IMG/VR virus record: IMGVR_UViG_3300043015_001357
Location: 1 to 59,150 of that record
Length of the DNA: 59,150 nucleotides
Reading direction: 5' to 3' (one strand)
Origin: a virus
Notes under the pieces: model-generated
Told to the model about the DNA's origin: nothing
Databases searched by the model: none
The model's input: the letters and a program-made list of their open reading frames with translations, nothing else
In this document: one piece after another, positions 1 through 59,150 of the stretch
How positions within the stretch are numbered: the first letter of the stretch is position 1
Layout of the letters: the number at the start of each line of letters is the position of its first letter
Made by a program: the position numbers and the translations under genes

Positions 1-240
1 AAACTCAACATATGCATCAAGAAACTCTTTCTGAGCAACAACGGCTTTTGAATATGCTTTCACATCTTTATACTGTCCCTTAATGGTGAACTTCGAAGTG
101 TTCTGTTCATTAAGATTCGCAATCATCTTAACGTCATCTCCATACATATATTTCAACAACTGCTTTGTCCACCAACCAATGGCCTCGGCTTCTGTCTCAT
201 TGAGCGTTCTTTTCGCTCTTTCCAAATCAATAACAAGCAT
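1..240 (-). CDS. Hypothetical protein, N-terminal part (runs off left edge)
   Basis: An open frame reads leftwards from an ATG at 238-240 and is still open at base 1, giving the first 80 residues. It begins MLVIDLERAKRTLNETEAEA. An AAGGAG ribosome site lies about 8 bases before the ATG. A TAAATAGT element at 259-266 and a terminator for the preceding gene lie just upstream, so this gene probably starts a transcription unit. It follows the gp26-like baseplate gene, so a tail or baseplate role is likely from context. I do not recognise the family from this fragment. Confidence 0.75.
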   Translation of the reverse strand, partial: MLVIDLERAKRTLNETEAEAIGWWTKQLLKYMYGDDVKMIANLNEQNTSKFTIKGQYKDVKAYSKAVVAQKEFLDAYVEF

Positions 241-258
241 ACAAATTTCTCCTTAACA

Positions 259-266
259 TAAATAGT
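259..266 (-). promoter_or_regulatory. ACTATTTA late-promoter-like element
   Basis: The minus strand reads ACTATTTA 18 bases before the ATG of the leftmost gene. The same octamer recurs shortly upstream of six other structural genes. A promoter role is inferred from this recurrence only. Confidence 0.4.
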
Positions 267-272
267 TTCCAT

Positions 273-295
273 AAAAAAATGCCCTGAAAGGGCAT
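273..295 (-). terminator. Rho-independent terminator after the gp26-like unit
   Basis: On the minus strand a 6-bp stem, ATGCCC pairing with GGGCAT across a TTTCA loop, is followed by a run of seven T. It sits exactly at the end of the frameshift-extension frame. This fits both frames belonging to one transcript that ends here. Confidence 0.85.
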
Positions 296-546
296 CAACT
301 TCTTTTCTTTGAGGCTTTTTCCATTTCCTTCTTCTCGTCTTCAAACTGTTTTCTCATTCTCTCACAGAACCAGTTTCGAAGTCCAATTGGAAGGTTATAT
401 ATCTCAGTAAATGACCATCCACCAAAATGCTTCATGATGAATATTTGTTCATATAAGGCTTGAGAATATTTATCGGTCAGGCCAAAAAAAGTCCGTATTA
501 AACGGCACCTCCATTTCTTGCGAATATCCACAAGAATTACACTCAA
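295..546 (-). CDS. Overlapping +1-frame extension of the gp26-like protein
   Basis: This 83-codon frame overlaps the last 77 bases of the gp26-like gene in the +1 frame. It has no ATG at its 5' end: the first start-like codon is TTG, with no ribosome site before it. The first internal ATG (MKHFGGW) also lacks one. The product carries YEQIFIMKHFGGW, then a LPIGLRNWF segment and a charged helical tail. I recall similar short proteins directly after the gp26-like gene in T4-like marine phages. A shift at the T7 run at 484-490 would join residue 279 of the upstream protein to 62 residues of this frame, giving a product of about 341 residues. This parallels the frameshifted tail-assembly chaperones of lambda-like phages. 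Independent initiation is the alternative. Confidence 0.65.
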   Translation of the reverse strand: MSVILVDIRKKWRCRLIRTFFGLTDKYSQALYEQIFIMKHFGGWSFTEIYNLPIGLRNWFCERMRKQFEDEKKEMEKASKKRS

Positions 547-1321
547 AAGCGCTTGTAACTTTTACATCGGGTGAAGCTAGCTTATAACATCCACGAAGCT
601 GTGTAGAGTCTAAAGTCGGCATATTATCAACATATCTTGCTATAATTGACCTATCGCTGTGACCTTCGATTGAGACGATCATTTGTTTGAACTGATCTGT
701 CAATATTGTGTCGGCCATTTTGCGTTTCTTTTTGTCTGTTGCAAGTTTAGCTAAGAACTGCTCGTCTCTTCCATCAAGAAGTCGGAACTCAATATTGAAG
801 CCGGAATATGGCATCTTGGTTGTGAAGTTTCCGTTTGGAAGTTTCTTGAGGTTGAGTTTTTCATTCTCTTGAGACTCATGTACATGTTGTTGCGTCAAGT
901 CAAAGTCAAACTGGGTTCTGGTTCCACAAGATGGACAACCAATTTGAGTTTTATAGTTTGCTCCATATCCTGAGATGCGAGCGGCAATAATGAGAGCGTT
1001 TCTGTCTCCAATCAAAAGGTCTTGTGCTTTGATGGACTTATCAACGATAAGAGAGTCAAGCATGCGTTCAATAGCAAGCCCCTTCTTGAGAAGTGTTTGA
1101 GAAGATAGAATGTCTTCCTCTTTTGCCGTCATGAATCTCATTTCAAGAACTTCTTTGCCGTGAAGTGGATGTCCTTCTGGGTAGCTTCCTTTTGATGGTA
1201 GCTCAACGAATTCTGTTGGCGCAACAAAGCTTAATGGGTCAAAAGCTTTTTCTACCGGTTGTTGTGGAGCCTCTGCTGGCTCTGGAGTGTGTCCTCCAAG
1301 TCTATCTTTGTTTCTGCTCAT
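470..1321 (-). CDS. T4 gp26-like baseplate hub assembly protein
   Basis: This 283-residue protein has a proline-rich N-terminus, then a region typical of T4-type gp26 baseplate proteins (VELPSKGSYPEGHPL, then MTAKEEDIL). It has two CxxC pairs, IGCPSCG near residue 125 and ECNSCGY near residue 265, which look like a split zinc-binding site. Family knowledge: gp26-like proteins are needed for assembly of the central baseplate hub. The gene follows the two tail-tube genes. Its last codons overlap a +1 frame at a run of seven T, discussed separately. The family call rests on recognised motifs, not on an alignment. Confidence 0.75.
   Translation of the reverse strand: MSRNKDRLGGHTPEPAEAPQQPVEKAFDPLSFVAPTEFVELPSKGSYPEGHPLHGKEVLEMRFMTAKEEDILSSQTLLKKGLAIERMLDSLIVDKSIKAQDLLIGDRNALIIAARISGYGANYKTQIGCPSCGTRTQFDFDLTQQHVHESQENEKLNLKKLPNGNFTTKMPYSGFNIEFRLLDGRDEQFLAKLATDKKKRKMADTILTDQFKQMIVSIEGHSDRSIIARYVDNMPTLDSTQLRGCYKLASPDVKVTSAFECNSCGYSQEMEVPFNTDFFWPDR
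484..490 (-). promoter_or_regulatory. Candidate +1 programmed frameshift site (T7 run)
   Basis: The gp26-like frame reads GAC TTT TTT TGG and stops four codons later (CCT GAC CGA TAA). Slipping one base forward within the seven T gives TTT TTT GGC CTG, which continues for 62 codons. A phenylalanine tRNA can re-pair on TTT after a +1 slip while the Trp codon waits in the A site. Confidence 0.5.
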
Positions 1322-1330
1322 TTATACCTC

Positions 1331-1834
1331 TTAAGTTAATGTTGCTGAGTCATATGCAACTGTGATTGTTATTTCAAGTAATTCATCTGAGGAGTAATCA
1401 AGGTCTCCGTATTTTATTGACTTGATGAATGGGTTTTTAAGGTTCCAAGTTTCAAGCGTGTTGCCATCTGCGTCTATCTTGCTTATAACAAAGTCTTTTT
1501 CGCCGTTATATTGGTTTTTTCTTATCCCATCCTCTCCTTTACTAGGAGGCAATGGACTATAACCGTTCATCCTTAATGAATCCAACAGTTCTTGCCCTTT
1601 GGTTGGCAAAAAATCATCTCCTGTGGGGAGATCAACAATTGTAATATCGATATCGTTCCAAGTAACAATGCCGGGATACTTTATCTTATGGTTGATAAGT
1701 TGATGCTCTGATACTGAAACCTCTGGAGATGGCTGAGTGACGGTCTTAGCATACCACATAGTTTCATCTCCAAATTGAATTTGAAAACGAAACTTGCGTA
1801 GTGGTTCAAGAGTACTTTCTGTCCAAAAAGCCAT
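1331..1834 (-). CDS. Tail tube protein, second copy (gp19-like)
   Basis: This 167-residue protein starts MAFWTESTLEPLRKFRFQIQ and aligns by eye along its length with the neighbouring 182-residue tube protein. Shared segments include the N-terminal MAFWTES..EP..FRFQ, a YPG.VTW segment, and YGDL.Y..DEL...T near the C-terminus. The T4 gp19 family has about 163 residues and stacks as hexameric rings inside the sheath. The spacing to the first copy is 8 bases and to the gp26-like gene 9 bases, so all three are co-transcribed. One copy may form the tube and the other a cap or specialised ring (T4 gp54/gp48 are tube-like), which sequence alone cannot settle. Confidence 0.8.
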   Translation of the reverse strand: MAFWTESTLEPLRKFRFQIQFGDETMWYAKTVTQPSPEVSVSEHQLINHKIKYPGIVTWNDIDITIVDLPTGDDFLPTKGQELLDSLRMNGYSPLPPSKGEDGIRKNQYNGEKDFVISKIDADGNTLETWNLKNPFIKSIKYGDLDYSSDELLEITITVAYDSATLT

Positions 1835-1842
1835 TTATGCTC

Positions 1843-2391
1843 CTAGCTTGATGTAGTTGTAACGAATTGACCAGTTCCATCAGCAGTTTCACAAGAAGCC
1901 CAATCATACTTAAAAGTCATATCAATAGTTCTGAGTTCGTCATTATCATAAGCAAGATCGCCGTATTTAGCAGATAGTATAAAAGCATTATTGAGAGTCC
2001 AAGTTTCTACAGCGTCTCCACCTGCATCTAATATTGTTATAACAACTTGCCCAAGAGCTTCTGTGGCTTTTGCTTTAGAAACTGTAGTCTCAAGATCTGT
2101 TTCTTGCTTAACTTTATAATTTAGATTAGAAGTGTTCTTCCCAATGACATACTCATTGGTTTTCTTTACTGCATCGATGGAAATAGGATCAACAAGAGTC
2201 AAGGAAACGTCTTGCCAAGTCACACGACCAGGGAAGAAGTATTTGTTATCCAAGTAATTGTGTTCAACTGTTGCAACATCGAAACTAGGTGTGGTTACAT
2301 TCTTCGCCCACCAGATTACGTCATCTCCGAGTTGAACCTGAAATCTAAAGTTTCTTTTTGGTTCTATAGAACTTTCTGTCCAAAATGCCAT
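1843..2391 (-). CDS. 19: Tail tube protein (gp19-like)
   Basis: This 182-residue protein directly follows the sheath gene, the canonical place of the T4 tube gene. It opens MAFWTESSIEPKRNFRFQVQ and has FFPGRVTWQDVSLTLVDP and a C-terminal ETWTLNNAFILSAKYGDL. These match the gp19 tail-tube family. It is 15 residues longer than the downstream paralogue because of a longer middle region (YKVKQETDLETTVSKAKA). An ACTATTTA element and GGAG ribosome site precede it. This is the more likely main tube subunit because of its position. Confidence 0.85.
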   Translation of the reverse strand: MAFWTESSIEPKRNFRFQVQLGDDVIWWAKNVTTPSFDVATVEHNYLDNKYFFPGRVTWQDVSLTLVDPISIDAVKKTNEYVIGKNTSNLNYKVKQETDLETTVSKAKATEALGQVVITILDAGGDAVETWTLNNAFILSAKYGDLAYDNDELRTIDMTFKYDWASCETADGTGQFVTTTSS

Positions 2392-2417
2392 TGTATATAT
2401 CTCCTATTAGTATACAG

Positions 2418-2425
2418 TAAATAGT
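2418..2425 (-). promoter_or_regulatory. ACTATTTA late-promoter-like element before the tail tube gene
   Basis: The octamer ends 26 bases before the tube ATG and abuts the sheath stop codon. It is one of seven exact copies found just upstream of structural genes. Confidence 0.4.
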
Positions 2426-5266
2426 TTAGAACTCAATTCCGGAGCGTGTGATATTGAAATCGATAGCAATGAACTCAATAGCTTTAGCAGGTTTGATGAA
2501 AACCTTAGCATACATGATATTGCGATCTTGATAATCAGGTGTTGTTGTAGTCTCATCTAGAACAAGTTTGTATTCTGAAATACCAAAACGAGTCTTAGCA
2601 TCTGAGAGAACTGGATTAGCACCAGCCTTGAAACGGTTCCAAGTAGCGCGAACGTTGCTATCGAATAAAATGTTCTGAGCAACAACGCCAATCTTCTTCT
2701 TAAGGTGAACCATCAAGCGGCGAACGTTGATACGGTCAAGAGCGGAAGGTGCCTGTTGAAGAGTCTTCTGTCCGAATACAACCGGTCCTTCACCAGGGAA
2801 GTTAGCGATAGGGTTGATGTTTACTTGATACAAGTCATCACGATCTGCTTTGTTAAGGTTCTCAACTGGACGCTGAACACGAGGTCCTTGATTTCCACCA
2901 AGTTGACGGATACCACCACGGTTGAAGCCAGCAGGTGCAAACCATGGAGCACCAGATGCAGCATCACTTTGAGCGAGAACACCAAGCCCAGCAACAGATG
3001 CAGGAACACGGAGACCCATATCCTCACCAGCAAGAACTACAGGTGGGTAGTATGCAGCAGCATAGCTTGTATTGAAATCTTGTTCGTTTGCATCTGTGAT
3101 AGCTTCAGCAGCAGTACCGTTAGCATATACACCTTGATTATCGTGTTCTGCTTTATGACCAGAGTCAAAGTCAATGATAGCGAGAGCATCCCCACGATCT
3201 TCTGTATTGCTAACAAGTTCTCTTCTCAAATCATCTTGAAGAAGACCAGGCATTGAGATAACGTCATATTGAACAACTTCTTTATCACTGGTGATATCAA
3301 GTACTTTCTGAACTGAGTAGTGAGCATAATGCCTAGTTGGTGAAGTGCTATCCGATAATGCTTGAGTGCTTGTGCTTGAGAATGGGTCAACAAGAGTGAT
3401 ATCAACACCATCTGTTCCACCAAAGAATGGAGCTTGGAACTGCTTGACTTTTTTAACTTGAATAAGTTCAGCAGAGCCTGATTCGGCAGTCACAGCATCA
3501 CCAGTAGCATGAGAACCTGCTTTCCAATAGTAACGGTTAGAGTTAGAGTCGTGCACGATTTCATCAAGAGTAAAGATGAAACTAGTTTCTGTCTGCGCAC
3601 CAGCATCATGGATATCATGTCCATTAGCTAGAGGACGAACGAGGTCGATGTAATCATCTTGCTTACGGAAGTATTGTGTAGGTTGGTCATCGCTACGGAA
3701 TTGTCTTACACCAAATACATCGCTATATTTGTAGTCTTGACCTTTCTTGGAGCCGGTTGTTGTAAGCTGAAGTTCAGGGAAAGTCAGTGAGCAAGTAACA
3801 TCGACTTGAAGATCTGCAAAGAAACTCTGTTCGTGACCCAAAGCAACAACACTATCCTTTGGTGAAGTTACATATGCAGTTGCCTCACCTTCAGAAAGTT
3901 CGGTAGACCCAGAAGTGATTTGGAAGTCTTTGAATTTAGCAGGTCCATAGAATCCGAATGGAAGTGTATATTTATCATCGATACCAGCTTTCCAATCATC
4001 AGCCATCTCAACATAAACATAGTTTGAGTTGTTAGGGTAGTTTCCTTTAACAACATATTTTTCAGTAGCTGTATTCCACTCTTGGAATGTATCACCAATT
4101 TTCTTTCCAACGAAGTCATCGGAGTTTTCATTGAGGTTACATCCACTGAACTGTTCTACAATTTGACCACCGTTATCAACGATAGATACAGTGAAAGTAG
4201 AGTTAGGGTTCTCTTGGGTTCCAAGAAGAAGGTCAGAGATACGAGCAACGTATGCTTTCTGGAAGTAGTCACCAGTATGAAGAGAATTCAAACGGAAAAG
4301 CTTCTTCATATTTGAAGCACTGTATGAAGCAGTTTCTTGTTGAGGACTTGGGTCTCGTGCAATGAACCAACCTGTTTTAGAAACAGAAGCTTCACCTTCG
4401 TGGTTTGCAAGGTTATTATCGTCAGCAGAACCAGAAGTCAATGGAAGAAGGATAGCATATTGCTTACCGTTAGCTTCCGAATCAGCAGCTAATAGAGTTT
4501 CATAAACATGTGTTTCGAATGTTTCACCCAAGAAATATTTTTCTGTATTGACTTGGTTGATACCATTAAGTAACTGTGGATTTGTGTTAAGTTTGTTACG
4601 AATGAAACCGTTCTTGTTAGCAACGTTGAAATCAACAGGATACTTTTCTGTTGTAGTGCCATCATGAATCTCAATGGTAATACCAGCAAAGAACTTAGAC
4701 TCACACTGCATCAATACACCAACAGATGAAGTTGTATCTAGAGTACCAGCGATAGTACCGGATAGAGATACCGCAGCGCCTTTGGTGTAAATAACCGCTC
4801 CGAGCGTACCATTTGATTCCGCACCAGCACTTGCAGAAGGCATAATGAAAAGGCCGTAAGCAGCAGAAGTCCCAGCCTCAGTTGTGTCAAGTGTTTCACC
4901 GGTATTCCAACCAGCAGTAGTATATCCTGAATCTTGATTAGCAGAATCTTCACCAGCAAGACGAACAAAAGTCACAGGGGAAGTCTGTGTGCTCAACCAT
5001 GCTTGTGCAGCATAGAGTCCGTAAGTTGGAAGTTTTGTGTTGCCTGATCTCCAAATATCGCTATTGGCATCTTTACCGCTTTGAGGGCGACCAAAAACTG
5101 TGTATAGATCATCCAAGTTCTTAACACGAACTGGTTGCATTGCTGGCCCACGAAAGGCTTGACCGATAATAAGAGCGCCATCTTCAGTTGTCTCAACGGC
5201 AACTTGACTCTCATCAACTTCACGAAGAAGGATGTCGGGTGATATAAAATCAAATTTACTAGGCAT
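2426..5266 (-). CDS. 18: Contractile tail sheath protein (gp18-like)
   Basis: This 946-residue protein begins MPSKFDFISPDILLREVDES, the usual sheath opening (PG/SP..L.EVD). It continues with GALIIGQAFRGPAMQPVRV and ends with a conserved sheath C-terminal domain: RINVRRLMVHLKKKIG, then NPVLSDAKTRFGI, then AKVFIKPAKAIEFIAIDF. Sheath subunits polymerise around the tube and contract on infection. It is clearly longer than T4 gp18 (659 residues). The extra length lies in the middle (about residues 130-650), where sheaths carry variable surface domains. It sits between the sheath stabiliser and tube genes. The AAGGAG ribosome site and ACTATTTA element mark it as the head of a strong late unit. Confidence 0.93.
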   Translation of the reverse strand: MPSKFDFISPDILLREVDESQVAVETTEDGALIIGQAFRGPAMQPVRVKNLDDLYTVFGRPQSGKDANSDIWRSGNTKLPTYGLYAAQAWLSTQTSPVTFVRLAGEDSANQDSGYTTAGWNTGETLDTTEAGTSAAYGLFIMPSASAGAESNGTLGAVIYTKGAAVSLSGTIAGTLDTTSSVGVLMQCESKFFAGITIEIHDGTTTEKYPVDFNVANKNGFIRNKLNTNPQLLNGINQVNTEKYFLGETFETHVYETLLAADSEANGKQYAILLPLTSGSADDNNLANHEGEASVSKTGWFIARDPSPQQETASYSASNMKKLFRLNSLHTGDYFQKAYVARISDLLLGTQENPNSTFTVSIVDNGGQIVEQFSGCNLNENSDDFVGKKIGDTFQEWNTATEKYVVKGNYPNNSNYVYVEMADDWKAGIDDKYTLPFGFYGPAKFKDFQITSGSTELSEGEATAYVTSPKDSVVALGHEQSFFADLQVDVTCSLTFPELQLTTTGSKKGQDYKYSDVFGVRQFRSDDQPTQYFRKQDDYIDLVRPLANGHDIHDAGAQTETSFIFTLDEIVHDSNSNRYYWKAGSHATGDAVTAESGSAELIQVKKVKQFQAPFFGGTDGVDITLVDPFSSTSTQALSDSTSPTRHYAHYSVQKVLDITSDKEVVQYDVISMPGLLQDDLRRELVSNTEDRGDALAIIDFDSGHKAEHDNQGVYANGTAAEAITDANEQDFNTSYAAAYYPPVVLAGEDMGLRVPASVAGLGVLAQSDAASGAPWFAPAGFNRGGIRQLGGNQGPRVQRPVENLNKADRDDLYQVNINPIANFPGEGPVVFGQKTLQQAPSALDRINVRRLMVHLKKKIGVVAQNILFDSNVRATWNRFKAGANPVLSDAKTRFGISEYKLVLDETTTTPDYQDRNIMYAKVFIKPAKAIEFIAIDFNITRSGIEF

Positions 5267-5294
5267 TAGTATCTCCTTAATATGTTATTCTCTA

Positions 5295-5302
5295 TAAATA
5301 GT
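5295..5302 (-). promoter_or_regulatory. ACTATTTA late-promoter-like element before the sheath gene
   Basis: The minus strand reads CACTATTTATAGAG 28 bases before the sheath ATG, followed by AAGGAG. The opposite strand happens to read TATAAATA, identical to the T4 late -10 box but pointing the wrong way for these genes. Confidence 0.45.
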
Positions 5303-5322
5303 GCTGTATTTTCTCAAACGAA

Positions 5323-6159
5323 CTATTCGCGATAGTCTTTGTCTTTCTTTTTCCATGGAGCTTTATCACCAGTGATAACACGCTCTCTGGATATCTTAAC
5401 TTCAACCGCATTTTCTCTAATGGTTATTTGCGGCTTTTCTCTGTTGACTCCGTCTCCAATCAAGTAGCCGAGAACCTTAATATTGATTTTGGTCTCAAAC
5501 ATTCTTTCATCTTCGTTGAGTGCTGTGGTGTTTTTGTTTTCAGCAAAGTTGCCATCAATAAAAGCTTCATAACGGTGACCATCGTGATTAAACAAGAAAC
5601 TGTTCAACTGCCCTGTTCTCGTGAAGAACGGTGTCATTAGGTCATTCATTTGCTGTTGGTATTCTGTTCTCAAGGTGATTGAATACATAACCGTTACATA
5701 TGTTGGTATTGGAGATGTAAGAAACTCATAGACAATCTTTTGGTTGTCGTTTGGCTTACCGGTCTCGGAAGCATTGCTCTTAGCTCTCGCAACTTTTGCA
5801 TTGGCATGGTTTCTTGTTTTCTCTTGTCCAATGCGTCTTGCTCTTGTTATAACGCCACCTTTATAGTCTCCAACCTCATACATGTGTGCTTGAAAGGAGC
5901 CTTTGAAAGCAGGATCTTTGTTGATAGAGTCTCGGTTGATTGTTATGAGAGGAAGCTTGAGTTTGCCAACAGAGTCACGTATCTCTTTATTATTTTTAAC
6001 TTGAGATAGCCTATCTGTGCCAAGCCATATAACAGGAGCCTTTTGAAAGCCTGCATTTGTCGTTGTATGGAGATCAAGATTTTCATTGATGTAGTTATAC
6101 ATACCAAGATCTATTGTCTCAATGGTTGAGGGTTCTAATGTTTCTACTTTATTCGGCAT
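5323..6159 (-). CDS. Tail sheath stabiliser / tail terminator (gp15-like)
   Basis: A 278-residue protein. The ATG at 6157-6159 (MPNKVETLEPST) is preferred over an upstream ATG because GGAG lies six bases before it. The middle reads TSPIPTYVTVMYSI, then LRTEYQQQMNDLMTPFF. This parallels T4 gp15, which has a PSPIKMIYELSIFTRYEDDM segment and then PYFQ. gp15 caps the tail at the head-proximal end and joins it to the neck. It lies between the gp14-like neck gene and the sheath, as expected. The C-terminus is lysine-rich (WKKKDKDYRE). Confidence 0.75.
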   Translation of the reverse strand: MPNKVETLEPSTIETIDLGMYNYINENLDLHTTTNAGFQKAPVIWLGTDRLSQVKNNKEIRDSVGKLKLPLITINRDSINKDPAFKGSFQAHMYEVGDYKGGVITRARRIGQEKTRNHANAKVARAKSNASETGKPNDNQKIVYEFLTSPIPTYVTVMYSITLRTEYQQQMNDLMTPFFTRTGQLNSFLFNHDGHRYEAFIDGNFAENKNTTALNEDERMFETKINIKVLGYLIGDGVNREKPQITIRENAVEVKISRERVITGDKAPWKKKDKDYRE

Positions 6160-6643
6160 TGAATACTCCATCTCTTGCTCTTATACATTCGGCTTGAATC
6201 TCAAAGCGATGCTCCACTTGACCAAACAGAAGTCTCGGTTCAATCAGTTTTACAATCTCGTAATATACTTCACCATATCTTACGAAGTCGCCTTCTCTTA
6301 CATAGAGGTCTTGGTCTTCCGTTAAACGTCTTTTGTGAAAGTTAACCTTTATCTTAGTTGCTTTGTCGATAGCAACGTTGTCCATGAATGATGTCTCAAC
6401 CCCTTGGAACTCAACGAGAGCATGAACTCTCAAAGGAGGAAGAAATGTCTTCTCAATAGCTTCTCCATATAGAGGGTGATAAGCTGTAGCTTCAAGGTCA
6501 ATAGGGAAATACAGAACCTGCTGGCCAACAACACGCTCAATGATCTCGTCATTGACTTGTTTTACAAGATCACGTTCCTTTTCTCCAAAGAACATTGGAG
6601 GAGGAGGGGATGCTGGTTTTTTCCATTTGTTATCTTCTGACAC
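6149..6643 (-). CDS. Neck / head completion protein (gp14-like)
   Basis: A 164-residue protein with FFGEKERDLVKQVNDEIIER, then VGQQVLYFPIDLEAT and YGEAIEKTFLPPLRVHALVE. This pattern resembles gp14-type neck proteins (N-terminal helix, YxPxD, LYGEA.EK.F) that join the portal vertex to the tail. It overlaps the genes on both sides by about a dozen bases. It is shorter than T4 gp14 (256 residues). The assignment uses motif recognition plus position just before the gp15-like gene. Confidence 0.65.
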   Translation of the reverse strand: MSEDNKWKKPASPPPPMFFGEKERDLVKQVNDEIIERVVGQQVLYFPIDLEATAYHPLYGEAIEKTFLPPLRVHALVEFQGVETSFMDNVAIDKATKIKVNFHKRRLTEDQDLYVREGDFVRYGEVYYEIVKLIEPRLLFGQVEHRFEIQAECIRARDGVFNAE

Positions 6644-9104
6644 GGACTCTTATCCTCTTTTTATTTTCTGTTATGTTTTGTTGTGGCTTTAGCATTTTCG
6701 CTAAATACTTTTCAAGTTCCATTTGCATTCTCTCTGCAATGTCATCAATGCTTGCGTTATTCTTGAGAAAGTCTCCTGTTTTTTCTAGAATTTCTTTTGA
6801 GTAATCACTGTACATGCTAACACCAGCCTTAAATTCAATCTCATCATATTCTTCGATCTGTTCTGGAGTTACGTCTCCTCGCTCTGCATGCATTATTACA
6901 ATGTTTGGGTCTGTTTCTTTGTTCCATGCATCTTGACTTAAAGCTAACTTACCAGCTAGTTCATCATTTCCAAAAATTGTGTTGAAGAACTTAGCCATAA
7001 GTTCATAAGCGTTTTGTTGCATATTTTCCGGAATCTTTTCTTTGATCTCGGAAATATCGACGCTGCTTTCATCTCGGAAAGCAATGAAAGAAATATATTC
7101 TCCGCCAAAATAATCGTGCGCCTCTTCTTCTCTTTCGTCTTCGGGCCACCAAGAATCTTCAGGAAGACCATAGTCTTTGAGAACGTTTTGAATTACTTGT
7201 CTTTCTGATTCAATGACACCAAATTCTTCTAGTTTGTACTCTATCAATTGAATGGGGCCGTTATCATAATAATAATCAAAAGCATCAAATTTTTTCATAA
7301 TGTCTGGTAATGCCCCTTCAAGACCTCCTAGGTAAGCTGTCTCATCATCTAAGTCATAGCCTTGATAAACAATTTTAATCATCCAACTACCTTCATCATT
7401 TCTTTCAACAAATATATTGTTTGATTTTGGTAATTGATAATAATCATAAAATTCCCAATCAACAACCTCTGTAACAACAGAGTTAATTTCAGAACCATTA
7501 GCGCCTGGTGCGTTGATTTTAAACTTAACAATCAAATCCCACACATATGTGATTTCTCCGTCATATCCTTCGGAAGTGTCCCAATCAAAGGAAATAAATC
7601 CACCAGTATGTTCGTCAAAAATCTCATTTAATCTTCGCCTAATCATTTCCTCAGAACTTCCTCCGATTGAAGCCATTAAAGCTTCTTCGACATCGGGTTC
7701 GTATCTAACAGAGGTTCCTTGGAGAACAACGTCTCTATTGAACTTGCGGAACAACATAGGCAAAGTTTGAGCAACAGAGTGACCTGTGTCTTGATAACTT
7801 CCGCCATATCTTGTGAAGTTTGATAGAAATATTGTTGGCTTACCAAGATCTTGTGATCCTTGCTTGATAATCTCTTTAACTTCTTTTTCTTGCGCTTTGG
7901 AGACTCTATTATTGACAGCGTCTAAAAACCCCGGAACTTGTGGGCCGTAAATTTTTCCTTGTGGTACCGCAAGCCTTATTGGTTCTGAGTTTTCGTCTTT
8001 ATGAAACGCGACATTTTTGATTCTAATTCTAGAAGTTGGAACTAGTAAGTGAGCAGTTGCATCTCGTCGCATTTGATCAAAAAATATTTCTTGATCTCCT
8101 TCAACATCTAATGACTCTTGTGTTGGAGGAAACATTATGAAGTTCTTTGCCGGAACAATGTAGGCAATCATTCCATTGCCATACGCTTCAGAAAGAGCGC
8201 ATTTATTATAGTCATCAAAACCCATTTCACCTTTCATACTTGGAAGAGAATGACAAGATCTGATGCTTTGGTGATCGGACATTCTAAAGACATCAACAGG
8301 ATGGCGAGAATAGATTATGTAATTTCTCTCAAGGTATTGATCCATGTTTCTAACAAGATCATCAAAAGATTCAATAGCATATTTTGCAAAGTTTTCAAAA
8401 GATTCAAAATCGATTCTACTTTTTGTGAAGAATTCCTTCATTGTTAAGGAGGTAGATGTACCAAGCCAATAATCTTGAGCATCATAAAATTTCATAACCT
8501 TTCTGTATTCGTCTGCTGTGTGTTTTACAACTGGGTCACTAATTTTTGCTGGTAAAGAATATTTAGCTTCAGCAGGAAGTTTATCTAGTTTGCCTATTTT
8601 TGAGAGTTTTGCGTATCTTTTGGCTGCTTCAAAATGTTCTGCTCCGGCTTCTCTTTGAATTTTGTTTCTACTATTGTTAACAAAGTTGATAATGCCACCT
8701 AAAACCTTTGGTAAATTAAGAGTGATTGTTTTTCTAGAAACGCCTTGGTTTCCTTTTCCATCAATGAAATGAGAGACTTTTGTTTTGGAGCAAAGAATTT
8801 TTCCGCCTTTGACTTTACCAGCTAGTTTGCCTTTTGTTTCATCATGATATTCTAGATTGGATGCTGGATCTACTTGCCACCCAAAGGCATTGAGAGCAGA
8901 AATTGTGTTAGCTAGAGGTGTCTCTTTTTTGAGACCAGAAACAGGTTCGATAATTCTATAGGAATTTCCAAAGATGTTTCCAAAAGGTAATTCACTAACA
9001 GGGATTTCCAAAGCATCATTAAGGTATTCAATTTCTTGTTCTGTTGCTTCTTTGAGTTCTTGTTCTTTTAAAAATTTATTCCAATTTTCTAATATTAATT
9101 TCAT
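6630..9104 (-). CDS. Large tagged protein of unknown function (candidate capsid cargo)
   Basis: This 824-residue protein starts MKLILENWNKFLKEQELKE|A. The tag is of the same type as the 166-, 251- and 237-residue proteins elsewhere in the window, and LKE|A (19|20) fits a T4-type prohead-protease site. No standard domain is recognised. The most distinctive region is near residues 270-315: YSRHPVDVFRMSD, then SCHSLPS, then YNKCALSEAYGNGMIAYIV. It is rich in Cys, His and Ser and could be catalytic. The later half is acidic and the last residues (KKRIRVRVRR) are very basic, suggesting DNA contact. It sits between the gp13- and gp14-like neck genes, normally neighbours, so it appears to be an insertion. 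The tag interpretation is inference. Confidence 0.8.
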   Translation of the reverse strand: MKLILENWNKFLKEQELKEATEQEIEYLNDALEIPVSELPFGNIFGNSYRIIEPVSGLKKETPLANTISALNAFGWQVDPASNLEYHDETKGKLAGKVKGGKILCSKTKVSHFIDGKGNQGVSRKTITLNLPKVLGGIINFVNNSRNKIQREAGAEHFEAAKRYAKLSKIGKLDKLPAEAKYSLPAKISDPVVKHTADEYRKVMKFYDAQDYWLGTSTSLTMKEFFTKSRIDFESFENFAKYAIESFDDLVRNMDQYLERNYIIYSRHPVDVFRMSDHQSIRSCHSLPSMKGEMGFDDYNKCALSEAYGNGMIAYIVPAKNFIMFPPTQESLDVEGDQEIFFDQMRRDATAHLLVPTSRIRIKNVAFHKDENSEPIRLAVPQGKIYGPQVPGFLDAVNNRVSKAQEKEVKEIIKQGSQDLGKPTIFLSNFTRYGGSYQDTGHSVAQTLPMLFRKFNRDVVLQGTSVRYEPDVEEALMASIGGSSEEMIRRRLNEIFDEHTGGFISFDWDTSEGYDGEITYVWDLIVKFKINAPGANGSEINSVVTEVVDWEFYDYYQLPKSNNIFVERNDEGSWMIKIVYQGYDLDDETAYLGGLEGALPDIMKKFDAFDYYYDNGPIQLIEYKLEEFGVIESERQVIQNVLKDYGLPEDSWWPEDEREEEAHDYFGGEYISFIAFRDESSVDISEIKEKIPENMQQNAYELMAKFFNTIFGNDELAGKLALSQDAWNKETDPNIVIMHAERGDVTPEQIEEYDEIEFKAGVSMYSDYSKEILEKTGDFLKNNASIDDIAERMQMELEKYLAKMLKPQQNITENKKRIRVRVRR

Positions 9105-9107
9105 TTC

Positions 9108-10334
9108 TTATCCTACAAATATTTTCAATGGAGATTCGGCGACAATAGCTTTTGCATTATCAATCATCCCTTTGTCTGTTTCAAGCAACTTAGGATAAGT
9201 CAATTCGTCAAGTATTGTCTTTAATTCGTCTCGGAGAGCTTGCTGCTCTTCCTTAGCCTGGCTTAATAAGTCCGACGCGTTTAAGCTCACATTCTCTCCA
9301 GGAATCGGCACGTTTCCACCAAACTTTCCACGCACCTGTCCGAGTGTTTCTTTAGATAGAGCGAGTGCAAATCTTCTGATCCATTGATGACCAATTGAGT
9401 TGATGTTCTCATATGGAATATTCTCAAATGGTAGAGTATTCATGTTATTGATGCCATCTTGACCGCTGTTATTATCATCTTCCCAAATGTCTGTATTATC
9501 AACCGTGAATCTAAACCAGAACTTCTCAGGTGAGACAGTATCTGGGATAGGGTAAATTCTTAGCTTATTATTGATAACCTCGTAGCTATAATGCGATGTA
9601 CGAGTATAAAGGTGGTCTTCATATGATATAGCTTGAATCTTGTTTTGCCAAGCCGGAATTACCTGAAATGACGAATCATCAGCATACTGTCCATAAGTAT
9701 GCATATCACCAACAACATTAAGTCCGCCATAGTATCCATAGAATCTCCACATTTGACGTGGCGTTACATAGAAGACTTGACGTATCTTAACTCTTTTATC
9801 TCCAACAATAGATGGAAACGAAGAAGATACAATCTCTTGAAGATCATAATCTTGCTGTTCAGAAACGGTATCAAATGAAGCAGAGTATATTGTCTGTTCT
9901 CCACCAATACCAGCTTCTGTTGCAAACTTGTTGCCTATCTGAAACGCAACTTCAAAGTTAAGCTTTGGATATTTAAGTTGAACATTTTCTGGGCCTGTAG
10001 CAATCTCACCTCTATGGTTGAACGAGCCTGTGGTTCCACCAAGAGCGGAGCCAAGGATGTTCTTTGATTGATGGATGTTAATGAGATATGAGTACTCAAG
10101 AACAGCATCTTCAAAGTTAGCGTATACGTTTTCTTCTGTAAGTTCGATATCTAGAACGTCACCACCCAAGCGCTTATAAGTAAAAGCAACCTGAGCGGCA
10201 GCACCAGATAAGAACTCATCAGAACTTGAGTATACACCTAAAGGCAAAGCATCAGCTACATTTAAAACATTACCCGTTGCTGGCAATATAATAGCTGATG
10301 TTTGAGATGTTGGTGTTAGTGTTGGTAATGACAT
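9108..10334 (-). CDS. Neck / head completion protein (gp13-like)
   Basis: A 408-residue protein. The C-terminal part reads ALSKETLGQVRGKFGGNVPI, then VSLNASDLLSQAKEEQQALR and ELKTILDELTYPKLLE. I recognise this pattern from gp13-type neck proteins of T4-like marine phages. gp13 with gp14 closes the filled head and forms the tail-docking site. It follows the capsid block with only the small KEA-rich gene between. The ATG is preceded by CGGAGGG and, 21 bases upstream, by an ACTATTTA element. The family assignment is by recalled pattern and position. Confidence 0.6.
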   Translation of the reverse strand: MSLPTLTPTSQTSAIILPATGNVLNVADALPLGVYSSSDEFLSGAAAQVAFTYKRLGGDVLDIELTEENVYANFEDAVLEYSYLINIHQSKNILGSALGGTTGSFNHRGEIATGPENVQLKYPKLNFEVAFQIGNKFATEAGIGGEQTIYSASFDTVSEQQDYDLQEIVSSSFPSIVGDKRVKIRQVFYVTPRQMWRFYGYYGGLNVVGDMHTYGQYADDSSFQVIPAWQNKIQAISYEDHLYTRTSHYSYEVINNKLRIYPIPDTVSPEKFWFRFTVDNTDIWEDDNNSGQDGINNMNTLPFENIPYENINSIGHQWIRRFALALSKETLGQVRGKFGGNVPIPGENVSLNASDLLSQAKEEQQALRDELKTILDELTYPKLLETDKGMIDNAKAIVAESPLKIFVG

Positions 10335-10355
10335 TCAATTCCCTCCGAGTCGTAG

Positions 10356-10363
10356 TAAATAGT
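10356..10363 (-). promoter_or_regulatory. ACTATTTA late-promoter-like element before the gp13-like gene
   Basis: An exact octamer on the minus strand, 21 bases before the ATG, between the stop of the small KEA-rich gene and the ribosome site. Confidence 0.4.
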
Positions 10364-10370
10364 TTTATTG

Positions 10371-10613
10371 CTACTCTTCGGACTTCTTGGAACGTTTTGA
10401 TTTGCGCTTAGGCTTGTCTTCTTTCTGTTCTTCAGCAGCCTTTGCTTCTTTTTCAGCAGCAAGTTTAGCAGCCTTTTCTGCTTCTTCTTTTGCTTTCTTT
10501 TCAGCAGCAGCTTTCTTTGCTGCTTCTTCAGCAAGACGCTTGGTTTCAAGTTCTTTTGATGCTTTCTCAGCAGCAAGTCTTTTAACAAGAAGTCTTTTTT
10601 GTTTGGGTTTCAT
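10371..10613 (-). CDS. Small Lys/Glu/Ala-rich coiled-coil protein
   Basis: An 80-residue protein made almost entirely of K, E, A and R (for example AAEKKAKEEAEKAAKLAAEK), ending in a basic tail KRKSKRSKKSEE. Composition predicts a single long charged helix. AAGGAG sits well spaced before the ATG, so it is a real gene despite low complexity. It lies between the capsid/cargo unit and the gp13-like neck gene. Possible roles are a DNA-binding internal protein or a head-associated helix. No family is assigned. Confidence 0.7.
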   Translation of the reverse strand: MKPKQKRLLVKRLAAEKASKELETKRLAEEAAKKAAAEKKAKEEAEKAAKLAAEKEAKAAEEQKEDKPKRKSKRSKKSEE

Positions 10614-10639
10614 ATTGAGTCTCCTTAAATGAATATTGT

Positions 10640-10730
10640 AATTAGTTTAAAAAAAGAAAACCCCCAACCGAAAGGAAGGGGGCTCTTATGAGTTAATCTA
10701 AGTTATAGATTAAGCTCCAGACTCTCCGAA
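10640..10730. repeat. Direct repeat copy 1: capsid-gene 3' end plus terminator
   Basis: This stretch matches 11218-11312 with only scattered substitutions and one-base gaps (roughly 85% identical by eye). It holds a terminator hairpin, the stop codon and the codons for the C-terminal GESGA. Here it forms the 3' end of the 166-residue tagged gene. Confidence 0.85.
10649..10682 (-). terminator. Terminator after the 166-residue gene (duplicated copy)
   Basis: The minus strand reads CCCCCTTCC, a short loop, then GGTTGGGGG and TTTTCTTTTTTT. It is a G/C stem with a small internal T/T loop and a T-rich tail. It is nearly identical to the terminator after the major capsid gene. Confidence 0.8.
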
Positions 10731-11210
10731 GATCTCTTTTTTTGCTGCCATTAGTTGTTGGATTTTTTCTTGATAATTACATCCGCCGAATTGCTCAATA
10801 AGTTCTTCTGTGGTTGGTTGGATTTTAACAACTTCATATGCTGCTTCTTCATCTGGAAAATCATAGCTAGGGTCTTCAAAATCCAGCATTCCCCAAGATT
10901 CTATATCTAACCAGCCCTTTTCGCCTTCGGTATCCCAATAGGTTCCCTCCGGCTCATAATACACTGCGACATGGCCGATCATTCTACCGTGGTTTTTCCA
11001 CATGTACTTGTTTGCGGCCACAACAAGGGTTCCTTCGCCATCAAATAAAACATTATTAATAGCCATGGCCGCCTCGGCACAAGCCCCGCCAAATCCCTTT
11101 ATATTGGCTTTTTCTAATATTTTAAATACGATATCTAAATCTTTCTGTGTTTTTGGTGCACCCTGATATTCGGCTAAGTATTTTCGCCAACTTTCAATTA
11201 TTACTTTCAT
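10710..11210 (-). CDS. Tagged candidate cysteine hydrolase (candidate capsid cargo)
   Basis: This 166-residue protein starts MKVIIESWRKYLAE|Y, the WRK-type tag with an LxE site at residue 14. The body shows the order Cys-His-Asp seen in papain/NlpC-like or transglutaminase-like folds. C44 starts a helix in FGGACAEAAMAIN, H80 is in GHVAVYY, and D93 is in YWDTEG. A peptidase, amidase or deamidase activity is therefore plausible but unproven. It lies directly downstream of the major capsid gene. Its last residues (FGESGA) copy the capsid protein's C-terminus (LLGESGAS), within a duplicated stretch that includes the terminator. Such an enzyme, if packaged, would act on the host right after DNA entry. 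Confidence 0.8.
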   Translation of the reverse strand: MKVIIESWRKYLAEYQGAPKTQKDLDIVFKILEKANIKGFGGACAEAAMAINNVLFDGEGTLVVAANKYMWKNHGRMIGHVAVYYEPEGTYWDTEGEKGWLDIESWGMLDFEDPSYDFPDEEAAYEVVKIQPTTEELIEQFGGCNYQEKIQQLMAAKKEIFGESGA

Positions 11211-11217
11211 ACAAATA

Positions 11218-11312
11218 ATTAGTTTAAAAAAAAGAAAACCCCCAACCGTAATGGAAGGGGGCTCTTATGGTCTAATCTAAGCTATAGATTAGGACGCTCC
11301 GGACTCTCCGAG
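11218..11312. repeat. Direct repeat copy 2: capsid-gene 3' end plus terminator
   Basis: The original copy at the end of the major capsid gene; see 10640-10730. It contains the GESGAS codons, stop, hairpin and T run. The two copies flank the 166-residue tagged gene. Confidence 0.85.
11226..11261 (-). terminator. Terminator after the major capsid gene
   Basis: The minus strand gives CCCCCTTCC, loop ATTAC, GGTTGGGGG, then TTTTCTTTTTTTT. It lies between the capsid stop and the tagged gene's start, so read-through would be limited unless that gene has its own promoter. Confidence 0.85.
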
Positions 11313-13037
11313 AAGGCCACGGACGATTACAAGACCGTACATGTCAGGGCGTACCATTTTCTTCGCATAGCGAGTCATGACACCCTTACGAGGTACGAAA
11401 TCCTCTGGGCCAAAGATTGTAGGAGTAGTTTGGAGCGGTACATACGGAGCATATACATATCCAGACTCAAGGAAGCTATTTCCTTTACGTCCTACAAGAA
11501 CCACATTACGTGGGAAGTAAGGATCAACGATAACGTCGAACTTACGGCTGAGAGATCCAACCTTAACAGCACCGATATCACCCTTGTCAGCATCAGCAGT
11601 TACGTTTGCACGGAATCCGCTAGTGAATTCAAGAATGTTAGCAACTTCAGGAGAAACGATTACGAAGTTCGCTCCACCACGAAGTGTCTTACGGTGGATT
11701 TGAGCAGAAACGTCATTGATAGTTTCAATGAGAGTCTCATACCATTCGCTAACTGTACCGGTGAAATCTGGAGCAGCAGCAGATGCACCAATCTCAGCAC
11801 CAGTAGTGCGGTTAACAAAAAGACCAGGTGAACGCGCCCAGTAGTAAGTTCCAGCAGTAGCGCCTTTGATGAGGTCTTCAAGGATCTCACGGTCGATTTC
11901 AAGAGCAATTTGCTCAGAAAGGATAGAAGTCAATTCTACTTCAGCATCCAAGTTGTGGTAAGCGTTCAAGTCTTGTCCAAGTTCTGGAGTCCACTTTGCT
12001 TTCAACTTCTTGGTCATTGCTGTGATAGCAATTGAATCAACCTTGATATCGATTTCAGGGATGTTTTCGTTTCCTTCAAGTCCCCAATAATCTGTACCCT
12101 TGATAGCACCAAGAGCAAGTCCTGAAGTTGTAAGATTATCAGTTTGTGTCCACTGAATTTCGTTACCAGCATCATTCATAGCAGCAATCATGTCAGTTGA
12201 CAATTGTGCTGGAGTACCAGAAGAAGCACCATCAGTATCAGTACCAACGAAAACCAACTTGATACGCTCGTTAGCTGCATCATAGCTGCTCAAACGACGG
12301 ATAAGACGACCGTGATATCCGTTAGAACCAGAAGCAATACCGTTTCCAATAGAAGAAGAAACGTTGATAGCAACAAGGTTCTTAAGGTTTACTTGGTCAA
12401 GACCGCTAGCAAGCACAGAAACAACAGCGAACTCAGTAGAGCCAGAAACGAAGTCTGGATCAAAACGAACAAGTTTGTCGTTAGAACCACCAAATGTGTC
12501 TTTACCACCATCTTGTGCAGTCAAAGTTACAGCATTAGTAGCAGAAGAACCAGTTGGAGAAGAATAACCGTTGTTCATTCCGTAAGGACCAACATCACGG
12601 TCAGCGTCGATACCATCAAGCGTAACACCTTCTGAGATTTCAGAAGCAAGTTTATCAGTACCATACAAAGATTGTCCTTGTGCATTTCCAAGACGCTCAC
12701 GGTCAAAAGAAAAATCAAGGAAGAAAATGAGACCAGATGGAAGGCTCATTGGCTGAACAGATACAAGATCGTTAGCGATAAGTCCGGCGAATACACGACG
12801 AACGATTGGGAATGCAACAGCAGCGAAACCTTCTACGTCTCCACCAGCCATTGTGTTAGATTCGCGAAGAAGTTCCTTCGCTTGGTTTTCAAGCAAACGA
12901 GCCATAGTTGACTTCTGATGCTCATTTTGAAGACCTTCAAGTAGACCGGTTTTTCCCCACTTGGAAAGAAGAGCAGAGCCTTCCTTCTTCATGTCACGGT
13001 TTACGATGCCTTCTGTAAGTGTTTCAATAATAGACAT
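11289..13037 (-). CDS. 23: Major capsid protein (gp23-like)
   Basis: A 582-residue protein with the T4 gp23 pattern. The N-terminal propeptide is helical and basic (LLSKWGKTGLLEGL, then ARLLENQAKELLRE|S), followed by FPIVRRVFAGLIANDLVSVQPM, which matches gp23's MVRRAIPNLIAFDICGVQPM. Cleavage by a gp21-type protease is predicted after LRE59. The C-terminal part includes GANFVIVSPEVANILE, VDPYFPRNVVLVGRKG and YAPYVPL, typical of this capsid fold. It follows the scaffold gene directly. AAGGAGG and an AATATTTA variant of the late element lie upstream. Slightly longer than T4 gp23 (521). Confidence 0.95.
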   Translation of the reverse strand: MSIIETLTEGIVNRDMKKEGSALLSKWGKTGLLEGLQNEHQKSTMARLLENQAKELLRESNTMAGGDVEGFAAVAFPIVRRVFAGLIANDLVSVQPMSLPSGLIFFLDFSFDRERLGNAQGQSLYGTDKLASEISEGVTLDGIDADRDVGPYGMNNGYSSPTGSSATNAVTLTAQDGGKDTFGGSNDKLVRFDPDFVSGSTEFAVVSVLASGLDQVNLKNLVAINVSSSIGNGIASGSNGYHGRLIRRLSSYDAANERIKLVFVGTDTDGASSGTPAQLSTDMIAAMNDAGNEIQWTQTDNLTTSGLALGAIKGTDYWGLEGNENIPEIDIKVDSIAITAMTKKLKAKWTPELGQDLNAYHNLDAEVELTSILSEQIALEIDREILEDLIKGATAGTYYWARSPGLFVNRTTGAEIGASAAAPDFTGTVSEWYETLIETINDVSAQIHRKTLRGGANFVIVSPEVANILEFTSGFRANVTADADKGDIGAVKVGSLSRKFDVIVDPYFPRNVVLVGRKGNSFLESGYVYAPYVPLQTTPTIFGPEDFVPRKGVMTRYAKKMVRPDMYGLVIVRGLLGESGAS

Positions 13038-13059
13038 TTTTTAACCTCCTTAAATATTG

Positions 13060-14274
13060 TTATTTAATGCCCGCAAGTTTTTTCATCTGCTCTGCAAATG
13101 TATGCTCGGAAGATTCATTAACTTGCTGTTTTTTGCGTGGAAGAATTCCAGATAAGTTAGATTTTCTCTGTACAGACTCGCTTAGGGTTCTGGGTGACTT
13201 GTTTTCAGTACCAGAAGTTACCGTAGCATTTAGAGCCTCGTGAAGATTCTTAGCTTCTTCGGGAGTTCTTGCCTTGGCGATGGCTTCAACAATTTTATTT
13301 TTTTGTCGCTCATTCAAGGAGGCATCGCCTAAAGTTTTGTTAGAATAAATCAATTTAGCGTTGGAAAGAAGTGTCTCGTTGAGTTTTTGAGAAAGCTTCT
13401 CAACAGCGTCTTTATATTGCTTATTCTTCAATTTAAATCGTTTGAGGATTTCTTTAAGGTCCTCATTTTCCTTTGCCTTTTCTTCGGCTGCTTCTTTAGC
13501 TTTTTGCATCTCCATTTCATATTGGAGAGTTGGTTCGAATGTTTCATGATATCCAGTCTTTTCTTGACCCATATCTACGGTCAATTCTTCTTCGATGACT
13601 TCAGTATCATCACTATACATTTCGTTCATAAGATTCATGATCTCATTTACAAGAGCATCTTCATCTTCTTCTTTTTCTTCTTGGAGTTCAAGCCCTAGAT
13701 CTAATTCATCATCACCACCTTGTTCAGGAGCTTGTTCTCCGCCAAGGTCAAGGTCACCAAGCAATTCTTCTGGACCTTCAAGTGAAGACTTCGGAGCATC
13801 CGCTTCACCAGAAAGCTCTGCTTTGATGGCATCTAAATCTAAAACAAATTCATCAGATGGAACTTCCATAGTCATTTCAACAGAACGGTCATCATTCATG
13901 GGATTACCAGCAAATGGAACCCCTTCAATATTACCAGCACCCATTTCAGAACCACCACCCATGGCCATTCCTTCTTCTTCTTGAAGCAAATCTTCTTCTG
14001 TAAGATCTGAAATTTCTGATTCAGAAACAACAAATGGTTTTGTTGATTCGTTTTGCAGTGTATATTTGCCACCCTCAACTTCCATTACATTGTAGATTTG
14101 TCCTTCATATTTTACTTGTTTGTGAGAAGGTCTAGAATCTGATTCCAAAAGACTTTCAACTGCATCTTTAATCTGTGGTGCAAATTTCTCAATAAGTGCT
14201 TGCTCTGCGTTTTTGAGAGCAGCTTCACGCAACGCCTGTGCGTCGACGATAGCTTGTTCTAACATTGAAGACAT
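13060..14274 (-). CDS. 22: Prohead core scaffolding protein (gp22-like)
   Basis: A 404-residue acidic, mostly helical protein immediately before the capsid gene, the position of T4 gene 22. The N-terminus is helical (MLEQAIVDAQALREAALKNA). The middle is acidic and low in complexity (LLGDLDLGGEQAPEQGGDDE), then comes a coiled coil (AKEAAEEKAKENEDLKEILK). The C-terminus carries RTPEEAKNLHEAL and ends FAEQMKKLAGIK. Several LxE sites would let the prohead protease chop it, as in T4. The GDLDLGG run also appears in the portal C-terminus. An ACTATTTA element precedes the gene. Confidence 0.85.
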   Translation of the reverse strand: MSSMLEQAIVDAQALREAALKNAEQALIEKFAPQIKDAVESLLESDSRPSHKQVKYEGQIYNVMEVEGGKYTLQNESTKPFVVSESEISDLTEEDLLQEEEGMAMGGGSEMGAGNIEGVPFAGNPMNDDRSVEMTMEVPSDEFVLDLDAIKAELSGEADAPKSSLEGPEELLGDLDLGGEQAPEQGGDDELDLGLELQEEKEEDEDALVNEIMNLMNEMYSDDTEVIEEELTVDMGQEKTGYHETFEPTLQYEMEMQKAKEAAEEKAKENEDLKEILKRFKLKNKQYKDAVEKLSQKLNETLLSNAKLIYSNKTLGDASLNERQKNKIVEAIAKARTPEEAKNLHEALNATVTSGTENKSPRTLSESVQRKSNLSGILPRKKQQVNESSEHTFAEQMKKLAGIK

Positions 14275-14305
14275 TAAGTTAACTCCTAAATAATACGTAT
14301 CATTC

Positions 14306-14313
14306 TAAATAGT
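14306..14313 (-). promoter_or_regulatory. ACTATTTA late-promoter-like element before scaffold/capsid genes
   Basis: An exact octamer 31 bases before the scaffold ATG, in the gap after the preceding fibre gene. It would drive the scaffold-capsid pair. Confidence 0.45.
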
Positions 14314-14335
14314 GATAACCCATGGAAAAAGCCAA

Positions 14336-15946
14336 TTATACAACTTTATTGATAATATTCCATCCACTGGCTCCAACACACAACAATGTAACGGCTCCTC
14401 CGTCTGTATTTATGACGTAATCTTCATTGCCACTAATATAGTCTCCAGATGCTGCGTTGATGGTTACATTGTTCGTACCAGCCATACCAGATATGTCTGT
14501 TATAATCAAAATTCGTCCGGCATCATCATTCGTCGGAGAAGGTAGATTAATTGTTCTAGAAGACCTTGTATCGACTGTCAAACAATGATGGTTGTCTCCA
14601 ACAGAGAAAGGTGAAGAAGAAACAAGGTCAACTTGAATCTTTCTCTGCCCACCGGTTTGTAAGCCTTTGGATATCTCAAGATCTCCGGAAGATCCTAGAG
14701 TCATTAGCGACGTACCAGTCGTATTGAGATTGCCCATTCCATTTGTGCCATAATATGGAATATTGTTTTTCCATTCAAAGCCAGCCGAGTTATATTGTGA
14801 AAAGAACACAAGCTTTTGATCACTGTTTGTTGTGTTTCCGTTGAGAGCGATACCAGCAAAGTGAGAATTGTTCTTCATTAAGGTAAAGACAACGTTCTCA
14901 ACTGTTGAACTGTTTGAGATATATCCTAAACCTTCGCCTGATGTATAGTTTCCGATAGGGAGAGTATCTTTGTTGATAGAGATACCGAAGCCACCCTTAT
15001 CATATATTGGGTGCGTTCCACCTAACTTAAGGGATTCAAAGGCTACTAGATTGTTTCCTTGGATATTTTCAAACCTATGTGTAGAGCCGCCAATTGACGC
15101 TCCACCATTTGTAATAGGAATGATACCAGAAGACCCAATGACCATTTGATCTTGGACTTTTACTTGATTATTATAACATTCGATAGCAACATTATCAATA
15201 TCCCCGGCTTTTGTTACATAAAATTTAAGCCTACCGTCTCCATCTGAGTCGGTTTGTGCTAAAATGAGAGCAGAGCGCTTAAGTGTAGAAGAACCTGTAT
15301 GGGCAAAGAATGCTATTCTTGCTATTTCATCGTTTGTATTAACTCCTCTTGGTGCCGATGGCGTGCCTCTAGTTTTTGTAAAAGCCCAATAAGATCCACC
15401 TACTGAGTCTGCCGCTGTATCTACTGAAAATGTAGCCGACTCATTGATATCTCCAATAACTTGAAATTTATGTTGAGGTTGTGTTGTTGATACCCATTCA
15501 TCACTAGGACTTCTTCCTCCTCCAAGTTCCATACCAACACCAATAGACTCTTTACCAATCAGAGAACCAGATACTTTGAGGTTGAAGTTTTCGTCAACAA
15601 GAATACCCGAATTACCAGCAAATGAGCCATTATCGTTAAATTGAACCTGTCTATCTGAACCACCGGGAGGGTTTGCCCCTGAGCCCGTCGCTGGTGCTTG
15701 GAAAGATAGATTACCATTCCCGTCTGTTGTGAGAACTTGATTTGTATTTCCATCTGTTGTTGGAAAGGTAAAAGTGTCATTAAATGTAATATTTCCTTGT
15801 GAACCTGAAATCTTAATTCTTGACTGCCCAGCCGTTTTAAGATCAATGAAATCTTCATCAAAGTCAATAAGGGTATCCCCCTCTGCATCATTTTGTGCCT
15901 TTATATCTCCGAACTTTCGTTCACCAACTGAATATTTATAAGCCAT
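14336..15946 (-). CDS. Modular tail-fibre-like virion protein
   Basis: A 536-residue protein with N-terminus MAYKYSVGERKFGDIKAQND, of the MAYK type shared with two other fibre genes nearby. Around residues 60-90 it has FPTTDGNTNQVLTTDG, a module repeated in the 498-residue neighbour. The C-terminus is a small beta-rich module (RTINLPSPTNDDAGRILIIT, then NNVTINAASGDYISG, ending in GW). Related modules end three other fibre proteins. The middle is Gly/Ser/Asn-rich beta-solenoid-like sequence. Together these suggest a trimeric fibre or head/tail appendage with exchangeable tips. I cannot say which receptor or structure it serves. Confidence 0.75.
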   Translation of the reverse strand: MAYKYSVGERKFGDIKAQNDAEGDTLIDFDEDFIDLKTAGQSRIKISGSQGNITFNDTFTFPTTDGNTNQVLTTDGNGNLSFQAPATGSGANPPGGSDRQVQFNDNGSFAGNSGILVDENFNLKVSGSLIGKESIGVGMELGGGRSPSDEWVSTTQPQHKFQVIGDINESATFSVDTAADSVGGSYWAFTKTRGTPSAPRGVNTNDEIARIAFFAHTGSSTLKRSALILAQTDSDGDGRLKFYVTKAGDIDNVAIECYNNQVKVQDQMVIGSSGIIPITNGGASIGGSTHRFENIQGNNLVAFESLKLGGTHPIYDKGGFGISINKDTLPIGNYTSGEGLGYISNSSTVENVVFTLMKNNSHFAGIALNGNTTNSDQKLVFFSQYNSAGFEWKNNIPYYGTNGMGNLNTTGTSLMTLGSSGDLEISKGLQTGGQRKIQVDLVSSSPFSVGDNHHCLTVDTRSSRTINLPSPTNDDAGRILIITDISGMAGTNNVTINAASGDYISGNEDYVINTDGGAVTLLCVGASGWNIINKVV

Positions 15947-15969
15947 ATTTTGTTCTCCTCATCTATCTT

Positions 15970-15977
15970 TAAATAGT
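15970..15977 (-). promoter_or_regulatory. ACTATTTA late-promoter-like element
   Basis: An exact octamer 23 bases before the ATG of the 536-residue fibre gene, immediately after the terminator of the previous gene. Confidence 0.45.
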
Positions 15978-15998
15978 AAAAAGGGCCGAGCAAAGCCC
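15978..15998 (-). terminator. Rho-independent terminator after the 498-residue fibre gene
   Basis: The minus strand reads GGGCTTTGCTCGGCCC followed by TTTTT. The stem is short and GC-rich. The T run abuts the next gene's ACTATTTA element. Confidence 0.75.
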
Positions 15999-16028
15999 GA
16001 CCCCATATGTGTTTTATATTTGATTTTA

Positions 16029-17525
16029 TTAACTAGAAACCAAACCTGCTTTGATGTTATTGAGTTGAGCAGAACTGTGGAACCCAACACGAACTTCAAC
16101 ATCGTCACCGGTGGTAATAGTACCGATACCAGAACTATCGACTTCCCAATATTCCCCATCGTCACCCTTTTGGTAAACTTTGAAAGCATGAGTTCCATCA
16201 CTCTGGTCTTCCCAGACCATTTTAAAGTTATTATCTGCATCACCAGAATCTGGTGCAGTAAGTGCTCCGTTCGTCCAGCCCCAATGTGCTGTATCTCCAG
16301 AACTTTTGTCAGAAGCAAACGGACTAACAAACGCTCTAGAAGCAGCAGCAGAAGAATTGCCATTAGATGTCATATGGATCTTGTAATTTTGTGTCTTAAA
16401 TAAAACACCGCCTTTGAGTGTTGAGCCAACATAGAAAGTAACGTAAGCATGGGTCCACGCACCATTTGCAGGCCCGCCACCAGGACGTGGTGCTGCGATA
16501 ACTTCAAGATTATAACCAGAGCTTAGAGTAAATGTATCACCTGTAGCGGCTCCGATCCATGTATCTGAGGTAACTGAGGGCTTCAAGGAGTCGTTTGTTC
16601 CATCACCATCCATATCCCAAGCGGTCATATTTGTTGTATTGGTGTATGACATTACAGAAAGACTAGCATCCGGATCACTTGAACCACTACCACTAGAAAC
16701 AGTAACTTCGTGTTCGTGTCTGGTGTATTCTGCGATAGTTGTATAAGCATCGGACATTCTCATGATACGCATTTCAACTTTATCAACAGAGCCGCTAGCT
16801 GGTGTGGGCTCTGATTCTCCTTCCCAATGAATAGCAGATCCAGTTCCATTAACCTTAACAGCATTCGGAATATAACCAGTTGCTCCTTGGTCTAGAACCA
16901 AAGTTGCTTTTGTGGTCTCATTATTTGAGATAGTGAGTTCTGTAAATGCAGCAGTGAAATTGGCTGCAATGCTACTGTGATAGAAAACGTGAGAGTTGCT
17001 ACAATCGTGTGTAGTATCTCCGGTTGCTCCAGTGATTACATTGAGAGTCTCAACCAAAGAAGCGTCTCCACCAGCACCACCAGAACCTGTAGCATCTGTT
17101 TTCCAATAAATACTTCCAGCACCATCAGTAGCCAATACTTGCCCTGCTGTACCGTCTGCTGTAGGTAGTGAGAAAGCGTCTCTCATTTCAAAAGAGTCGC
17201 AGATAACATCAAGTGAATCGTTTGTATTGAGACCAGCAACTGCGGTACTCACAACAGTCCAGCCAGTACCGGTTGATTCTAGAACAACTCTTTGGTTGTT
17301 AGTGCTGATTGTCAGGCTTGCACTTCCATCAATATCTTCACCAGAAGCAGCATTGATAGTGACATTATTAGCAGCAGCATCTCCAACTGTATCTTCAACT
17401 GAAATTTTACGAACAGCACGAGGTGCATCTGCGAGGTTAATTGTTTTTCTAGCAGTTGAATCAGCAAGGATTCTCCAACCACCAAGCGGTGCAATAGTAT
17501 CACCGTTTGCATCTGTAATAGGCAT
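16029..17525 (-). CDS. Modular virion protein with N-terminal tip-like module
   Basis: A 498-residue protein. Its N-terminal 90 residues (RKTINLADAPRAVRKISVED, then NNVTINAASGEDIDG, then VVLESTGTGWTVV) match the module that ends the 536-residue fibre. The module has therefore moved from C- to N-terminus. Next comes FSLPTADGTAGQVLATDGAG, again shared with that fibre. The remaining part (about residues 180-498) is a jelly-roll-like beta-rich domain with GTHAFKVYQKGDDGEYWEV near the end. It has GGAGATAT before the ATG and its own upstream element and downstream terminator. Probably an appendage or fibre-associated protein. Confidence 0.7.
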   Translation of the reverse strand: MPITDANGDTIAPLGGWRILADSTARKTINLADAPRAVRKISVEDTVGDAAANNVTINAASGEDIDGSASLTISTNNQRVVLESTGTGWTVVSTAVAGLNTNDSLDVICDSFEMRDAFSLPTADGTAGQVLATDGAGSIYWKTDATGSGGAGGDASLVETLNVITGATGDTTHDCSNSHVFYHSSIAANFTAAFTELTISNNETTKATLVLDQGATGYIPNAVKVNGTGSAIHWEGESEPTPASGSVDKVEMRIMRMSDAYTTIAEYTRHEHEVTVSSGSGSSDPDASLSVMSYTNTTNMTAWDMDGDGTNDSLKPSVTSDTWIGAATGDTFTLSSGYNLEVIAAPRPGGGPANGAWTHAYVTFYVGSTLKGGVLFKTQNYKIHMTSNGNSSAAASRAFVSPFASDKSSGDTAHWGWTNGALTAPDSGDADNNFKMVWEDQSDGTHAFKVYQKGDDGEYWEVDSSGIGTITTGDDVEVRVGFHSSAQLNNIKAGLVSS

Positions 17526-17552
17526 AATATATCTCCATATGTTAGTTTGTAT

Positions 17553-17560
17553 TAAATAGT
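17553..17560 (-). promoter_or_regulatory. ACTATTTA late-promoter-like element
   Basis: An exact octamer 27 bases before the ATG of the 498-residue gene, downstream of the terminator at 17574-17610. Confidence 0.45.
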
Positions 17561-17573
17561 ATTTTGGGAGTAG

Positions 17574-17610
17574 AAAAGAAGCCGGTCAACAAATAAATGC
17601 TAACCGGCTT
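17574..17610 (-). terminator. Rho-independent terminator after the 222-residue fibre gene
   Basis: An 8-bp perfect stem (AAGCCGGT with ACCGGCTT) around a 16-base loop, followed on the minus strand by CTTTTCTA. The T run is short, so efficiency is uncertain. Confidence 0.65.
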
Positions 17611-17646
17611 TGACATGTCAAGCAATGCTTTGACTAGTCGATGAAA

Positions 17647-18315
17647 TTAGAACAGTTTCCAAAGGTTAGTAGCAACATATACAACTTCAATAGCAGCATT
17701 TGGCGACTCAAGAATGATTGAGGAAACCCCATCAATAGTATGAGAGCCTTGTGCGCTGATTGTGATAGTGTAAGAATTAGAGCAATCCGCTGGTGCTTTA
17801 ATCTTTACAATATCTCCAACTGAAGGAGCCAATGGTAAGCTTACGCTCTTGGCTTGGCCAAGTGTAGCGAAGTAGTTATAACCATTGTCAAGTGTTTCTC
17901 CGTTATCTGCAAGGTTAACATTCTCACGAATATCACCAGCAAAAACTTCACCAGAGATTGTAGAAGCAGACAAGTGCGCTTGTAGAGTAACACTCTGTTC
18001 GAAAACAGCGATACCACGAGCACTTAGAGAACCGTCAACAACAACGTCATCGCTAAACAATGCGTCTTCATCAACAGTAAGTCCACCACGAATACTAGTA
18101 GAAACACCGCTAGCAGCAAGGTCAACTTCACCAGCAACATCCAATGTACCAGCCAAAGATGATGCACCGGCGATAGTGAGGTCACCACCAGCCTGTAATG
18201 CTGCAGAAGCCGAAACTTCAACCGCAGAAACATCAGAAGAGTCAGCAGTAATACTACCCTCCTGAACAAGGGAACCGCTTAGTACAGCAGTGCCCACCTG
18301 AAATTTATAAGCCAT
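17647..18315 (-). CDS. Short MAYK-type fibre protein
   Basis: A 222-residue protein opening MAYKFQVGTAVLSGSLVQEG, very close to the opening of the 592-residue gene next to it (MAYKFQLGQARLSGSVIQEG). The middle is a hydrophobic/Ser/Asp repeat region (DLTIAGASSLAGTLDVAGEV) typical of beta-helical fibre shafts. The C-terminus has SVSLPLAPSVGDIVKIKAPA, then HTIDGVSSIILESPNAAIEV, which matches the tip module of the 358-residue neighbour (SQTIDGVLSVTLESPYSAIN). It looks like a short paralogue in a fibre family. A terminator follows and a variant ACTATATTTA element precedes it. Confidence 0.75.
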   Translation of the reverse strand: MAYKFQVGTAVLSGSLVQEGSITADSSDVSAVEVSASAALQAGGDLTIAGASSLAGTLDVAGEVDLAASGVSTSIRGGLTVDEDALFSDDVVVDGSLSARGIAVFEQSVTLQAHLSASTISGEVFAGDIRENVNLADNGETLDNGYNYFATLGQAKSVSLPLAPSVGDIVKIKAPADCSNSYTITISAQGSHTIDGVSSIILESPNAAIEVVYVATNLWKLF

Positions 18316-18352
18316 ATCATAATTCCTCCCAAAATTTTAAATATAGTTAAGT

Positions 18353-18382
18353 AAAAAGGGGTCGGGCCATAGACCCGACCCC
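18353..18382 (-). terminator. Strong rho-independent terminator after the 592-residue fibre gene
   Basis: A perfect 9-bp GC-rich stem (GGGGTCGGG with CCCGACCCC) closes a 7-base loop and is followed by TTTTTACTT on the minus strand. Confidence 0.92.
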
Positions 18383-18407
18383 AGCAAGGTATTCTTGCGA
18401 ACAAGAA

Positions 18408-20186
18408 TTAGATTACGAAGTAGTTAGAACCATCTGAGATAATGCTAACAGCAGCGCCTTGAGATTCAAGACGAATCTGGCCAGCACCTTCAAGTTCTTC
18501 AGCACCAGCAGGTTCGATTACGGATTCACCGGAACCGATACGCTTGATCTTAAGAACAAGACCTTCCATCTGGCTAGCAGCAGGAAGAGTGAAAGTTTGC
18601 TCTGTAGCATGATCCAAAAGGATTTGAGTACCGTTATCAGAATCGATAGCCGCACCAGCAGAAAGAGTCTGAATGCTTTCAACCATAGCACCAACAACTT
18701 CACCGTAGAAACGAGAAGCCTTGATTGGGTGAGAGAATTCGAAACCGTTTACGCCAGTATCAACTTCAGCAGTCTTCATAGAAGCCCAACCACCATCAAC
18801 ATCACCGAACTCAACACCGTAGTTGTTAGCGAAAGCAGAACTTCCGGAACCAACAGTGATAAGAGCATCAGAGATAGCGAGGTTTGTAGTTTCGATGTAA
18901 GTCAAAGAACCTTGTACATTCAAGCCACCTTGGATCTCAACGTCACCAGAGAAAGTGCGTGAACCAGCGATAGTACTCTTAAGAGCAACACCGTTAGCAG
19001 TAACTTCAAGAGCGTCTGCATCAACAAGAACGTCTGCAGAGAAAATACCAGTGCCAGAAGCATAAGACATATCTACAGAGTTAGAGTCACTAACAGAAAC
19101 AGAAGCACGAGAACGAGCCTCAGTGAAGTACAAGTTAGCAGCACCTTCAGCCAAATCGTCTGTGTCAGCAGCAGCCATCTTAGAATCCCAACGAGCCTCT
19201 GTGTAGTAAAGGTTAGAACCTTCAGCCAAATCAGAAGTGCTGAAATCGTTAAGCTCAGCAATTTTGCTAGAAGCAATTGCACCGCTCAACATTGCATTAG
19301 TTACACCAAGTGGTTGGATAACAGCAGAGAACTCACCAGCAGAATCGTAAGACATATCGATAGAAGTACTATCAGCTACAGAAAGAGCAGCATGTACACG
19401 AGCGTCTGTGTAGTAAAGGTTAGAACCTTCTGCAAGATCACCAGTATCTTTTGCCGCAAGAGCAGAATCAAAACGAGCCTGTGTATAATACAAGTTAGAG
19501 CCTTCAGCCAAATCACCTGTATCGAAAGCATTCAATTCAGCAATTTTAGAAGAAGCGATAGCACCAGAAAGCATAGCATTGGTGATACCGAGAGCCTTAA
19601 CGCGGATACCTTGAACAGCGTCGATCTCCAAAGAAGAACCGTCAACGATAGCGTCTGCAGAAAACTGACCAGAACCGTCATAAGACATGTCGATAGAGTT
19701 AGAATCTGCTACAGAAACTGCTGCGTGAACGCGAGCGTCTGTATAGTAAAGGTTAGAGCCTTCAGCGAGGTCACCTGTATCAGCAGCAGCAAGTTTGTTG
19801 TCGAACATAGTTTCACCGCGAGCAGTTGTCCAGTAAAGGTTTGAACCTTCAGCAAGATCACCTGTGTCGGCTGCAGCCATTTTGCTGTCCCAGCGTGCTT
19901 CTGTATAATACAAGTTAGAACCTTCGGAAAGGTCAGAAGTACTAAAGTCATTAAGTTCTGCGATTTTAGCAGAAGAGATGCCACCACTCAACATAGAGTT
20001 AGTTACACCACCAGCAGCAATACCAAGATTACCGCTTTGGTCTTCCATACCGTCACCAGCGATACCAGAAGCATCAGTAAGATCGATAGTAGAAGCATTA
20101 AGTTGTGAAGATTCTGCAGTAACATCACCTTCTTGAATAACGGACCCACTCAAACGAGCTTGTCCCAATTGAAATTTATAAGCCAT
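18408..20186 (-). CDS. Repeat-rich tail fibre protein (EGSNLYYT repeats)
   Basis: A 592-residue protein of the MAYK type. It carries seven copies of a unit of the form DLAEGSNLYYTxAR, a repeat I recognise from many phage fibre shafts. These lie within three larger repeats that each begin G(V/I)TN(S/A)MLSG(G/A)I(A/S)S(A/S)KIAELN. Beyond the shaft come FSGDVEIQGGLNVQGSLTYI and VGSGSSAFANNYGVEFGDVD, then a C-terminal module (TFTLPAASQMEGLVLKIKRI, ending GSNYFVI) related to the tips of its neighbours. It is most likely a trimeric tail or head fibre. A strong terminator follows. Confidence 0.82.
   Translation of the reverse strand: MAYKFQLGQARLSGSVIQEGDVTAESSQLNASTIDLTDASGIAGDGMEDQSGNLGIAAGGVTNSMLSGGISSAKIAELNDFSTSDLSEGSNLYYTEARWDSKMAAADTGDLAEGSNLYWTTARGETMFDNKLAAADTGDLAEGSNLYYTDARVHAAVSVADSNSIDMSYDGSGQFSADAIVDGSSLEIDAVQGIRVKALGITNAMLSGAIASSKIAELNAFDTGDLAEGSNLYYTQARFDSALAAKDTGDLAEGSNLYYTDARVHAALSVADSTSIDMSYDSAGEFSAVIQPLGVTNAMLSGAIASSKIAELNDFSTSDLAEGSNLYYTEARWDSKMAAADTDDLAEGAANLYFTEARSRASVSVSDSNSVDMSYASGTGIFSADVLVDADALEVTANGVALKSTIAGSRTFSGDVEIQGGLNVQGSLTYIETTNLAISDALITVGSGSSAFANNYGVEFGDVDGGWASMKTAEVDTGVNGFEFSHPIKASRFYGEVVGAMVESIQTLSAGAAIDSDNGTQILLDHATEQTFTLPAASQMEGLVLKIKRIGSGESVIEPAGAEELEGAGQIRLESQGAAVSIISDGSNYFVI
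18990..20020 (-). repeat. Tandem coding repeats in the fibre shaft
   Basis: Three imperfect units inside the 592-residue gene each encode TNxMLSGxIxSxKIAEL followed by two EGSNLYYT-type motifs. A lone pair also lies between units. The DNA repeats could recombine to lengthen or shorten the shaft. Confidence 0.75.
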
Positions 20187-20213
20187 AAAAAATCCTCCAA
20201 GAAAATATAGCTA

Positions 20214-20229
20214 AAGCCCATGTGGGCTT
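20214..20229 (-). terminator. Weak hairpin before the 592-residue fibre gene
   Basis: AAGCCCA and TGGGCTT form a 7-bp stem with a two-base loop. On the minus strand the following sequence TAGCTATATTTTC is only moderately T-rich, so this is a weak or doubtful terminator for the 358-residue gene. Confidence 0.4.
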
Positions 20230-20265
20230 CAATATCTAAGTAGTAGCTAGGAGTCTCAACGGGAA

Positions 20266-21342
20266 TTAGTAGATGAAGAATTTTTCAGAACCGTCACAAT
20301 AGATATTGATTGCTGAATATGGTGATTCAAGTGTTACTGAAAGCACTCCATCGATGGTTTGTGAATTTGTTGTCAAAATTGTAATATTATTGGTATTTGC
20401 GTTTCCACCTTCATCTTTGATGGTGAAAAACTGTCCGCTAGAATAGGTTGATGCATCGGGTAGTCTTATTTCTAAAGGAGCAGAGGCATTGACTCCCAAG
20501 ATACGATCGCTCACAGAAGCGGTAATTGTTGAAGTGACCGCAGTCCTAGAAAAACCAGACGCTCCACCATTAATTGTTACTGTTACGTCTCCACCTGAAT
20601 TGGTAGCAGTTACACCAGCACCGACAAAATCAAGTGAAGTTGCAGTTGTTGTTAAGGTAGTTCCTTCGTCCTTAACTGTTATTGATCCACCACCTCCAGA
20701 GATACCATCAATAACCTCATCAGCCATTTGGCCAACATATAAGAATGCTCTTGCTGTTGTAGGAACTTTTGATAATAGCGGGTCTTGTACAAAGATAACG
20801 CCGTTGTAGTAGTCAATACTCCAGTCTATATCATCTGCTGGGAAGATTCTGTTTCCATTCTGATCGTACAAGGAGAGGTTATATTTGTTGGCCGCAGCAT
20901 TGGATAGAAATGGAGGAACAAGTTGTAGTTTACCTCTCGTATCATATATCTCTTGGCTATCAACAAAGAAACTGGTTCCAGCGTTAGGATTTGAACTACT
21001 AACTTCATAATCACTTGGTAGAGATAAATAATAACCATGGTATGTGTTATCAGAATTCTCAGAGCCTCCTGTTCCAGTGTGACTATCTTCATCATAGTCT
21101 GTACCAAGAATATAATTTACATCAAACTCTATATACTCAACGGTACCGCTTTGTATAGAAAAGAAAGAGGTTGTATCAACAGTATTCGGAACAGACTCTC
21201 CAAAAGTAGTTTGAGTCGTTGCTTGGGTGTTTGAGGGAAAATTCTCGTTATCTATTTCTTTGAGGTTACTGGTGTGTGCTTTACCAAGAACCTTTTTAAC
21301 CGCAATATTGATAAGTGTATCATTTACTCTTTCGTTAGCCAT
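20266..21342 (-). CDS. Fibre-like virion protein with shared tip module
   Basis: A 358-residue protein. The N-terminal 100 residues (MANERVNDTLINIAVKKVLG) contain FSIQSGTVEYIEFDVNYILG. A structural domain follows with FVDSQEIYDTRGKLQLVPPF and WSIDYYNGVIFVQDP. After a glycine linker (GISGGGGSITVKDEG) comes a beta-rich region. The C-terminus is the tip module: EIRLPDASTYSSGQFFTIKD, NNITI, then SQTIDGVLSVTLESPYSAIN. Family knowledge of fibre proteins suggests baseplate attachment at the N-terminus and receptor contact at the tip. It is one base pair apart from the 1334-residue gene upstream, so they are likely co-expressed. Confidence 0.7.
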   Translation of the reverse strand: MANERVNDTLINIAVKKVLGKAHTSNLKEIDNENFPSNTQATTQTTFGESVPNTVDTTSFFSIQSGTVEYIEFDVNYILGTDYDEDSHTGTGGSENSDNTYHGYYLSLPSDYEVSSSNPNAGTSFFVDSQEIYDTRGKLQLVPPFLSNAAANKYNLSLYDQNGNRIFPADDIDWSIDYYNGVIFVQDPLLSKVPTTARAFLYVGQMADEVIDGISGGGGSITVKDEGTTLTTTATSLDFVGAGVTATNSGGDVTVTINGGASGFSRTAVTSTITASVSDRILGVNASAPLEIRLPDASTYSSGQFFTIKDEGGNANTNNITILTTNSQTIDGVLSVTLESPYSAINIYCDGSEKFFIY

Positions 21343-21343
21343 T

Positions 21344-24300
21344 TTAGTATGCCATCCTTATCTCAGACAGATAACCTGTCCAATCTTTATGTGCGGTTAT
21401 TTTAACGACAAAGTATTGGTTGTTATAGATACCTTTGCTTTGGAATCCGAGGTTGACTTGAGCACCATCTCCGTCAACATTTGAATCCAAAGTACCAGTA
21501 TACAAACCCGCTCCATCAACAGTCAAGTCTTGCTGGTCATCTAGTGGAGAACCTACATCACACCATCCGGTTGATTTGTCATTGTTACCAGTGTAAGTAG
21601 GGTCACTTGGAACCTTAAGTTCTACCTTAATATTGTTATTTGCTCCGACAGTTCCATCAGCAGCAATGATTGTTGCATCTCCGAATAATGTAATACTTGG
21701 TGAAGTTACAAGAACACCGGAAGTGTTTCTAAAATATCTATAGAACGTTCTTTCGCTCTCGGCCAATCCAGCATCAGAATAGTTTGGATTTCCTGCAGGA
21801 GCCTGAAGTCCGGTTGAACCTTCACTATCATTTCTTGTATCCCCAGCATTACCAATTTGTAAAGGAGAAATAGCATATCCATTTATAGTAACAAGACCAT
21901 CAGAATGTTCAACATAAGAAAGAGTATCGTTCATTGAGACTGTTGAATCCCAAGTATTAGCAGAAGAAGTTACTGCTGCTTGGTTTGCGTAGTTGCCGGA
22001 TACAATACGATAATCTTCTGAAGTGAAGTATTCGTTTATATTTTCATTTGAAGTGTTAGAGCCAGAGAAAACCATGAAACTGGTTTTTGTTTCACTTGCG
22101 CCTCGTGCATATCCACCGTTCTTAAATGGATGCTTGATCTCGGAACGAGCAAGAACATCATAAGCAGTAAACAAACCAAGACCACCACTAATAGAATTGT
22201 CTAGTCTAGAATATGTTAGAGAACCGGTCATTTGGAAAGATTGCTCTTCACAGTCATTTGTATTGTTTAGAACAGCCATTGGTATACCATTATTTGATAC
22301 AGGGGCAGAAGAAGTGGTGATGATACCAGAGCCACTCACGCGAATATTACTAACGGCAAGGTTTGTAATTTGATACATACGAACTGCATCGTTATCATCG
22401 CTATATACATTTCTATAGAAGTTATTTGCAACACAAGTGTAACTTGCTGTTGGAGATGAAGCGAAGTATCCAATACCTGATTGATAATATACATCTGTGT
22501 GATTGAAGTCTGTCATCGCTGTGTTAGTAACAGATAGGTCATCAACAGAACCAGAAGGGTCAACTACCCATTCAATATAATTTGTTGTTTGATCTCCACT
22601 ACCTGGTATTCTGTGTATAATTCTGGCGTAGTTCCAGCCTTCACGTTGTTCAGAAGAATCAATATTGTAGGTACCGGTACGATATGGTTTTGTGTAGTGT
22701 GGTATACCAGAAAGAGTGCTGAAAGAAACCCCTGAGAGGTTAAACCCAGAGCCGTTTGCATTTGTAGAAGAAATTAAAGCCAAGTCCTGATCTAGGTCAA
22801 CAGAATGAACTTCAGTTCCATTAATTTCTAAAATAAGATCTCCGACATATCCGTCGAAGAAAGCGTCATCGGGATACCCAGAACCTCCACCAATAGCGTC
22901 ATTTATCGTGCCTTCAATATCAACCGAAGCAGAAAAAATACCTCGTCTGTTGTCTGTGATATTATAAAGGTCATTTGAGTCAAATGTATCCAGCGGTATA
23001 CCAGAAGGGGTTACATTTGTGTAATCAGGTATGCTGTTTGATGAGCCAAACGATAAGTTTGCCGCTATACCAGTTACGTCTCCATTAATATCACTTAGTG
23101 TTTGCGGAGTTGCTTGATTTTGGTTTGCAGGAAGTGTAAAGGACATCTGCGCGATATAGCCAGACCATGATGCATCACCAACAAACTTAATAACAACATA
23201 ATCATTAGCAGAAACGTTTAGGGTTCCAAAAGTGATATAGTGAGTATTGTTACCAGAATCAGTATCGTTTGCTGCTGTGCTGATTAAGGCACCATCGCCA
23301 TCAGAAGTGTTTCCATAAGAAAATGCTTGGCTTATATCCATCCACCCTGTTGTTCCGGGAACTTTGATGTAAGCATTAAGATTTCCGGTTCCAAGAGCAG
23401 AATTGTTGAATAGTGTTGCCGATTTGGTTGTTGATATCAACATGTTATATACATCATATGTATTTGTGTTCTGAATCTTTCTGAACCATGTTCTTGTTCC
23501 TGTTACACTAGAATAATTTGGATTACCAGATTCTCCGTTTGCAAGAGCAGAAAAGTCTCCACTGTTTGGCAAGTCTGCATCTCGTGGAGAATAAAGCCTT
23601 CCACTGAACTCTGATGTGCCAATCTGAAGAAGTCCATTTGCATGATCTCCTGCTCCTTGCTCAGTCATATCCACAAGACTGCTCCAACCAGCCGCTTGGT
23701 CTGTGACTGAACCCTGTGTATCATAAGACCCTGAGACTAGTCGTCTTGCTTCGTCAATAAAAGTCTCAGTTGTATTGGAACTTACAGGTGGAGTGTTATC
23801 GAATATTAGAAACCCAGTTGCTGTTGCAACCCCAGAGTTATTTAGATTTGCTTTTAAAGGGTGGGTAACATTTATCCCTAGTCCGATGGTCTGCGATGGA
23901 TATAGAACGCCTTGTAGGTTAAAACTTGCTGTAATAGGCAGAACCTTTGTCTCATCTTCACCAAGTCCGAGGTCTGGAACACTTTGAGCAGAAGGTTGAG
24001 TTGCTCTTGTTGTTGAGAACGATATTGGAGTTCCGGTTGGAAAAACATTTCTGTATATGTTGTTTATCTCTGCCTTATAACTGGCTGTGATTTGTGTGTT
24101 ATATTCAACACCTGAGAGGTAGATACTTCCATTTGTTACAATGTCTTCTACTCTTTCGTTTGAGATTGAGAGTGCTTGTGCTGCTCCATCTGGGTCGTTA
24201 ACCCATTCGATATAGTTTGAAGCGTAATCTGTTGATCCGATTGTGTGAATAACTCTCAGATAGTTCCAGCCTTTGTTTTGGTCTCCGGAGTCAATCTGAT

Positions 24301-25348
24301 ACTTTGCTGTTCTGTATTGATATTGAACCCATTCAGATCCGTTACCATCATATGAAGAAGCGGAGACAGAAACATCAATGAAGCCTGAGTTGCTAGTTAG
24401 AGAGTCTGCTGTACCTGACCCTGGATCACCTGCTCCCGTAAATGAACTAAGGTCAACAGAATGTATGACTGTACCATTGAGTTCAAGTTTGAGTGTACCG
24501 TTATTTGCTTGCCCGAAAGCATCTGCTGTATACACAACATTAGAATTGATTTCATTAAGAGTGACATCGTAATTTACTGTACCTGTGAATGTCTGTCCGT
24601 TATAGATTCCAAGCTTGAAGTTTGAGTCTGCTGTGTCCGCCTCATAAATACCATTTCTCGGAATTGCAGTAAAACCACCTTCTGTTGAAGAGGCAGTGTA
24701 ATCTGTGATAGGGTTGGAGTCATCAAATGATAATTTGGCTGAGATACCATTCGATTGGTCATAATCAATTGACTGAACCTTTGGCGTTATTGGTGGAGAT
24801 ATGATTTTTAATATCTCATTGAATCTATCAATGGCTGTTCCAATTGGAGTTGTTGGGGTAAAATCTGTATAAAGGCCGTCTGTATAGTCTCCGTCCTCTG
24901 CTTCTCCAATAACGCCTGTGGCTTCTCCACCACCTGCTGATGATGTGAGGATAACGTTATTATTTGAATCAAGAGCAAGATAACTTGAAGCATTTGCGCC
25001 TGTTCCGGAAGCAAGACCACTAAAGTTTGCTGTCGATGAAGTGACTGAGTTAACGGACATGCTGAGAGTTGAAGTATTTCCAACTGTCAATACATCATCC
25101 AAAGAACGGTCTGGGTGTGATATACCTGTGAGGTTAGAACCATCTCCATAAAAGTAAGAAGCAGAGATATTAGCAGATGCGCTAACGTCTCCGTCTACTT
25201 CTAGAACATTGGAACCAGTATTGAATATAAGAGCACTAGACCCTGTTAGCCTCTGTTGATCTCTTTTTAATAATACGGACCCCGATGGTCCCGGAACATC
25301 GGTGACACCATTACCGTCACCAACGTATGCCCAGCCGAATTCAGCCAT
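21344..25348 (-). CDS. Large duplicated virion protein (fibre/appendage-like)
   Basis: A 1334-residue protein. After a fibre-like N-terminus (LLKRDQQRLTGSSALIFNTG, then SASYFYGDGSNLTGI), the body is two diverged copies of a block of about 560 residues. Both copies carry in order L.LE(L/I)NGT.(I/V)HSVDL, then GWNY.R(I/V)IH.I...SNYIEWV or TNYIEWV..P.G, then NN.YRNV, then a R(L/I)VSG(S/N)Y segment, G(N)PNYS, F(R/Y), and a final W(S/T)GY(I/L) segment. The composition (Ser, Thr, Asn, Gly, few Cys) and length fit a beta-structured appendage. No enzymatic motif is seen. It lies between the small 127-residue virion protein and the fibre series. Confidence 0.72.
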   Translation of the reverse strand: MAEFGWAYVGDGNGVTDVPGPSGSVLLKRDQQRLTGSSALIFNTGSNVLEVDGDVSASANISASYFYGDGSNLTGISHPDRSLDDVLTVGNTSTLSMSVNSVTSSTANFSGLASGTGANASSYLALDSNNNVILTSSAGGGEATGVIGEAEDGDYTDGLYTDFTPTTPIGTAIDRFNEILKIISPPITPKVQSIDYDQSNGISAKLSFDDSNPITDYTASSTEGGFTAIPRNGIYEADTADSNFKLGIYNGQTFTGTVNYDVTLNEINSNVVYTADAFGQANNGTLKLELNGTVIHSVDLSSFTGAGDPGSGTADSLTSNSGFIDVSVSASSYDGNGSEWVQYQYRTAKYQIDSGDQNKGWNYLRVIHTIGSTDYASNYIEWVNDPDGAAQALSISNERVEDIVTNGSIYLSGVEYNTQITASYKAEINNIYRNVFPTGTPISFSTTRATQPSAQSVPDLGLGEDETKVLPITASFNLQGVLYPSQTIGLGINVTHPLKANLNNSGVATATGFLIFDNTPPVSSNTTETFIDEARRLVSGSYDTQGSVTDQAAGWSSLVDMTEQGAGDHANGLLQIGTSEFSGRLYSPRDADLPNSGDFSALANGESGNPNYSSVTGTRTWFRKIQNTNTYDVYNMLISTTKSATLFNNSALGTGNLNAYIKVPGTTGWMDISQAFSYGNTSDGDGALISTAANDTDSGNNTHYITFGTLNVSANDYVVIKFVGDASWSGYIAQMSFTLPANQNQATPQTLSDINGDVTGIAANLSFGSSNSIPDYTNVTPSGIPLDTFDSNDLYNITDNRRGIFSASVDIEGTINDAIGGGSGYPDDAFFDGYVGDLILEINGTEVHSVDLDQDLALISSTNANGSGFNLSGVSFSTLSGIPHYTKPYRTGTYNIDSSEQREGWNYARIIHRIPGSGDQTTNYIEWVVDPSGSVDDLSVTNTAMTDFNHTDVYYQSGIGYFASSPTASYTCVANNFYRNVYSDDNDAVRMYQITNLAVSNIRVSGSGIITTSSAPVSNNGIPMAVLNNTNDCEEQSFQMTGSLTYSRLDNSISGGLGLFTAYDVLARSEIKHPFKNGGYARGASETKTSFMVFSGSNTSNENINEYFTSEDYRIVSGNYANQAAVTSSANTWDSTVSMNDTLSYVEHSDGLVTINGYAISPLQIGNAGDTRNDSEGSTGLQAPAGNPNYSDAGLAESERTFYRYFRNTSGVLVTSPSITLFGDATIIAADGTVGANNNIKVELKVPSDPTYTGNNDKSTGWCDVGSPLDDQQDLTVDGAGLYTGTLDSNVDGDGAQVNLGFQSKGIYNNQYFVVKITAHKDWTGYLSEIRMAY

Positions 25349-25358
25349 TTATCCTCCC

Positions 25359-25742
25359 TTAGCCTACACCAACAGAACCAGACCAGTTATTTCCAACTAT
25401 AGTGCCATCTCCAGCGAGTAAATTAACCCTTTCAACTGGAATATTTGTAAGACCTGCAACTATTGAAATATCAGTTGTAGCATCTAGATATAGCTCAGTT
25501 ATCTTGAGATGCAAAGGTTCAGTTGAGGATTCACCAGGAACAACAAAGTTTTCTGTGCCGCTCAATCCCAACTCTGAAAATGCGATGGTTCTATCGGTAG
25601 AACCGCTGTTAATAATTTTAACCCAACTCGTTACATATGGGAATTCTACAGTTGTCGTCGAAGGCGTAATAGCAAATGGTCGACCCGATACTTGATATGA
25701 GCCGACGTTATTCAAACCGACTGTATATGTAAAACTTGACAT
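25359..25742 (-). CDS. Small beta-rich virion protein
   Basis: A 127-residue protein (MSSFTYTVGLNNVGSYQVSG) with alternating hydrophobic and Thr/Ser residues, no charged helices and a glycine-rich end (NNWSGSVGVG). It sits 10 bases upstream of the large duplicated virion gene and has GGAGAAATT before its ATG. The predicted single beta-sandwich could be a decoration or fibre-attachment protein. No family recognised. Confidence 0.65.
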   Translation of the reverse strand: MSSFTYTVGLNNVGSYQVSGRPFAITPSTTTVEFPYVTSWVKIINSGSTDRTIAFSELGLSGTENFVVPGESSTEPLHLKITELYLDATTDISIVAGLTNIPVERVNLLAGDGTIVGNNWSGSVGVG

Positions 25743-25760
25743 AATTTCTCCAAAACTAAC

Positions 25761-25976
25761 TTAATTAGTGTTTTTTTTATCTTTTTGTTCTTTTTTCTTT
25801 CGACGAGCAATAGCACGTTGCTTAGCACGTCTTTTAACATCTGATTTCTTTGTGTGATGTCTTCTCTCTCTTACTTCTTCCAAAAGTCCGAGTTTCTTGA
25901 TCTTTCTTGTGAAACGTTTGATCAAACGATCACCGCTTTCGTTTCTACGCGGTTTAATTGTTAGTCTTGAAGCCAT
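25761..25976 (-). CDS. rpsU: Ribosomal protein bS21 homologue
   Basis: A 71-residue, highly basic protein. Its sequence RRNESGDRLIKRFTRKIKKL, then GLLEEVRERRHHTKKSDVKR, closely follows the bacterial S21 pattern (NE...ALRRFKR...GLL.E.R.R..Y.KPS.KR). The length and basic tail match. In bacteria bS21 sits near the 16S anti-Shine-Dalgarno region and helps initiation. Phage-borne bS21 genes are known in some marine and large phages and are thought to bias ribosomes to phage mRNA. The gene overlaps the previous head gene by one base and ends the head operon, so it is probably expressed late or together with structural genes. Confidence 0.88.
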   Translation of the reverse strand: MASRLTIKPRRNESGDRLIKRFTRKIKKLGLLEEVRERRHHTKKSDVKRRAKQRAIARRKKKEQKDKKNTN

Positions 25977-26386
25977 TAATCCTTTCCTGATAGTTTCTGC
26001 CAGATCTTTGCTGAATGACCTGAGAAAATGTTTGATATATCAACTCCGGGGTCATTTGGAGCAACACTATCAAGTGGTCCTTGTCCATGACTAGATCTTG
26101 GAGCAGGTGTAGGTGTTGTGCCTTCGAATAGATCAACACCATTATAAGCATCTTTACCTATTGAATCAAGGAGTTGACGCTTTCTCATTTTTGCTTCTTT
26201 CAATTTTCTCTCACGTTCAGCGAAGTCTTGTTTGGGTTGTTTGGTCTCAACAATTCGTTCAGAACCAGAGGTGCCTTTCATAACTTCGCTTATAATAGTA
26301 GAAAGAGCGCCCTCTTCAAAGATCACCTCTTTGATGCACTCTTTAATTAGCGGCTTTAGCATATTTTTCAATTCGTTCTTTTTCAT
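25976..26386 (-). CDS. Prohead-core-like tagged small protein
   Basis: A 136-residue protein starting MKKNELKNMLKPLIKECIKE, then VIFEEGALS. The N-terminal helix resembles the class-B tags (basic, LK..LIKE) and has an IFE site. The middle is basic and helical (DFAERERKLKEAKMRKRQLL). The C-terminus has VAPNDPGVDISNIFSGHSAK. It lies directly after the prohead protease and the 187-residue tagged protein, so it may be a prohead core component like T4 gp67/gp68 rather than cargo. No direct homologue is identified. Confidence 0.72.
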   Translation of the reverse strand: MKKNELKNMLKPLIKECIKEVIFEEGALSTIISEVMKGTSGSERIVETKQPKQDFAERERKLKEAKMRKRQLLDSIGKDAYNGVDLFEGTTPTPAPRSSHGQGPLDSVAPNDPGVDISNIFSGHSAKIWQKLSGKD

Positions 26387-26950
26387 TTATTCTCCAAAGG
26401 GTAGTGGCATTTGTTCGGCTTCAAATTGAGCACCTTTAACTAGTGATGTATACTTACCGTCTTCTGAGGCATGAAAGTATACTTGTTCTGCACTAACTAG
26501 TTTTTTTCCATCTATGTGAAAGAATTTGTTCTCTCCAAATGGATTGAACCCAAAAGGCACAAAGTCTTCAAGATCTTGTCCTTCCTTGGTCTCAATCACT
26601 GTACCAGAAACACCAGCAACCAAAGTTCTGTGTCCGGTCTGTGCTACTTTTTCTGCACCAGCTTCACTAATTTGAAACACTATTGGGCTTCCAAGACGAA
26701 TACAATTAGTGTAATAGAGAGGGGAACCTTTTCTGTTTCCTTTATTGTTAACTCCGTAGAGACCAATCATACCGTTCTTGCCTTGATTTCTATGAGTTCT
26801 ATTTGTATGACTCCATAATCTTTCACCTATTAGGTCGTCTCCATCTTTATAGTTCTCAACCGGTTTTAGCGAGTCATAATACTGCTCGTCTATCACCGCT
26901 TGCAATTCTTCTTTAACAATATTCTTTAGTTGTTCTGATGTGATTTCCAT
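26387..26950 (-). CDS. Tagged protein of unknown function next to the prohead protease
   Basis: A 187-residue protein starting MEITSEQLKNIVKEELQAVI, then DEQYYDS. The first 22 residues are a class-B tag with an IDE site at 20-22. The body contains LWSHTNRTHRNQGKNGMIGL, then SPLYYTNCIRLGSPIVFQIS, and ends EQMPLPFGE. The pattern of aromatic and basic residues is distinctive but I recognise no fold. The ATG overlaps the protease stop by one base, so the protein is made in the same amounts and time as the protease. Candidate internal head protein. Confidence 0.75.
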   Translation of the reverse strand: MEITSEQLKNIVKEELQAVIDEQYYDSLKPVENYKDGDDLIGERLWSHTNRTHRNQGKNGMIGLYGVNNKGNRKGSPLYYTNCIRLGSPIVFQISEAGAEKVAQTGHRTLVAGVSGTVIETKEGQDLEDFVPFGFNPFGENKFFHIDGKKLVSAEQVYFHASEDGKYTSLVKGAQFEAEQMPLPFGE

Positions 26951-27564
26951 TAGTCTTCCAATATCTTCTTAAATAAATCATCAACAATGTTTTGTTTTGC
27001 TTCGTTGATTTTATTCTCGTACATTCCACGTTGAGATTTAGGATATACAAAAGCATTTGGTGTTGATGGCTCGGAAACAATATCAAAACAGATGAGTTCA
27101 AAGTCTTCTTGAACAACAATTCCGCCACCCATTGATTCTTTTACAGAGCCAAGCCCACGAGAAGATATTCCAAGTTTAACACCAGCATTGATAAGATCTT
27201 TAAGGATACGACCAGAAGGCGTATCAAGGACTTTGATCTTACCCATAACATCCTTACCTTCCCACCATACATCTGTAATCATATGGGAGACATTCTTAAG
27301 GTTGATAACAGAATCATCAGGGTGATCAAGTTCACCACAGGCACGATTATCTTGAACAATCTTCTTGTAATTGTCAACTTCACGCTTTAAAACCTTAAAA
27401 GGATAAGATCTTCCGTTTCCGTTTTTCTTATCAGCAGTTTGAATACGACCGGACAAATATAGTGTGCCGTTTTCAACTTCTCTCTTTTCTCTCTCAGAAA
27501 GAAGATCTCGGCAAATTCCATCTTTGCAAAGTTCGTTAAATTCTGTTAATAGTTGTTTTGGCAT
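26950..27564 (-). CDS. 21: Prohead maturation protease (gp21-like)
   Basis: A 204-residue protein with the T4 gp21/S80-type serine protease pattern. It has NGRSYPFKVLKREVDNY, then GELDHPDDSVINLKNVSHMI with the catalytic histidine candidates H81/H94. KLGISSRGLGSV follows with the serine candidates S134/S135, and then EDFELICFDIVSEPSTPNAF. In T4 this enzyme cleaves after (L/I)xE in scaffold, capsid protein and internal proteins. Its own N-terminus has LLTE8|F, a possible self-cleavage site. The flanking genes (kinase, 187- and 136-residue proteins) carry matching N-terminal sites, so substrates and enzyme share an operon. Confidence 0.9.
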   Translation of the reverse strand: MPKQLLTEFNELCKDGICRDLLSEREKREVENGTLYLSGRIQTADKKNGNGRSYPFKVLKREVDNYKKIVQDNRACGELDHPDDSVINLKNVSHMITDVWWEGKDVMGKIKVLDTPSGRILKDLINAGVKLGISSRGLGSVKESMGGGIVVQEDFELICFDIVSEPSTPNAFVYPKSQRGMYENKINEAKQNIVDDLFKKILED

Positions 27565-28319
27565 TATGGTTCCTCTGCTATTTTTTTTAATAATTCTGTA
27601 TTATCAATAGATACAATTTCATCAAAACCCTCTTCCACAGAGGGGGGCTCATATCTAGAAATCATACTTTTAATCAATTTTAAATCAATTGTTTTAGATT
27701 TTCCCTGTTTTTTTGCTTCTTGATTTCTTTTCTCTGCAACTGCTGCGACAATTTCCGGCGATGGATATTTAAAGTCTACTGCGATTTTCTTATACTCGTC
27801 CTCACGTCCTTCAATAGCTCCAAGAGCACCTTTTCGTGCACCAGCGCTCATATTGGTCATATCTACTACAATATCTAAACCACTATCCTTAGCAGCATTA
27901 AAATTAGTCATATGTTCAGAATGCACCTCACCATTCGCTTTCATAACCTTTGAATAAACCTGTTTTGGAGCACCTGGCCATTTCATATATGAAGGAGCAG
28001 GTTCCACAAACCCATACTTAGAATGATGAGGTATTTTTTGTTTTGTTCCATCTTCAAGCTCTATCTCTTTCTCTTCGTTCGGAGGTATTAATGATGGGTC
28101 CACAAACATATCATCGTATGTCCATCCATAACTTTCAGCAATTTTTTCTGCTATAACATCTCTATTAATAATATATGGGTTGGTATCACCAAATGTACTT
28201 CTAATCCATGATGATTTGCCAACAGATGGCGGACCGACAAGAACAAAAATTTTCTTCATACCTTCCGTTTCTTCTTTTAAAAATCTTCTCCAAGATTCCA
28301 TAATCATTTTTGTTTTCAC
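27564..28319 (-). CDS. Tagged polynucleotide-kinase-like P-loop protein
   Basis: A 251-residue protein. The GTG at 28317-28319 is chosen because GGAG lies six bases before it; an upstream TTG overlaps the preceding terminator's T run. The N-terminus VKTKMIMESWRRFLKEETEG is the WRRFL tag, with LKE16 as site. Residues 22 onward start a P-loop kinase fold: IFVLVGPPSVGKSSW (Walker A at 29-36), NRDVIAEKI, and VVDMTNMSAGARKG. This arrangement (NRD after the P-loop, DxTNxxxxxR in the lid) is typical of polynucleotide-kinase/zeta-toxin-like enzymes. The substrate could be nucleic acid ends or a small molecule. Position beside the protease and the tag suggest packaging in the head. Confidence 0.8.
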   Translation of the reverse strand: MKTKMIMESWRRFLKEETEGMKKIFVLVGPPSVGKSSWIRSTFGDTNPYIINRDVIAEKIAESYGWTYDDMFVDPSLIPPNEEKEIELEDGTKQKIPHHSKYGFVEPAPSYMKWPGAPKQVYSKVMKANGEVHSEHMTNFNAAKDSGLDIVVDMTNMSAGARKGALGAIEGREDEYKKIAVDFKYPSPEIVAAVAEKRNQEAKKQGKSKTIDLKLIKSMISRYEPPSVEEGFDEIVSIDNTELLKKIAEEP

Positions 28320-28329
28320 TAAATTCTCC

Positions 28330-28354
28330 AAAAAATAAGCGGGCGCTACCCGCT
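28330..28354 (-). terminator. Rho-independent terminator upstream of the kinase gene
   Basis: The minus strand reads AGCGGG, loop TAGCG, CCCGCT, then TATTTTTT. It closes the unit containing portal to the 103-residue membrane gene. A second small hairpin (TCAGG/CCTGA) lies just before it. The protease operon downstream would then need its own promoter or partial read-through. Confidence 0.85.
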
Positions 28355-28407
28355 CGTGTCAGGACCCTGAACAGCAGCGTCGTACAGGTTGTAGCATCCA
28401 TTTTTTA

Positions 28408-28719
28408 CTAATCATTTTTAACTCCATGTTTAAAACCGAAATCATCAACCAACATCGATAGTATGTATGATGTACCAGCAGAGATACATCCGCACAAAAA
28501 TGCGTTAATTAATGAATATTCAAATGTAAATAGTTCCGTAAAACCATTTATCGCCCACATAAATACACCAACCCACCAACCTATGCACAACGGACAGTGA
28601 AATAATGTGTTCCATTTCTTCGTGTAGTCTTTCTCTGGTCTCAAGTCTTCGAATATTTTTCCGTAGACGAGAATGAAAGTCATACCATAACAGGCAAGAA
28701 TAAAATGTAATGTTTCCAC
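28408..28719 (-). CDS. Small membrane protein with CPxC motif
   Basis: A 103-residue protein with an N-terminal hydrophobic helix (LHFILACYGMTFILVYG). A cytoplasmic-looking charged stretch follows, then HCPLCIGWWVGVFMWAINGF and a third hydrophobic segment (LINAFLCGCISAGTSYILSM). The CPLCIGWWVG motif is one I recall from small phage membrane proteins of unknown function. It sits in the head operon between the tagged GNAT-like gene and a terminator. A role in membrane remodelling or superinfection control is possible but not shown. Confidence 0.72.
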   Translation of the reverse strand: METLHFILACYGMTFILVYGKIFEDLRPEKDYTKKWNTLFHCPLCIGWWVGVFMWAINGFTELFTFEYSLINAFLCGCISAGTSYILSMLVDDFGFKHGVKND

Positions 28720-28727
28720 GATAACCT

Positions 28728-29441
28728 CTAGTTTACTAAAGAAGAATATATTTGACCAAATCTATATGAAGCAAAAGAAAACACTTTCTTCTCAAAATCT
28801 TCTTTATTTAAATAGTCATTTGATTCATGGTTTGCTTTGTACATATCCAACAAGGTGTCGCCGGCTGAATTATTAACTTTCTCTAGAGAATGATGTGAGG
28901 CGTTTTTATCATCGTGTTTTTTATATGGCGTTCCACAGTCATCTTCTGGGTCATCTGGTGTTTCATGTGTTGTGTAATCAAACTCATCATTACCTTTAGC
29001 GGTCTTTCTCTTGGTATATTCAGAACTATTGGCCATCTTATTCCATACTCGCTTTGCTCCCGGAAGTGTTCCGGAATACTTATCAGATGTTAAACCGGCT
29101 CCATCGGGAATAGCAGCAAAAGCAAGAGAGTATAAGAGTTTACCAAATTCTTGACCTTGCAAAGAAGGTTCGACATAAACAGCAGAGACTTGAAATGTGT
29201 TTGGGATACATTGTAATCTATCATCACCGGGCTCTGTTATTTGCATTGCTGCAATATAACCAATAACATAAAAGTCATCAACGTACTTTTGCTTTCTATA
29301 TAAAACAATGTGATGCTCTTCGTCATCATCATCCCAATGATAAACACACAAGTCTTTTTCTAAATGGTCATCGTCATAAGGAACAGTCGGCGCTGCCTCA
29401 TTTAAAACAAACTTTCGCCATTCATTCAATATCTTTTTCAT
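28728..29441 (-). CDS. Tagged GNAT-like acetyltransferase (candidate capsid cargo)
   Basis: A 237-residue protein starting MKKILNEWRKFVLNE|AAP. The tag is of the WRK type and ends in LNE|A, an ideal T4-type prohead-protease site. The body has GNAT features: a central strand (FQVSAVYVEP, about residues 83-92) followed by SLQGQEFGKLLYSLA, matching the acetyl-CoA pyrophosphate loop QxxGxG/A with variation. LTSDKYSGTLPGAKRVWNKM follows. A related body occurs in the 231-residue protein at 37160-37855 behind a different tag. The C-terminal third is charged and unassigned. Substrate unknown; modification of a host protein or RNA is plausible. The ATG overlaps the upstream stop. Confidence 0.75.
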   Translation of the reverse strand: MKKILNEWRKFVLNEAAPTVPYDDDHLEKDLCVYHWDDDDEEHHIVLYRKQKYVDDFYVIGYIAAMQITEPGDDRLQCIPNTFQVSAVYVEPSLQGQEFGKLLYSLAFAAIPDGAGLTSDKYSGTLPGAKRVWNKMANSSEYTKRKTAKGNDEFDYTTHETPDDPEDDCGTPYKKHDDKNASHHSLEKVNNSAGDTLLDMYKANHESNDYLNKEDFEKKVFSFASYRFGQIYSSLVN

Positions 29442-30043
29442 CAGTATGTATACCTCCCGTAAAGATAAGGGGCAAAAAGGTTCTTTTGAAGGATTGAGCC
29501 TTTCTCTTCTTCGTGTGGAACCTCACCAAGTTCTGTTGCATGCTCATCATCCGGATTCAATAGAGCATCATCCATCAAGTCATCATGAGCTTCTAGAGAA
29601 TCAGTTAGGGGTTTCTCAACCTTAAACCACTCAGCGATATTCAAAAGAGCGGCTTTAACAGAGTTATATTTCTTTGAATCAAGAATCTTAGCTTCCATTG
29701 AGCCATAAATATTACCACCTTGAATAGAGTCATAAGCAACAATACCTTTCTTTCTAAGAAACTCAAACAAACGAGACTCAGCGCCATAAACGTTATCAGT
29801 AAGCATGTCTTTTGCAAATGCAATAATCTTCTTTTGTTCTTGCATTAAGACAATATCAATATCTTTGTGATCATATATCATTAGGTTTCCGTCTAGAGAC
29901 TCTCTAACATACAACTCAAAAGTATATTTGTTGACATCTGTTCTGGCTATATTGATTTTAGTTGTTGGTTTGATATCAATCCCAACTTCATCATCTTGTA
30001 TTACTTCTGTACCTTGAGGTTTTATGAGATTAACACGAACCAT
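29441..30043 (-). CDS. Conserved head-operon protein, function unknown
   Basis: A 200-residue protein between the portal unit and the tagged GNAT gene, overlapping both neighbours by one base. It contains ELYVRESLDGNLMIYDHKDI, a helical region IIAFAKDMLTDNVYGAESRL, an acidic C-terminal stretch (LEAHDDLMDDALLNPDDEHA) and a terminal FAPYLYGRYTY. Acidic composition and position would suit a prohead core or portal-associated protein. No homologue can be named. Confidence 0.7.
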   Translation of the reverse strand: MVRVNLIKPQGTEVIQDDEVGIDIKPTTKINIARTDVNKYTFELYVRESLDGNLMIYDHKDIDIVLMQEQKKIIAFAKDMLTDNVYGAESRLFEFLRKKGIVAYDSIQGGNIYGSMEAKILDSKKYNSVKAALLNIAEWFKVEKPLTDSLEAHDDLMDDALLNPDDEHATELGEVPHEEEKGSILQKNLFAPYLYGRYTY

Positions 30044-30855
30044 TATAATTCCTCCACAAGATCTTGGATATAAAACAGCTTCTTAACCATTTTCTCATTC
30101 AATGGTTTTTGGGTAAAATCTTCCAATATTTCCGAGACTTTTTCAAGTTTTTGACGTTTTTCTTGAGAAAAGGTATCAACACTGCTTGAGAGTTTTTCGG
30201 TGAGTTTTTGTTTCAAACTTCCGACTTCTTCGTTAACAAAAGTTTTTAGCCCAAGACCATTGTCTGAGAACGAAACAATATAATTTGTTAGAAGCTTCTT
30301 TTGGTTCTCTTTGAGAGAGTTCTTATAAGTTTCATTAAATTTATTGACAAATGTCTTGTATGTGAGATTATCAATATGCTTCATTTCCTTCTCTTGTGTT
30401 TCGGAAGGAACAAGCAAGGATTTGACTTTTGTTTCAACAATAAGACGAGATTTAGCATGTGGAATATTATCTTGGAACCAAGCGCCAACTGTTGCAATAT
30501 CTTTATAGTTTGGAACAAAGTTTTTGAATACATCCGATCCTAGTTGTTGATTTATCTGTGTTATAACTTTTGTTTGAGCATTGAAAACAGATTTACGATC
30601 AATGGCATTGTAGTCTTTCTTTGTCTCAACAAGAAAACGATCTGTAAAGTCTTTAGTCATCTTATCTTTGTTTTCCAAGATAGACTTGTAGAGTTCTAAG
30701 TCTCGTTGCAATAGAGACCCCTTTACAAAGTTCTCTTTGATAATTTTTACAATCTTTCCTTTTCTTTCTTCTTGTTGTCTTACAATCGCTTTTGTTAGTT
30801 CTTTTACAAGAGATTCGTAAAGAAAAGCGGTATTTCTTTTCTTATTGTGCTTCAT
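30043..30855 (-). CDS. Conserved helical head-operon protein, function unknown
   Basis: A 270-residue, highly charged, mostly helical protein (MKHNKKRNTAFLYESLVKEL; FTQKPLNEKMVKKLFYIQDL). It directly follows the portal gene with a 14-base overlap. I recall similar MKHNKKRNTAFLYE proteins at the same position in uncultured marine T4-like phages. No catalytic motif is visible. A role in prohead assembly is inferred from position. Confidence 0.72.
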   Translation of the reverse strand: MKHNKKRNTAFLYESLVKELTKAIVRQQEERKGKIVKIIKENFVKGSLLQRDLELYKSILENKDKMTKDFTDRFLVETKKDYNAIDRKSVFNAQTKVITQINQQLGSDVFKNFVPNYKDIATVGAWFQDNIPHAKSRLIVETKVKSLLVPSETQEKEMKHIDNLTYKTFVNKFNETYKNSLKENQKKLLTNYIVSFSDNGLGLKTFVNEEVGSLKQKLTEKLSSSVDTFSQEKRQKLEKVSEILEDFTQKPLNEKMVKKLFYIQDLVEEL

Positions 30856-32776
30856 CTTCTTTTACCTTCTTTAGTAGACTCTCAATCAAGTTATCAACTT
30901 GTTTTGATGTTTTAAATAGTTTCTCTTCTTCTGTTTCGTTATCTTCTGTAATTCCACGAGCAAGAGAATCTAAGCCACCAAAACCGGACTTACCTTGAAA
31001 AGTTGTTCTATATGTGTTTCCATATTCTCCGGTGGCTTGATTTTTCATCTGTTTACTTCTACCACCTTTTGAATATGATGTTTGATGACGCTTGTATTTG
31101 CCACGCTTATATGATGGCTCGTCATCTCGTTTAGCGGGTGGTTCAGCCAAGAGAACATCGTCATTTTGATCACCCCCTTCGGCACCAGGGCTCTCGTCCC
31201 CAGCAGCCTGTTCTCCGGCATCACCACCTAAATCTAAATCTCCACCAGTGTCTCCACCTAGGTCAAGATCACCACCTCCAAGATCTCCTAGGTCACCGCC
31301 ACCGCCTTCAGCAGGTGGTTGACCAGCAGCTTCAAGACTAGCAGCCATTTTTCTATCGTAGAACATTTCACGCTGCATACGAACAAACTCTTCATCAGAA
31401 AGTCCGAAGAGGTTCTCAGCAACCCAACGACGAGAGAAATAACCTTCAGTTGCGTTTCCAGCAACAGAAAATTTCTTGTCCCAATGTTCAAGCTCTTGAA
31501 GTTCAGCAATCTTTGATGGATTGTTTAACTGTAATTTAAACCCAAGAAGATCATCATTGCGGAAACCCATGGTGAATAGGTGAATGATTCCAATCTTCTC
31601 AAGTTCAGCAATAACAACTCGTTGTAGTCTTTGAATTGTTCTTGCGAATCTAATATCTTTTTGTGCAAGTGTTGTTTTATCTTCTTGTGCGCCTTCTCCC
31701 ATTGTAAGGTAAGACTGTGGTATCTTAAGTGCGGAGAATAGCTTGTCTCTGAGATACTTAACATCTTCAATCGTAGCAGTCATAGCTCCACCGGGTAGGT
31801 TCTGTATGTCTGTATTTGAGGTTCCACGAATAGGAATGTAATAATCTTCTTCAATTGATAGTGGGTTGTATCTTAAATCAAGTCGACCTGTTGATGGGTC
31901 CACGACTTGATGACGCTTCATTTGAGTCATAACTTTTTGCATGTATTGTTCGACATCTTGTGGAGGAATGTTGCCGACATCAATTTTGAATACGCGTCTC
32001 TCTGGAGCACGTACGATTCGGTATGCCATCATAGCGTCTTCTAGAAGAGTAAGTTGTCTCCAAATTCTTCTTGCTGGTTCCAATACAGATGTTCCATAAG
32101 GAGCATGTTTGTCGTTTCCTAGAATACGGAAGTGAGCCATTTGCCAATTTTCTAAAGTCATGCCGCCAGAATTCCACTGAAACTGTACATAGTTGGGGTT
32201 AGACTCATCTTCGCCTTCTAAGCGCTCAATTTCTTGAGGAGGAAGGCCGATAGCGGCTCTTACACCCATACCCTCTTCGATATCTAAGTAAAGAAAGAGA
32301 TCTCCGTACTTACACATTGTTCTACACCAACCAAACAGATTGTGTTCAATATTAAGAACATTATGATAAAGATTATCAAGGATTGTCTTGATCTCGTCAT
32401 TTGGACATTTAATTCTCAACATTGGTTGCAAAGATGAATGAGTTGTCATTTCATCTGCGTAAATATCTAGGGATGATGCACATTCTGGTGTATATTCCAT
32501 CTGATCAAAGTCAACGTATCGTTCTGCTCTGTTTCGGTTTGATATCATGTTAACTGTCATGATATTCATTGGGTTGTATTCTTGCTTCTTAAATTGTTTA
32601 CCAGAAGCAGAAGTGAAACGAGAAGCATAAGCATCTAAGTGTCGTCTTCTTAGAGCGCGACCTTGTTGGGTTCTTCTTTGAGTAATCGGACCAGAAAATA
32701 ATCTTGTTAATGAACGAAAAAGACCATTCTCCGGATTATAGGGGTTACGCCCTAGGTTCTTCTTTCTATTAGCCAT
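30842..32776 (-). CDS. 20: Portal protein (gp20-like)
   Basis: A 644-residue protein with T4-type portal segments: YVDFDQMEYTPECASSLDIY, ADEMTTHS, VLEPARRIWRQLTLLEDAMM, AYRIVRAPERRVFKIDVGNI and DKLFSALKIPQSYL. Twelve copies form the DNA entry vertex. The C-terminal 170 residues beyond the crown are unusual: an acidic Gly/Asp run (GGDLGDLGGGDLDLGGDTGG) followed by a basic KRGKYKRHQTSYSKGG segment and a final helix. This extension partly copies the composition of the scaffold protein's middle region. The gene sits 3 bases after the terminase. Confidence 0.93.
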   Translation of the reverse strand: MANRKKNLGRNPYNPENGLFRSLTRLFSGPITQRRTQQGRALRRRHLDAYASRFTSASGKQFKKQEYNPMNIMTVNMISNRNRAERYVDFDQMEYTPECASSLDIYADEMTTHSSLQPMLRIKCPNDEIKTILDNLYHNVLNIEHNLFGWCRTMCKYGDLFLYLDIEEGMGVRAAIGLPPQEIERLEGEDESNPNYVQFQWNSGGMTLENWQMAHFRILGNDKHAPYGTSVLEPARRIWRQLTLLEDAMMAYRIVRAPERRVFKIDVGNIPPQDVEQYMQKVMTQMKRHQVVDPSTGRLDLRYNPLSIEEDYYIPIRGTSNTDIQNLPGGAMTATIEDVKYLRDKLFSALKIPQSYLTMGEGAQEDKTTLAQKDIRFARTIQRLQRVVIAELEKIGIIHLFTMGFRNDDLLGFKLQLNNPSKIAELQELEHWDKKFSVAGNATEGYFSRRWVAENLFGLSDEEFVRMQREMFYDRKMAASLEAAGQPPAEGGGGDLGDLGGGDLDLGGDTGGDLDLGGDAGEQAAGDESPGAEGGDQNDDVLLAEPPAKRDDEPSYKRGKYKRHQTSYSKGGRSKQMKNQATGEYGNTYRTTFQGKSGFGGLDSLARGITEDNETEEEKLFKTSKQVDNLIESLLKKVKEDEAQ

Positions 32777-32779
32777 TTA

Positions 32780-34363
32780 TTATCCTTTGAATATCCATGC
32801 AAAATTTCTTGCTTTATTTAATTCTTCTTTATATTTAGTTTCGAAATCAGCATTATACCCATCTTGCCCTTTTATCGTTGTGTTCATAATGCTCTTTTTC
32901 ATATACATTCCGTCAATCATAGCTTTCCGATATTCAAGATCTTTTTGTGAAACTTCAAGCGCTGTGTCTCTTACCCAACACATAATAGAGAGACACATGA
33001 CGATATCGTCGTGATAAGATCTCATTGCTTCTGGCTTTCCGTTATTCCAAATAAAAGTCCTGAACTCATCGAAGGCTCTTGCTGATGGTATCTTGATAAT
33101 TCTATTGCGGATAAACTCTTCAAGTTTTGCTACAATAAGAGGTCGGGTCTTTGTTGAAGTTGTAAAACCACCAACCGCATTGTTCATAAACTCGCCTTGA
33201 GATGCATCAACAAATTCATGGGTTCCTTTTACGGAATAATAAAGATTCTCATATCCCATGTCTTTAAGTTTCTCAAATACAGAAATACCAATACCGTTAT
33301 TCTCAACAACTAGAAGGCATTTCCCATATTCCATTCCTGCTGAATATAGCATTTGTGAATACATATCAAGCGAAGGTTTGCCTTGATACTCGGCAACTAT
33401 CTCCATCTTTCCTACATCTAATACATGAAATACAGAGTTGTCAGCGCCATCGCCTCTAGCAACATCGGCAACGAGAAGGTAATGACCTCCATCTCGGTAC
33501 TTCTCCCATATCCAAAAATTTCTATCATATCCTGTCCTATATATTGGTTCTTTAATTTGTTCTTGCAACCAAGCAATATCCTCTGGATGTATAACTGTAT
33601 CACCAGAAGTATTGAAGTTGCATTCTAATTCTTGTGCAATTTGACGACGAGACATATTTTTTGTCTCTTTCTTAAACCATGCTTGGTCTCTTTCGGGATG
33701 AACGTCCCACGGAAGATTAACCGGTTTGAAATCCGATTCTCCATTATCCGCTGCTACATAAGTCTTATGAAACCAGTTACCAACACCATTCGGAGTTGAT
33801 AGTGCAATACAGCGTCCACCTGTTGATAGTGTGGGATAAAGACCAGTCCATAGATCGTCAAGACCATCGATATGGGCAGCCTCGTCAATAATAAGAAGTG
33901 ACAATGCTTCCGAACGACCAGCGTCTCCAGAAGTTGATGCGGCTTTGATTTGTGATCCGTTTGAAAGTTCAAACGATGTTCTGTTGTCAACTTTAATCTT
34001 AGCGACCTTCATCCACTCCGGAAGATATTGCATTATGTTCTTAACTTTCTTTACAAGGTTTGCTGCGGTTTGAAATTTTGTGGCTATCACAAGTATGTTT
34101 TTATCTCTGTGGAATAACATGAACCAAACAGCATAAGCAGCGGATATCGTTGAAATACCAAGCTGTCTTGCTTTTAGAATAACTGTAAAACGGAAATCGT
34201 TAAAATCATTTATCAAGTCGTTTTGATAAGGGTAGGTCTTGAACGGAATAAGTCCGTGCATCGGATGCGAAATACGACAATAATTATTTATGAAGTATTC
34301 GGGATCTTTGCCGGACTTAACAATTTCCTTTACGATTTCTTTCTTTGAAAGAGAGAAAGCCAT
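32780..34363 (-). CDS. 17: Terminase large subunit (gp17-like)
   Basis: A 527-residue packaging motor. The ATPase domain has VILKARQLGIST (Walker A, about residues 61-72) and LLIIDEAAH (Walker B and catalytic glutamate, 156-164). ALSTPNG forms the coupling motif. The nuclease domain has LLVADVARGDGAD with the first acidic residue, VVENNGIG, and a late SYHDDIVMCL with the last acidic pair. It cuts concatemers and drives DNA into the prohead through the portal. The start overlaps the stop of the 188-residue gene (ATGA). Confidence 0.96.
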   Translation of the reverse strand: MAFSLSKKEIVKEIVKSGKDPEYFINNYCRISHPMHGLIPFKTYPYQNDLINDFNDFRFTVILKARQLGISTISAAYAVWFMLFHRDKNILVIATKFQTAANLVKKVKNIMQYLPEWMKVAKIKVDNRTSFELSNGSQIKAASTSGDAGRSEALSLLIIDEAAHIDGLDDLWTGLYPTLSTGGRCIALSTPNGVGNWFHKTYVAADNGESDFKPVNLPWDVHPERDQAWFKKETKNMSRRQIAQELECNFNTSGDTVIHPEDIAWLQEQIKEPIYRTGYDRNFWIWEKYRDGGHYLLVADVARGDGADNSVFHVLDVGKMEIVAEYQGKPSLDMYSQMLYSAGMEYGKCLLVVENNGIGISVFEKLKDMGYENLYYSVKGTHEFVDASQGEFMNNAVGGFTTSTKTRPLIVAKLEEFIRNRIIKIPSARAFDEFRTFIWNNGKPEAMRSYHDDIVMCLSIMCWVRDTALEVSQKDLEYRKAMIDGMYMKKSIMNTTIKGQDGYNADFETKYKEELNKARNFAWIFKG

Positions 34364-34929
34364 TATTTCCTCTCGTTATCACTCTTCTTGATTTTTTCAT
34401 TACTAGGGCGTTTTGCAGCCTTTACTTGCTCTAAAAACTTTCGTGTTATTGAACGACTGTTCTCAACAGCAGGATCAAGAATAGGTTCTTCTTTCACACC
34501 ACCAATTTTATAATGCTGGTATGCTTGAACAAATGAACGAACACGAGACGTTGATTGAGCAAGAACTTTAGGTTCTCCATCCGCTGTAAGTGTGACGGAT
34601 TTACCGGTAATTGCTTTGTATTCTTTTTGAAGAAACTTTTTTACTTGCTCAATTTGGCGAACGATATCGCCTTCAAAATCTTTTGAGCCATGAATCTCAC
34701 GAAGTTGAATGTCAGTTTGATAATTGATAACCATCTTATTTCCATAAAACTTAACAGAAAACCCATCGTTTACTCTCTTATCCATGAGAGGGCATCCTTC
34801 TTCACGGCGAAGTCCAACTTTGCGAACTTGTCCATCAAGAGAAAATCTTTCGTCATGTACGCCATCATAAGCATTTGCTGCTGCTTGTGATAGTCCTTGT
34901 ATAATTTCTAGTGTTGTTGATTCAGCCAT
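34363..34929 (-). CDS. Possible terminase small subunit or packaging factor
   Basis: A 188-residue protein whose stop overlaps the terminase large-subunit start. This position is where T4 gene 16 lies. It starts MAESTTLEIIQGLSQAAANA, has a helical middle (DIVRQIEQVKKFLQKEYKAI) and ends with a basic C-terminus (VKAAKRPSNEKIKKSDNERK). No helix-turn-helix pattern is obvious, and I do not recognise gp16 sequence motifs. The small-terminase call is from position only. Confidence 0.45.
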   Translation of the reverse strand: MAESTTLEIIQGLSQAAANAYDGVHDERFSLDGQVRKVGLRREEGCPLMDKRVNDGFSVKFYGNKMVINYQTDIQLREIHGSKDFEGDIVRQIEQVKKFLQKEYKAITGKSVTLTADGEPKVLAQSTSRVRSFVQAYQHYKIGGVKEEPILDPAVENSRSITRKFLEQVKAAKRPSNEKIKKSDNERK

Positions 34930-34943
34930 AATTTATTCCTTTT

Positions 34944-35330
34944 TTAATATTCCAAAAGCTCTTCTTCTAGACCATCTAAATAATCTTCTAAAACATGTTT
35001 TTCTCTTGGAGTTTTAGCATTTTTAATATCTTCTATAGTTTTATCTATTTCATACTCAATTGCTGCCTTTGGTCGCTTACCATATGGCATAGCAAACATT
35101 TGTTCTCTTGTTTTAAAATCTTGTGCTCCTGCCGCATCAATCTTGTCTTGGTCTACACCATCAAACATAAGTGCTAATTCTTTTGCTTGTTTGTAACCCT
35201 CTGGTCCTGTGCTTGCAATTTTAAGCAGTTTATCTAATTGTTCAGGAGTTATAGACATTTTTTGAGACTCTTTTAAATGCTCTAGTTCTTCACGGATAAG
35301 TTTTTTAAGCCTTTGTGTTGTTATTTTCAT
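34944..35330 (-). CDS. Class-B tagged small protein (candidate internal head protein)
   Basis: A 128-residue protein beginning MKITTQRLKKLIREELEHLK, then ES. The LKE21|S22 bond fits a T4-type prohead-protease site. The rest is helical and charged (GYKQAKELALMFDGVDQDKI; KTPREKHVLEDYLDGLEEEL) with no recognised fold. It overlaps the zinc-ribbon gene before it by 26 bases. It may be cargo or a core component. Confidence 0.7.
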   Translation of the reverse strand: MKITTQRLKKLIREELEHLKESQKMSITPEQLDKLLKIASTGPEGYKQAKELALMFDGVDQDKIDAAGAQDFKTREQMFAMPYGKRPKAAIEYEIDKTIEDIKNAKTPREKHVLEDYLDGLEEELLEY

Positions 35331-35697
35331 CTGGTCTCCATCCTGTTTTCCAACGTTCCTCGCGTCCTTCTACATATTGAATGTAACACTTTTCACAACA
35401 ATCAAATTTTGACATATAAACATCATCATTTGATTTGAATGAATAAACATTACATACAGGACAAGAACGTTTAGAATTCTTCGTAATTAGTTTGTTTGGG
35501 ATAAAAACTCCGTTTATTTCTTGTTCTTCGCTCAATCCAGACTCTTCGTACTTATAAAATCCTTTGAGATCGTTAAGATACTCTTTTTCTTTCTCATCGT
35601 TCCAGCCTTTCTTTGGATGTTGAACTGTTTCTTCACCATACTTTTCTGTTATGGCTTTCTCAACCTTTACGGCATAATTCGGATCTTTACTTTTCAT
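35305..35697 (-). CDS. Zinc-ribbon-like protein
   Basis: A 130-residue protein with a basic helical N-terminus (GWNDEKEKEYLNDLKGFYKY) and a C-terminal four-cysteine site, CPVC at about residue 80 and CCEKC near residue 100. A tryptophan-rich end (ERWKTGWRPDE) follows. The paired CxxC motifs indicate zinc binding. The start abuts the stop of the exonuclease gene. Role unknown; a nucleic-acid-binding or assembly factor is possible. Confidence 0.7.
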   Translation of the reverse strand: MKSKDPNYAVKVEKAITEKYGEETVQHPKKGWNDEKEKEYLNDLKGFYKYEESGLSEEQEINGVFIPNKLITKNSKRSCPVCNVYSFKSNDDVYMSKFDCCEKCYIQYVEGREERWKTGWRPDENNNTKA

Positions 35698-36774
35698 TTA
35701 AACCTCAATAATAGCATTTGGGTCTGTTCTCAACTGAACGACCATCTGTTCGATCTGTTTTGGTGGTAAAGCACGAAGTGCCTTGTACACACTTCTCAAT
35801 TGTCTTTTTTCTATTTGGCCTTTGTTGAGCATGTGGTTTACAATTTCAACATGCATTTTCTTAATGTCTTTATCGGAGAACTCGTCATAGGCTGCTCCAC
35901 CTTGCTCTAGAATTTCTTCAACTTTTCTATAGATTGTAAAAAATACATCAACCAACTGTTTGGTATCATCATCAGCAGTGTGGAGTTGAATTCGATTTGG
36001 GTCTCCAAAAACATTCATAAGTTGTTGAAGTTTCATTGACATGTATCTTTTTCCTTTCTCGGACATAACATACATAGCGTTTGCTTGTTCGTCTCCTTTA
36101 TCAGCAGCGTCTATCATAGCTTTCTTGAATAAGGTTCTAGAAAACAAAACTGTATCAAAAATATCAATGTCCGCAAATGCCGTGGAATCAATTCCATATT
36201 TATCACACAATTCAATGATTCTTCTTCTATCAAAGCTCATAATGTTGTGACCAACAGACACTTTGTTTTCTTGAGAATTAAACCAATCAACAAATTTTCT
36301 TAATGCTTGTTCTTCTTTCATTTCTTCTTCGCCTTGTTCGAAATCGTCATAATGAGTGTAGGCTAACATATCATCAACAGTCACGGGAAATTCTTGCCCT
36401 TTTTCTTTCATTTTCTGCTTTTTCATCGATAACTCAGAATTAGGATCTTTAAGTTCTTCTCGTTCCATTGCTTGTTGTTCAAGTGTCTCTGGGTTGAGAG
36501 AACATTTGATTACAATGCTGTCGTGATAATCAGATGGAGGAGGTTTTGAGATGTCATCAATTTTATAAGAGAAAGCAGCAAATTGCGTGATTTGTCCGTC
36601 AAATCCAATTGTCTCTAAATCCCAAAACACCCAAGTTTTTCCATTTAGTTCGTCTTTCATAAATTTTAAAGCAGCATTTGGTGAAATAAAACCAAGATTG
36701 CTTAGGTCTTCGTCTAATACGGCTTCAAGCTCTTCTTTGATAATTCTTCTTATAGTTTGTTGATCTATTCTCAT
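35698..36774 (-). CDS. Tagged DEDD 3'-5' exonuclease (candidate capsid cargo)
   Basis: A 358-residue protein starting MRIDQQTIRRIIKEELEAVL, then DED: a class-B tag with LDE20-22 as site. The body has the exonuclease motifs of the DnaQ/RNase T type. WDLETIGFDG carries D52 and E54. GHNIMSFDRRRI near residue 175 is motif II, and LHTADDDTKQLVD near residue 270 resembles motif III with His and Asp. Such enzymes remove nucleotides from 3' ends of DNA or RNA. A copy with a capsid-type tag could act on host nucleic acid or protect/process incoming DNA. The start overlaps the upstream stop as ATGA. Confidence 0.82.
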   Translation of the reverse strand: MRIDQQTIRRIIKEELEAVLDEDLSNLGFISPNAALKFMKDELNGKTWVFWDLETIGFDGQITQFAAFSYKIDDISKPPPSDYHDSIVIKCSLNPETLEQQAMEREELKDPNSELSMKKQKMKEKGQEFPVTVDDMLAYTHYDDFEQGEEEMKEEQALRKFVDWFNSQENKVSVGHNIMSFDRRRIIELCDKYGIDSTAFADIDIFDTVLFSRTLFKKAMIDAADKGDEQANAMYVMSEKGKRYMSMKLQQLMNVFGDPNRIQLHTADDDTKQLVDVFFTIYRKVEEILEQGGAAYDEFSDKDIKKMHVEIVNHMLNKGQIEKRQLRSVYKALRALPPKQIEQMVVQLRTDPNAIIEV

Positions 36775-37163
36775 TGTGTAATTCCGGGTTTAACTGCATA
36801 CATAATTCCAATTGATATTCCTGCTCCAGCGATGAACCCACCGATAACAGGCCAAATATTGTTTTGCGGTCTCAATTCTTTGATATGTTCGTCTTGTAAT
36901 TTAATTAGTTCGTTAAGCTTGTTGATCTCCGCATCTGTCTTTACTTTGAGAACATCATATTTATATTTTTCTTCAATTCTTAATTTGTTTAATTCATAAG
37001 CTGTTTTTGCTTCACAGTTTAAATCTTTGGTAGCAGACTCTTCAACAAGAATTCTCATAGCAGATTCATTCAGTAAACGACCAGACCACGGAGCAACATC
37101 GCCTTCTTTTAAGTCTTTATATTTTGGTTCTTCGGCAAATAAGAGAGATAACAAGAAGATCAC
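36771..37163 (-). CDS. Membrane-anchored coiled-coil protein (possible spanin-like)
   Basis: A 130-residue protein from a GTG start that overlaps the previous stop, with GGAGG before it. The N-terminus is a short signal-like stretch (MIFLLSLLFAEEP). A conserved-looking APWSGRLLNESAMRILVEES follows, then a coiled coil (NKLRIEEKYKYDVLKVKTDA) and a C-terminal membrane helix (IWPVIGGFIAGAGISIGIMY). N-terminal secretion signal plus C-terminal membrane segment resembles unimolecular spanins, but there is no lipobox cysteine. A lysis role is a hypothesis supported by nearby small membrane genes. Confidence 0.6.
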   Translation of the reverse strand: MIFLLSLLFAEEPKYKDLKEGDVAPWSGRLLNESAMRILVEESATKDLNCEAKTAYELNKLRIEEKYKYDVLKVKTDAEINKLNELIKLQDEHIKELRPQNNIWPVIGGFIAGAGISIGIMYAVKPGITQ

Positions 37164-37855
37164 ATTTCCTCCATCTCTAATTGTCCGTTATCATAGAGTT
37201 CATCCATTATTTTGGTACCTCTCTTTATATAACCATAGGACACACTTTGTTCATGCCACTTTGCTGCTTTTTCAGGATAATCAATAGAAGCCATTCTTGC
37301 ATGAGATGGATTGTGCTTTTTCCAATCTCCTTTTCCAACTGCATAATAAACTGATGTATCTTGTGTACAGTCATCACTTTTATCATCTGGAGTCAACTGT
37401 TTAAATGGAGCCATTCTTTTGCTTCCATAAATCCACTCTAATGTTTGATCACTGATGTCAAGCCTAACTTTTTCAACATCAGAACGATTATTTAAATAAA
37501 AGTCCCAAACGTTTTTTGCATCCCCAGAAACCATACCTCTATCTGAGGTTAGAGTAGCATTTCTAGAACTTGTAAGATACTCCATCATGACATCGTATAA
37601 TAACGGCCCCCAACCTTTAGTGGCCTCTGCGCTTGTTATTTCATAGCTATTTGCTATACAATCTTGTGGTTTCATTTTTTCTGCTACAAGTATACCTTCG
37701 ATGCTATCATCTAAATTATCTCTGTGTTGGTAACTTATCTCAACAAAATCTCCATATGCTTCAAGTTTAATATAGAAATCTTCTGGTAAATCAGCAGGAG
37801 ACATCGCTGCTTCTTTTATTATTTGTTTGTTTTTTCTTACAATTCTAATCTTCAT
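37160..37855 (-). CDS. Tagged GNAT-like protein, second copy (candidate capsid cargo)
   Basis: A 231-residue protein starting MKIRIVRKNKQIIKE|AAM. This is the third tag class, ending in IKE|A. The body recalls the 237-residue GNAT-like protein. A conserved strand is followed by ATKGWGPLLYDVMMEYL (acetyl-CoA loop region), then LTSDRGMVSGDAKNVWDFYL, which parallels LTSDKYSGTLPGAKRVWNKM. A DD.C segment follows in both. The canonical QxxGxG/A is replaced by KGWGPL, so activity is less certain. It overlaps the neighbouring membrane genes at both ends. Confidence 0.7.
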   Translation of the reverse strand: MKIRIVRKNKQIIKEAAMSPADLPEDFYIKLEAYGDFVEISYQHRDNLDDSIEGILVAEKMKPQDCIANSYEITSAEATKGWGPLLYDVMMEYLTSSRNATLTSDRGMVSGDAKNVWDFYLNNRSDVEKVRLDISDQTLEWIYGSKRMAPFKQLTPDDKSDDCTQDTSVYYAVGKGDWKKHNPSHARMASIDYPEKAAKWHEQSVSYGYIKRGTKIMDELYDNGQLEMEEM

Positions 37856-38171
37856 CTCTGCTTATTCCTCTTGATGCGAGAAAATCTTCGGTGTCAACTT
37901 CCTTTGCTTCCTCTAAAATCTTTGCCTTTTTTTCTTCATAATCTAGAACGTTTTGGACCAAGGAGGTGTGTGTAGCGTCCGCAAGGTCTTCTATGTCCTC
38001 TATTACTTCTTCGCGCTGTTCTTCCTCTAAATCTTTCCATTTTTCGTAAAATTTTACTTGTTGTTGTTTTGCGTCTTTGGAGCGACCAAGAAGATAAAAA
38101 GCAATGGCCGTGATAACCATCACGATCCACTGCCAATATTTTATAACAAAGTTTTTAACTTTGCTAAACAT
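37845..38171 (-). CDS. Single-pass membrane protein with coiled coil
   Basis: A 108-residue protein. The ATG at 38169-38171 overlaps the previous stop (TAATG) and has AAGGG before it; a TTG upstream is less likely. Residues 12-31 form a membrane helix (YWQWIVMVITAIAFYLLG). The rest is a charged coiled coil (KWKDLEEEQREEVIEDIEDL). The N-in, C-out arrangement is typical of i-spanin-like or holin-associated proteins, but no specific family is recognised. Confidence 0.65.
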   Translation of the reverse strand: MFSKVKNFVIKYWQWIVMVITAIAFYLLGRSKDAKQQQVKFYEKWKDLEEEQREEVIEDIEDLADATHTSLVQNVLDYEEKKAKILEEAKEVDTEDFLASRGISRDED

Positions 38172-38431
38172 TACATACCCTTCCAAACTTTAGCAACGTC
38201 AATAACTGACTGTCCGCCGATATACATAGCAGCAATCATTGCCCAAGTGTCTGGATCGAGTGATGACCAAATAAGAAGTCCTGTCGCACAAGCAAAAACA
38301 AGAAGTTTTCGGGAAACCGCCTTGCCTAATACTGAGTCGATGAGACCTCCTTTAACATGAGAACATTCTTGATCGCAATCGTGTTCGTCAAGATGTCCGC
38401 AGTTTTCGTCATGAATGTGTTCGTTTTCCAT
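38171..38431 (-). CDS. His/Cys-rich membrane protein (possible holin)
   Basis: An 86-residue protein. The ATG at 38429-38431 has GGAG seven bases before it. The first 25 residues are a metal-binding-like tail with His at 5, 7, 13, 17, 25 and Cys at 11, 19, 23. Two hydrophobic segments follow (RKLLVFACATGLLIWSSL and WAMIAAMYIGGQSVIDV). Small size, two membrane segments and adjacent single-pass membrane genes fit a holin. The metal-rich tail is unusual for one and could sense metal or disulfide state. Confidence 0.6.
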   Translation of the reverse strand: MENEHIHDENCGHLDEHDCDQECSHVKGGLIDSVLGKAVSRKLLVFACATGLLIWSSLDPDTWAMIAAMYIGGQSVIDVAKVWKGM

Positions 38432-38445
38432 AATGTTCTCCAAAT

Positions 38446-38480
38446 AAAAAGACCTATTTAGATCTTACACTAAATAGGTC
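38446..38480 (-). terminator. Rho-independent terminator after the SbcD-SbcC fusion gene
   Basis: A perfect 11-bp inverted repeat (GACCTATTTAG with CTAAATAGGTC) around an 8-base loop. It is followed on the minus strand by TTTTTATTT. Both arms contain the CTATTTA core seen in the putative late promoter element, so the site might combine terminator and promoter functions. Confidence 0.88.
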
Positions 38481-38488
38481 GTTATTTA

Positions 38489-41400
38489 CTAAATGTTTAC
38501 TTTTGCATAGCCATCAATCTTATCAATGTCTATCGTCATGTCCACCACATCTTTTAGATGGTCAAGGTGTGATATAATTAGAACAGTCTTGAATTGGTTC
38601 TTTATCATTTGAAGAAGCCTTGTAAAGCCTTCCATATGTTCTTGATCTAATGCCGTTGCCGGCTCATCAAGAATAAACAGTTCGGACTTTGGAAGATTGG
38701 TTATCGCAATCATCGCAAGACGAATAGCCATAGAAGCAATTGTCTTTTCTGCTCCTGATCCCATAGACAACGGACGAGCCGCATAGTTGGGATGTTTGAT
38801 GGACAATTCAAGTTTATTGGAATGATTCTCAAAGAATACTTCGAAGTCAACAATATTGGAGAGAACCTTGGAGATCTCTTGATTGATGATCGGCAGCTTT
38901 TGCTGAATGATTTCATATGAGATACCATTGGCATGCATACAAGTCATGTAGATATCATAAGCACGATATTCATTCATAACATCAGTAAACTCGTTTCTTT
39001 CCTCATGGATAGAGCGAATCATTTCTTTTGTTGTTGCTTCTTCAATCAGATACTCTTGTGTAAGGGCATCACACTTCTTAAGCAATACTTTGTTTTCTTT
39101 GATCTTCTTCTCAACCGCAGAGCGTTCTCCATAAAGTTGTTCTTTATTTTCGATTGCTTCACGATTATCTTCGTACTCTTTTGCTTTTGCTTCAAGATCT
39201 TCAATCTCGTTTGTCAATAGGGCAACAGTAGCTTCGTTTGTCTTGATAGACATTCTTGCACGTTCGGAGTTTCTGGAAGCGGCATCATAGTCTTCACTTA
39301 GTTCTTTGAATTTTTCAATATTTCTTTCTATGGTCTCAATGCCATAGTCTTCATATTTTTGAGTAGCCAGAGCTAAGGAATCACCAAGATTGTTCAAGAG
39401 ATTTTGATTGTAAGGAAGGTCTGCTTTTGCTTTCTCTGCATTCTTTACGAATTCGTTGTCGCAACAGAACTTACAGTCAGGGTCATATTCGTGGGTATGA
39501 AGCATAGCTGCTGTTTTGCTGAGGTTCTTAACAACAGTCTTTTGATGACGTACTTGTTGTTCAAAACCTTTTACAAGTTCTTTTTGGTGTTTTGCTTCTT
39601 TCTGTAGTTGAATAAGTCGCCCATAGTTATCATGATCAAGTTCATCATAAGCAAGAGCCATATATTTCTCAAGCTTTTGTATGTTCTCTTGATCGGAAAG
39701 GATACGAGAAAGAAGTTTAGTTTTCTTAACTCTTTTGAAAGCAATCTCTTTTTGCACAGCGAGAATATCAATAATCTCCGCAGGAATTGCGTTGATAGTT
39801 TCGTTAATCTCTGCAAGTTCAGATTCAAGTCGCTCAATAGAGCAATTGTAAATCTTGCACTTATCAATCTGCTCGTCGATATCTCGTTGAATATCTTGGA
39901 GAAGATCGTTCTTCTTCATAAGTTGTTCTTCGAACTTCTTGCTTTCCATTCGCTTAATAACACCACGGAGGTCAGCAGCATCCTTTCTAGCCAACTTATA
40001 CTTCTGGTCGAAGATTTGCAGGTCAAGAAATTTGGCTATAATCTCTTTTCTCTTGGTAGAGCCTTCTTTAAGGAACGACATAGAATCCATTTGAGAAGCC
40101 ATGGAGGTCAAAAAGAAGTCATCAATGGTTCCGAAGTGCTTACGAATGTTCGCATCAGTTTCATTACGAGTTGTGCCGTTTTTAGACTCAAAAACGCCGC
40201 CGGTTGTTTTAGTGAAGTCAAGGTCCACCTTCGCTTCAAAAGTCTCAACACCTTTGGATTTCTTAGTGTATTTATTGAGATTTCGGGTAATTTGATAAGA
40301 GTCGTTACCAGCTTCAATCTTGATCTTGCACTTAGCGTAATCTTTGTTTTGATTTACAATGTGGACATTCTTTCTTTCCCCTTTAGAAGTCGTGTTAAAA
40401 ATATTATATAACACGCTGTCGATAATAGAGGACTTTCCTGAATAGTTTTTACCAAAGATTCCGACAAGTCCGGATAGTTTTTCGAAATTAATCTTATTTT
40501 TCTCACCGTAGTTAAACAAGTTATCCCACTGGAGTTCTTTAATTTTCCAAACAACATTACGTGATACCTCCTCTGATTCTTCAACGATTTGATTGTATTT
40601 CTTGTTAAGTTCAAGGATCTTATCCATAACCTCTGGTTTGAGATTGAGATCTTTACAATACGTTCTGATATACTTCTCCTGCACTGTGATATCTCGTAGA
40701 TTCTCATTTTGAACGGCTTTACCGATAAGAGAAGTAGATGATGACTGCATTGTTCCGTTATTCACAAAAGAAACGGAATATGGTTGCCACTTTGATTGAG
40801 CATAGTCACACGCTGCTTTAAGCATCATTGGAGATACGTTAGCAGAAGAACGAATACGTAAACGACACCCTTTGGGCACAAGAGTAGCTGGAAGCTTACC
40901 TTCTGGTGTTAGATCGATAGTAATAAACGGACGAGGATTTACGATGGAGACATGTTGGCAATCCCAATCATATCTATCTCGGATATTCCACATCAAGAAT
41001 CCTTTGTTTATTGATTCCCCAAAGTTTTGTTGGATTGTGGATCCAGCATAACGGACTCGTCCTTTGAGATCCATCTTCTGTTGCTTATGAATGTCGCCAA
41101 GAAGAGCAAAGTCAAAATCATTGAATATATCAAGAGAGTCTTCACCTTCTTCAATTGTGAAGCCTTGGGAAGTTTGACATCCATGAATAGAACCGTGATA
41201 AAGAGCGATATTAATAGCCTCTCCATCAGTAGGTTTAATCCAATTTTCTCTATCAAATACTGATAGAACATTGAGAGTGATTTTTTCATTTACCTTTGTC
41301 TCTCCTGAATTCTTCAGTAGGTGAATATTGCTATGTTCCAAAGCTTCAACAATTGGAGTAATAGCGTCTTGGCGATTATCATTCTTGAGATTCCCATCGT

Positions 41401-41638
41401 GATTACCTAATATAATATAAGTAGGTGCGATCTCTGCGAGATTATACAAGAAAGACGTACACATTTGGAAAAACTCTGGTGATAGTTGAGTTTTTGTATG
41501 TGCTATATCTCCTGTATGAACAATAATGTCCGGTGACATTTGTTTAAGCTTCTTGTACATATCAGCAAAAGCCAACTTGTACTCATAGTGATATTTAAGA
41601 TTACGAATGTGTGTATCAGATATGTGTGCTATTTTCAT
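38489..41638 (-). CDS. Fused Mre11/SbcD nuclease and Rad50/SbcC ATPase (gp47-gp46-like)
   Basis: A single 1049-residue frame. Residues 1-340 are a metallophosphoesterase: SDTHIR (D7, H9), HTGDIAH, LGNHDG, YHGSIHG and LGDIHKQ. Residues about 365-1049 are an SMC-like ATPase: GIFGKNYSGKSSIIDSV (Walker A near 393), long coiled coils, a zinc-hook-like CKFC near 724, a signature-like RPLSMGSGAEKT, and ELFILDEPATALD (Walker B). In T4 the two are separate genes (47 and 46) that resect DNA ends for recombination-dependent replication and host DNA breakdown. Joining them in one chain is unusual. A near-perfect sigma70 promoter lies 29 bases upstream, so expression is probably early. Confidence 0.92.
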   Translation of the reverse strand: MKIAHISDTHIRNLKYHYEYKLAFADMYKKLKQMSPDIIVHTGDIAHTKTQLSPEFFQMCTSFLYNLAEIAPTYIILGNHDGNLKNDNRQDAITPIVEALEHSNIHLLKNSGETKVNEKITLNVLSVFDRENWIKPTDGEAINIALYHGSIHGCQTSQGFTIEEGEDSLDIFNDFDFALLGDIHKQQKMDLKGRVRYAGSTIQQNFGESINKGFLMWNIRDRYDWDCQHVSIVNPRPFITIDLTPEGKLPATLVPKGCRLRIRSSANVSPMMLKAACDYAQSKWQPYSVSFVNNGTMQSSSTSLIGKAVQNENLRDITVQEKYIRTYCKDLNLKPEVMDKILELNKKYNQIVEESEEVSRNVVWKIKELQWDNLFNYGEKNKINFEKLSGLVGIFGKNYSGKSSIIDSVLYNIFNTTSKGERKNVHIVNQNKDYAKCKIKIEAGNDSYQITRNLNKYTKKSKGVETFEAKVDLDFTKTTGGVFESKNGTTRNETDANIRKHFGTIDDFFLTSMASQMDSMSFLKEGSTKRKEIIAKFLDLQIFDQKYKLARKDAADLRGVIKRMESKKFEEQLMKKNDLLQDIQRDIDEQIDKCKIYNCSIERLESELAEINETINAIPAEIIDILAVQKEIAFKRVKKTKLLSRILSDQENIQKLEKYMALAYDELDHDNYGRLIQLQKEAKHQKELVKGFEQQVRHQKTVVKNLSKTAAMLHTHEYDPDCKFCCDNEFVKNAEKAKADLPYNQNLLNNLGDSLALATQKYEDYGIETIERNIEKFKELSEDYDAASRNSERARMSIKTNEATVALLTNEIEDLEAKAKEYEDNREAIENKEQLYGERSAVEKKIKENKVLLKKCDALTQEYLIEEATTKEMIRSIHEERNEFTDVMNEYRAYDIYMTCMHANGISYEIIQQKLPIINQEISKVLSNIVDFEVFFENHSNKLELSIKHPNYAARPLSMGSGAEKTIASMAIRLAMIAITNLPKSELFILDEPATALDQEHMEGFTRLLQMIKNQFKTVLIISHLDHLKDVVDMTIDIDKIDGYAKVNI

Positions 41639-41666
41639 ATTTCCTCCTCATGATTAGCATATTTAT

Positions 41667-41694
41667 ATTATAACATGTCCTCCAGGTTTGTCAA
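41667..41694 (-). promoter_or_regulatory. Sigma70-type promoter for the SbcD-SbcC fusion gene
   Basis: The minus strand reads TTGACA, a 16-base spacer, TATAAT, with TGT before the -10 box (extended -10). Both boxes are exact consensus. The same architecture and a shared CATGTTAT core occur before the primase and resolvase genes. Confidence 0.88.
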
Positions 41695-41739
41695 GTATTT
41701 TTTTCTATTTATTTTATACAGGACTTGGGAGGGTTTAAT

Positions 41740-41910
41740 GTGGAACTTATTATTATTGCGGCTGGGCTTATTGTTGCTCTAGCAGGCTATGAACTACTTG
41801 AAGGTATTTTTGCCAGCGGAACTTTCAATGGAGACGATGAAGAAATTTTTTCTCCAGTTGCTATTTTTTCTTTATTGATGTTTGTAGCCAGTCTATCATA
41901 TTTTGGCTAG
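41740..41910 (+). CDS. Lone plus-strand small membrane protein
   Basis: A 56-residue frame from GTG at 41740, chosen because GGGAGGG lies six bases before it. Two hydrophobic segments (LIIIAAGLIVALAGYELLEG and VAIFSLLMFVASLSYF) flank an acidic loop (NGDDEEIFS). It is the only plus-strand gene I can support in the window. It ends tail-to-tail with the primase gene, with a 15-base overlap. A possible promoter (TTGTCA, then TTATAC) lies upstream but with long spacing. Function unknown; a small two-helix membrane protein could modify host membrane or exclude other phages. Confidence 0.55.
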   Translation: MELIIIAAGLIVALAGYELLEGIFASGTFNGDDEEIFSPVAIFSLLMFVASLSYFG

Positions 41911-42831
41911 TTGATTAAAGAAGTTGATCTCGTCAATATCAGGCTCGTAAGCAGCAGAGTATCTCTCTTGGAATTGCTCTTTGCTCATGGAACCTACGTC
42001 ATCGACATTTGTGGTATCAATAACTCTCATATCAATATCATACCTATACATTGTGCGAATCATATGCTCTTGTTTCTTTTGAGCATCTTCGTCAAGTGCT
42101 AGATATACCGGTGTATCATTGAGAACAATTGCTTGGAACAGCTTGCTTTCTTCTCGTAATGTTGAGCCGAGAATAGGTATGGCGTTCTGTCCTCCAACAA
42201 TTGCATCAAACAAACCTTCAACAAGAATGACGGGTTCATCCCAATCAACAAACAGTTCATTGAATACAACGTTCTTACTGATAGGTGGGTTGAGATATTT
42301 CATTCTGTGTCCAACATATGAACGCGCAATAAAATAATTGAGATTACCTGCGTTATTGAATGATGGCACGATAATACGGCCGCCATATCTTCCCTCGGTA
42401 CAATAGCCGATCTTCCACATCAAAATCTCACTCTTTGTGATACCTCGTTCTCTCAGATAGTCTAAAGGACGTTGAGATGACTTAGGTAAGTGTTTGTTAC
42501 ACAGAGACACAAAATGTGGTGGTAATTCAGTGACTTGTTCGATCTCTTCGTCATTCATTTCCATAAACATTTTGTCAAACTCGGACAGATCAAGACGGCC
42601 ATCTAGTTCAAGCCATTTCTGTTTCTGTTGATATGTTCCGAACTTACGAACGAGACGATATATATTTTTACCGCGTGTATCACAAACCCAACATTTAAAT
42701 GCGTTGATACCAAAGTTTACCGACATCTTCTTTTTGTGATGACCGCAAAACGGACATTGAAATAAAAACTCGTTGGATGATTGACGGTAACCTCCGAGAA
42801 TGTCTCGGATAATTCTTAATTTCTCTTCCAT
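41896..42831 (-). CDS. DnaG-type DNA primase (gp61-like)
   Basis: A 311-residue protein. The N-terminal zinc site is CPFC at 26-29 and CWVC at 47-50. The Toprim core has VILVEGLFDAIVGGQNAIPI, then LGSTL and VYLALDEDAQKKQ, with the conserved glutamate and the DxD-like DED. It makes RNA primers for lagging-strand synthesis. The helicase partner (gp41-like) is not in the window. A TTGACA-N17-TATGAT promoter lies just upstream, so expression should be early. Confidence 0.9.
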   Translation of the reverse strand: MEEKLRIIRDILGGYRQSSNEFLFQCPFCGHHKKKMSVNFGINAFKCWVCDTRGKNIYRLVRKFGTYQQKQKWLELDGRLDLSEFDKMFMEMNDEEIEQVTELPPHFVSLCNKHLPKSSQRPLDYLRERGITKSEILMWKIGYCTEGRYGGRIIVPSFNNAGNLNYFIARSYVGHRMKYLNPPISKNVVFNELFVDWDEPVILVEGLFDAIVGGQNAIPILGSTLREESKLFQAIVLNDTPVYLALDEDAQKKQEHMIRTMYRYDIDMRVIDTTNVDDVGSMSKEQFQERYSAAYEPDIDEINFFNQLAKI

Positions 42832-42855
42832 ACTCCCTCCTCAAGGATATAATAT

Positions 42856-42884
42856 ATCATAACATGAGAAGAGAAGTTTGTCAA
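42856..42884 (-). promoter_or_regulatory. Sigma70-type promoter for the primase gene
   Basis: TTGACA, 17-base spacer, TATGAT on the minus strand, with TGT before the -10 box. The -35 box overlaps the last codons of the resolvase gene. Confidence 0.82.
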
Positions 42885-43396
42885 GAATTTATTTGAGATA
42901 ATCCTGCAAGTGCTATAACAACTGCATCCGCTTTGTCATCAGTACCTGGTTTTGGGTTTCCATGTCTTGTAAGTTCATAAACAAAGTCTTTAGGATATTG
43001 AGTCTCAACCCATTCAATAATTTTCTTTTTTGTGTCTTCGCCTCTCTTGATTTTGAGACCAACTGACTTTCTTGCTTGGTTTGCTGGTATGAGAACAGGA
43101 TTGATTTTAAATATTCTCCTGACAGCAAATGAACACATACCATTGAACCTCTGAAGTTTGGCCATAGTACCAGCAGTGGTTCTACCACCTCCAAACATAG
43201 AGAATGGTTCTTCAATAAATATATGATCTATATTATGTTTCTTACTAAGAACACATAAGAACTCATAGAATATCTCTGCTCTATCTTCTAGTTGCAATGG
43301 TTTAAGTTTCATGAACTCATTTGCAATTATATTCTTATTCTCATCAAGAACACAGTATCCTATTTTACTTGTACTAATATCTAATCCTAATATCAT
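42881..43396 (-). CDS. RuvC-like Holliday junction resolvase
   Basis: A 171-residue protein with RNase H-fold resolvase motifs: ILGLDISTSKIGYCV (D6), HIFIEEPFSMF (E62), PVLIPANQARKSVG, and a C-terminal GTDDKADAVVIALAG with the last acidic residues. RuvC-type enzymes cut four-way junctions; in T4-like phages lacking gp49, such an enzyme would trim branched DNA before packaging. The gene has its own TTGACA-N17-TATATT promoter and a GGAG ribosome site. Confidence 0.85.
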   Translation of the reverse strand: MILGLDISTSKIGYCVLDENKNIIANEFMKLKPLQLEDRAEIFYEFLCVLSKKHNIDHIFIEEPFSMFGGGRTTAGTMAKLQRFNGMCSFAVRRIFKINPVLIPANQARKSVGLKIKRGEDTKKKIIEWVETQYPKDFVYELTRHGNPKPGTDDKADAVVIALAGLSQINS

Positions 43397-43414
43397 ATTA
43401 AACTCCTATTATAT

Positions 43415-43443
43415 AATATAACATGTTAACGGAACATTGTCAA
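43415..43443 (-). promoter_or_regulatory. Sigma70-type promoter for the resolvase gene
   Basis: TTGACA, 17-base spacer, TATATT on the minus strand with TGT before the -10. It is third in the set with the common core ACATGTTATA. Confidence 0.82.
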
Positions 43444-43472
43444 GAAAATATTACTATTTTTTACACTAAAGC

Positions 43473-43889
43473 TCAATCTTTGATTTCTATGCTTTTGTTT
43501 TTTTGAACTAATTTTTTAGCCCACTCTAGATCCTTTTGGTTAGCATTTTTTAAAAAGTTATCGATAGTGCGTAAAAGACCCTGTGCTTCTTGGTTCAAGC
43601 TTTCTTTCTTTTCTGTTTCAGGTGTTTTATTTGCTATTTGTAAATCTTCCAAAGCTTTCGAATATATAATACTTTTATCAACATCCTTTGAATTTTTTAT
43701 TCCTTCTTTGGCAAATGCCGTTGCTAATTCTACAGTATCAGCAGAATATCCTTCAACACCTGCTTTAGCGGTCTTGCTTCCACCAAACATACTTCCAAGA
43801 GCCAATGCCCCACCGAGAACATAATCTCTCAATGCTTCATCTAATTGTTCTTGTCTTTTTTTGTTTTCTTTTAAGATTCTAATTTTCAT
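43473..43889 (-). CDS. Class-C tagged small protein (candidate internal head protein)
   Basis: A 138-residue protein from ATG at 43887-43889, with AGGAAAT before it; a longer upstream reading is not supported. It starts MKIRILKENKKRQEQLDE|A, a tag of the same kind as the 231-residue GNAT-like protein (MKIRIVRKNKQIIKE|A). A glycine-rich hydrophobic stretch (YVLGGALALGSMFGG) and a helical charged C-terminus follow. No enzymatic motif is seen. It lies between the late tail genes and the early island. Confidence 0.68.
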   Translation of the reverse strand: MKIRILKENKKRQEQLDEALRDYVLGGALALGSMFGGSKTAKAGVEGYSADTVELATAFAKEGIKNSKDVDKSIIYSKALEDLQIANKTPETEKKESLNQEAQGLLRTIDNFLKNANQKDLEWAKKLVQKNKSIEIKD

Positions 43890-43905
43890 ATCAATTTCCT
43901 CTCCA

Positions 43906-45051
43906 CTAAATATCAAGTTTAAGCTTGAATGTATATTGTTTCTCCTCAGTCTTACGAACAGGGGTCGCAACTTTTGCTATACCAATAAGGTTTTTATCTT
44001 TATCATATATCGCAACCTTTGAGATGTAAGTTGTCTTTTGGAAGTCAGGCTCAACATCAAGAAAGTCAGAATGAACAATATTCTTTATCTTCTTTGGTTG
44101 TTCGATGTATTGAAGCTCTCCAGCAGTGATGCCTTGTGTATCAGAGGAATCAAAATACGTTGGGTTGTTTGAGTGATTGAGTTCTCCATATGGTGCGTGA
44201 GCAAACATTGTGAGAGTCTGAGTGTGTGTTGTGCCTTTATAATCCATTGAGAACGAAGCGGACAAAGTTGATGAAGCAGGAGAATTGCCATCATTAGCTC
44301 CATAATTGAAGTGAAGCCACTTGGAAGGACCGGTTACATCTGTCTCAATAGAATTGGAATCCAAGTCCCAAGACCCCGTCAATACAATGAGTCCTTCGCG
44401 ATACAAACAAACACCAGCAACAGATCCAGATCCGGTTGAACCTTCAGGGCCAACTTGAACTAACTCGCCGTTATAGTTTTTATCTTGTAGTTCTCCGACC
44501 AATGTCCCAGAGACATAATACTTGAGAGACATTGAACCTTTCTTTATCTTTGAACCATACATGATTGATGGTATGGAAATCAAGTTGATATCTTGGGAGT
44601 CTTTGTCTCCAAAACTTGAAGAATATTGATAGTGGGGGGAGTGTATAGCATATTCATTTAGAACGTTTTTTAGAGCCAAAACTCTTGGTCTTTCGGCAGA
44701 ATTTACATAATAACGAGAGATAGATGCGGATAGGTTGTATGCACCACTGTCAACATCACCAAATAAGAAAGATGTGTTATATGTTGTCTTGCTTGTTGTT
44801 TTGAATGAAACCCTATGACCATCTTTCTCAATGAATGGATATATCTGGCTACCTGCTGGTCTATCGATGTTATATTCATACAAGGATATATACCCCTTTG
44901 GAACACCGGTGATGTGGTCGGTGTTGGCTCCGGAGAGATGTGGAGTTGAGTTGATATATATAGACCCGCTCTGAACATAGAAACTATATTCGGGATATGC
45001 TTCTATTGTGTTCGTGAACAGGTCATCTTGATCAAATTTGTACAATGACAT
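43906..45051 (-). CDS. Virion structural protein, paralogue A
   Basis: A 381-residue protein, beta-rich, whose C-terminal 100 residues match the next gene upstream. They share the pattern (Y/F)..(L/F)NHS.NPTY or FNYSTNPTY, then YI(S/T).V(A/G)(I/L)Y...(N/K)(L/E)L, A(K)(V/L)..P(V/L)(R/K)KT, and a terminal (T/R)(F/V)..(K/R)(L/V)(K/R)LD. It begins MSLYKFDQDDLFTNTIEAYP. I recall this C-terminal pattern from uncultured marine T4-like phages, always annotated as structural. Probably a baseplate or tail appendage subunit. Confidence 0.72.
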   Translation of the reverse strand: MSLYKFDQDDLFTNTIEAYPEYSFYVQSGSIYINSTPHLSGANTDHITGVPKGYISLYEYNIDRPAGSQIYPFIEKDGHRVSFKTTSKTTYNTSFLFGDVDSGAYNLSASISRYYVNSAERPRVLALKNVLNEYAIHSPHYQYSSSFGDKDSQDINLISIPSIMYGSKIKKGSMSLKYYVSGTLVGELQDKNYNGELVQVGPEGSTGSGSVAGVCLYREGLIVLTGSWDLDSNSIETDVTGPSKWLHFNYGANDGNSPASSTLSASFSMDYKGTTHTQTLTMFAHAPYGELNHSNNPTYFDSSDTQGITAGELQYIEQPKKIKNIVHSDFLDVEPDFQKTTYISKVAIYDKDKNLIGIAKVATPVRKTEEKQYTFKLKLDI

Positions 45052-45060
45052 GAGTACCTC

Positions 45061-46125
45061 CTAGTAGTCTAGGCGAACTCTGATTGTGAATTCTGTATCT
45101 GAAGTCTTCTTAAGAGGCTCGCTGAGCTTTGCTGTTGCAAGAAGCTCATTATTGTCGTTGTATAGTCCAACTGTTGTGATATAAGAAACAGGGAGGTCGG
45201 ATGCTTGAGTCTTAACTCGGATCTTACTTCCGCTGAGATAAGTTGGGTTTGTTGAGTAGTTGAACTCGTTGTGGTTAATACGACAGAAGTAAACAGAAGA
45301 GTTAAGTTCAACTGTGTTGTTGAACTGGAGATTATAAATTCTGTGTCTCAAAGCATTTGCGATATTTGGAATGGTTGAACCTGTGAGAATAGTTTCTATA
45401 TCTTCACCTGAGGAATTCATCACGCATTGCGCATCAAGAAGCCCACCAGAAGCAGCATCATGAAAAACAGAAGCAGTTAAAACACAAACACCTGCTTGAT
45501 AAAAGATAAGACCACATTTTGCTTCATCACCGCTCAATGGGCTGTTTGTATCGTTTGTCGCATACAGAACCCCATATTCTCCAACAGGTGAGTTAACGAG
45601 GTATCCATCCGAACCAGAAGTATCTTGGATAAGAATTCTGTCATCCATTGCAGATGCATATACTGGGTCAACTCCGAGAGTTAATGCGAATGTTCCTTTC
45701 TTGATTTCATCTTTTGTAAGCAAACGAGCAAAGTTAAGGAAAACTGCATCGTTAATCTTGTTTCCACCTGCAAGGATATCTCCATCTTCGTCAAATGCTT
45801 GGATAGAACCTGTGTGGTCATAACCAACAAGAACTTGAGCCATTTGGTTATAGATGTTAAGTTTCTTTGTCGCTTGTTCTTCAACAGTCAAAGATGAACC
45901 TGCTCCAATGCCAACTGTGATATCAAACACATGGTTTGCGGATGAACTGAGATAAGGATAGTCATATACGGACTGAAACATTTCGTGAGCGTAATCTTTG
46001 ATATTATCGTCTCCATATGTTCCAGAGATAATTGTCCCTGTTAACGGAATAGCTTCATGAAGAAGTGTTCTCGTTGCTACAACATCTTTTCCGATGTCTA
46101 ATGATTTGTAAAAACTTTCTGCCAT
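45061..46125 (-). CDS. Virion structural protein, paralogue B
   Basis: A 354-residue protein beginning MAESFYKSLDIGKDVVATRT. The C-terminus (CRINHNEFNYSTNPTYLSGS; ITTVGLYNDNNELLATAKLS) is related to paralogue A. The middle has TKDEIKKGTFALTLGVDPVY, also partly parallel to KIKKGSMSLKYYVSGTL in A. The two genes are 9 bases apart, so they are likely co-translated and may form a heteromeric tail structure. Exact role unknown. Confidence 0.72.
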   Translation of the reverse strand: MAESFYKSLDIGKDVVATRTLLHEAIPLTGTIISGTYGDDNIKDYAHEMFQSVYDYPYLSSSANHVFDITVGIGAGSSLTVEEQATKKLNIYNQMAQVLVGYDHTGSIQAFDEDGDILAGGNKINDAVFLNFARLLTKDEIKKGTFALTLGVDPVYASAMDDRILIQDTSGSDGYLVNSPVGEYGVLYATNDTNSPLSGDEAKCGLIFYQAGVCVLTASVFHDAASGGLLDAQCVMNSSGEDIETILTGSTIPNIANALRHRIYNLQFNNTVELNSSVYFCRINHNEFNYSTNPTYLSGSKIRVKTQASDLPVSYITTVGLYNDNNELLATAKLSEPLKKTSDTEFTIRVRLDY

Positions 46126-46135
46126 TTTATTCTCT

Positions 46136-47053
46136 CTATGTTAAAATTGATTTGACGTAACGAACAGGAATATCAACTGAGTATCCTGTTTTCATACCTG
46201 TGACTCGTACAATTGAGTCGATGTGGCGAACATTTTGCCCTTCAAGTGTTGATGTACCACCAAGTTGCGAGAAGAGATAAGTTCCTGTATTAAGGTCAAT
46301 TGAAGAAGCAATCTTGAATTCCAAACGCGTTCCACGAGGACCTCCGATGGTTTGTGTTTGAGCATTGCTGTCATCTGTGATCTGTGTAACGAGACCAACG
46401 TCAACTGTATAGAATGCAACATTATCATCATCGATATAATCTTCTGGTACAAGGTCTCCATCTTTGGTCGCAATCTTTCCGAGACGGTTATCGATTTGGA
46501 TGACGTATGAGTCTTCGATAAGGTCTGGATCAAGTGTTTGTTTAGGTGAGATCTCATCTGAGTCTAAACCTTGGTCAAGACGAATAAAGTTATCACCTGT
46601 TAGAGACTCTCCGAACAACACACCAGCAACAGGAGTATCGCCGTTATATCCAACAGCATAATTGTTATTGTTATTTGTTGTCCCTTCTGTTTCTGAGTCA
46701 ACAGCAACCATGAACGAGCCTGACTCGTGCATCTTAGTTGTATTTGCTTGTTGATTAAGCTTCACAACTGGAAGATACAAAAGGTTCATTGAGCTATAAG
46801 AAATAAGCTTGGTCTTAACTGAACCTGCATTGTCTGTAAACGCTTCCAAAATTGGTGTTTGTAGAATGCTGATATCATAATAAGCTGAACCGCTTGCATG
46901 GTTAATGTCATACTGAGTGTAGTTAATTTCTTCATCTCCAAGAGCGAACTTTGTGATTTGAAAAGAGCCATCGCCCTTTGCTAATAGTTTTCTACCGTGA
47001 TCTGTTAATACGGCATCTAATATAATGTCGCCGCTATTGTCAAGGAATCCCAT
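46136..47053 (-). CDS. Virion structural protein with HGRKLLAKG motif, copy 1
   Basis: A 305-residue protein starting MGFLDNSGDIILDAVLTDHG, then RKLLAKGDGSFQITKFALGD. This N-terminus is shared with the 310-residue protein at 51775-52707 (KIELTPHGRKLLAQG). I recall the LT.HGRKLLA.G opening from several structural proteins of marine T4-like phages. The C-terminal half is beta-rich (RHIDSIVRVTGMKTGYSVDI). Probably a baseplate/tail component. Confidence 0.7.
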   Translation of the reverse strand: MGFLDNSGDIILDAVLTDHGRKLLAKGDGSFQITKFALGDEEINYTQYDINHASGSAYYDISILQTPILEAFTDNAGSVKTKLISYSSMNLLYLPVVKLNQQANTTKMHESGSFMVAVDSETEGTTNNNNNYAVGYNGDTPVAGVLFGESLTGDNFIRLDQGLDSDEISPKQTLDPDLIEDSYVIQIDNRLGKIATKDGDLVPEDYIDDDNVAFYTVDVGLVTQITDDSNAQTQTIGGPRGTRLEFKIASSIDLNTGTYLFSQLGGTSTLEGQNVRHIDSIVRVTGMKTGYSVDIPVRYVKSILT

Positions 47054-47087
47054 AAATTTCTCCTAAAATATTCATAATAAGTAGTTT

Positions 47088-48971
47088 CTACTTGATATTG
47101 TCCTTTATCAAATTGAATTTTACGTTTAAATCGATAATTTTACCTGAGTCTTTTGACTTGACTCTTATCTTAAACTTCTTCCCCCATACTTTATCAGTCG
47201 CAGTACCCAATGATATGTCGTTGATTTTCTTTCTGAAAGATGGTAATTCTTGAACCATTTCATTCTGATCATCAAAGATATCTTGTTGGAATGCTGGCCT
47301 TATTTGCAATAGGTTCTTAAAATTTTTGTCTAAATACACTTTGTCGGTGTCTAACTCAATCTTCTTGAAATTAACCTTTGATTTTGATGCATCTTTTATT
47401 AGCTCAACCTCATAAACGGGCGTAGGATTAGACGGAGTGCCTATCATATTTACAGCGCGGAACATATAATAGTATTTTTTATTTGGCAAAACGTTATCTT
47501 TGAAAACAACAGAGGTCGATGAGTGTCTATTTCTCACGTCCAATATCTTTGCGTTCTCAAATGAAAGATAACTATCTGGTCTTTCGGAAAGTCTAAACAC
47601 TTCGAACTTACCGTCCTCTTTTGAGTATTCAAATGAAACCTTACCTTCTTCATCTGTAACCACGCCTTCCATCATCGTTGAATCACTCGGTGTTATGTTT
47701 ACGAACTGCTCTTTCATTGATGAGTTTTTGAGGTCAAGATATATTTTGATGAAGTTCATTGAGTTAGATTCGTTTTGAAACGATACAAATGGCGGCATTT
47801 GGATCTTTGGTGTAACCTTTAGCAATATTTCATCAAAGTCCAAAATAGCCATGCGATATGATGGAGAACGAACAAATTTGATAGAAACTTGATTGCCTCG
47901 CTCTTCTTTTATATCTTCAATCCTTGTTGTTGTACCATAGATAATAGTATAGGCCGTGAAGAGATAACGATATGTTGAGTCAAGCTTGATTTGAGTGTCG
48001 ATATATTCCTTAAAACTCTCATCGTATGCCCAGAATGTTTGGGTTGGAAATGAGTCTGTGTCTTTGAACTTTTGTATCTTGTATATAATATATTCTTTCT
48101 CACATGGTTGGTTGTTGTATATCTCGGAGAACCTCTTTGTGAAGTGAAACATTTTGTTGTTAAGGTAGTTTATCAACAGATACTTCTTGAAATTGTTTGC
48201 AATATAGTTTGAGTTTTGCTTTGATGTTGCGAGAATAAGCTTATCTGATTCATCAAGTGTAAAGTCGCTATTCTGCACGATATCTAATAGGTCATAAGTT
48301 GATATTTGAGTTTCTTCGCCATTGACCTGAAGTGTTGTTGCAATTGCATTGGAAGGATTGATCAGGCTCCCAAACATTTCTTCTTGAAACTTATATTTCT
48401 TAAGCATGCTTCCAACGAAGTCATTGTTCTCCAAACAAACATATTGAAGCCTGTTGTGATAAGGGAACTCGTTTAGAAACTTTTTTGAGCGAGATTGGCG
48501 AAAGTCTGTTCCGAAAAATATATTTTGAAACTTATTGGTTTGTGGTGTTGATCTTGGAAGAAGCGTTTGTTGGAGATTCAAGATATTCATGATGTGATTC
48601 TTGTTCATGTTCTTGGTCTCAATAGCTTTTAAGTCTTCGTATTTTTCATTTTGAACGTTTGTGTTCTCTAAATAATGTAATGGTAGCTCAAGCTCAGCAT
48701 TGTTTGCTATCATATTTTCATATTGATTGGAGATATAGTTATACTCATTAATAACAGCAGGGTCAACCTGAACTACGGAGTCATGGTATAAACCAGAGCC
48801 GTAACCATTGAGAAGAGACAAGAGTTCGTTCTTTTGTCCAAATGTTCTCGGAGAAAATATAACTTTCTCGGAGTTACCCTGATCGTCGCCAACAGAAAAT
48901 GATATTTGGTTCTTCTTAAGGTACGCAAACAAAGAGTTGAGTTGAGAGTTTTTGATTTGAAATTTTGACAT
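47088..48971 (-). CDS. Virion structural protein with Fn3-like segment
   Basis: A 627-residue protein. The region around residues 460-525 (SVVFKDNVLPNKKYYYMFRA, then VNMIGTPSNPTPVYEVEL) looks like the end of a fibronectin-III domain. The N-terminal half is helical with Asn-rich segments (AYLKKNQISFSVGDDQGNSE). Its ATG overlaps the stop of the 934-residue gene. Likely part of the baseplate or a long fibre connector; exact role unknown. Confidence 0.7.
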   Translation of the reverse strand: MSKFQIKNSQLNSLFAYLKKNQISFSVGDDQGNSEKVIFSPRTFGQKNELLSLLNGYGSGLYHDSVVQVDPAVINEYNYISNQYENMIANNAELELPLHYLENTNVQNEKYEDLKAIETKNMNKNHIMNILNLQQTLLPRSTPQTNKFQNIFFGTDFRQSRSKKFLNEFPYHNRLQYVCLENNDFVGSMLKKYKFQEEMFGSLINPSNAIATTLQVNGEETQISTYDLLDIVQNSDFTLDESDKLILATSKQNSNYIANNFKKYLLINYLNNKMFHFTKRFSEIYNNQPCEKEYIIYKIQKFKDTDSFPTQTFWAYDESFKEYIDTQIKLDSTYRYLFTAYTIIYGTTTRIEDIKEERGNQVSIKFVRSPSYRMAILDFDEILLKVTPKIQMPPFVSFQNESNSMNFIKIYLDLKNSSMKEQFVNITPSDSTMMEGVVTDEEGKVSFEYSKEDGKFEVFRLSERPDSYLSFENAKILDVRNRHSSTSVVFKDNVLPNKKYYYMFRAVNMIGTPSNPTPVYEVELIKDASKSKVNFKKIELDTDKVYLDKNFKNLLQIRPAFQQDIFDDQNEMVQELPSFRKKINDISLGTATDKVWGKKFKIRVKSKDSGKIIDLNVKFNLIKDNIK

Positions 48972-51775
48972 TAGTAGCTTCCAAACAGATTTACATTGGT
49001 GCTTACAATTGGAACAGTAGATGTTTGTTCGGTGTCGTCATTAGTTTGAACTATTTCAACAGTAACCGGTTGGTTTGTTTGAACTACTATCTCAGATCTC
49101 ATTGTAATATAATCTAAATCTTGTATATTATAATTAGGTTGTCTTTGATTAGTTGCTCTATCTGGAACACCTGTCACATCTCTGTCCGTCAATACAAATA
49201 CAGAGTCCAAAACGCTAGTTGAACTTTCATCTGTAATATTGAACTTATTATTAGTGTAGGCTTGCAGAAAACAAAGCACTGGCTTATCCAATACACTGAA
49301 GTTATTGAGAGACATAAGTTTGTAAACTGGCTTATTCAACATGATGTTATTATTGGTATCTCGCATAAACCCATCAATATAAGCGACTTGTTGGACGGAG
49401 AAGTTATTGACTTCATAATAGTTCTTGGTTGTTGGAGCAGCAAGCAAGTCTCCGGCTGATGATACATAGTTGTTTCTTGTAGCCGATGTTGTGCCGCCTA
49501 TAACTGCTTTGAGTTGATTAGGTAGGGCTGTCGCTTCTGCTGCCGACAATAACTTTGTGTTATCTAACGTTACATCAAATGTTCGATTGTTTGTATAACC
49601 ACTCATTGAGTTATCAACCTTAACACCAGAATTGGTTTGTTTATCTACAACATTGTAAGAGTCTTTCATCTCACTGTAGGTCACAAATTCATGACTTGAG
49701 CCGATGATTTTAGAAGCATCGATAAATGGCTCTTCTCCTTCTGTTGTTGGTTCTTGTGTAGGAACCGATGGGGATTGAGTTGTGATGCCTCCTGAGTTAT
49801 TATTAACTTCTGTTTTCTTTGCACTTTTGATAAGCAAATTTACTTGGCCAAATGGGATAGTCTTATCAAGGCCCATATTTATTGTGATTGAACCCATTTT
49901 TCCAATCATAGGAGCAAGAAATGCTGGACTGAATGTTGAAATATTTCTGAGACCTGCGAGTACATCTTGTGATAGGTCTGGGCTGTCGATGTTTGGCTCT
50001 GAAATATAATTTGAATTAGTCTCTTGTTGAACGCGTTCTTGATATTCTCTTTTAGAAAGCATTCTCATTGAATCCATTTTACCTTCACCCATATATCCAA
50101 AGCCATATTTATTACGAGAAGGTTTGACTATCTTATCAAAAGTCTTATCAACAATAACTCTCGCTGTTGCTGAATCTTTCGATTTAACAGATACAGGAAG
50201 ATTGCGCCTCATAGGCACTTCTGGATCATAGTCTAAGAAAGCCATAAACTCTGAGTATAGTTCTTTGTATTCTTTTTCAAACTTCTTTGTTGACTCTAAT
50301 GTAGCCGTTGTCGGATTCATGAGATTGAGTTTCTTGGAGATCATATTTCTCTTTTCTCTCTCTGTTATTTCATATACATAAGAATAGTTGTCAACATATG
50401 ACTCAACTAACCTCTGATAATCAACATTGGCCAAAGTTAAATTTCTCATTCGGGAAGCATATCCGACATATCTCTTAACTTGAGACAAGTCCTCTTTCAT
50501 TATTCTTGTGGCTTGACGCAAAAAGATATCGATGGGATCTATGAAACTGATGTTTGTTCTATATTGATACTCACCGGGAGTCTTGTCAGTCATCTCATAG
50601 TCGTTGAATTGGAACGTTCTTATCTCCTCTCCATAGTCGAAGAATAACTCGGTTATTTTTGAGACTCTCTTATAGTCAGCCAATTGCTCTTTGAATATCT
50701 CGCTTGTTTTTCTATTTGGTTCTGCGGAGTTTGAACGAAGTTCACTTTCAACAACATCAAAAGTACCGCGTCTTTCAAGTCTTGTCATGTTTCTCAAAAC
50801 ACCATTCTGATCATATGACTTGCATATCATCTTCTTGGAATATACTCTCTGTGCTTTCATTGATGCACTACGTAGAGTGCCTGACTGTTTGTGCGTTTTG
50901 ATTCTCATTCTCTCAATGGTCATGAGTTTTATAGTAAAGTCTCGCAAGATTTGAGATACAACTGCACTTGATGCTCTTTCCAAGAATGAACCATATTTGG
51001 TTTTCTGCTTGAGAACAGACTTGACGTTAAGCATAAACAAAGCATTAACATCTGTATTTGAATTATAAGAAACTTGAAGGTCGCTTAGAATATTGGAGGC
51101 CTCTGTGGACTTCTTTTCTTGGTTGCGTCTTACATCTCTCATATCTTTGAGTTTTGTGTTTTTGATAATGATTCTTCTCACATACTCATGAGCAACATCT
51201 TTATGATATGAACCAATCATATATCTTCCGTCTTCTGCTTGATGAATAGGGCCGGACCAATACTCTCCATTATCCCTTGCAAAGACATAAGTGTTATCAA
51301 CCAATTTGGAGCCGTTGAATATTCTTTCGGCCTTGATGGGCCCTAAGTAACTCTTTGGCACCATGATACCGAGATTCTCCAATATCTGCTCTTTGCTGAT
51401 ATGACAGAAAGCATAAACGTTTAGATGGTTTGGGTTTTTCTTTATGACATGAGAAAACGTATATTGATATACAAGATTGCCTTCTGTCTTCATCGGTTTC
51501 TTGATACTTTTACTTTGGATGTTCTTGAGTGTTGTTATGTCAATAGTCCCATTGTTTATCTGGTTACTCTGGTTTGTATCTTCTGAGAACAACACTGATA
51601 TCTTAATAAACTGAGCCAAGAACTCTGATGTATCTGACCATATCGAACCATCTTGCAAGTCATGAACGCAAACGGTTGTTCGAACTTCCATTTCAGTATC
51701 AGAATATTCATAGAGAGCAACCTCTTTGATATATGCATTTGGTAAATTCTCAAACCCAACAAGCTCTATAGACAT
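48971..51775 (-). CDS. Large virion structural protein
   Basis: A 934-residue protein from an ATG overlapping the previous stop (TAATG), with GGAGGATT before it; an upstream TTG is rejected. It starts MSIELVGFENLPNAYIKEVA and combines a beta-rich N-terminal region, a long helical basic middle (MRIKTHKQSGTLRSASMKAQ, about residues 290-560), and a Ser/Thr/Asn-rich C-terminal region. No enzymatic motif is visible. Position within a block of large virion genes indicates a tail/baseplate role. Confidence 0.72.
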   Translation of the reverse strand: MSIELVGFENLPNAYIKEVALYEYSDTEMEVRTTVCVHDLQDGSIWSDTSEFLAQFIKISVLFSEDTNQSNQINNGTIDITTLKNIQSKSIKKPMKTEGNLVYQYTFSHVIKKNPNHLNVYAFCHISKEQILENLGIMVPKSYLGPIKAERIFNGSKLVDNTYVFARDNGEYWSGPIHQAEDGRYMIGSYHKDVAHEYVRRIIIKNTKLKDMRDVRRNQEKKSTEASNILSDLQVSYNSNTDVNALFMLNVKSVLKQKTKYGSFLERASSAVVSQILRDFTIKLMTIERMRIKTHKQSGTLRSASMKAQRVYSKKMICKSYDQNGVLRNMTRLERRGTFDVVESELRSNSAEPNRKTSEIFKEQLADYKRVSKITELFFDYGEEIRTFQFNDYEMTDKTPGEYQYRTNISFIDPIDIFLRQATRIMKEDLSQVKRYVGYASRMRNLTLANVDYQRLVESYVDNYSYVYEITEREKRNMISKKLNLMNPTTATLESTKKFEKEYKELYSEFMAFLDYDPEVPMRRNLPVSVKSKDSATARVIVDKTFDKIVKPSRNKYGFGYMGEGKMDSMRMLSKREYQERVQQETNSNYISEPNIDSPDLSQDVLAGLRNISTFSPAFLAPMIGKMGSITINMGLDKTIPFGQVNLLIKSAKKTEVNNNSGGITTQSPSVPTQEPTTEGEEPFIDASKIIGSSHEFVTYSEMKDSYNVVDKQTNSGVKVDNSMSGYTNNRTFDVTLDNTKLLSAAEATALPNQLKAVIGGTTSATRNNYVSSAGDLLAAPTTKNYYEVNNFSVQQVAYIDGFMRDTNNNIMLNKPVYKLMSLNNFSVLDKPVLCFLQAYTNNKFNITDESSTSVLDSVFVLTDRDVTGVPDRATNQRQPNYNIQDLDYITMRSEIVVQTNQPVTVEIVQTNDDTEQTSTVPIVSTNVNLFGSY

Positions 51776-52707
51776 TAGCAATCCTCCAAATCTTCGTTTC
51801 TAACTCTTGTGCCGTAGATATTTACATCCATATCGTCACGGTCTGGACATTCAACTTCAATGTCTAAGAAAATATCTTTTGCTTTCAACCTTCTCAACCC
51901 CTTGCATATGTCCTCTTCGGGAATCTCTTTATCTACGCTAATATCTAAATAGTATTCCACAAACTCATTTGTTATCTCTTCATCTGTCTGGTTCACATCA
52001 TCAACCAACATATTGTTTTTGATTTGCATATCTTGCTCAAAGAATTTGAGCTTTCTATCGATCTTCGTTTCATCTTGTTCATATAGGTAGACTTCAATCT
52101 CGTAAGAGTCTTTGTGGAAGAAACCATTACGCTCAAATATGTTAAGCAATATCTGTTCTGGGACAATATCAACAAATGAGCCATCTGGCTTAACAAGTGT
52201 TGGGAGTTGTCTGTTGAACATGAGACCTTGGTTTGCTATTTCAAGATTTGCTGCATTTCCTGCTGACATTGTGTAGTTGAGTTCCATCTCAAGTTGTGGT
52301 ATCGGCTGGGTTGCGATATCTGAACCTGATAAAGCATTTTGTGAAGATTCTATCTCGCCCAATAGCGCTGTGACATTCCATCCTGATGCTCTTGATTCTG
52401 CTGTGTTATTAGAGCCAATCTTTTGCTGTAAAAACGTTGCTTGTTCTGCTTTGGTACTCATATCACTCTTTGATGAATCAACGCCCTTGTAGTTCGTCTG
52501 AGGCTTCATATATGGTGTTTCTGAGAGTATTCTCTGTTTACTTTGAGAGTTGTTCTCTGATACGCCACCCTGAGATGCATCATAAAGAATATCATCGTCA
52601 AGAAAAGCATAATATGAAGGCATAAGTTTGCCTTGAGCTAACAACTTCCTTCCGTGAGGTGTTAGCTCAATTTTTAAAACGTCTTCTTTCTTATTAAAAA
52701 ATGTCAT
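51775..52707 (-). CDS. Virion structural protein with HGRKLLAQG motif, copy 2
   Basis: A 310-residue protein beginning MTFFNKKEDVLKIELTPHGR, then KLLAQGKLMPSYYAFLDDDI. It shares its first 30 residues with the 305-residue structural protein at 46136-47053. The middle holds PIPQLEMELNYTMSAGNAAN, and the C-terminal third is acidic (EIPEEDICKGLRRLKAKDIF, then VECPDRDDMDVNIYG). Probably a tail or baseplate component that uses the shared N-terminus as a docking element. Confidence 0.72.
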   Translation of the reverse strand: MTFFNKKEDVLKIELTPHGRKLLAQGKLMPSYYAFLDDDILYDASQGGVSENNSQSKQRILSETPYMKPQTNYKGVDSSKSDMSTKAEQATFLQQKIGSNNTAESRASGWNVTALLGEIESSQNALSGSDIATQPIPQLEMELNYTMSAGNAANLEIANQGLMFNRQLPTLVKPDGSFVDIVPEQILLNIFERNGFFHKDSYEIEVYLYEQDETKIDRKLKFFEQDMQIKNNMLVDDVNQTDEEITNEFVEYYLDISVDKEIPEEDICKGLRRLKAKDIFLDIEVECPDRDDMDVNIYGTRVRNEDLEDC

Positions 52708-52718
52708 ATTATGTTACC

Positions 52719-55700
52719 TTATGTTTCCGTTGAGCCATCATTATTTATGTCTGTTGGGTCATAACCACCATCTTCGGGATCTCTTTTACCATCACCATCA
52801 TAATCTGAATTGGTCATTCTCTTGGTCATTCTACCGCCGCTTGTTGTTCGACCCAAATATTCACCAGTTCCGAGAGCATATTCAGATTTCAATCTTGCTC
52901 TTTCTTCGGCTTCTTCCGGAGTTCTTCCGAACTCGTCTAGAGTAGCTAAATATTCTTCTGTTTTTTGTTGTATTCTGGCTTGTCTTTCTGCTGCTCTGTT
53001 CTGTCTAGTTCTTATTCTAGCGGCCTCGTCAATACCTACTTTATTCGCAGCATCTATAGAAGTTCCTTCACCGAAGAACTTCGTGCCATATTTAGGAACA
53101 ATAGTCTCACGAGGTTCTTGTCCGGACTTAACCAGTCTCTCCGAGAATGTAACTTCGGCTTCAACCTTGGCCAATTCAACCAAAGAAAAGAAGTCGTAAG
53201 GCCAATTATAAGATATTTTGGGAGCATTTTCTTCAAAGATATCTATATTTTGTCTTCCGATGATTCTTTTGTTGTAATTTATTGCCGCTCTTTGCTTAAC
53301 TTTAAAAACCATCCAGCGAACTTTATTCGGTATTTCGTTACCCACAGCGTTCACATCAAGTGTACCTTGCGGGTTTAGTTTTGCACCGCCACCCAGTAGT
53401 TCATGTGCCAATAGTTCATGAGATACTGTTGATTCTGCTGTTTCAAACGTTTGACCAATCTCAGGATATAGGTTTTGCCATATGTTTGCAAGGTCTTGCT
53501 TCTTAAGGGTGTGCGAGAACTCAAAAATATACATTGCGAATGGATCAATATTAGTGTTGTTGATAAAGTCCATAGGTGGAGGAAACACATAGTTTTGCAT
53601 TTTTGAGATCATTTTGAGAACTGAGTCGCCCACTAATGCTCGGCTAACTGAAGTTCCGAATGCTCTTTCTATGTCAACACGAGGTATTCGAAAGAATTTT
53701 CTTTGCCCTTCTTCTTCGATAAATGGTACCGCAACAACTGCTTCGCTTATCTTTTTCTCATCTGCTATCTCTCCGAGACGCTTTGCTTCTGTTGAAAAAC
53801 CACAAAGATCTGCTAAAGACTCAAAATCAGCAGGATCTTCTTCTAGGACATTTGTAATCCATGCATCTGGTACATCTGTGACTTGTAAAAAGACACCCTT
53901 TGTTGGATCTTCTTCAATAAGCCCGTATTGATGCCACATTCCACGAGGTACAGACTGAGAAGCATTATTTGGAAGCGTGATACTATCTGATGCTGAAAGG
54001 TGATTGAAATTTAACATTGGTGTTTCAAACTTGGTCTGGATAACCCAACGAGAAGGATTATCGCTAGCATCTTGCACCACTTGACCGCCTTCTGCTATTT
54101 GCTCTTCGGTGTAGTCTAATTGAGAAAACAAATTTACACTTGAACCTACATGCATTGCGTTGTCTTTTATATACACCCTCTTAGAAGCTTCGTCAAAACT
54201 TGTATCTGCGGAAGAATAACGATGATATGTTACAGAAGCTTGTTGTATTATTTCATTGATTGAATATTTTTTTGTTTGAGATGGAGTAAAAGATATGTCT
54301 GCCCACGCTTCACCATAATAATATGGAGGAGTAAAAGGATAATTTTCTCCCTGATCTGCCAAAGGAACGTCATAGGTCAATAAACCTTCTGCTCCTGTTA
54401 AATATTGAGGAGGACCAAACGCTGTTGGTCTTGAGTACATTGTAAATGTTTCACGCGATGAGGAAGGGTATTGTGGGGGTGTATAAAAGCCACCTGAAGA
54501 AGATACAAATGGTAATGTTGCTTCATCTTTGCTTTTATACATCTTAACACGCATTGTATAAGTTTTGCCATTTTCAGCAAGACCAGTGTTTGGGTCACTT
54601 GATGGTCGTGAAGAAATAGATGTAAAAGTTTTTTTCTCCATGAAAAAATCAGCAACCTCTGCTAAAAAGTTGTTAGACATAAGTTTATATCTGTTGTTTC
54701 CTTCACCTGTCCAATTAATAGAGCCAGAATTATTCGCATATAGATGTGGTTCATTACAATATACTTCAAAGCCTGCAAGATGTTTTTCTGGTTCAATCAA
54801 TGCTTCAAAGGGAATTCTTTTATTAAATGTTGGCACAGTGGATGGAGTAGCAATAATATAATAATCATCACCGGATGACGTTACATTCGTTGGGATATCT
54901 AAACTGGAAGTTATAATAGGATAATCAACAGCAACGCCGGACTTTATTGTATTGAAGAAAATACCGGGAGCAAACGTTGGAACCATAAGGTTTTGAAATA
55001 AATATGGAGAAGCAGAAGAAGTACCATAAGCATTTGAGGCTCCAGATATTGCTGTGAAGTCTTTATAAGAATTATAAAACTGTTTTGCTAAATCAACAGA
55101 ACGTTGAGCAGGATAAAAACCTTCGTATGGAAGAAACTTTTTTATAGCCTTACACTTAAGAGAAATCGAACTTGCTGGTACAAACTCTTTGTGGTCTTCT
55201 TTTATAACTTCAAAATGCTTCATAAATTCGCTTGTTGAATATATTTGGTAGAAATTATCTTTTGATGAGTCTGTTATATCAGATAGAGCACCTGTAAGTG
55301 AAAATAAATTCTCCACATCTTCGGTTAAACCTTTTTGTTGATAAGTCTCAATATGTTCACTAATTCTAAACTCCGGAATGATTGAGTATTCTTTTCCGGC
55401 TTGCTTTGCACCTTGAATATATTTATCGTATGAGTCATAGAATGGGTTAAGACCAGATTGAGAACCGGCTTCCCACTTGGCTTCGCCGCCTGGGTTGTGA
55501 TAAAGAGGCATATCTCCCATAGTTGTACCGGTATTAATACCCTCAATATTCATACCATTAGGAGAGACAACAGAAGATGATGGACCTAGTGTGTGCTTTC
55601 TATTATATAAAGGACTAACTCCTACCAATGTATCCAGAACACCAAAGTCTAATGAAGCAGATAATGAAAAATGCCCAAAACAATAAGGGTTTTGTAATAT

Positions 55701-56693
55701 TCCATAGTCTCCGAGCGGCAAAAGCGTTGCTACTGGGAACCCATAAAACGAATTCCATCTCACGTTATCTGCAGATGTATTTAGGGCTTGTGTCTCCCAT
55801 GTGGAATATGCATCCATAGGCCAGACACTTTGTTTAAAATCACTGCTACGATCTACAAAACCATTGTTTCTTAAAGTCTCAGTTCTATCCTCTCTCTCAT
55901 CTCGCCATGGAAAAGAAAATGTTGTTCTTTGTCTCACATAATTCTTGTATTGATGAACACGAGAAGGATAAACACATTCGCCATACTTGAAAAATTCAAA
56001 TGAGTCAAGCGGGGAGCCGTCTTTGTCAAGTCCACCATTGAGATAGAAATCTTTAACGGTCTCATATTGACGAGACCTCAAGTGTCTTAAATTGTAATAT
56101 TTGTTTATTTCTTCATTGTTGAAGAATAGGGTTTCGTTACCATAAGAGCCAACAATCTCAAAACGCTCGGCTGTCCCGTCATCAACAATAGTCGCGCCGC
56201 CAACAATAAATGGCTTGAATCGGGAAGATACAGGGTTCTCGGTATATTTTTGGATAGCACCGTACCTAGACCTCAAGGTATTGAGTCGACCGTTGTTATT
56301 GTATACAAACTCTTCGCCGGGCTCTTTCACAAATGTAAAAACATTCTCTTTACGTTGCTTGCGAGACAATGGGTTTTCGCTTATTCTTATCTGCTTCCAA
56401 GTTGGAAAACCGTATGGTCCGTTTCTTTTAAGCATAAGAGCAGGAAAGAAGGATGCGGTTGTTGGGAGGTCATGAGAGAAACGATAGTTCTTGTACCAAC
56501 TTATAGGACGAGAAATAAATGTTATATAATCATAAGAAACGAAGTTGCCTAAATGATTTAAACCAGCATAGATATCCACTGCGCTTGCAGGAGGACCGTA
56601 TAATTCTGAATCACCAGGGCCCTCTGAGCCTTCCCAGCCATTCATCTCATATATAAAAGTATTCAATCCAACAAAGTCTAAATAATGCGCCAT
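52719..56693 (-). CDS. Very large virion structural protein
   Basis: A 1324-residue protein. The ATG at 56691-56693 has GGAG six bases before it and is preferred to a TTG four codons upstream. It starts MAHYLDFVGLNTFIYEMNGW and contains LMLKRNGPYGFPTWKQIRIS, a segment I recall from giant structural proteins of uncultured marine T4-like phages. The C-terminal part is helical and charged (AARIRTRQNRAAERQARIQQ), then a DYDGDGKRDPEDGGYDPTDI calcium-loop-like end. That DxDxDG motif may bind Ca2+ (dockerin/EF-hand-like loop). Role in the virion unknown. Confidence 0.75.
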   Translation of the reverse strand: MAHYLDFVGLNTFIYEMNGWEGSEGPGDSELYGPPASAVDIYAGLNHLGNFVSYDYITFISRPISWYKNYRFSHDLPTTASFFPALMLKRNGPYGFPTWKQIRISENPLSRKQRKENVFTFVKEPGEEFVYNNNGRLNTLRSRYGAIQKYTENPVSSRFKPFIVGGATIVDDGTAERFEIVGSYGNETLFFNNEEINKYYNLRHLRSRQYETVKDFYLNGGLDKDGSPLDSFEFFKYGECVYPSRVHQYKNYVRQRTTFSFPWRDEREDRTETLRNNGFVDRSSDFKQSVWPMDAYSTWETQALNTSADNVRWNSFYGFPVATLLPLGDYGILQNPYCFGHFSLSASLDFGVLDTLVGVSPLYNRKHTLGPSSSVVSPNGMNIEGINTGTTMGDMPLYHNPGGEAKWEAGSQSGLNPFYDSYDKYIQGAKQAGKEYSIIPEFRISEHIETYQQKGLTEDVENLFSLTGALSDITDSSKDNFYQIYSTSEFMKHFEVIKEDHKEFVPASSISLKCKAIKKFLPYEGFYPAQRSVDLAKQFYNSYKDFTAISGASNAYGTSSASPYLFQNLMVPTFAPGIFFNTIKSGVAVDYPIITSSLDIPTNVTSSGDDYYIIATPSTVPTFNKRIPFEALIEPEKHLAGFEVYCNEPHLYANNSGSINWTGEGNNRYKLMSNNFLAEVADFFMEKKTFTSISSRPSSDPNTGLAENGKTYTMRVKMYKSKDEATLPFVSSSGGFYTPPQYPSSSRETFTMYSRPTAFGPPQYLTGAEGLLTYDVPLADQGENYPFTPPYYYGEAWADISFTPSQTKKYSINEIIQQASVTYHRYSSADTSFDEASKRVYIKDNAMHVGSSVNLFSQLDYTEEQIAEGGQVVQDASDNPSRWVIQTKFETPMLNFNHLSASDSITLPNNASQSVPRGMWHQYGLIEEDPTKGVFLQVTDVPDAWITNVLEEDPADFESLADLCGFSTEAKRLGEIADEKKISEAVVAVPFIEEEGQRKFFRIPRVDIERAFGTSVSRALVGDSVLKMISKMQNYVFPPPMDFINNTNIDPFAMYIFEFSHTLKKQDLANIWQNLYPEIGQTFETAESTVSHELLAHELLGGGAKLNPQGTLDVNAVGNEIPNKVRWMVFKVKQRAAINYNKRIIGRQNIDIFEENAPKISYNWPYDFFSLVELAKVEAEVTFSERLVKSGQEPRETIVPKYGTKFFGEGTSIDAANKVGIDEAARIRTRQNRAAERQARIQQKTEEYLATLDEFGRTPEEAEERARLKSEYALGTGEYLGRTTSGGRMTKRMTNSDYDGDGKRDPEDGGYDPTDINNDGSTET

Positions 56694-56694
56694 T

Positions 56695-59150
56695 CTACTC
56701 TCCAAATATCTCTGAGGCTGTTGGGAAAGTTATTGCCGGAACGAAACCGGAATCTCCATCTATCTCAACAGATGAACTTAGGATTCCTGTTGGGTGTGCG
56801 TATCCATACATTCTTTGCTTTCCACTTGTGATACTATAATTATCTCCTAGAGAAGAAGTTACCCATTTATATTGGAAGTCGGATCTCGGAATGGCCGAGT
56901 TCACATACATATTGTCGTGTCTCGTTACAAAGACAGGCGATGAAATGGTTGAAGTATCACTTGGTCTTCTATTCTCATTACGTTGTTGTTTGTGGAATGA
57001 CGGATCAGGATTGGCTTCTTCTAATGGGTCAGAGCCAAGTTCAGAAGCATATCGTGGGTCAATACCAAACTTTCCGGAATGACGAGATAACAATGCTTTA
57101 TGACTGTCTCTTTCTCCTCTATGGTCATCAACTCTTATTGTTCCAGCCTCTCCAGAACCTCCGAAGTTATAGAAGTCAGAACCATCAGCAGAAGATGAGA
57201 CACGAACCGCTGAACCACGAACGGAAAGGTTACGGTAGTTAAGACTGTTATATACGGAGTATTCTTGCGAATATGCATCCAAGAAGCCATAAGTCAATGT
57301 GTCGATAGAGCCGGGAGCAGAGAAACGAGATGATATAACGGTTCTTGTTACACTCTCAGTTGCTATCGTTGTTGTGTTGAGGTAACCAGTCTCTATAATA
57401 GAAGGATATATACCAGATGTGGTATATATATTGAAAAAGTCATCACCAGAAGATACAGTAGAAATATTTACATCGGCTAAACTGTCTTGATTGAATGCAA
57501 AACGTGCAGACCTACTACCAGATGCATAGGTCATAGTAAAGCCAGAAAAACTATTTTCCAAAGAAGAAGACAAGCGGCCCCAAAATTGATCATTATCTTT
57601 GTTCCCTTTACCAACTATAAATGTAAAATCTTCATCAAATGATGTTCCCACTTGAAGACTTTGACCGTTTGAGCCCGCACTTGAACTAATATATTTAGAA
57701 ACAGTAGGACTAATATCTTGTAAAGTATCCCCTACTAACAGGCCGTGATCTTCATACCAATATTCTTCATTTCCCATCTGCCACCAGTCGACTAATATTG
57801 TACTAGGTGATGTACTTGAAGGATCTATCCAATTACCACCGTTATATAGTTCATTTATTGTAGGTGTATCATTTATAACATTATCCCATATTACAACATC
57901 TTGAATTGCATTTTGATCATCAATTCTAATATACACTTGATCAATTGTACCTTGTGTGATGGGTGAACCAGGAATTGTATAATTTGTATCTGCTACTTCG
58001 TTACTATTAAGCCATAATCTTGGTTTTACGTTTTGCAAATCAGTTGCTTCTATTGCAATATGAACATGGATCCATTGATTTGGATAGTTTGTAGGGATAT
58101 CTATTGGAAATTCACAAGTCCCCAATGATGTATTGCTAGAATCTCTAACTTGGATTGTGATATCTCTATTGATATTTATATTGTAAAGATTGGAATTCGG
58201 ACCAATTTGTCTTAATAGTATGCCGGAAAGACTAGTTGTTGTTTCTCCAGTTGTATTGTTAAACCAAAATGTTATAGAAAAATCCCCAGTATCCAACCCA
58301 GAATAGCTCCCTACTGTAATAACACCTTGGCCATAATTGGCTCCTGTTGCACGAAATGCTCTTCTATATTTTTCCAATACAATATCACTTGATGGATTGG
58401 AAGAGCCATTGGTGTCTGTTTCCACTATAACATTTGTTGCTCCTACATCAATATCTAATATTGTACCGTCACTAACAGAACTGGCTTCTTTTATTTCAAA
58501 CCCTAAAGACCCTAACCGCTCAGGTATTAAAGTTTCTACGACAGCATTCAAAATACCAGACTCTCCAATACCAAACACATTTCCGCTTGGATGGTTAGAT
58601 ACACCAATCAATGTTTGATAGTTTGTTGTCTCAGGAAGAATATCTCCAATAGCATCAGGTAAGAAGTCATGTGTCTCACTATTCTTACGGAAGAACAGGT
58701 TGTTCTCTTTCTTACCACCAGCAACACTCACTATTTCGTAATTTTCCGTGAAATTTCCGTGGTTAACACTTGAGGTAGTGGTTTGTATATTGGCGATGTT
58801 CATAGCACGTTTTGTGCGGCCATCTCTGTAAAGTCTGGCTGATTTTTTAGCAGCATCAGGGTAGCTTCCAGTGTTTGGATGTCCAAAGATTCCTGTTAGA
58901 CCATATTGAGGGTCTGTCAGGCCAAGAGCGCCATCAGAGTCTCCACCAGATTCAACAACAAGGAATCTCCATGCTTCTGGTCTTGTGTAGAGGTTGTGAA
59001 TGTTATTTGGAGGCGCTGTAGCTGCTTCCTCATCGTAAAGTGAAGTATCGTATCTATTCAAATCAACATGTCTTGCTTGGTGGCCACCTACCCACTGTTG
59101 TGTAAAAGGACCTTGCAATGGGATATCATTTGAGAAGTCTGTTATATCTG
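56695..59150 (-). CDS. Giant virion protein with LamG-like domain (partial at right edge)
   Basis: An open frame reads through the right edge. The first in-frame start-like codon (TTG at 59116-59118) is internal, since the upstream codons (DITDFSNDIP) continue the same conserved text (IPLQGPFTQQWVGGHQARHV). About 818 residues are visible. Residues roughly 255-460 look like a concanavalin/LamG domain (DFSITFWFNNTTGETTTSLS; DVVIWDNVINDTPTINELYN, then GGNWIDPSS), often found in receptor- or glycan-binding tail proteins. The C-terminus returns to conserved structural text (KHKALLSRHSGKFGIDPRYA-like segment). Its stop is 1 base before the next ATG. Confidence 0.72.
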   Translation of the reverse strand, partial: DITDFSNDIPLQGPFTQQWVGGHQARHVDLNRYDTSLYDEEAATAPPNNIHNLYTRPEAWRFLVVESGGDSDGALGLTDPQYGLTGIFGHPNTGSYPDAAKKSARLYRDGRTKRAMNIANIQTTTSSVNHGNFTENYEIVSVAGGKKENNLFFRKNSETHDFLPDAIGDILPETTNYQTLIGVSNHPSGNVFGIGESGILNAVVETLIPERLGSLGFEIKEASSVSDGTILDIDVGATNVIVETDTNGSSNPSSDIVLEKYRRAFRATGANYGQGVITVGSYSGLDTGDFSITFWFNNTTGETTTSLSGILLRQIGPNSNLYNININRDITIQVRDSSNTSLGTCEFPIDIPTNYPNQWIHVHIAIEATDLQNVKPRLWLNSNEVADTNYTIPGSPITQGTIDQVYIRIDDQNAIQDVVIWDNVINDTPTINELYNGGNWIDPSSTSPSTILVDWWQMGNEEYWYEDHGLLVGDTLQDISPTVSKYISSSAGSNGQSLQVGTSFDEDFTFIVGKGNKDNDQFWGRLSSSLENSFSGFTMTYASGSRSARFAFNQDSLADVNISTVSSGDDFFNIYTTSGIYPSIIETGYLNTTTIATESVTRTVISSRFSAPGSIDTLTYGFLDAYSQEYSVYNSLNYRNLSVRGSAVRVSSSADGSDFYNFGGSGEAGTIRVDDHRGERDSHKALLSRHSGKFGIDPRYASELGSDPLEEANPDPSFHKQQRNENRRPSDTSTISSPVFVTRHDNMYVNSAIPRSDFQYKWVTSSLGDNYSITSGKQRMYGYAHPTGILSSSVEIDGDSGFVPAITFPTASEIFGE

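Follow-up and report, generated by a model that had tools for sequence, protein, structure and literature searches.

The window, by which we mean the whole 59,150-nucleotide stretch of viral DNA analysed in this work, carries near its beginning a set of tail genes encoded on the minus strand (Table 1). The zero-frame product of the gp26-like gene, referred to here as TAC-N, matches PF12322 with 58.3 bits against a cut-off of 24.5, and the 3' end of this gene (470-1321, minus strand) reads GAC TTT TTT TGG CCT GAC CGA TAA. The +1 frame is open from 295 to 546 on the same strand and overlaps the zero frame by 77 bases; when TTTT is read as one Phe, the two frames join into a fusion of 341 residues (TAC-NC) ending in the stretch termed TAC-C. 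An earlier examination of the letters alone (the sequence-only reading) had arrived at the same 341-residue fusion, and its coordinates (open frame 295-546, overlap of 77 bases, T7 at 484-490, four codons before the zero-frame stop) are all correct. Its remark that the +1 frame begins with neither ATG nor a ribosome site is borne out: in the window no ATG precedes the slip point in this frame, the earliest start-like codon is TTG at 546, and the first ATG lies well 3' of the slip point and has no ribosome site. Among the long minus-strand genes of the window, T7 in the coding sense occurs at this site only, and TTTTTTTGG has a single occurrence on the minus strand. The terminator-like hairpin behind the second frame, which had been taken as proof that both frames share a transcript, is present and compatible with such sharing, which we infer rather than regard as proven.

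Table 1. Features of the putative tail chaperone locus and its neighbours in the window
Feature	Position	Strand	Evidence
Beginning of next gene, cut by window end	1..240	-	No informative family match
Terminator-like hairpin and T run, directly 3' of second frame	278..296	-	Sequence
Second-frame stop TGA	295-297	-	Sequence
+1-frame stretch TAC-C, 62 codons, GLTDKYSQ...KKRS	298..483	-	pN/pS; weak DUF6760; profile match to cyanophage gp51
Zero-frame stop TAA, four sense codons past slip	470..472	-	Sequence
gp26-like gene, zero-frame product TAC-N, 283 aa	470..1321	-	PF12322 T4_baseplate E 1.2e-15; phrog_150 baseplate hub E 1.5e-20
Slip site TTT TTT TGG (T7 at 484-490), predicted +1 shift on UUU codon	482..490	-	Conservation and synonymous constraint
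Internal Shine-Dalgarno-like GGAGGT, possible stimulator	507..512	-	17 nt before first slip-site Phe codon, counted from GGAGG
Tail tube protein, upstream neighbour	1331..1834	-	phrog_4542 E 8.2e-22
Second tail tube paralogue	1843..2391	-	phrog_4542 E 4.5e-17
Tail sheath	2426..5266	-	phrog_23 E 1e-52

Relatives were compared in three sets: 80 of the window protein, 80 of the protein of phage immuto and 80 of the protein of cyanophage S-PM2. Group A comprises 78 window-type loci together with immuto and Mel-JY01, and group B comprises 79 scored loci; two loci among these groups are cut by contig ends. In all 159 loci (78 of group A, 79 of group B and the two phage isolates) a homologous extension is found, always in the +1 frame, the loci being relatives of common ancestry and their counts therefore not independent events. 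All group A sites read [T/C]TT TGG followed by NCT, with the variants TTTTTTTGGCCT (66 loci), TTTCTTTGGCCT (5), TTCTTTTGGCCT (5) and four others; the 79 scored group B sites are TTTTTTTGG (40), TTTCTTTGG (34), TTTCTATGG (4) and TTTCTTTAC (1). Nearly all sites of both groups conform to TTT-[TTT/CTT]-TGG, the broken variants being TTTCTTT, TTCTTTT and TTTCTA. An out-of-sample scan of bacterial genome bins recovered the +1 arrangement in 12 of 12 evaluable loci at 35-43% identity, 11 of them carrying TTTTTTTGGCCT; one relative that shows neither frame (L277, 27% identity) was set aside from this count. The +1 arrangement extends to phages SP-15, LIS04 and GXN1 and to an uncultured phage of 484 kb, in all of which a U or C comes after UUU. 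The slip-site comparison proposed in the sequence-only reading therefore shows motif and extension conserved in groups A and B and in the 12 later loci, and the pattern named there as contrary evidence, relatives in which the second frame has a regular ATG with a ribosome site while the T run is not conserved, was not found.

Selection was assessed at the site and in the second frame by measures computed without regard to shared ancestry: synonymous-codon conservation is highest at the slip site (excess of 0.33 in a 5-codon window; gene mean 0, sd 0.06), 86 of 89 dereplicated loci use TTT as the first Phe codon, where the background is 75% (naive P 5e-8), and pN/pS is 0.11 in the second frame vs 1.09 and 1.48 in the remaining two. 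These ratios indicate strong purifying selection on the second frame, whose coding status is established by comparison. This frame could in principle be an ordinary separate gene translated from an internal start or by re-initiation, as might be suggested by TTG or ATG codons in the overlap at some loci, by the internal GGAGGT of group A and by the small genes annotated at the second frame in immuto, Mel-JY01 and SP-15. However, no conserved start codon was found in the +1 frame across the 159 loci, 25 of these lack any ATG, GTG or TTG upstream of the slip point, and in several loci the frame is open for only 2-4 codons before the slip, so that independent initiation cannot account for the loci in general. 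The slip codons are synonymously constrained, and the protein conservation of the second frame starts exactly at the slip point (GLTDKY). A separate gene is accordingly considered very unlikely.

The sequence-only reading had regarded the T run itself as the slip element, and seven T are present in the window and most relatives; the element that is conserved, however, is UUU followed by U or C. The same run would allow RNA polymerase to slip and produce mRNAs that have gained or lost U. Yet it is reduced to 3-4 T in 10 of 80 group A loci and in about half of group B, and because the frame arrangement is kept in these broken variants, the event is attributed to a ribosomal +1 slip on UUU rather than to transcription, which is a highly improbable source. 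Homopolymers are also error-prone in sequencing and assembly, but an error of this kind, already of negligible probability, is refuted by the many independent contigs and cultured phages that carry the site. Ribosomal slippage by -2 instead of +1 reaches the same frame and would add one extra Phe, and the lambda-like phage Mu is a case of -2 frameshifting. Some apparent +1 cases are really -2 at GUU_UUU (PMC10885494). Against this, the variants TTT CTT TGG, TTC TTT TGG and TTT CTA TGG re-pair well for +1 and poorly for -2, and we consider the -2 slip unlikely.

The +1 programmed frameshift predicted by the sequence-only reading is thus strongly supported by the comparative evidence of slip site, extension and second-frame selection. 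A single model covers every variant, namely that the P-site tRNA-Phe leaves UUU and pairs anew with the UUU or UUC that starts one base further. In the window, most ribosomes would end at TAA and release the short TAC-N of 283 aa, whereas a minority would reach GAC UUU UUU UGG and move forward by one base, the P-site tRNA-Phe re-pairing from UUU to the overlapping UUU with UGG (Trp) waiting in the A site. The shifted ribosomes would read GGC CUG ACC and onwards for 62 codons, yielding the 341-aa TAC-NC with its C-terminal helical domain. UUU is reported to belong to the codons that rank next to CUU for +1 slippage in the RF2 context (PMC10885494). The A-site UGG is a sense codon used at 9.4 per 1000, i.e. 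not extremely rare, and thus offers no ready cause for a pause, which counts against the model. Few +1 sites whose A-site codon is a sense codon are known in bacteria or their viruses.

In group A the spacing from GGAGG to the first slip-site Phe is 17 nt in 71 of 79 loci, and the Glu codon within the GGAGG column is GAG in 54 of 54 cases vs 37% elsewhere, which indicates that nucleotides are kept and not the protein alone. Group B has no internal GGAGGT. The idea that this element serves to start translation of the second frame was rejected, as no +1-frame start codon stands at a fixed distance from it across loci. It was likewise rejected as a Shine-Dalgarno signal of the prfB type: the prfB spacing is about 3 nt, whereas GGAGG lies 17 nt upstream. 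Because the spacing exceeds that of prfB, stimulation of the +1 slip by GGAGGT is a guess. No conserved downstream RNA structure was detected by RNAalifold on 16 to 46 sequences or by single-sequence folding, and an Rfam search gave no match.

The identity of the gene was inferred from its family and its neighbourhood. T4 gp26 and T4 gp51 each match PF12322, and Vladimirov et al. 2022 (PMID 34826709), according to PMC10885494 and PMC12846349, identified the T4-like chaperone genes and proposed gp26 and gp51 as the short and long T4 tail chaperone, respectively. In annotated isolates the gene order is sheath, tube, gp26-like gene, second frame and tape measure; the next large gene encodes the tape measure protein in immuto and LIS04 and a putative tail protein in SP-15. 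At the place of the truncated gene at the window end, one close relative (L004) has a 119-aa ORF followed by a 704-aa tape-measure-like ORF, for which the family search returned no match. Because tube and sheath genes precede it and the tape measure gene follows in relatives, the gp26-like gene occupies the position of a tail assembly chaperone; genes of frameshifted tail chaperones have the tail tube gene on one side and the tape measure gene on the other. A protein search of the 59-kb record, which is a fragment, revealed one PF12322-type locus, the one with the frame overlap. The two tail tube paralogues stand in tandem between sheath and chaperone. The sheath protein is very long (946 aa), which suggests inserted surface domains.

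The most fitting description of the protein is therefore a tail assembly chaperone with short (TAC-N) and long (TAC-NC) forms, and not a structural part of the baseplate. The earlier assignment to a gp26-like baseplate gene holds as to gp26 (PF12322, phrog_150), and tail assembly chaperone is the better name; the label "baseplate hub" conceals the chaperone. We consider it very probable that the locus encodes the tail assembly chaperone of a T4-like contractile-tailed phage, made as TAC-N and, by a +1 slip, as TAC-NC. As a probable chaperone gene, the window case is the T4-like counterpart of lambda G/GT and does not stand apart from the lambda-like frameshifted chaperones that the sequence-only reading mentioned. 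By analogy with lambda gpG/gpGT, the tape measure protein would carry a coat of many TAC-N and few TAC-NC copies, with TAC-C serving to draw in tail tube subunits.

The extensions of groups A and B are homologous (hhalign 99.7%); by the same program the group A extension matches the cyanophage extension (84%) and the latter residues 209-244 of T4 gp51 (69%), while direct profile comparison of the window TAC-C with T4 gp51 gave no match. The second frame resembles DUF6760 (PF20546), a family of unknown function, with weak scores below the cut-off (E 0.0014 for 295-546 in the window and E 0.00017 for 3824-4006 in relative L054), which suggests that DUF6760 may be a tail-chaperone C-terminal domain; no literature on this family was found. 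An AlphaFold2 model of the fusion, for which four rows from phage records were left out of the input alignment, has a mean pLDDT of 86.7 and a helical TAC-C. The only stretch with pLDDT under 50 is the junction at 275-282, which points to a linker between the domains. Foldseek against the PDB gave no match at E 0.001, and a search of solved structures by sequence gave no relevant match. When 46 Foldseek candidates were realigned by VIA-align, the top two were 3fgx (Z 6.8, rmsd 4.4, 86 residues) and the HK97 chaperone 2ob9 (Z 5.7, rmsd 8.1, 89 residues), followed by a next best Z of 4.3, values under 8 being attainable by chance. Both structures are named as tail chaperones (PMC9603447). Comparison establishes the gene order of a tail chaperone and points to a possible chaperone fold; a chaperone function is probable.

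Several known systems resemble the locus in part. T4 gp26/gp51 share the PF12322 match and the division into a short form and a long form with a C-terminal extension, but in T4 these are two separate genes on opposite strands, whereas the window has one gene and a frameshift. Lambda gpG/gpGT and HK97 gp13/14 also consist of two overlapping frames before the tape measure gene, and a chaperone-like fold of the N-terminal domain may be common to them and the window (Z in the chance range); the lambda and HK97 genes shift by -1 on other heptamers, and no sequence similarity to the window locus was detected. The forward slip by P-site re-pairing is shared with prfB (CUU_UGA) and Listeria phage PSA (CCC_UGA), and a prfB-like CTT_TGG is present in some relatives of the window; those are different genes with a stop in the A site, in contrast to the sense codon TGG and the Shine-Dalgarno-like element 17 nt away in the window. 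In HSTV-2, an unrelated archaeal virus (a haloarchaeal myovirus), the tail chaperone frameshift is reported as very likely +1 (PMC5009743).

A further parallel is offered by cyanophage gp26/gp51 (S-PM2 and others), where a TAC-N with a Phe-Phe poly-U site at its very end is followed by an extension of 57-64 residues ahead of the next tail gene; there the frame is -1, not +1. The -1 arrangement on U_UUU_UUC (T TTT TTC) was found in 80 of 80 loci of the cyanophage group, and the second slip-site Phe (F278) is one of five invariant columns across the +1 and -1 groups. Cyanophage gp26 (L091/L101 from S-PM2, L183-L262) ends in this canonical -1 heptamer. The 57-aa cyanophage "gp51" is most likely the -1 extension of gp26 and not a separate gene. 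Agrobacterium jumbo phage Atu_ph07 and the uncultured jumbo phage LR756511 likewise end gp26 with T TTT TTC and carry a long -1 extension (L088 3280-3330, L084 3150-3270). In a FastTree tree of TAC-N, group A, group B, Mel-JY01 and one jumbo phage cluster together (0.96) with SP-15-like phages beside them, cyanophages with T4 stand apart (0.99), and one jumbo phage with a -1 frame is placed near SP-15 with weak support (0.59); from this grouping, frameshift direction follows ancestry.

A broader scenario, which we hold to be about equally likely to be right or wrong, is that the T4-like tail chaperones are all homologous and that the shift changed direction within this family. Cyanophages would move by -1 on U_UUU_UUC, SP-15-like phages and a large, mostly uncultured clade from aquatic settings (window, immuto, Mel-JY01) would move by +1 on UUU-Y, and T4 would have no shift at all. 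Both directions would rely on one and the same Phe-Phe end of TAC-N, and the GGAGGT added in the clade of the window, at the unusual distance of 17 nt, would stimulate the +1 slip before a sense codon. The homologous Phe-Phe ends, with a -1 and a +1 branch, provide a natural replicated data set in which near-identical sequence would send ribosomes forward or back.

Tail-chaperone frameshifting is classic and widely conserved "except T4" (PMC5009743), and -1 poly-T slip signals are known in T4-like chaperones (PMC12846349). As the T4-like chaperones have been assigned (Vladimirov et al. 2022, as represented in citing papers) and -1 slips already cited, a gp26-related frameshift is not new in kind, and the remark of the sequence-only reading that it knew of no described gp26 case is out of date. 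No description of a +1 case in the T4-like chaperone family was found in the literature, Vladimirov et al. 2022 being covered via the papers that cite it. The +1 direction, together with the GGAGGT conserved 17 nt upstream in the clade of the window, appears new, and the +1 slip is an unusual version of tail-chaperone frameshifting in T4-like phages. It also calls for a correction of annotation in immuto, Mel-JY01 and SP-15, whose records either lack the second frame or show a spurious small gene in its place.

Elsewhere in the window, a peptide of the type MKxIxExWRKFLxE opens four otherwise different minus-strand proteins with starts at 29441, 28307, 11210 and 9104 (MKKILNEWRKFVLNE, MIMESWRRFLKEE, MKVIIESWRKYLAEY and MKLILENWNKFLKEQ). 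T4 internal proteins carry a capsid-targeting tag of similar style and, by analogy, the peptide may mark proteins that are packaged in the head.

What the first reader, a model, noticed from the sequence alone, without database searches (positions are those of the whole stretch)
10710..11210. Candidate Cys-His-Asp hydrolase carried as capsid cargo
Behind the tag, C44 (at the start of a helix in GACAEAA), H80 (GHVAVYY) and D93 (YWDTEG) occur in the order and spacing expected of papain/NlpC or transglutaminase-like folds. An injected peptidase or amidase could disarm host defences immediately on entry.
Basis: inference. Interest (0 to 1): 0.72.

Follow-up and report, generated by a model that had tools for sequence, protein, structure and literature searches.

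The report
Tagged papain-like enzyme in phage heads
A marine T4-like phage carries, next to its capsid gene, a small protein that looks like a cysteine-based amide-cutting enzyme and bears an N-terminal leader shared by many unrelated phage proteins, so it is probably packed into the virus head and delivered into the bacterium at infection; neither its packaging nor its activity has been tested.

Summary
Window 10710-11210 (-) is a real 166-aa gene, directly downstream of gp23 and under purifying selection (dN/dS about 0.06-0.11). Six IMG/VR relatives exist (60-87% identical). C44, H80 and D93 are invariant; H80 is the only invariant His. Two AlphaFold models (pLDDT 75 and 83) put C44 at a helix N-terminus, H80 at a strand start and D93 at the end of the next strand. 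Two structure-only phage neighbours share the C-H-D order and spacing. The spacing (36/13) resembles the Cys-His-Asp deamidase/acyltransferase group (38-40/15). No Pfam, PHROG or NCBIfam family matches, so NlpC/P60, CHAP and transglutaminase membership is unsupported. The leader MKLLxENWRx[YF]LxE heads at least 203 ORFs in 108 unrelated clusters, with Glu14 in 90%, and every sampled contig of 119 kb or more encodes a gp21-type prohead protease. Best reading: head cargo of a new papain-like family, probably acting on a host amide. Packaging, cleavage, activity and target are all unshown.

The parts
10710..11210 (-). 166-aa tagged protein with a predicted papain-like Cys-His-Asp fold
   Evidence: relatives; dN/dS; AlphaFold; fold neighbours
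11169..11210 (-). N-terminal leader MKVIIESWRKYLAE (residues 1-14), proposed capsid-targeting sequence ending in the prohead-protease-like motif LxE; E6 offers a second possible site
   Evidence: same leader on 203 ORFs in 108 clusters, E14 in 182 of 203; low-confidence helix outside the folded core
11079..11081 (-). codon of C44, proposed nucleophile, second residue of helix 43-55
10971..10973 (-). codon of H80, proposed catalytic His, second residue of strand 79-85
   Evidence: only invariant His
10932..10934 (-). codon of D93, proposed third residue, last residue of strand 90-93, in YWDTEG
11289..13037 (-). major capsid protein gp23, immediately upstream
   Evidence: PF07068 E 1.3e-74; PHROG major head protein
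26950..27564 (-). prohead protease (gp21, Peptidase_S77), the enzyme expected to remove the leader
   Evidence: PF03420 E 5.1e-34; PHROG head maturation protease E 1.7e-61
6630..9104 (-). 824-aa ORF with the same leader (MKLILENWNKFLKE); second putative cargo of this phage
   Evidence: no family match; homologue with leader in L006
27564..28331 (-). 255-aa P-loop kinase-like ORF with the leader variant MIMESWRRFLKE
   Evidence: PF13671 AAA_33 E 2.1e-10; sequence
28728..29441 (-). 237-aa GNAT-like ORF with the leader variant MKKILNEWRKFVLNE
   Evidence: PF00583 E 1e-4
10649..10712 (.). copy of the gp23 3' flank including an intrinsic terminator, after the candidate gene
   Evidence: 64-nt direct repeat, 81% identical to 11228-11291; hairpin -18.1 kcal/mol, z -3.55
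11228..11291 (.). gp23 3' flank with intrinsic terminator, between gp23 and the candidate

Best explanation
The protein is a head-packaged enzyme of a previously unrecognised papain-like family. The 14-residue leader recruits it to the prohead core (inferred). The S77 prohead protease probably cuts the leader at the LxE motif, leaving a mature protein of about 152 residues (inferred). It is ejected with the DNA (inferred). In the host, C44 at the helix N-terminus, activated by H80 and D93, attacks a carbonyl of an amide or acyl substrate (triad supported by prediction, chemistry not shown). Its spacing and fold neighbours point to side-chain amide chemistry on a specific host protein (glutamine deamidation or a related acyl transfer) or a restricted peptidase, rather than peptidoglycan hydrolysis. 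The target is unknown.
For: Two AlphaFold models, of relatives about 60% identical, show the same helix-strand-hairpin layout with the three residues at papain-like positions. For model 1, the only PDB chains with Z of 2 or more among 313 aligned are 2hly, OspI and MOA, all papain-like (identities from PMC10318531, and the entry titles). For model 2, 2hly is again top (Z 4.2), with MOA and the amide synthase ShGdmF also listed. BFVD neighbours SRUTV-1 (C12/H44/D56) and AR9 (C50/H85/D96) carry the same order and similar spacing; a tight C-H-D..G motif occurs in 3 of 469 ORFs searched, two of them these. Literature triads: SseI 178/216/231, PMT 1165/1205/1220, NAT 69/107/122 (PMC3498931) against 44/80/93 here. 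The leader sits on 108 unrelated clusters including NUDIX, kinase, GNAT, zeta-toxin-like, HAD and M23 proteins, with Glu14 in 182 of 203; all 11 contigs of 119 kb or more that were tested encode Peptidase_S77. The order gp22-gp23-candidate is kept in L006.
Against: Fold scores are low (best Z 5.2, no Foldseek PDB hit at E below 0.1), from only 7 aligned sequences. Model 2's list also holds clearly unrelated chains at Z about 3. The top neighbour, 2hly, has Ser in place of Cys (PMC10318531). Profile comparison with the AR9 and SRUTV-1 proteins finds no sequence relation. No virion proteomics, cleavage data or activity data exist. The residue after E14 in the tag is often not the Ala/Gly/Ser that I recall for gp21 sites. 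A tagged Peptidase_M23 shows that the leader also rides on a cell-wall-type enzyme.
Confidence: 0.55

Rival explanations
1. It is a papain-like peptidase that works inside the prohead or virion, helping head maturation or trimming other tagged cargo, not a host-acting effector.
For: It lies directly after gp23 here and in L006; structural gene sets of large phages can include extra group-specific peptidases (PMC7824862).
Against: It is patchy: six relatives among 2.9 million IMG/VR contigs, and in L008 it sits in a cargo island with no recognisable gp23 nearby. An S77 protease is already present. A maturation enzyme should be conserved with gp23.
Confidence: 0.15
2. It has the papain-like fold but is a non-catalytic binding protein, an injected inhibitor comparable to T4 internal protein I.
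For: T4 internal proteins are diverse defence inhibitors that share only the targeting sequence (PMC3012670); papain-like families without catalysis exist (PMC10318531).
Against: All three triad residues are invariant, H80 being the only invariant His.
Confidence: 0.13
3. It is a peptidoglycan amidase or endopeptidase of NlpC/P60 or CHAP type used for entry or lysis.
For: Fold class is shared at superfamily level; one other tagged ORF is a Peptidase_M23.
Against: No NlpC/CHAP profile match at E up to 10; the N-terminus is the shared leader, not an evident secretion signal.
Confidence: 0.07
4. The triad is coincidental and the protein has another fold.
For: Low structural Z-scores and a shallow alignment.
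Against: The same neighbours recur with two models, and independent structural neighbours share the motif.
Confidence: 0.1

Closest known systems
DUF2026 (PF09641), PDB 2hly
   Same: Top structural neighbour of both models: Z 5.2, rmsd 5.8, 117 aligned; and Z 4.2, rmsd 5.2, 117 aligned
   Different: 8-9% identity, no profile match, Ser replaces the Cys in 2hly (PMC10318531)
OspI and the Cys-His-Asp glutamine deamidase / acyltransferase group (SseI, PMT C3, NAT)
   Same: Papain-like fold (3b21 Z 2.9, rmsd 5.9, 98 aligned); C-H 36 and H-D 13 here against 38-40 and 15 in SseI, PMT and NAT (PMC3498931)
   Different: Smaller; phage-encoded with a head-type leader; no sequence match to a deamidase profile
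Phage_YunG-like (PF24591), Bacillus phage AR9 g175
   Same: Structural neighbour in BFVD (prob 0.47 and 0.63); C50/H85/D96 and YDIDGE resembling YWDTEGE
   Different: PF24591 does not match the candidate; no profile-profile relation; the AR9 protein lacks the leader
T4 internal proteins and Alt (capsid-targeting sequence, gp21 cleavage)
   Same: Short N-terminal leader on otherwise unrelated proteins, ending in an LxE-type motif, in phages with an S77 prohead protease (PMC3012670, PMC5694885)
   Different: Leader sequence differs; packaging and cleavage not shown; this leader was not found in cultured phages
Polyvalent proteins of phages and conjugative elements
   Same: Proposed injected effectors with GNAT and kinase domains (PMC5512222), as seen among the tagged ORFs
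   Different: Here mostly small separate proteins share one leader; 'papain', 'NlpC' and 'cysteine peptidase' do not occur in that paper's text

Membership tests
Papain-like cysteine hydrolase superfamily | Catalytic Cys at the N-terminus of the core helix, His and an acidic/amide residue on following strands | tested here: met
   C44 in H43-55, H80 in E79-85, D93 in E90-93; same layout in second model; placement in predicted models only, distances not measured
Papain-like cysteine hydrolase superfamily | Fold shared with solved members | tested here: inconclusive
   Top neighbours papain-like but best Z only 5.2 and 4.2
Papain-like cysteine hydrolase superfamily | Triad residues within contact distance | not testable with these tools
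   No coordinates are returned
Papain-like cysteine hydrolase superfamily | Thiol-dependent hydrolase or transferase activity | not testable with these tools
   Needs bench work
NlpC/P60 (PF00877) | Profile match | tested here: not met
   No Pfam family at E up to 10
CHAP (PF05257) | Profile match | tested here: not met
   No Pfam family at E up to 10
Transglut_core (PF01841) | Profile match | tested here: not met
   No Pfam family at E up to 10
NlpC/P60, CHAP, transglutaminase | Closest fold among solved structures | tested here: inconclusive
   Only Foldseek's own top chains were aligned
DUF2026 (PF09641) | Profile match above cut-off | tested here: not met
   No match in the window at E up to 10
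Phage_YunG-like (PF24591) | Profile match above cut-off | tested here: not met
   No match at E up to 10; hhalign with AR9 g175 not significant
T4-type internal (CTS) head proteins | Shared N-terminal leader on unrelated proteins | tested here: met
   108 clusters share the leader
T4-type internal (CTS) head proteins | Prohead protease cleavage motif at the leader end | tested here: inconclusive
   E14 in 182 of 203, but the next residue is unrestricted and no cleavage data exist
T4-type internal (CTS) head proteins | Presence in the phage of an S77 prohead protease | tested here: met
   Window; 11 of 11 tested contigs of at least 119 kb
T4-type internal (CTS) head proteins | Presence in the mature head and ejection | not testable with these tools
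   Needs virion proteomics

The most novel reading that the evidence does not exclude
Uncultured marine T4-like phages share a modular head-loading leader that carries 100 or more cargo families, among them at least three separate papain-like Cys-His-Asp proteins (this family, a YunG-like one and a Tox-PLDMTX-like one), so phages deliver deamidase-type effectors into bacteria at entry, much as bacteria deliver them into eukaryotic cells.
Probability: 0.35. Interest if true: 0.75.

Novelty: new variant of a known kind. Interest (0 to 1): 0.52.

Why it matters
Proteins that a phage injects with its DNA act before any phage gene is expressed, and few of their activities are known beyond T4 Alt, the internal proteins and a few others. 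A papain-like amide-modifying enzyme as head cargo would add a chemistry to that list. The shared leader gives a sequence handle for listing the whole cargo set of an uncultured marine phage group, which makes the question of what these phages inject directly testable.

Tried and rejected
Pfam, PHROGs, NCBIfam and PADLOC for the candidate: no meaningful match. Sequence search of the PDB: chance hits only. Cultured phages: no match at E up to 10; reference bacterial genomes: none. Degenerate GH(V/I)AV..G.Y(W/F/Y)D pattern in IMG/VR: only the same six contigs, so no diverged homologues were found to test the triad more severely. Foldseek against PDB for model 1: no hit at E below 0.1. hhalign against the AR9 and SRUTV-1 neighbours: not significant, so that kinship rests on structure and motif. 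NlpC/P60, CHAP and transglutaminase do not appear in the aligned fold lists, which does not exclude them. Leader query against cultured phages: three insignificant hits. Literature: no paper found holding papain-like, ejection-protein, cysteine-protease and internal-head-protein terms together. The conservation argument alone was set aside because about half of all columns are invariant.

Full report
What is there. The window (59,150 bases, an IMG/VR virus record) is part of a T4-like phage. Read on the minus strand it holds head genes including gp23 at 11289-13037 (PF07068, E 1.3e-74) and an S77 prohead protease at 26950-27564 (PF03420, E 5.1e-34); gp20, gp22 and gp17 are named here by position and relatives. 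The best matches of gp23 among cultured phages are under 60% identical and include Flavobacterium phage immuto and Rhodothermus phage RM378, which suggests, without proving it, a Bacteroidota host. The candidate lies 78 bases downstream of gp23 on the same strand.

The observation. The 166-aa ORF starts MKVIIESWRKYLAE and holds C44, H80 and D93 as described. Several kinds of query recovered the same six related contigs in IMG/VR, and none in cultured phages or in reference bacterial genomes. Pairwise dN/dS with the window copy is 0.06-0.11, with saturated synonymous sites in several pairs, so it is a selected protein. All three residues are invariant, but 81 of 166 columns are too, so this alone proves little. 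H80 is the only invariant His; Cys is invariant at 44 and 144.

Fold. AlphaFold2 with seven sequences gave pLDDT 75 for the window protein, with the leader outside the confident core, and 83 for the core of a relative 60% identical. Both show a helix that begins at the Cys, a strand beginning at the His and a hairpin partner strand ending at the Asp. For the second model 2hly again leads (Z 4.2, rmsd 5.2, 117 aligned), with MOA (3.2) and geldanamycin amide synthase ShGdmF (2.9), but also unrelated chains near Z 3. These Z-scores are low by the tool's own standard, so the fold is likely, not settled.

Independent check of the triad. Structure search of viral proteins returned, among unnamed hits, proteins of Salinibacter phage SRUTV-1 and Bacillus phage AR9 with both models. 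I identified them in the phage records by length, and their sequences show C12/H44/D56 and C50/H85/D96, the same order and nearly the same spacing as C44/H80/D93, with D..G after the Asp in all three. A tight version of this motif occurs in 3 of 469 ORFs from the phage DNA examined, and two of the three are these proteins; the pattern was written after seeing them, so this is a rough control. AR9 g175 belongs to Pfam Phage_YunG-like. No sequence relation to the candidate was detectable.

Which kind of papain-like protein. The spacing between the residues is 36 and 13. Published triads give 38 and 15 for SseI, 40 and 15 for PMT C3 and 38 and 15 for an arylamine N-acetyltransferase (PMC3498931). 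The fold neighbours fall largely in the group that the review calls cluster III, mostly deamidases and transglutaminases. No profile of any of these families matches, so this is a statement about how it probably works, not a filing into a family. Peptidase action on a specific protein remains open.

The leader. The same leader occurs in the window on the 824-aa ORF at 6630-9104, with variants on a P-loop kinase-like ORF (27564-28331) and a GNAT-like ORF (28728-29441). From the loci fetched I collected 203 distinct tagged ORFs in 108 clusters unrelated behind residue 16. Glu at position 14 was not part of the DNA pattern, yet is present in 182 of 203, giving an LxE ending like gp21-type sites; E6 offers another, and T4 Alt is cut after ITE-6 (PMC5694885). 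The residue after E14 is variable, which is a caveat. Eleven of eleven tested contigs of at least 119 kb encode Peptidase_S77; the five shorter ones, which may be fragments, do not. The cargo includes NUDIX, AAA/zeta-toxin-like kinases, protein kinases, GNAT, HAD, nucleotidyltransferase, ParB-like and one Peptidase_M23 domain. In L008 the candidate's relative sits in a row of tagged genes. This is the anatomy of the T4 internal proteins, which share only a capsid-targeting sequence (PMC3012670). That these proteins are packed and ejected is inferred.

More than one papain-like cargo. Two other tagged ORFs carry the same kind of triad: L073:1454-1891 (C24/H65/D76; PF24591 E 0.0033) and L136:4584-4943 (C25/H64/D76; PF15645 Tox-PLDMTX E 4.6e-4). 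Both scores lie below the curated cut-offs. The YunG-like one has ten loci in IMG/VR. If real, papain-like proteins have been put behind this leader more than once.

How the gene may have been laid down. In the window the candidate is followed by a copy of the gp23 3' flank: 64 nt, 81% identical, with an intrinsic terminator of the same energy. The candidate also ends in GESGA, like gp23 (LLGESGAS), whereas its closest relative ends in FDK and lacks the copy. This suggests recombination at the gp23 terminator. The order gp22-gp23-candidate is kept in L006, but in the other loci the gene lies without recognisable gp23 nearby.

Verdict. The host-defence role is a hypothesis.

Noticed in passing
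window 10649-10712 and 11228-11291: Duplicated gp23 3' flank with intrinsic terminator after the candidate; the candidate's last residues GESGA match the gp23 C-terminus (LLGESGAS) and are missing in its closest relative, suggesting recombination at the terminator.
   Followed up: partly
L073:1454-1891 (+): Another ORF with the same leader and a C24/H65/D76 triad, weakly matching Phage_YunG-like; ten loci in IMG/VR.
   Followed up: partly
L136:4584-4943 (-): Tagged 120-aa ORF with C25/H64/D76 and a sub-threshold match to Tox-PLDMTX (papain-like fold), E 4.6e-4.
   Followed up: partly
L140:3445-3918 (+): Tagged ORF with HVGFVLKDGRMKD early and ENCGSFVF late, which looks like a circularly permuted NlpC/P60-type order; no Pfam match.
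   Followed up: no
Viral contigs, 203 tagged ORFs: The leader MKLLxENWRxYLxE heads at least 108 unrelated protein clusters in IMG/VR but was not found in 50,697 cultured phage records.
   Followed up: partly
window 34944-35330, 35698-36774, 26387-26950 (-): A second recurrent N-terminal pattern (RLKKLIREELEHL / TIRRIIKEELEAVLDE / QLKNIVKEELQAVIDE) on several unrelated ORFs, possibly another targeting leader.
   Followed up: no
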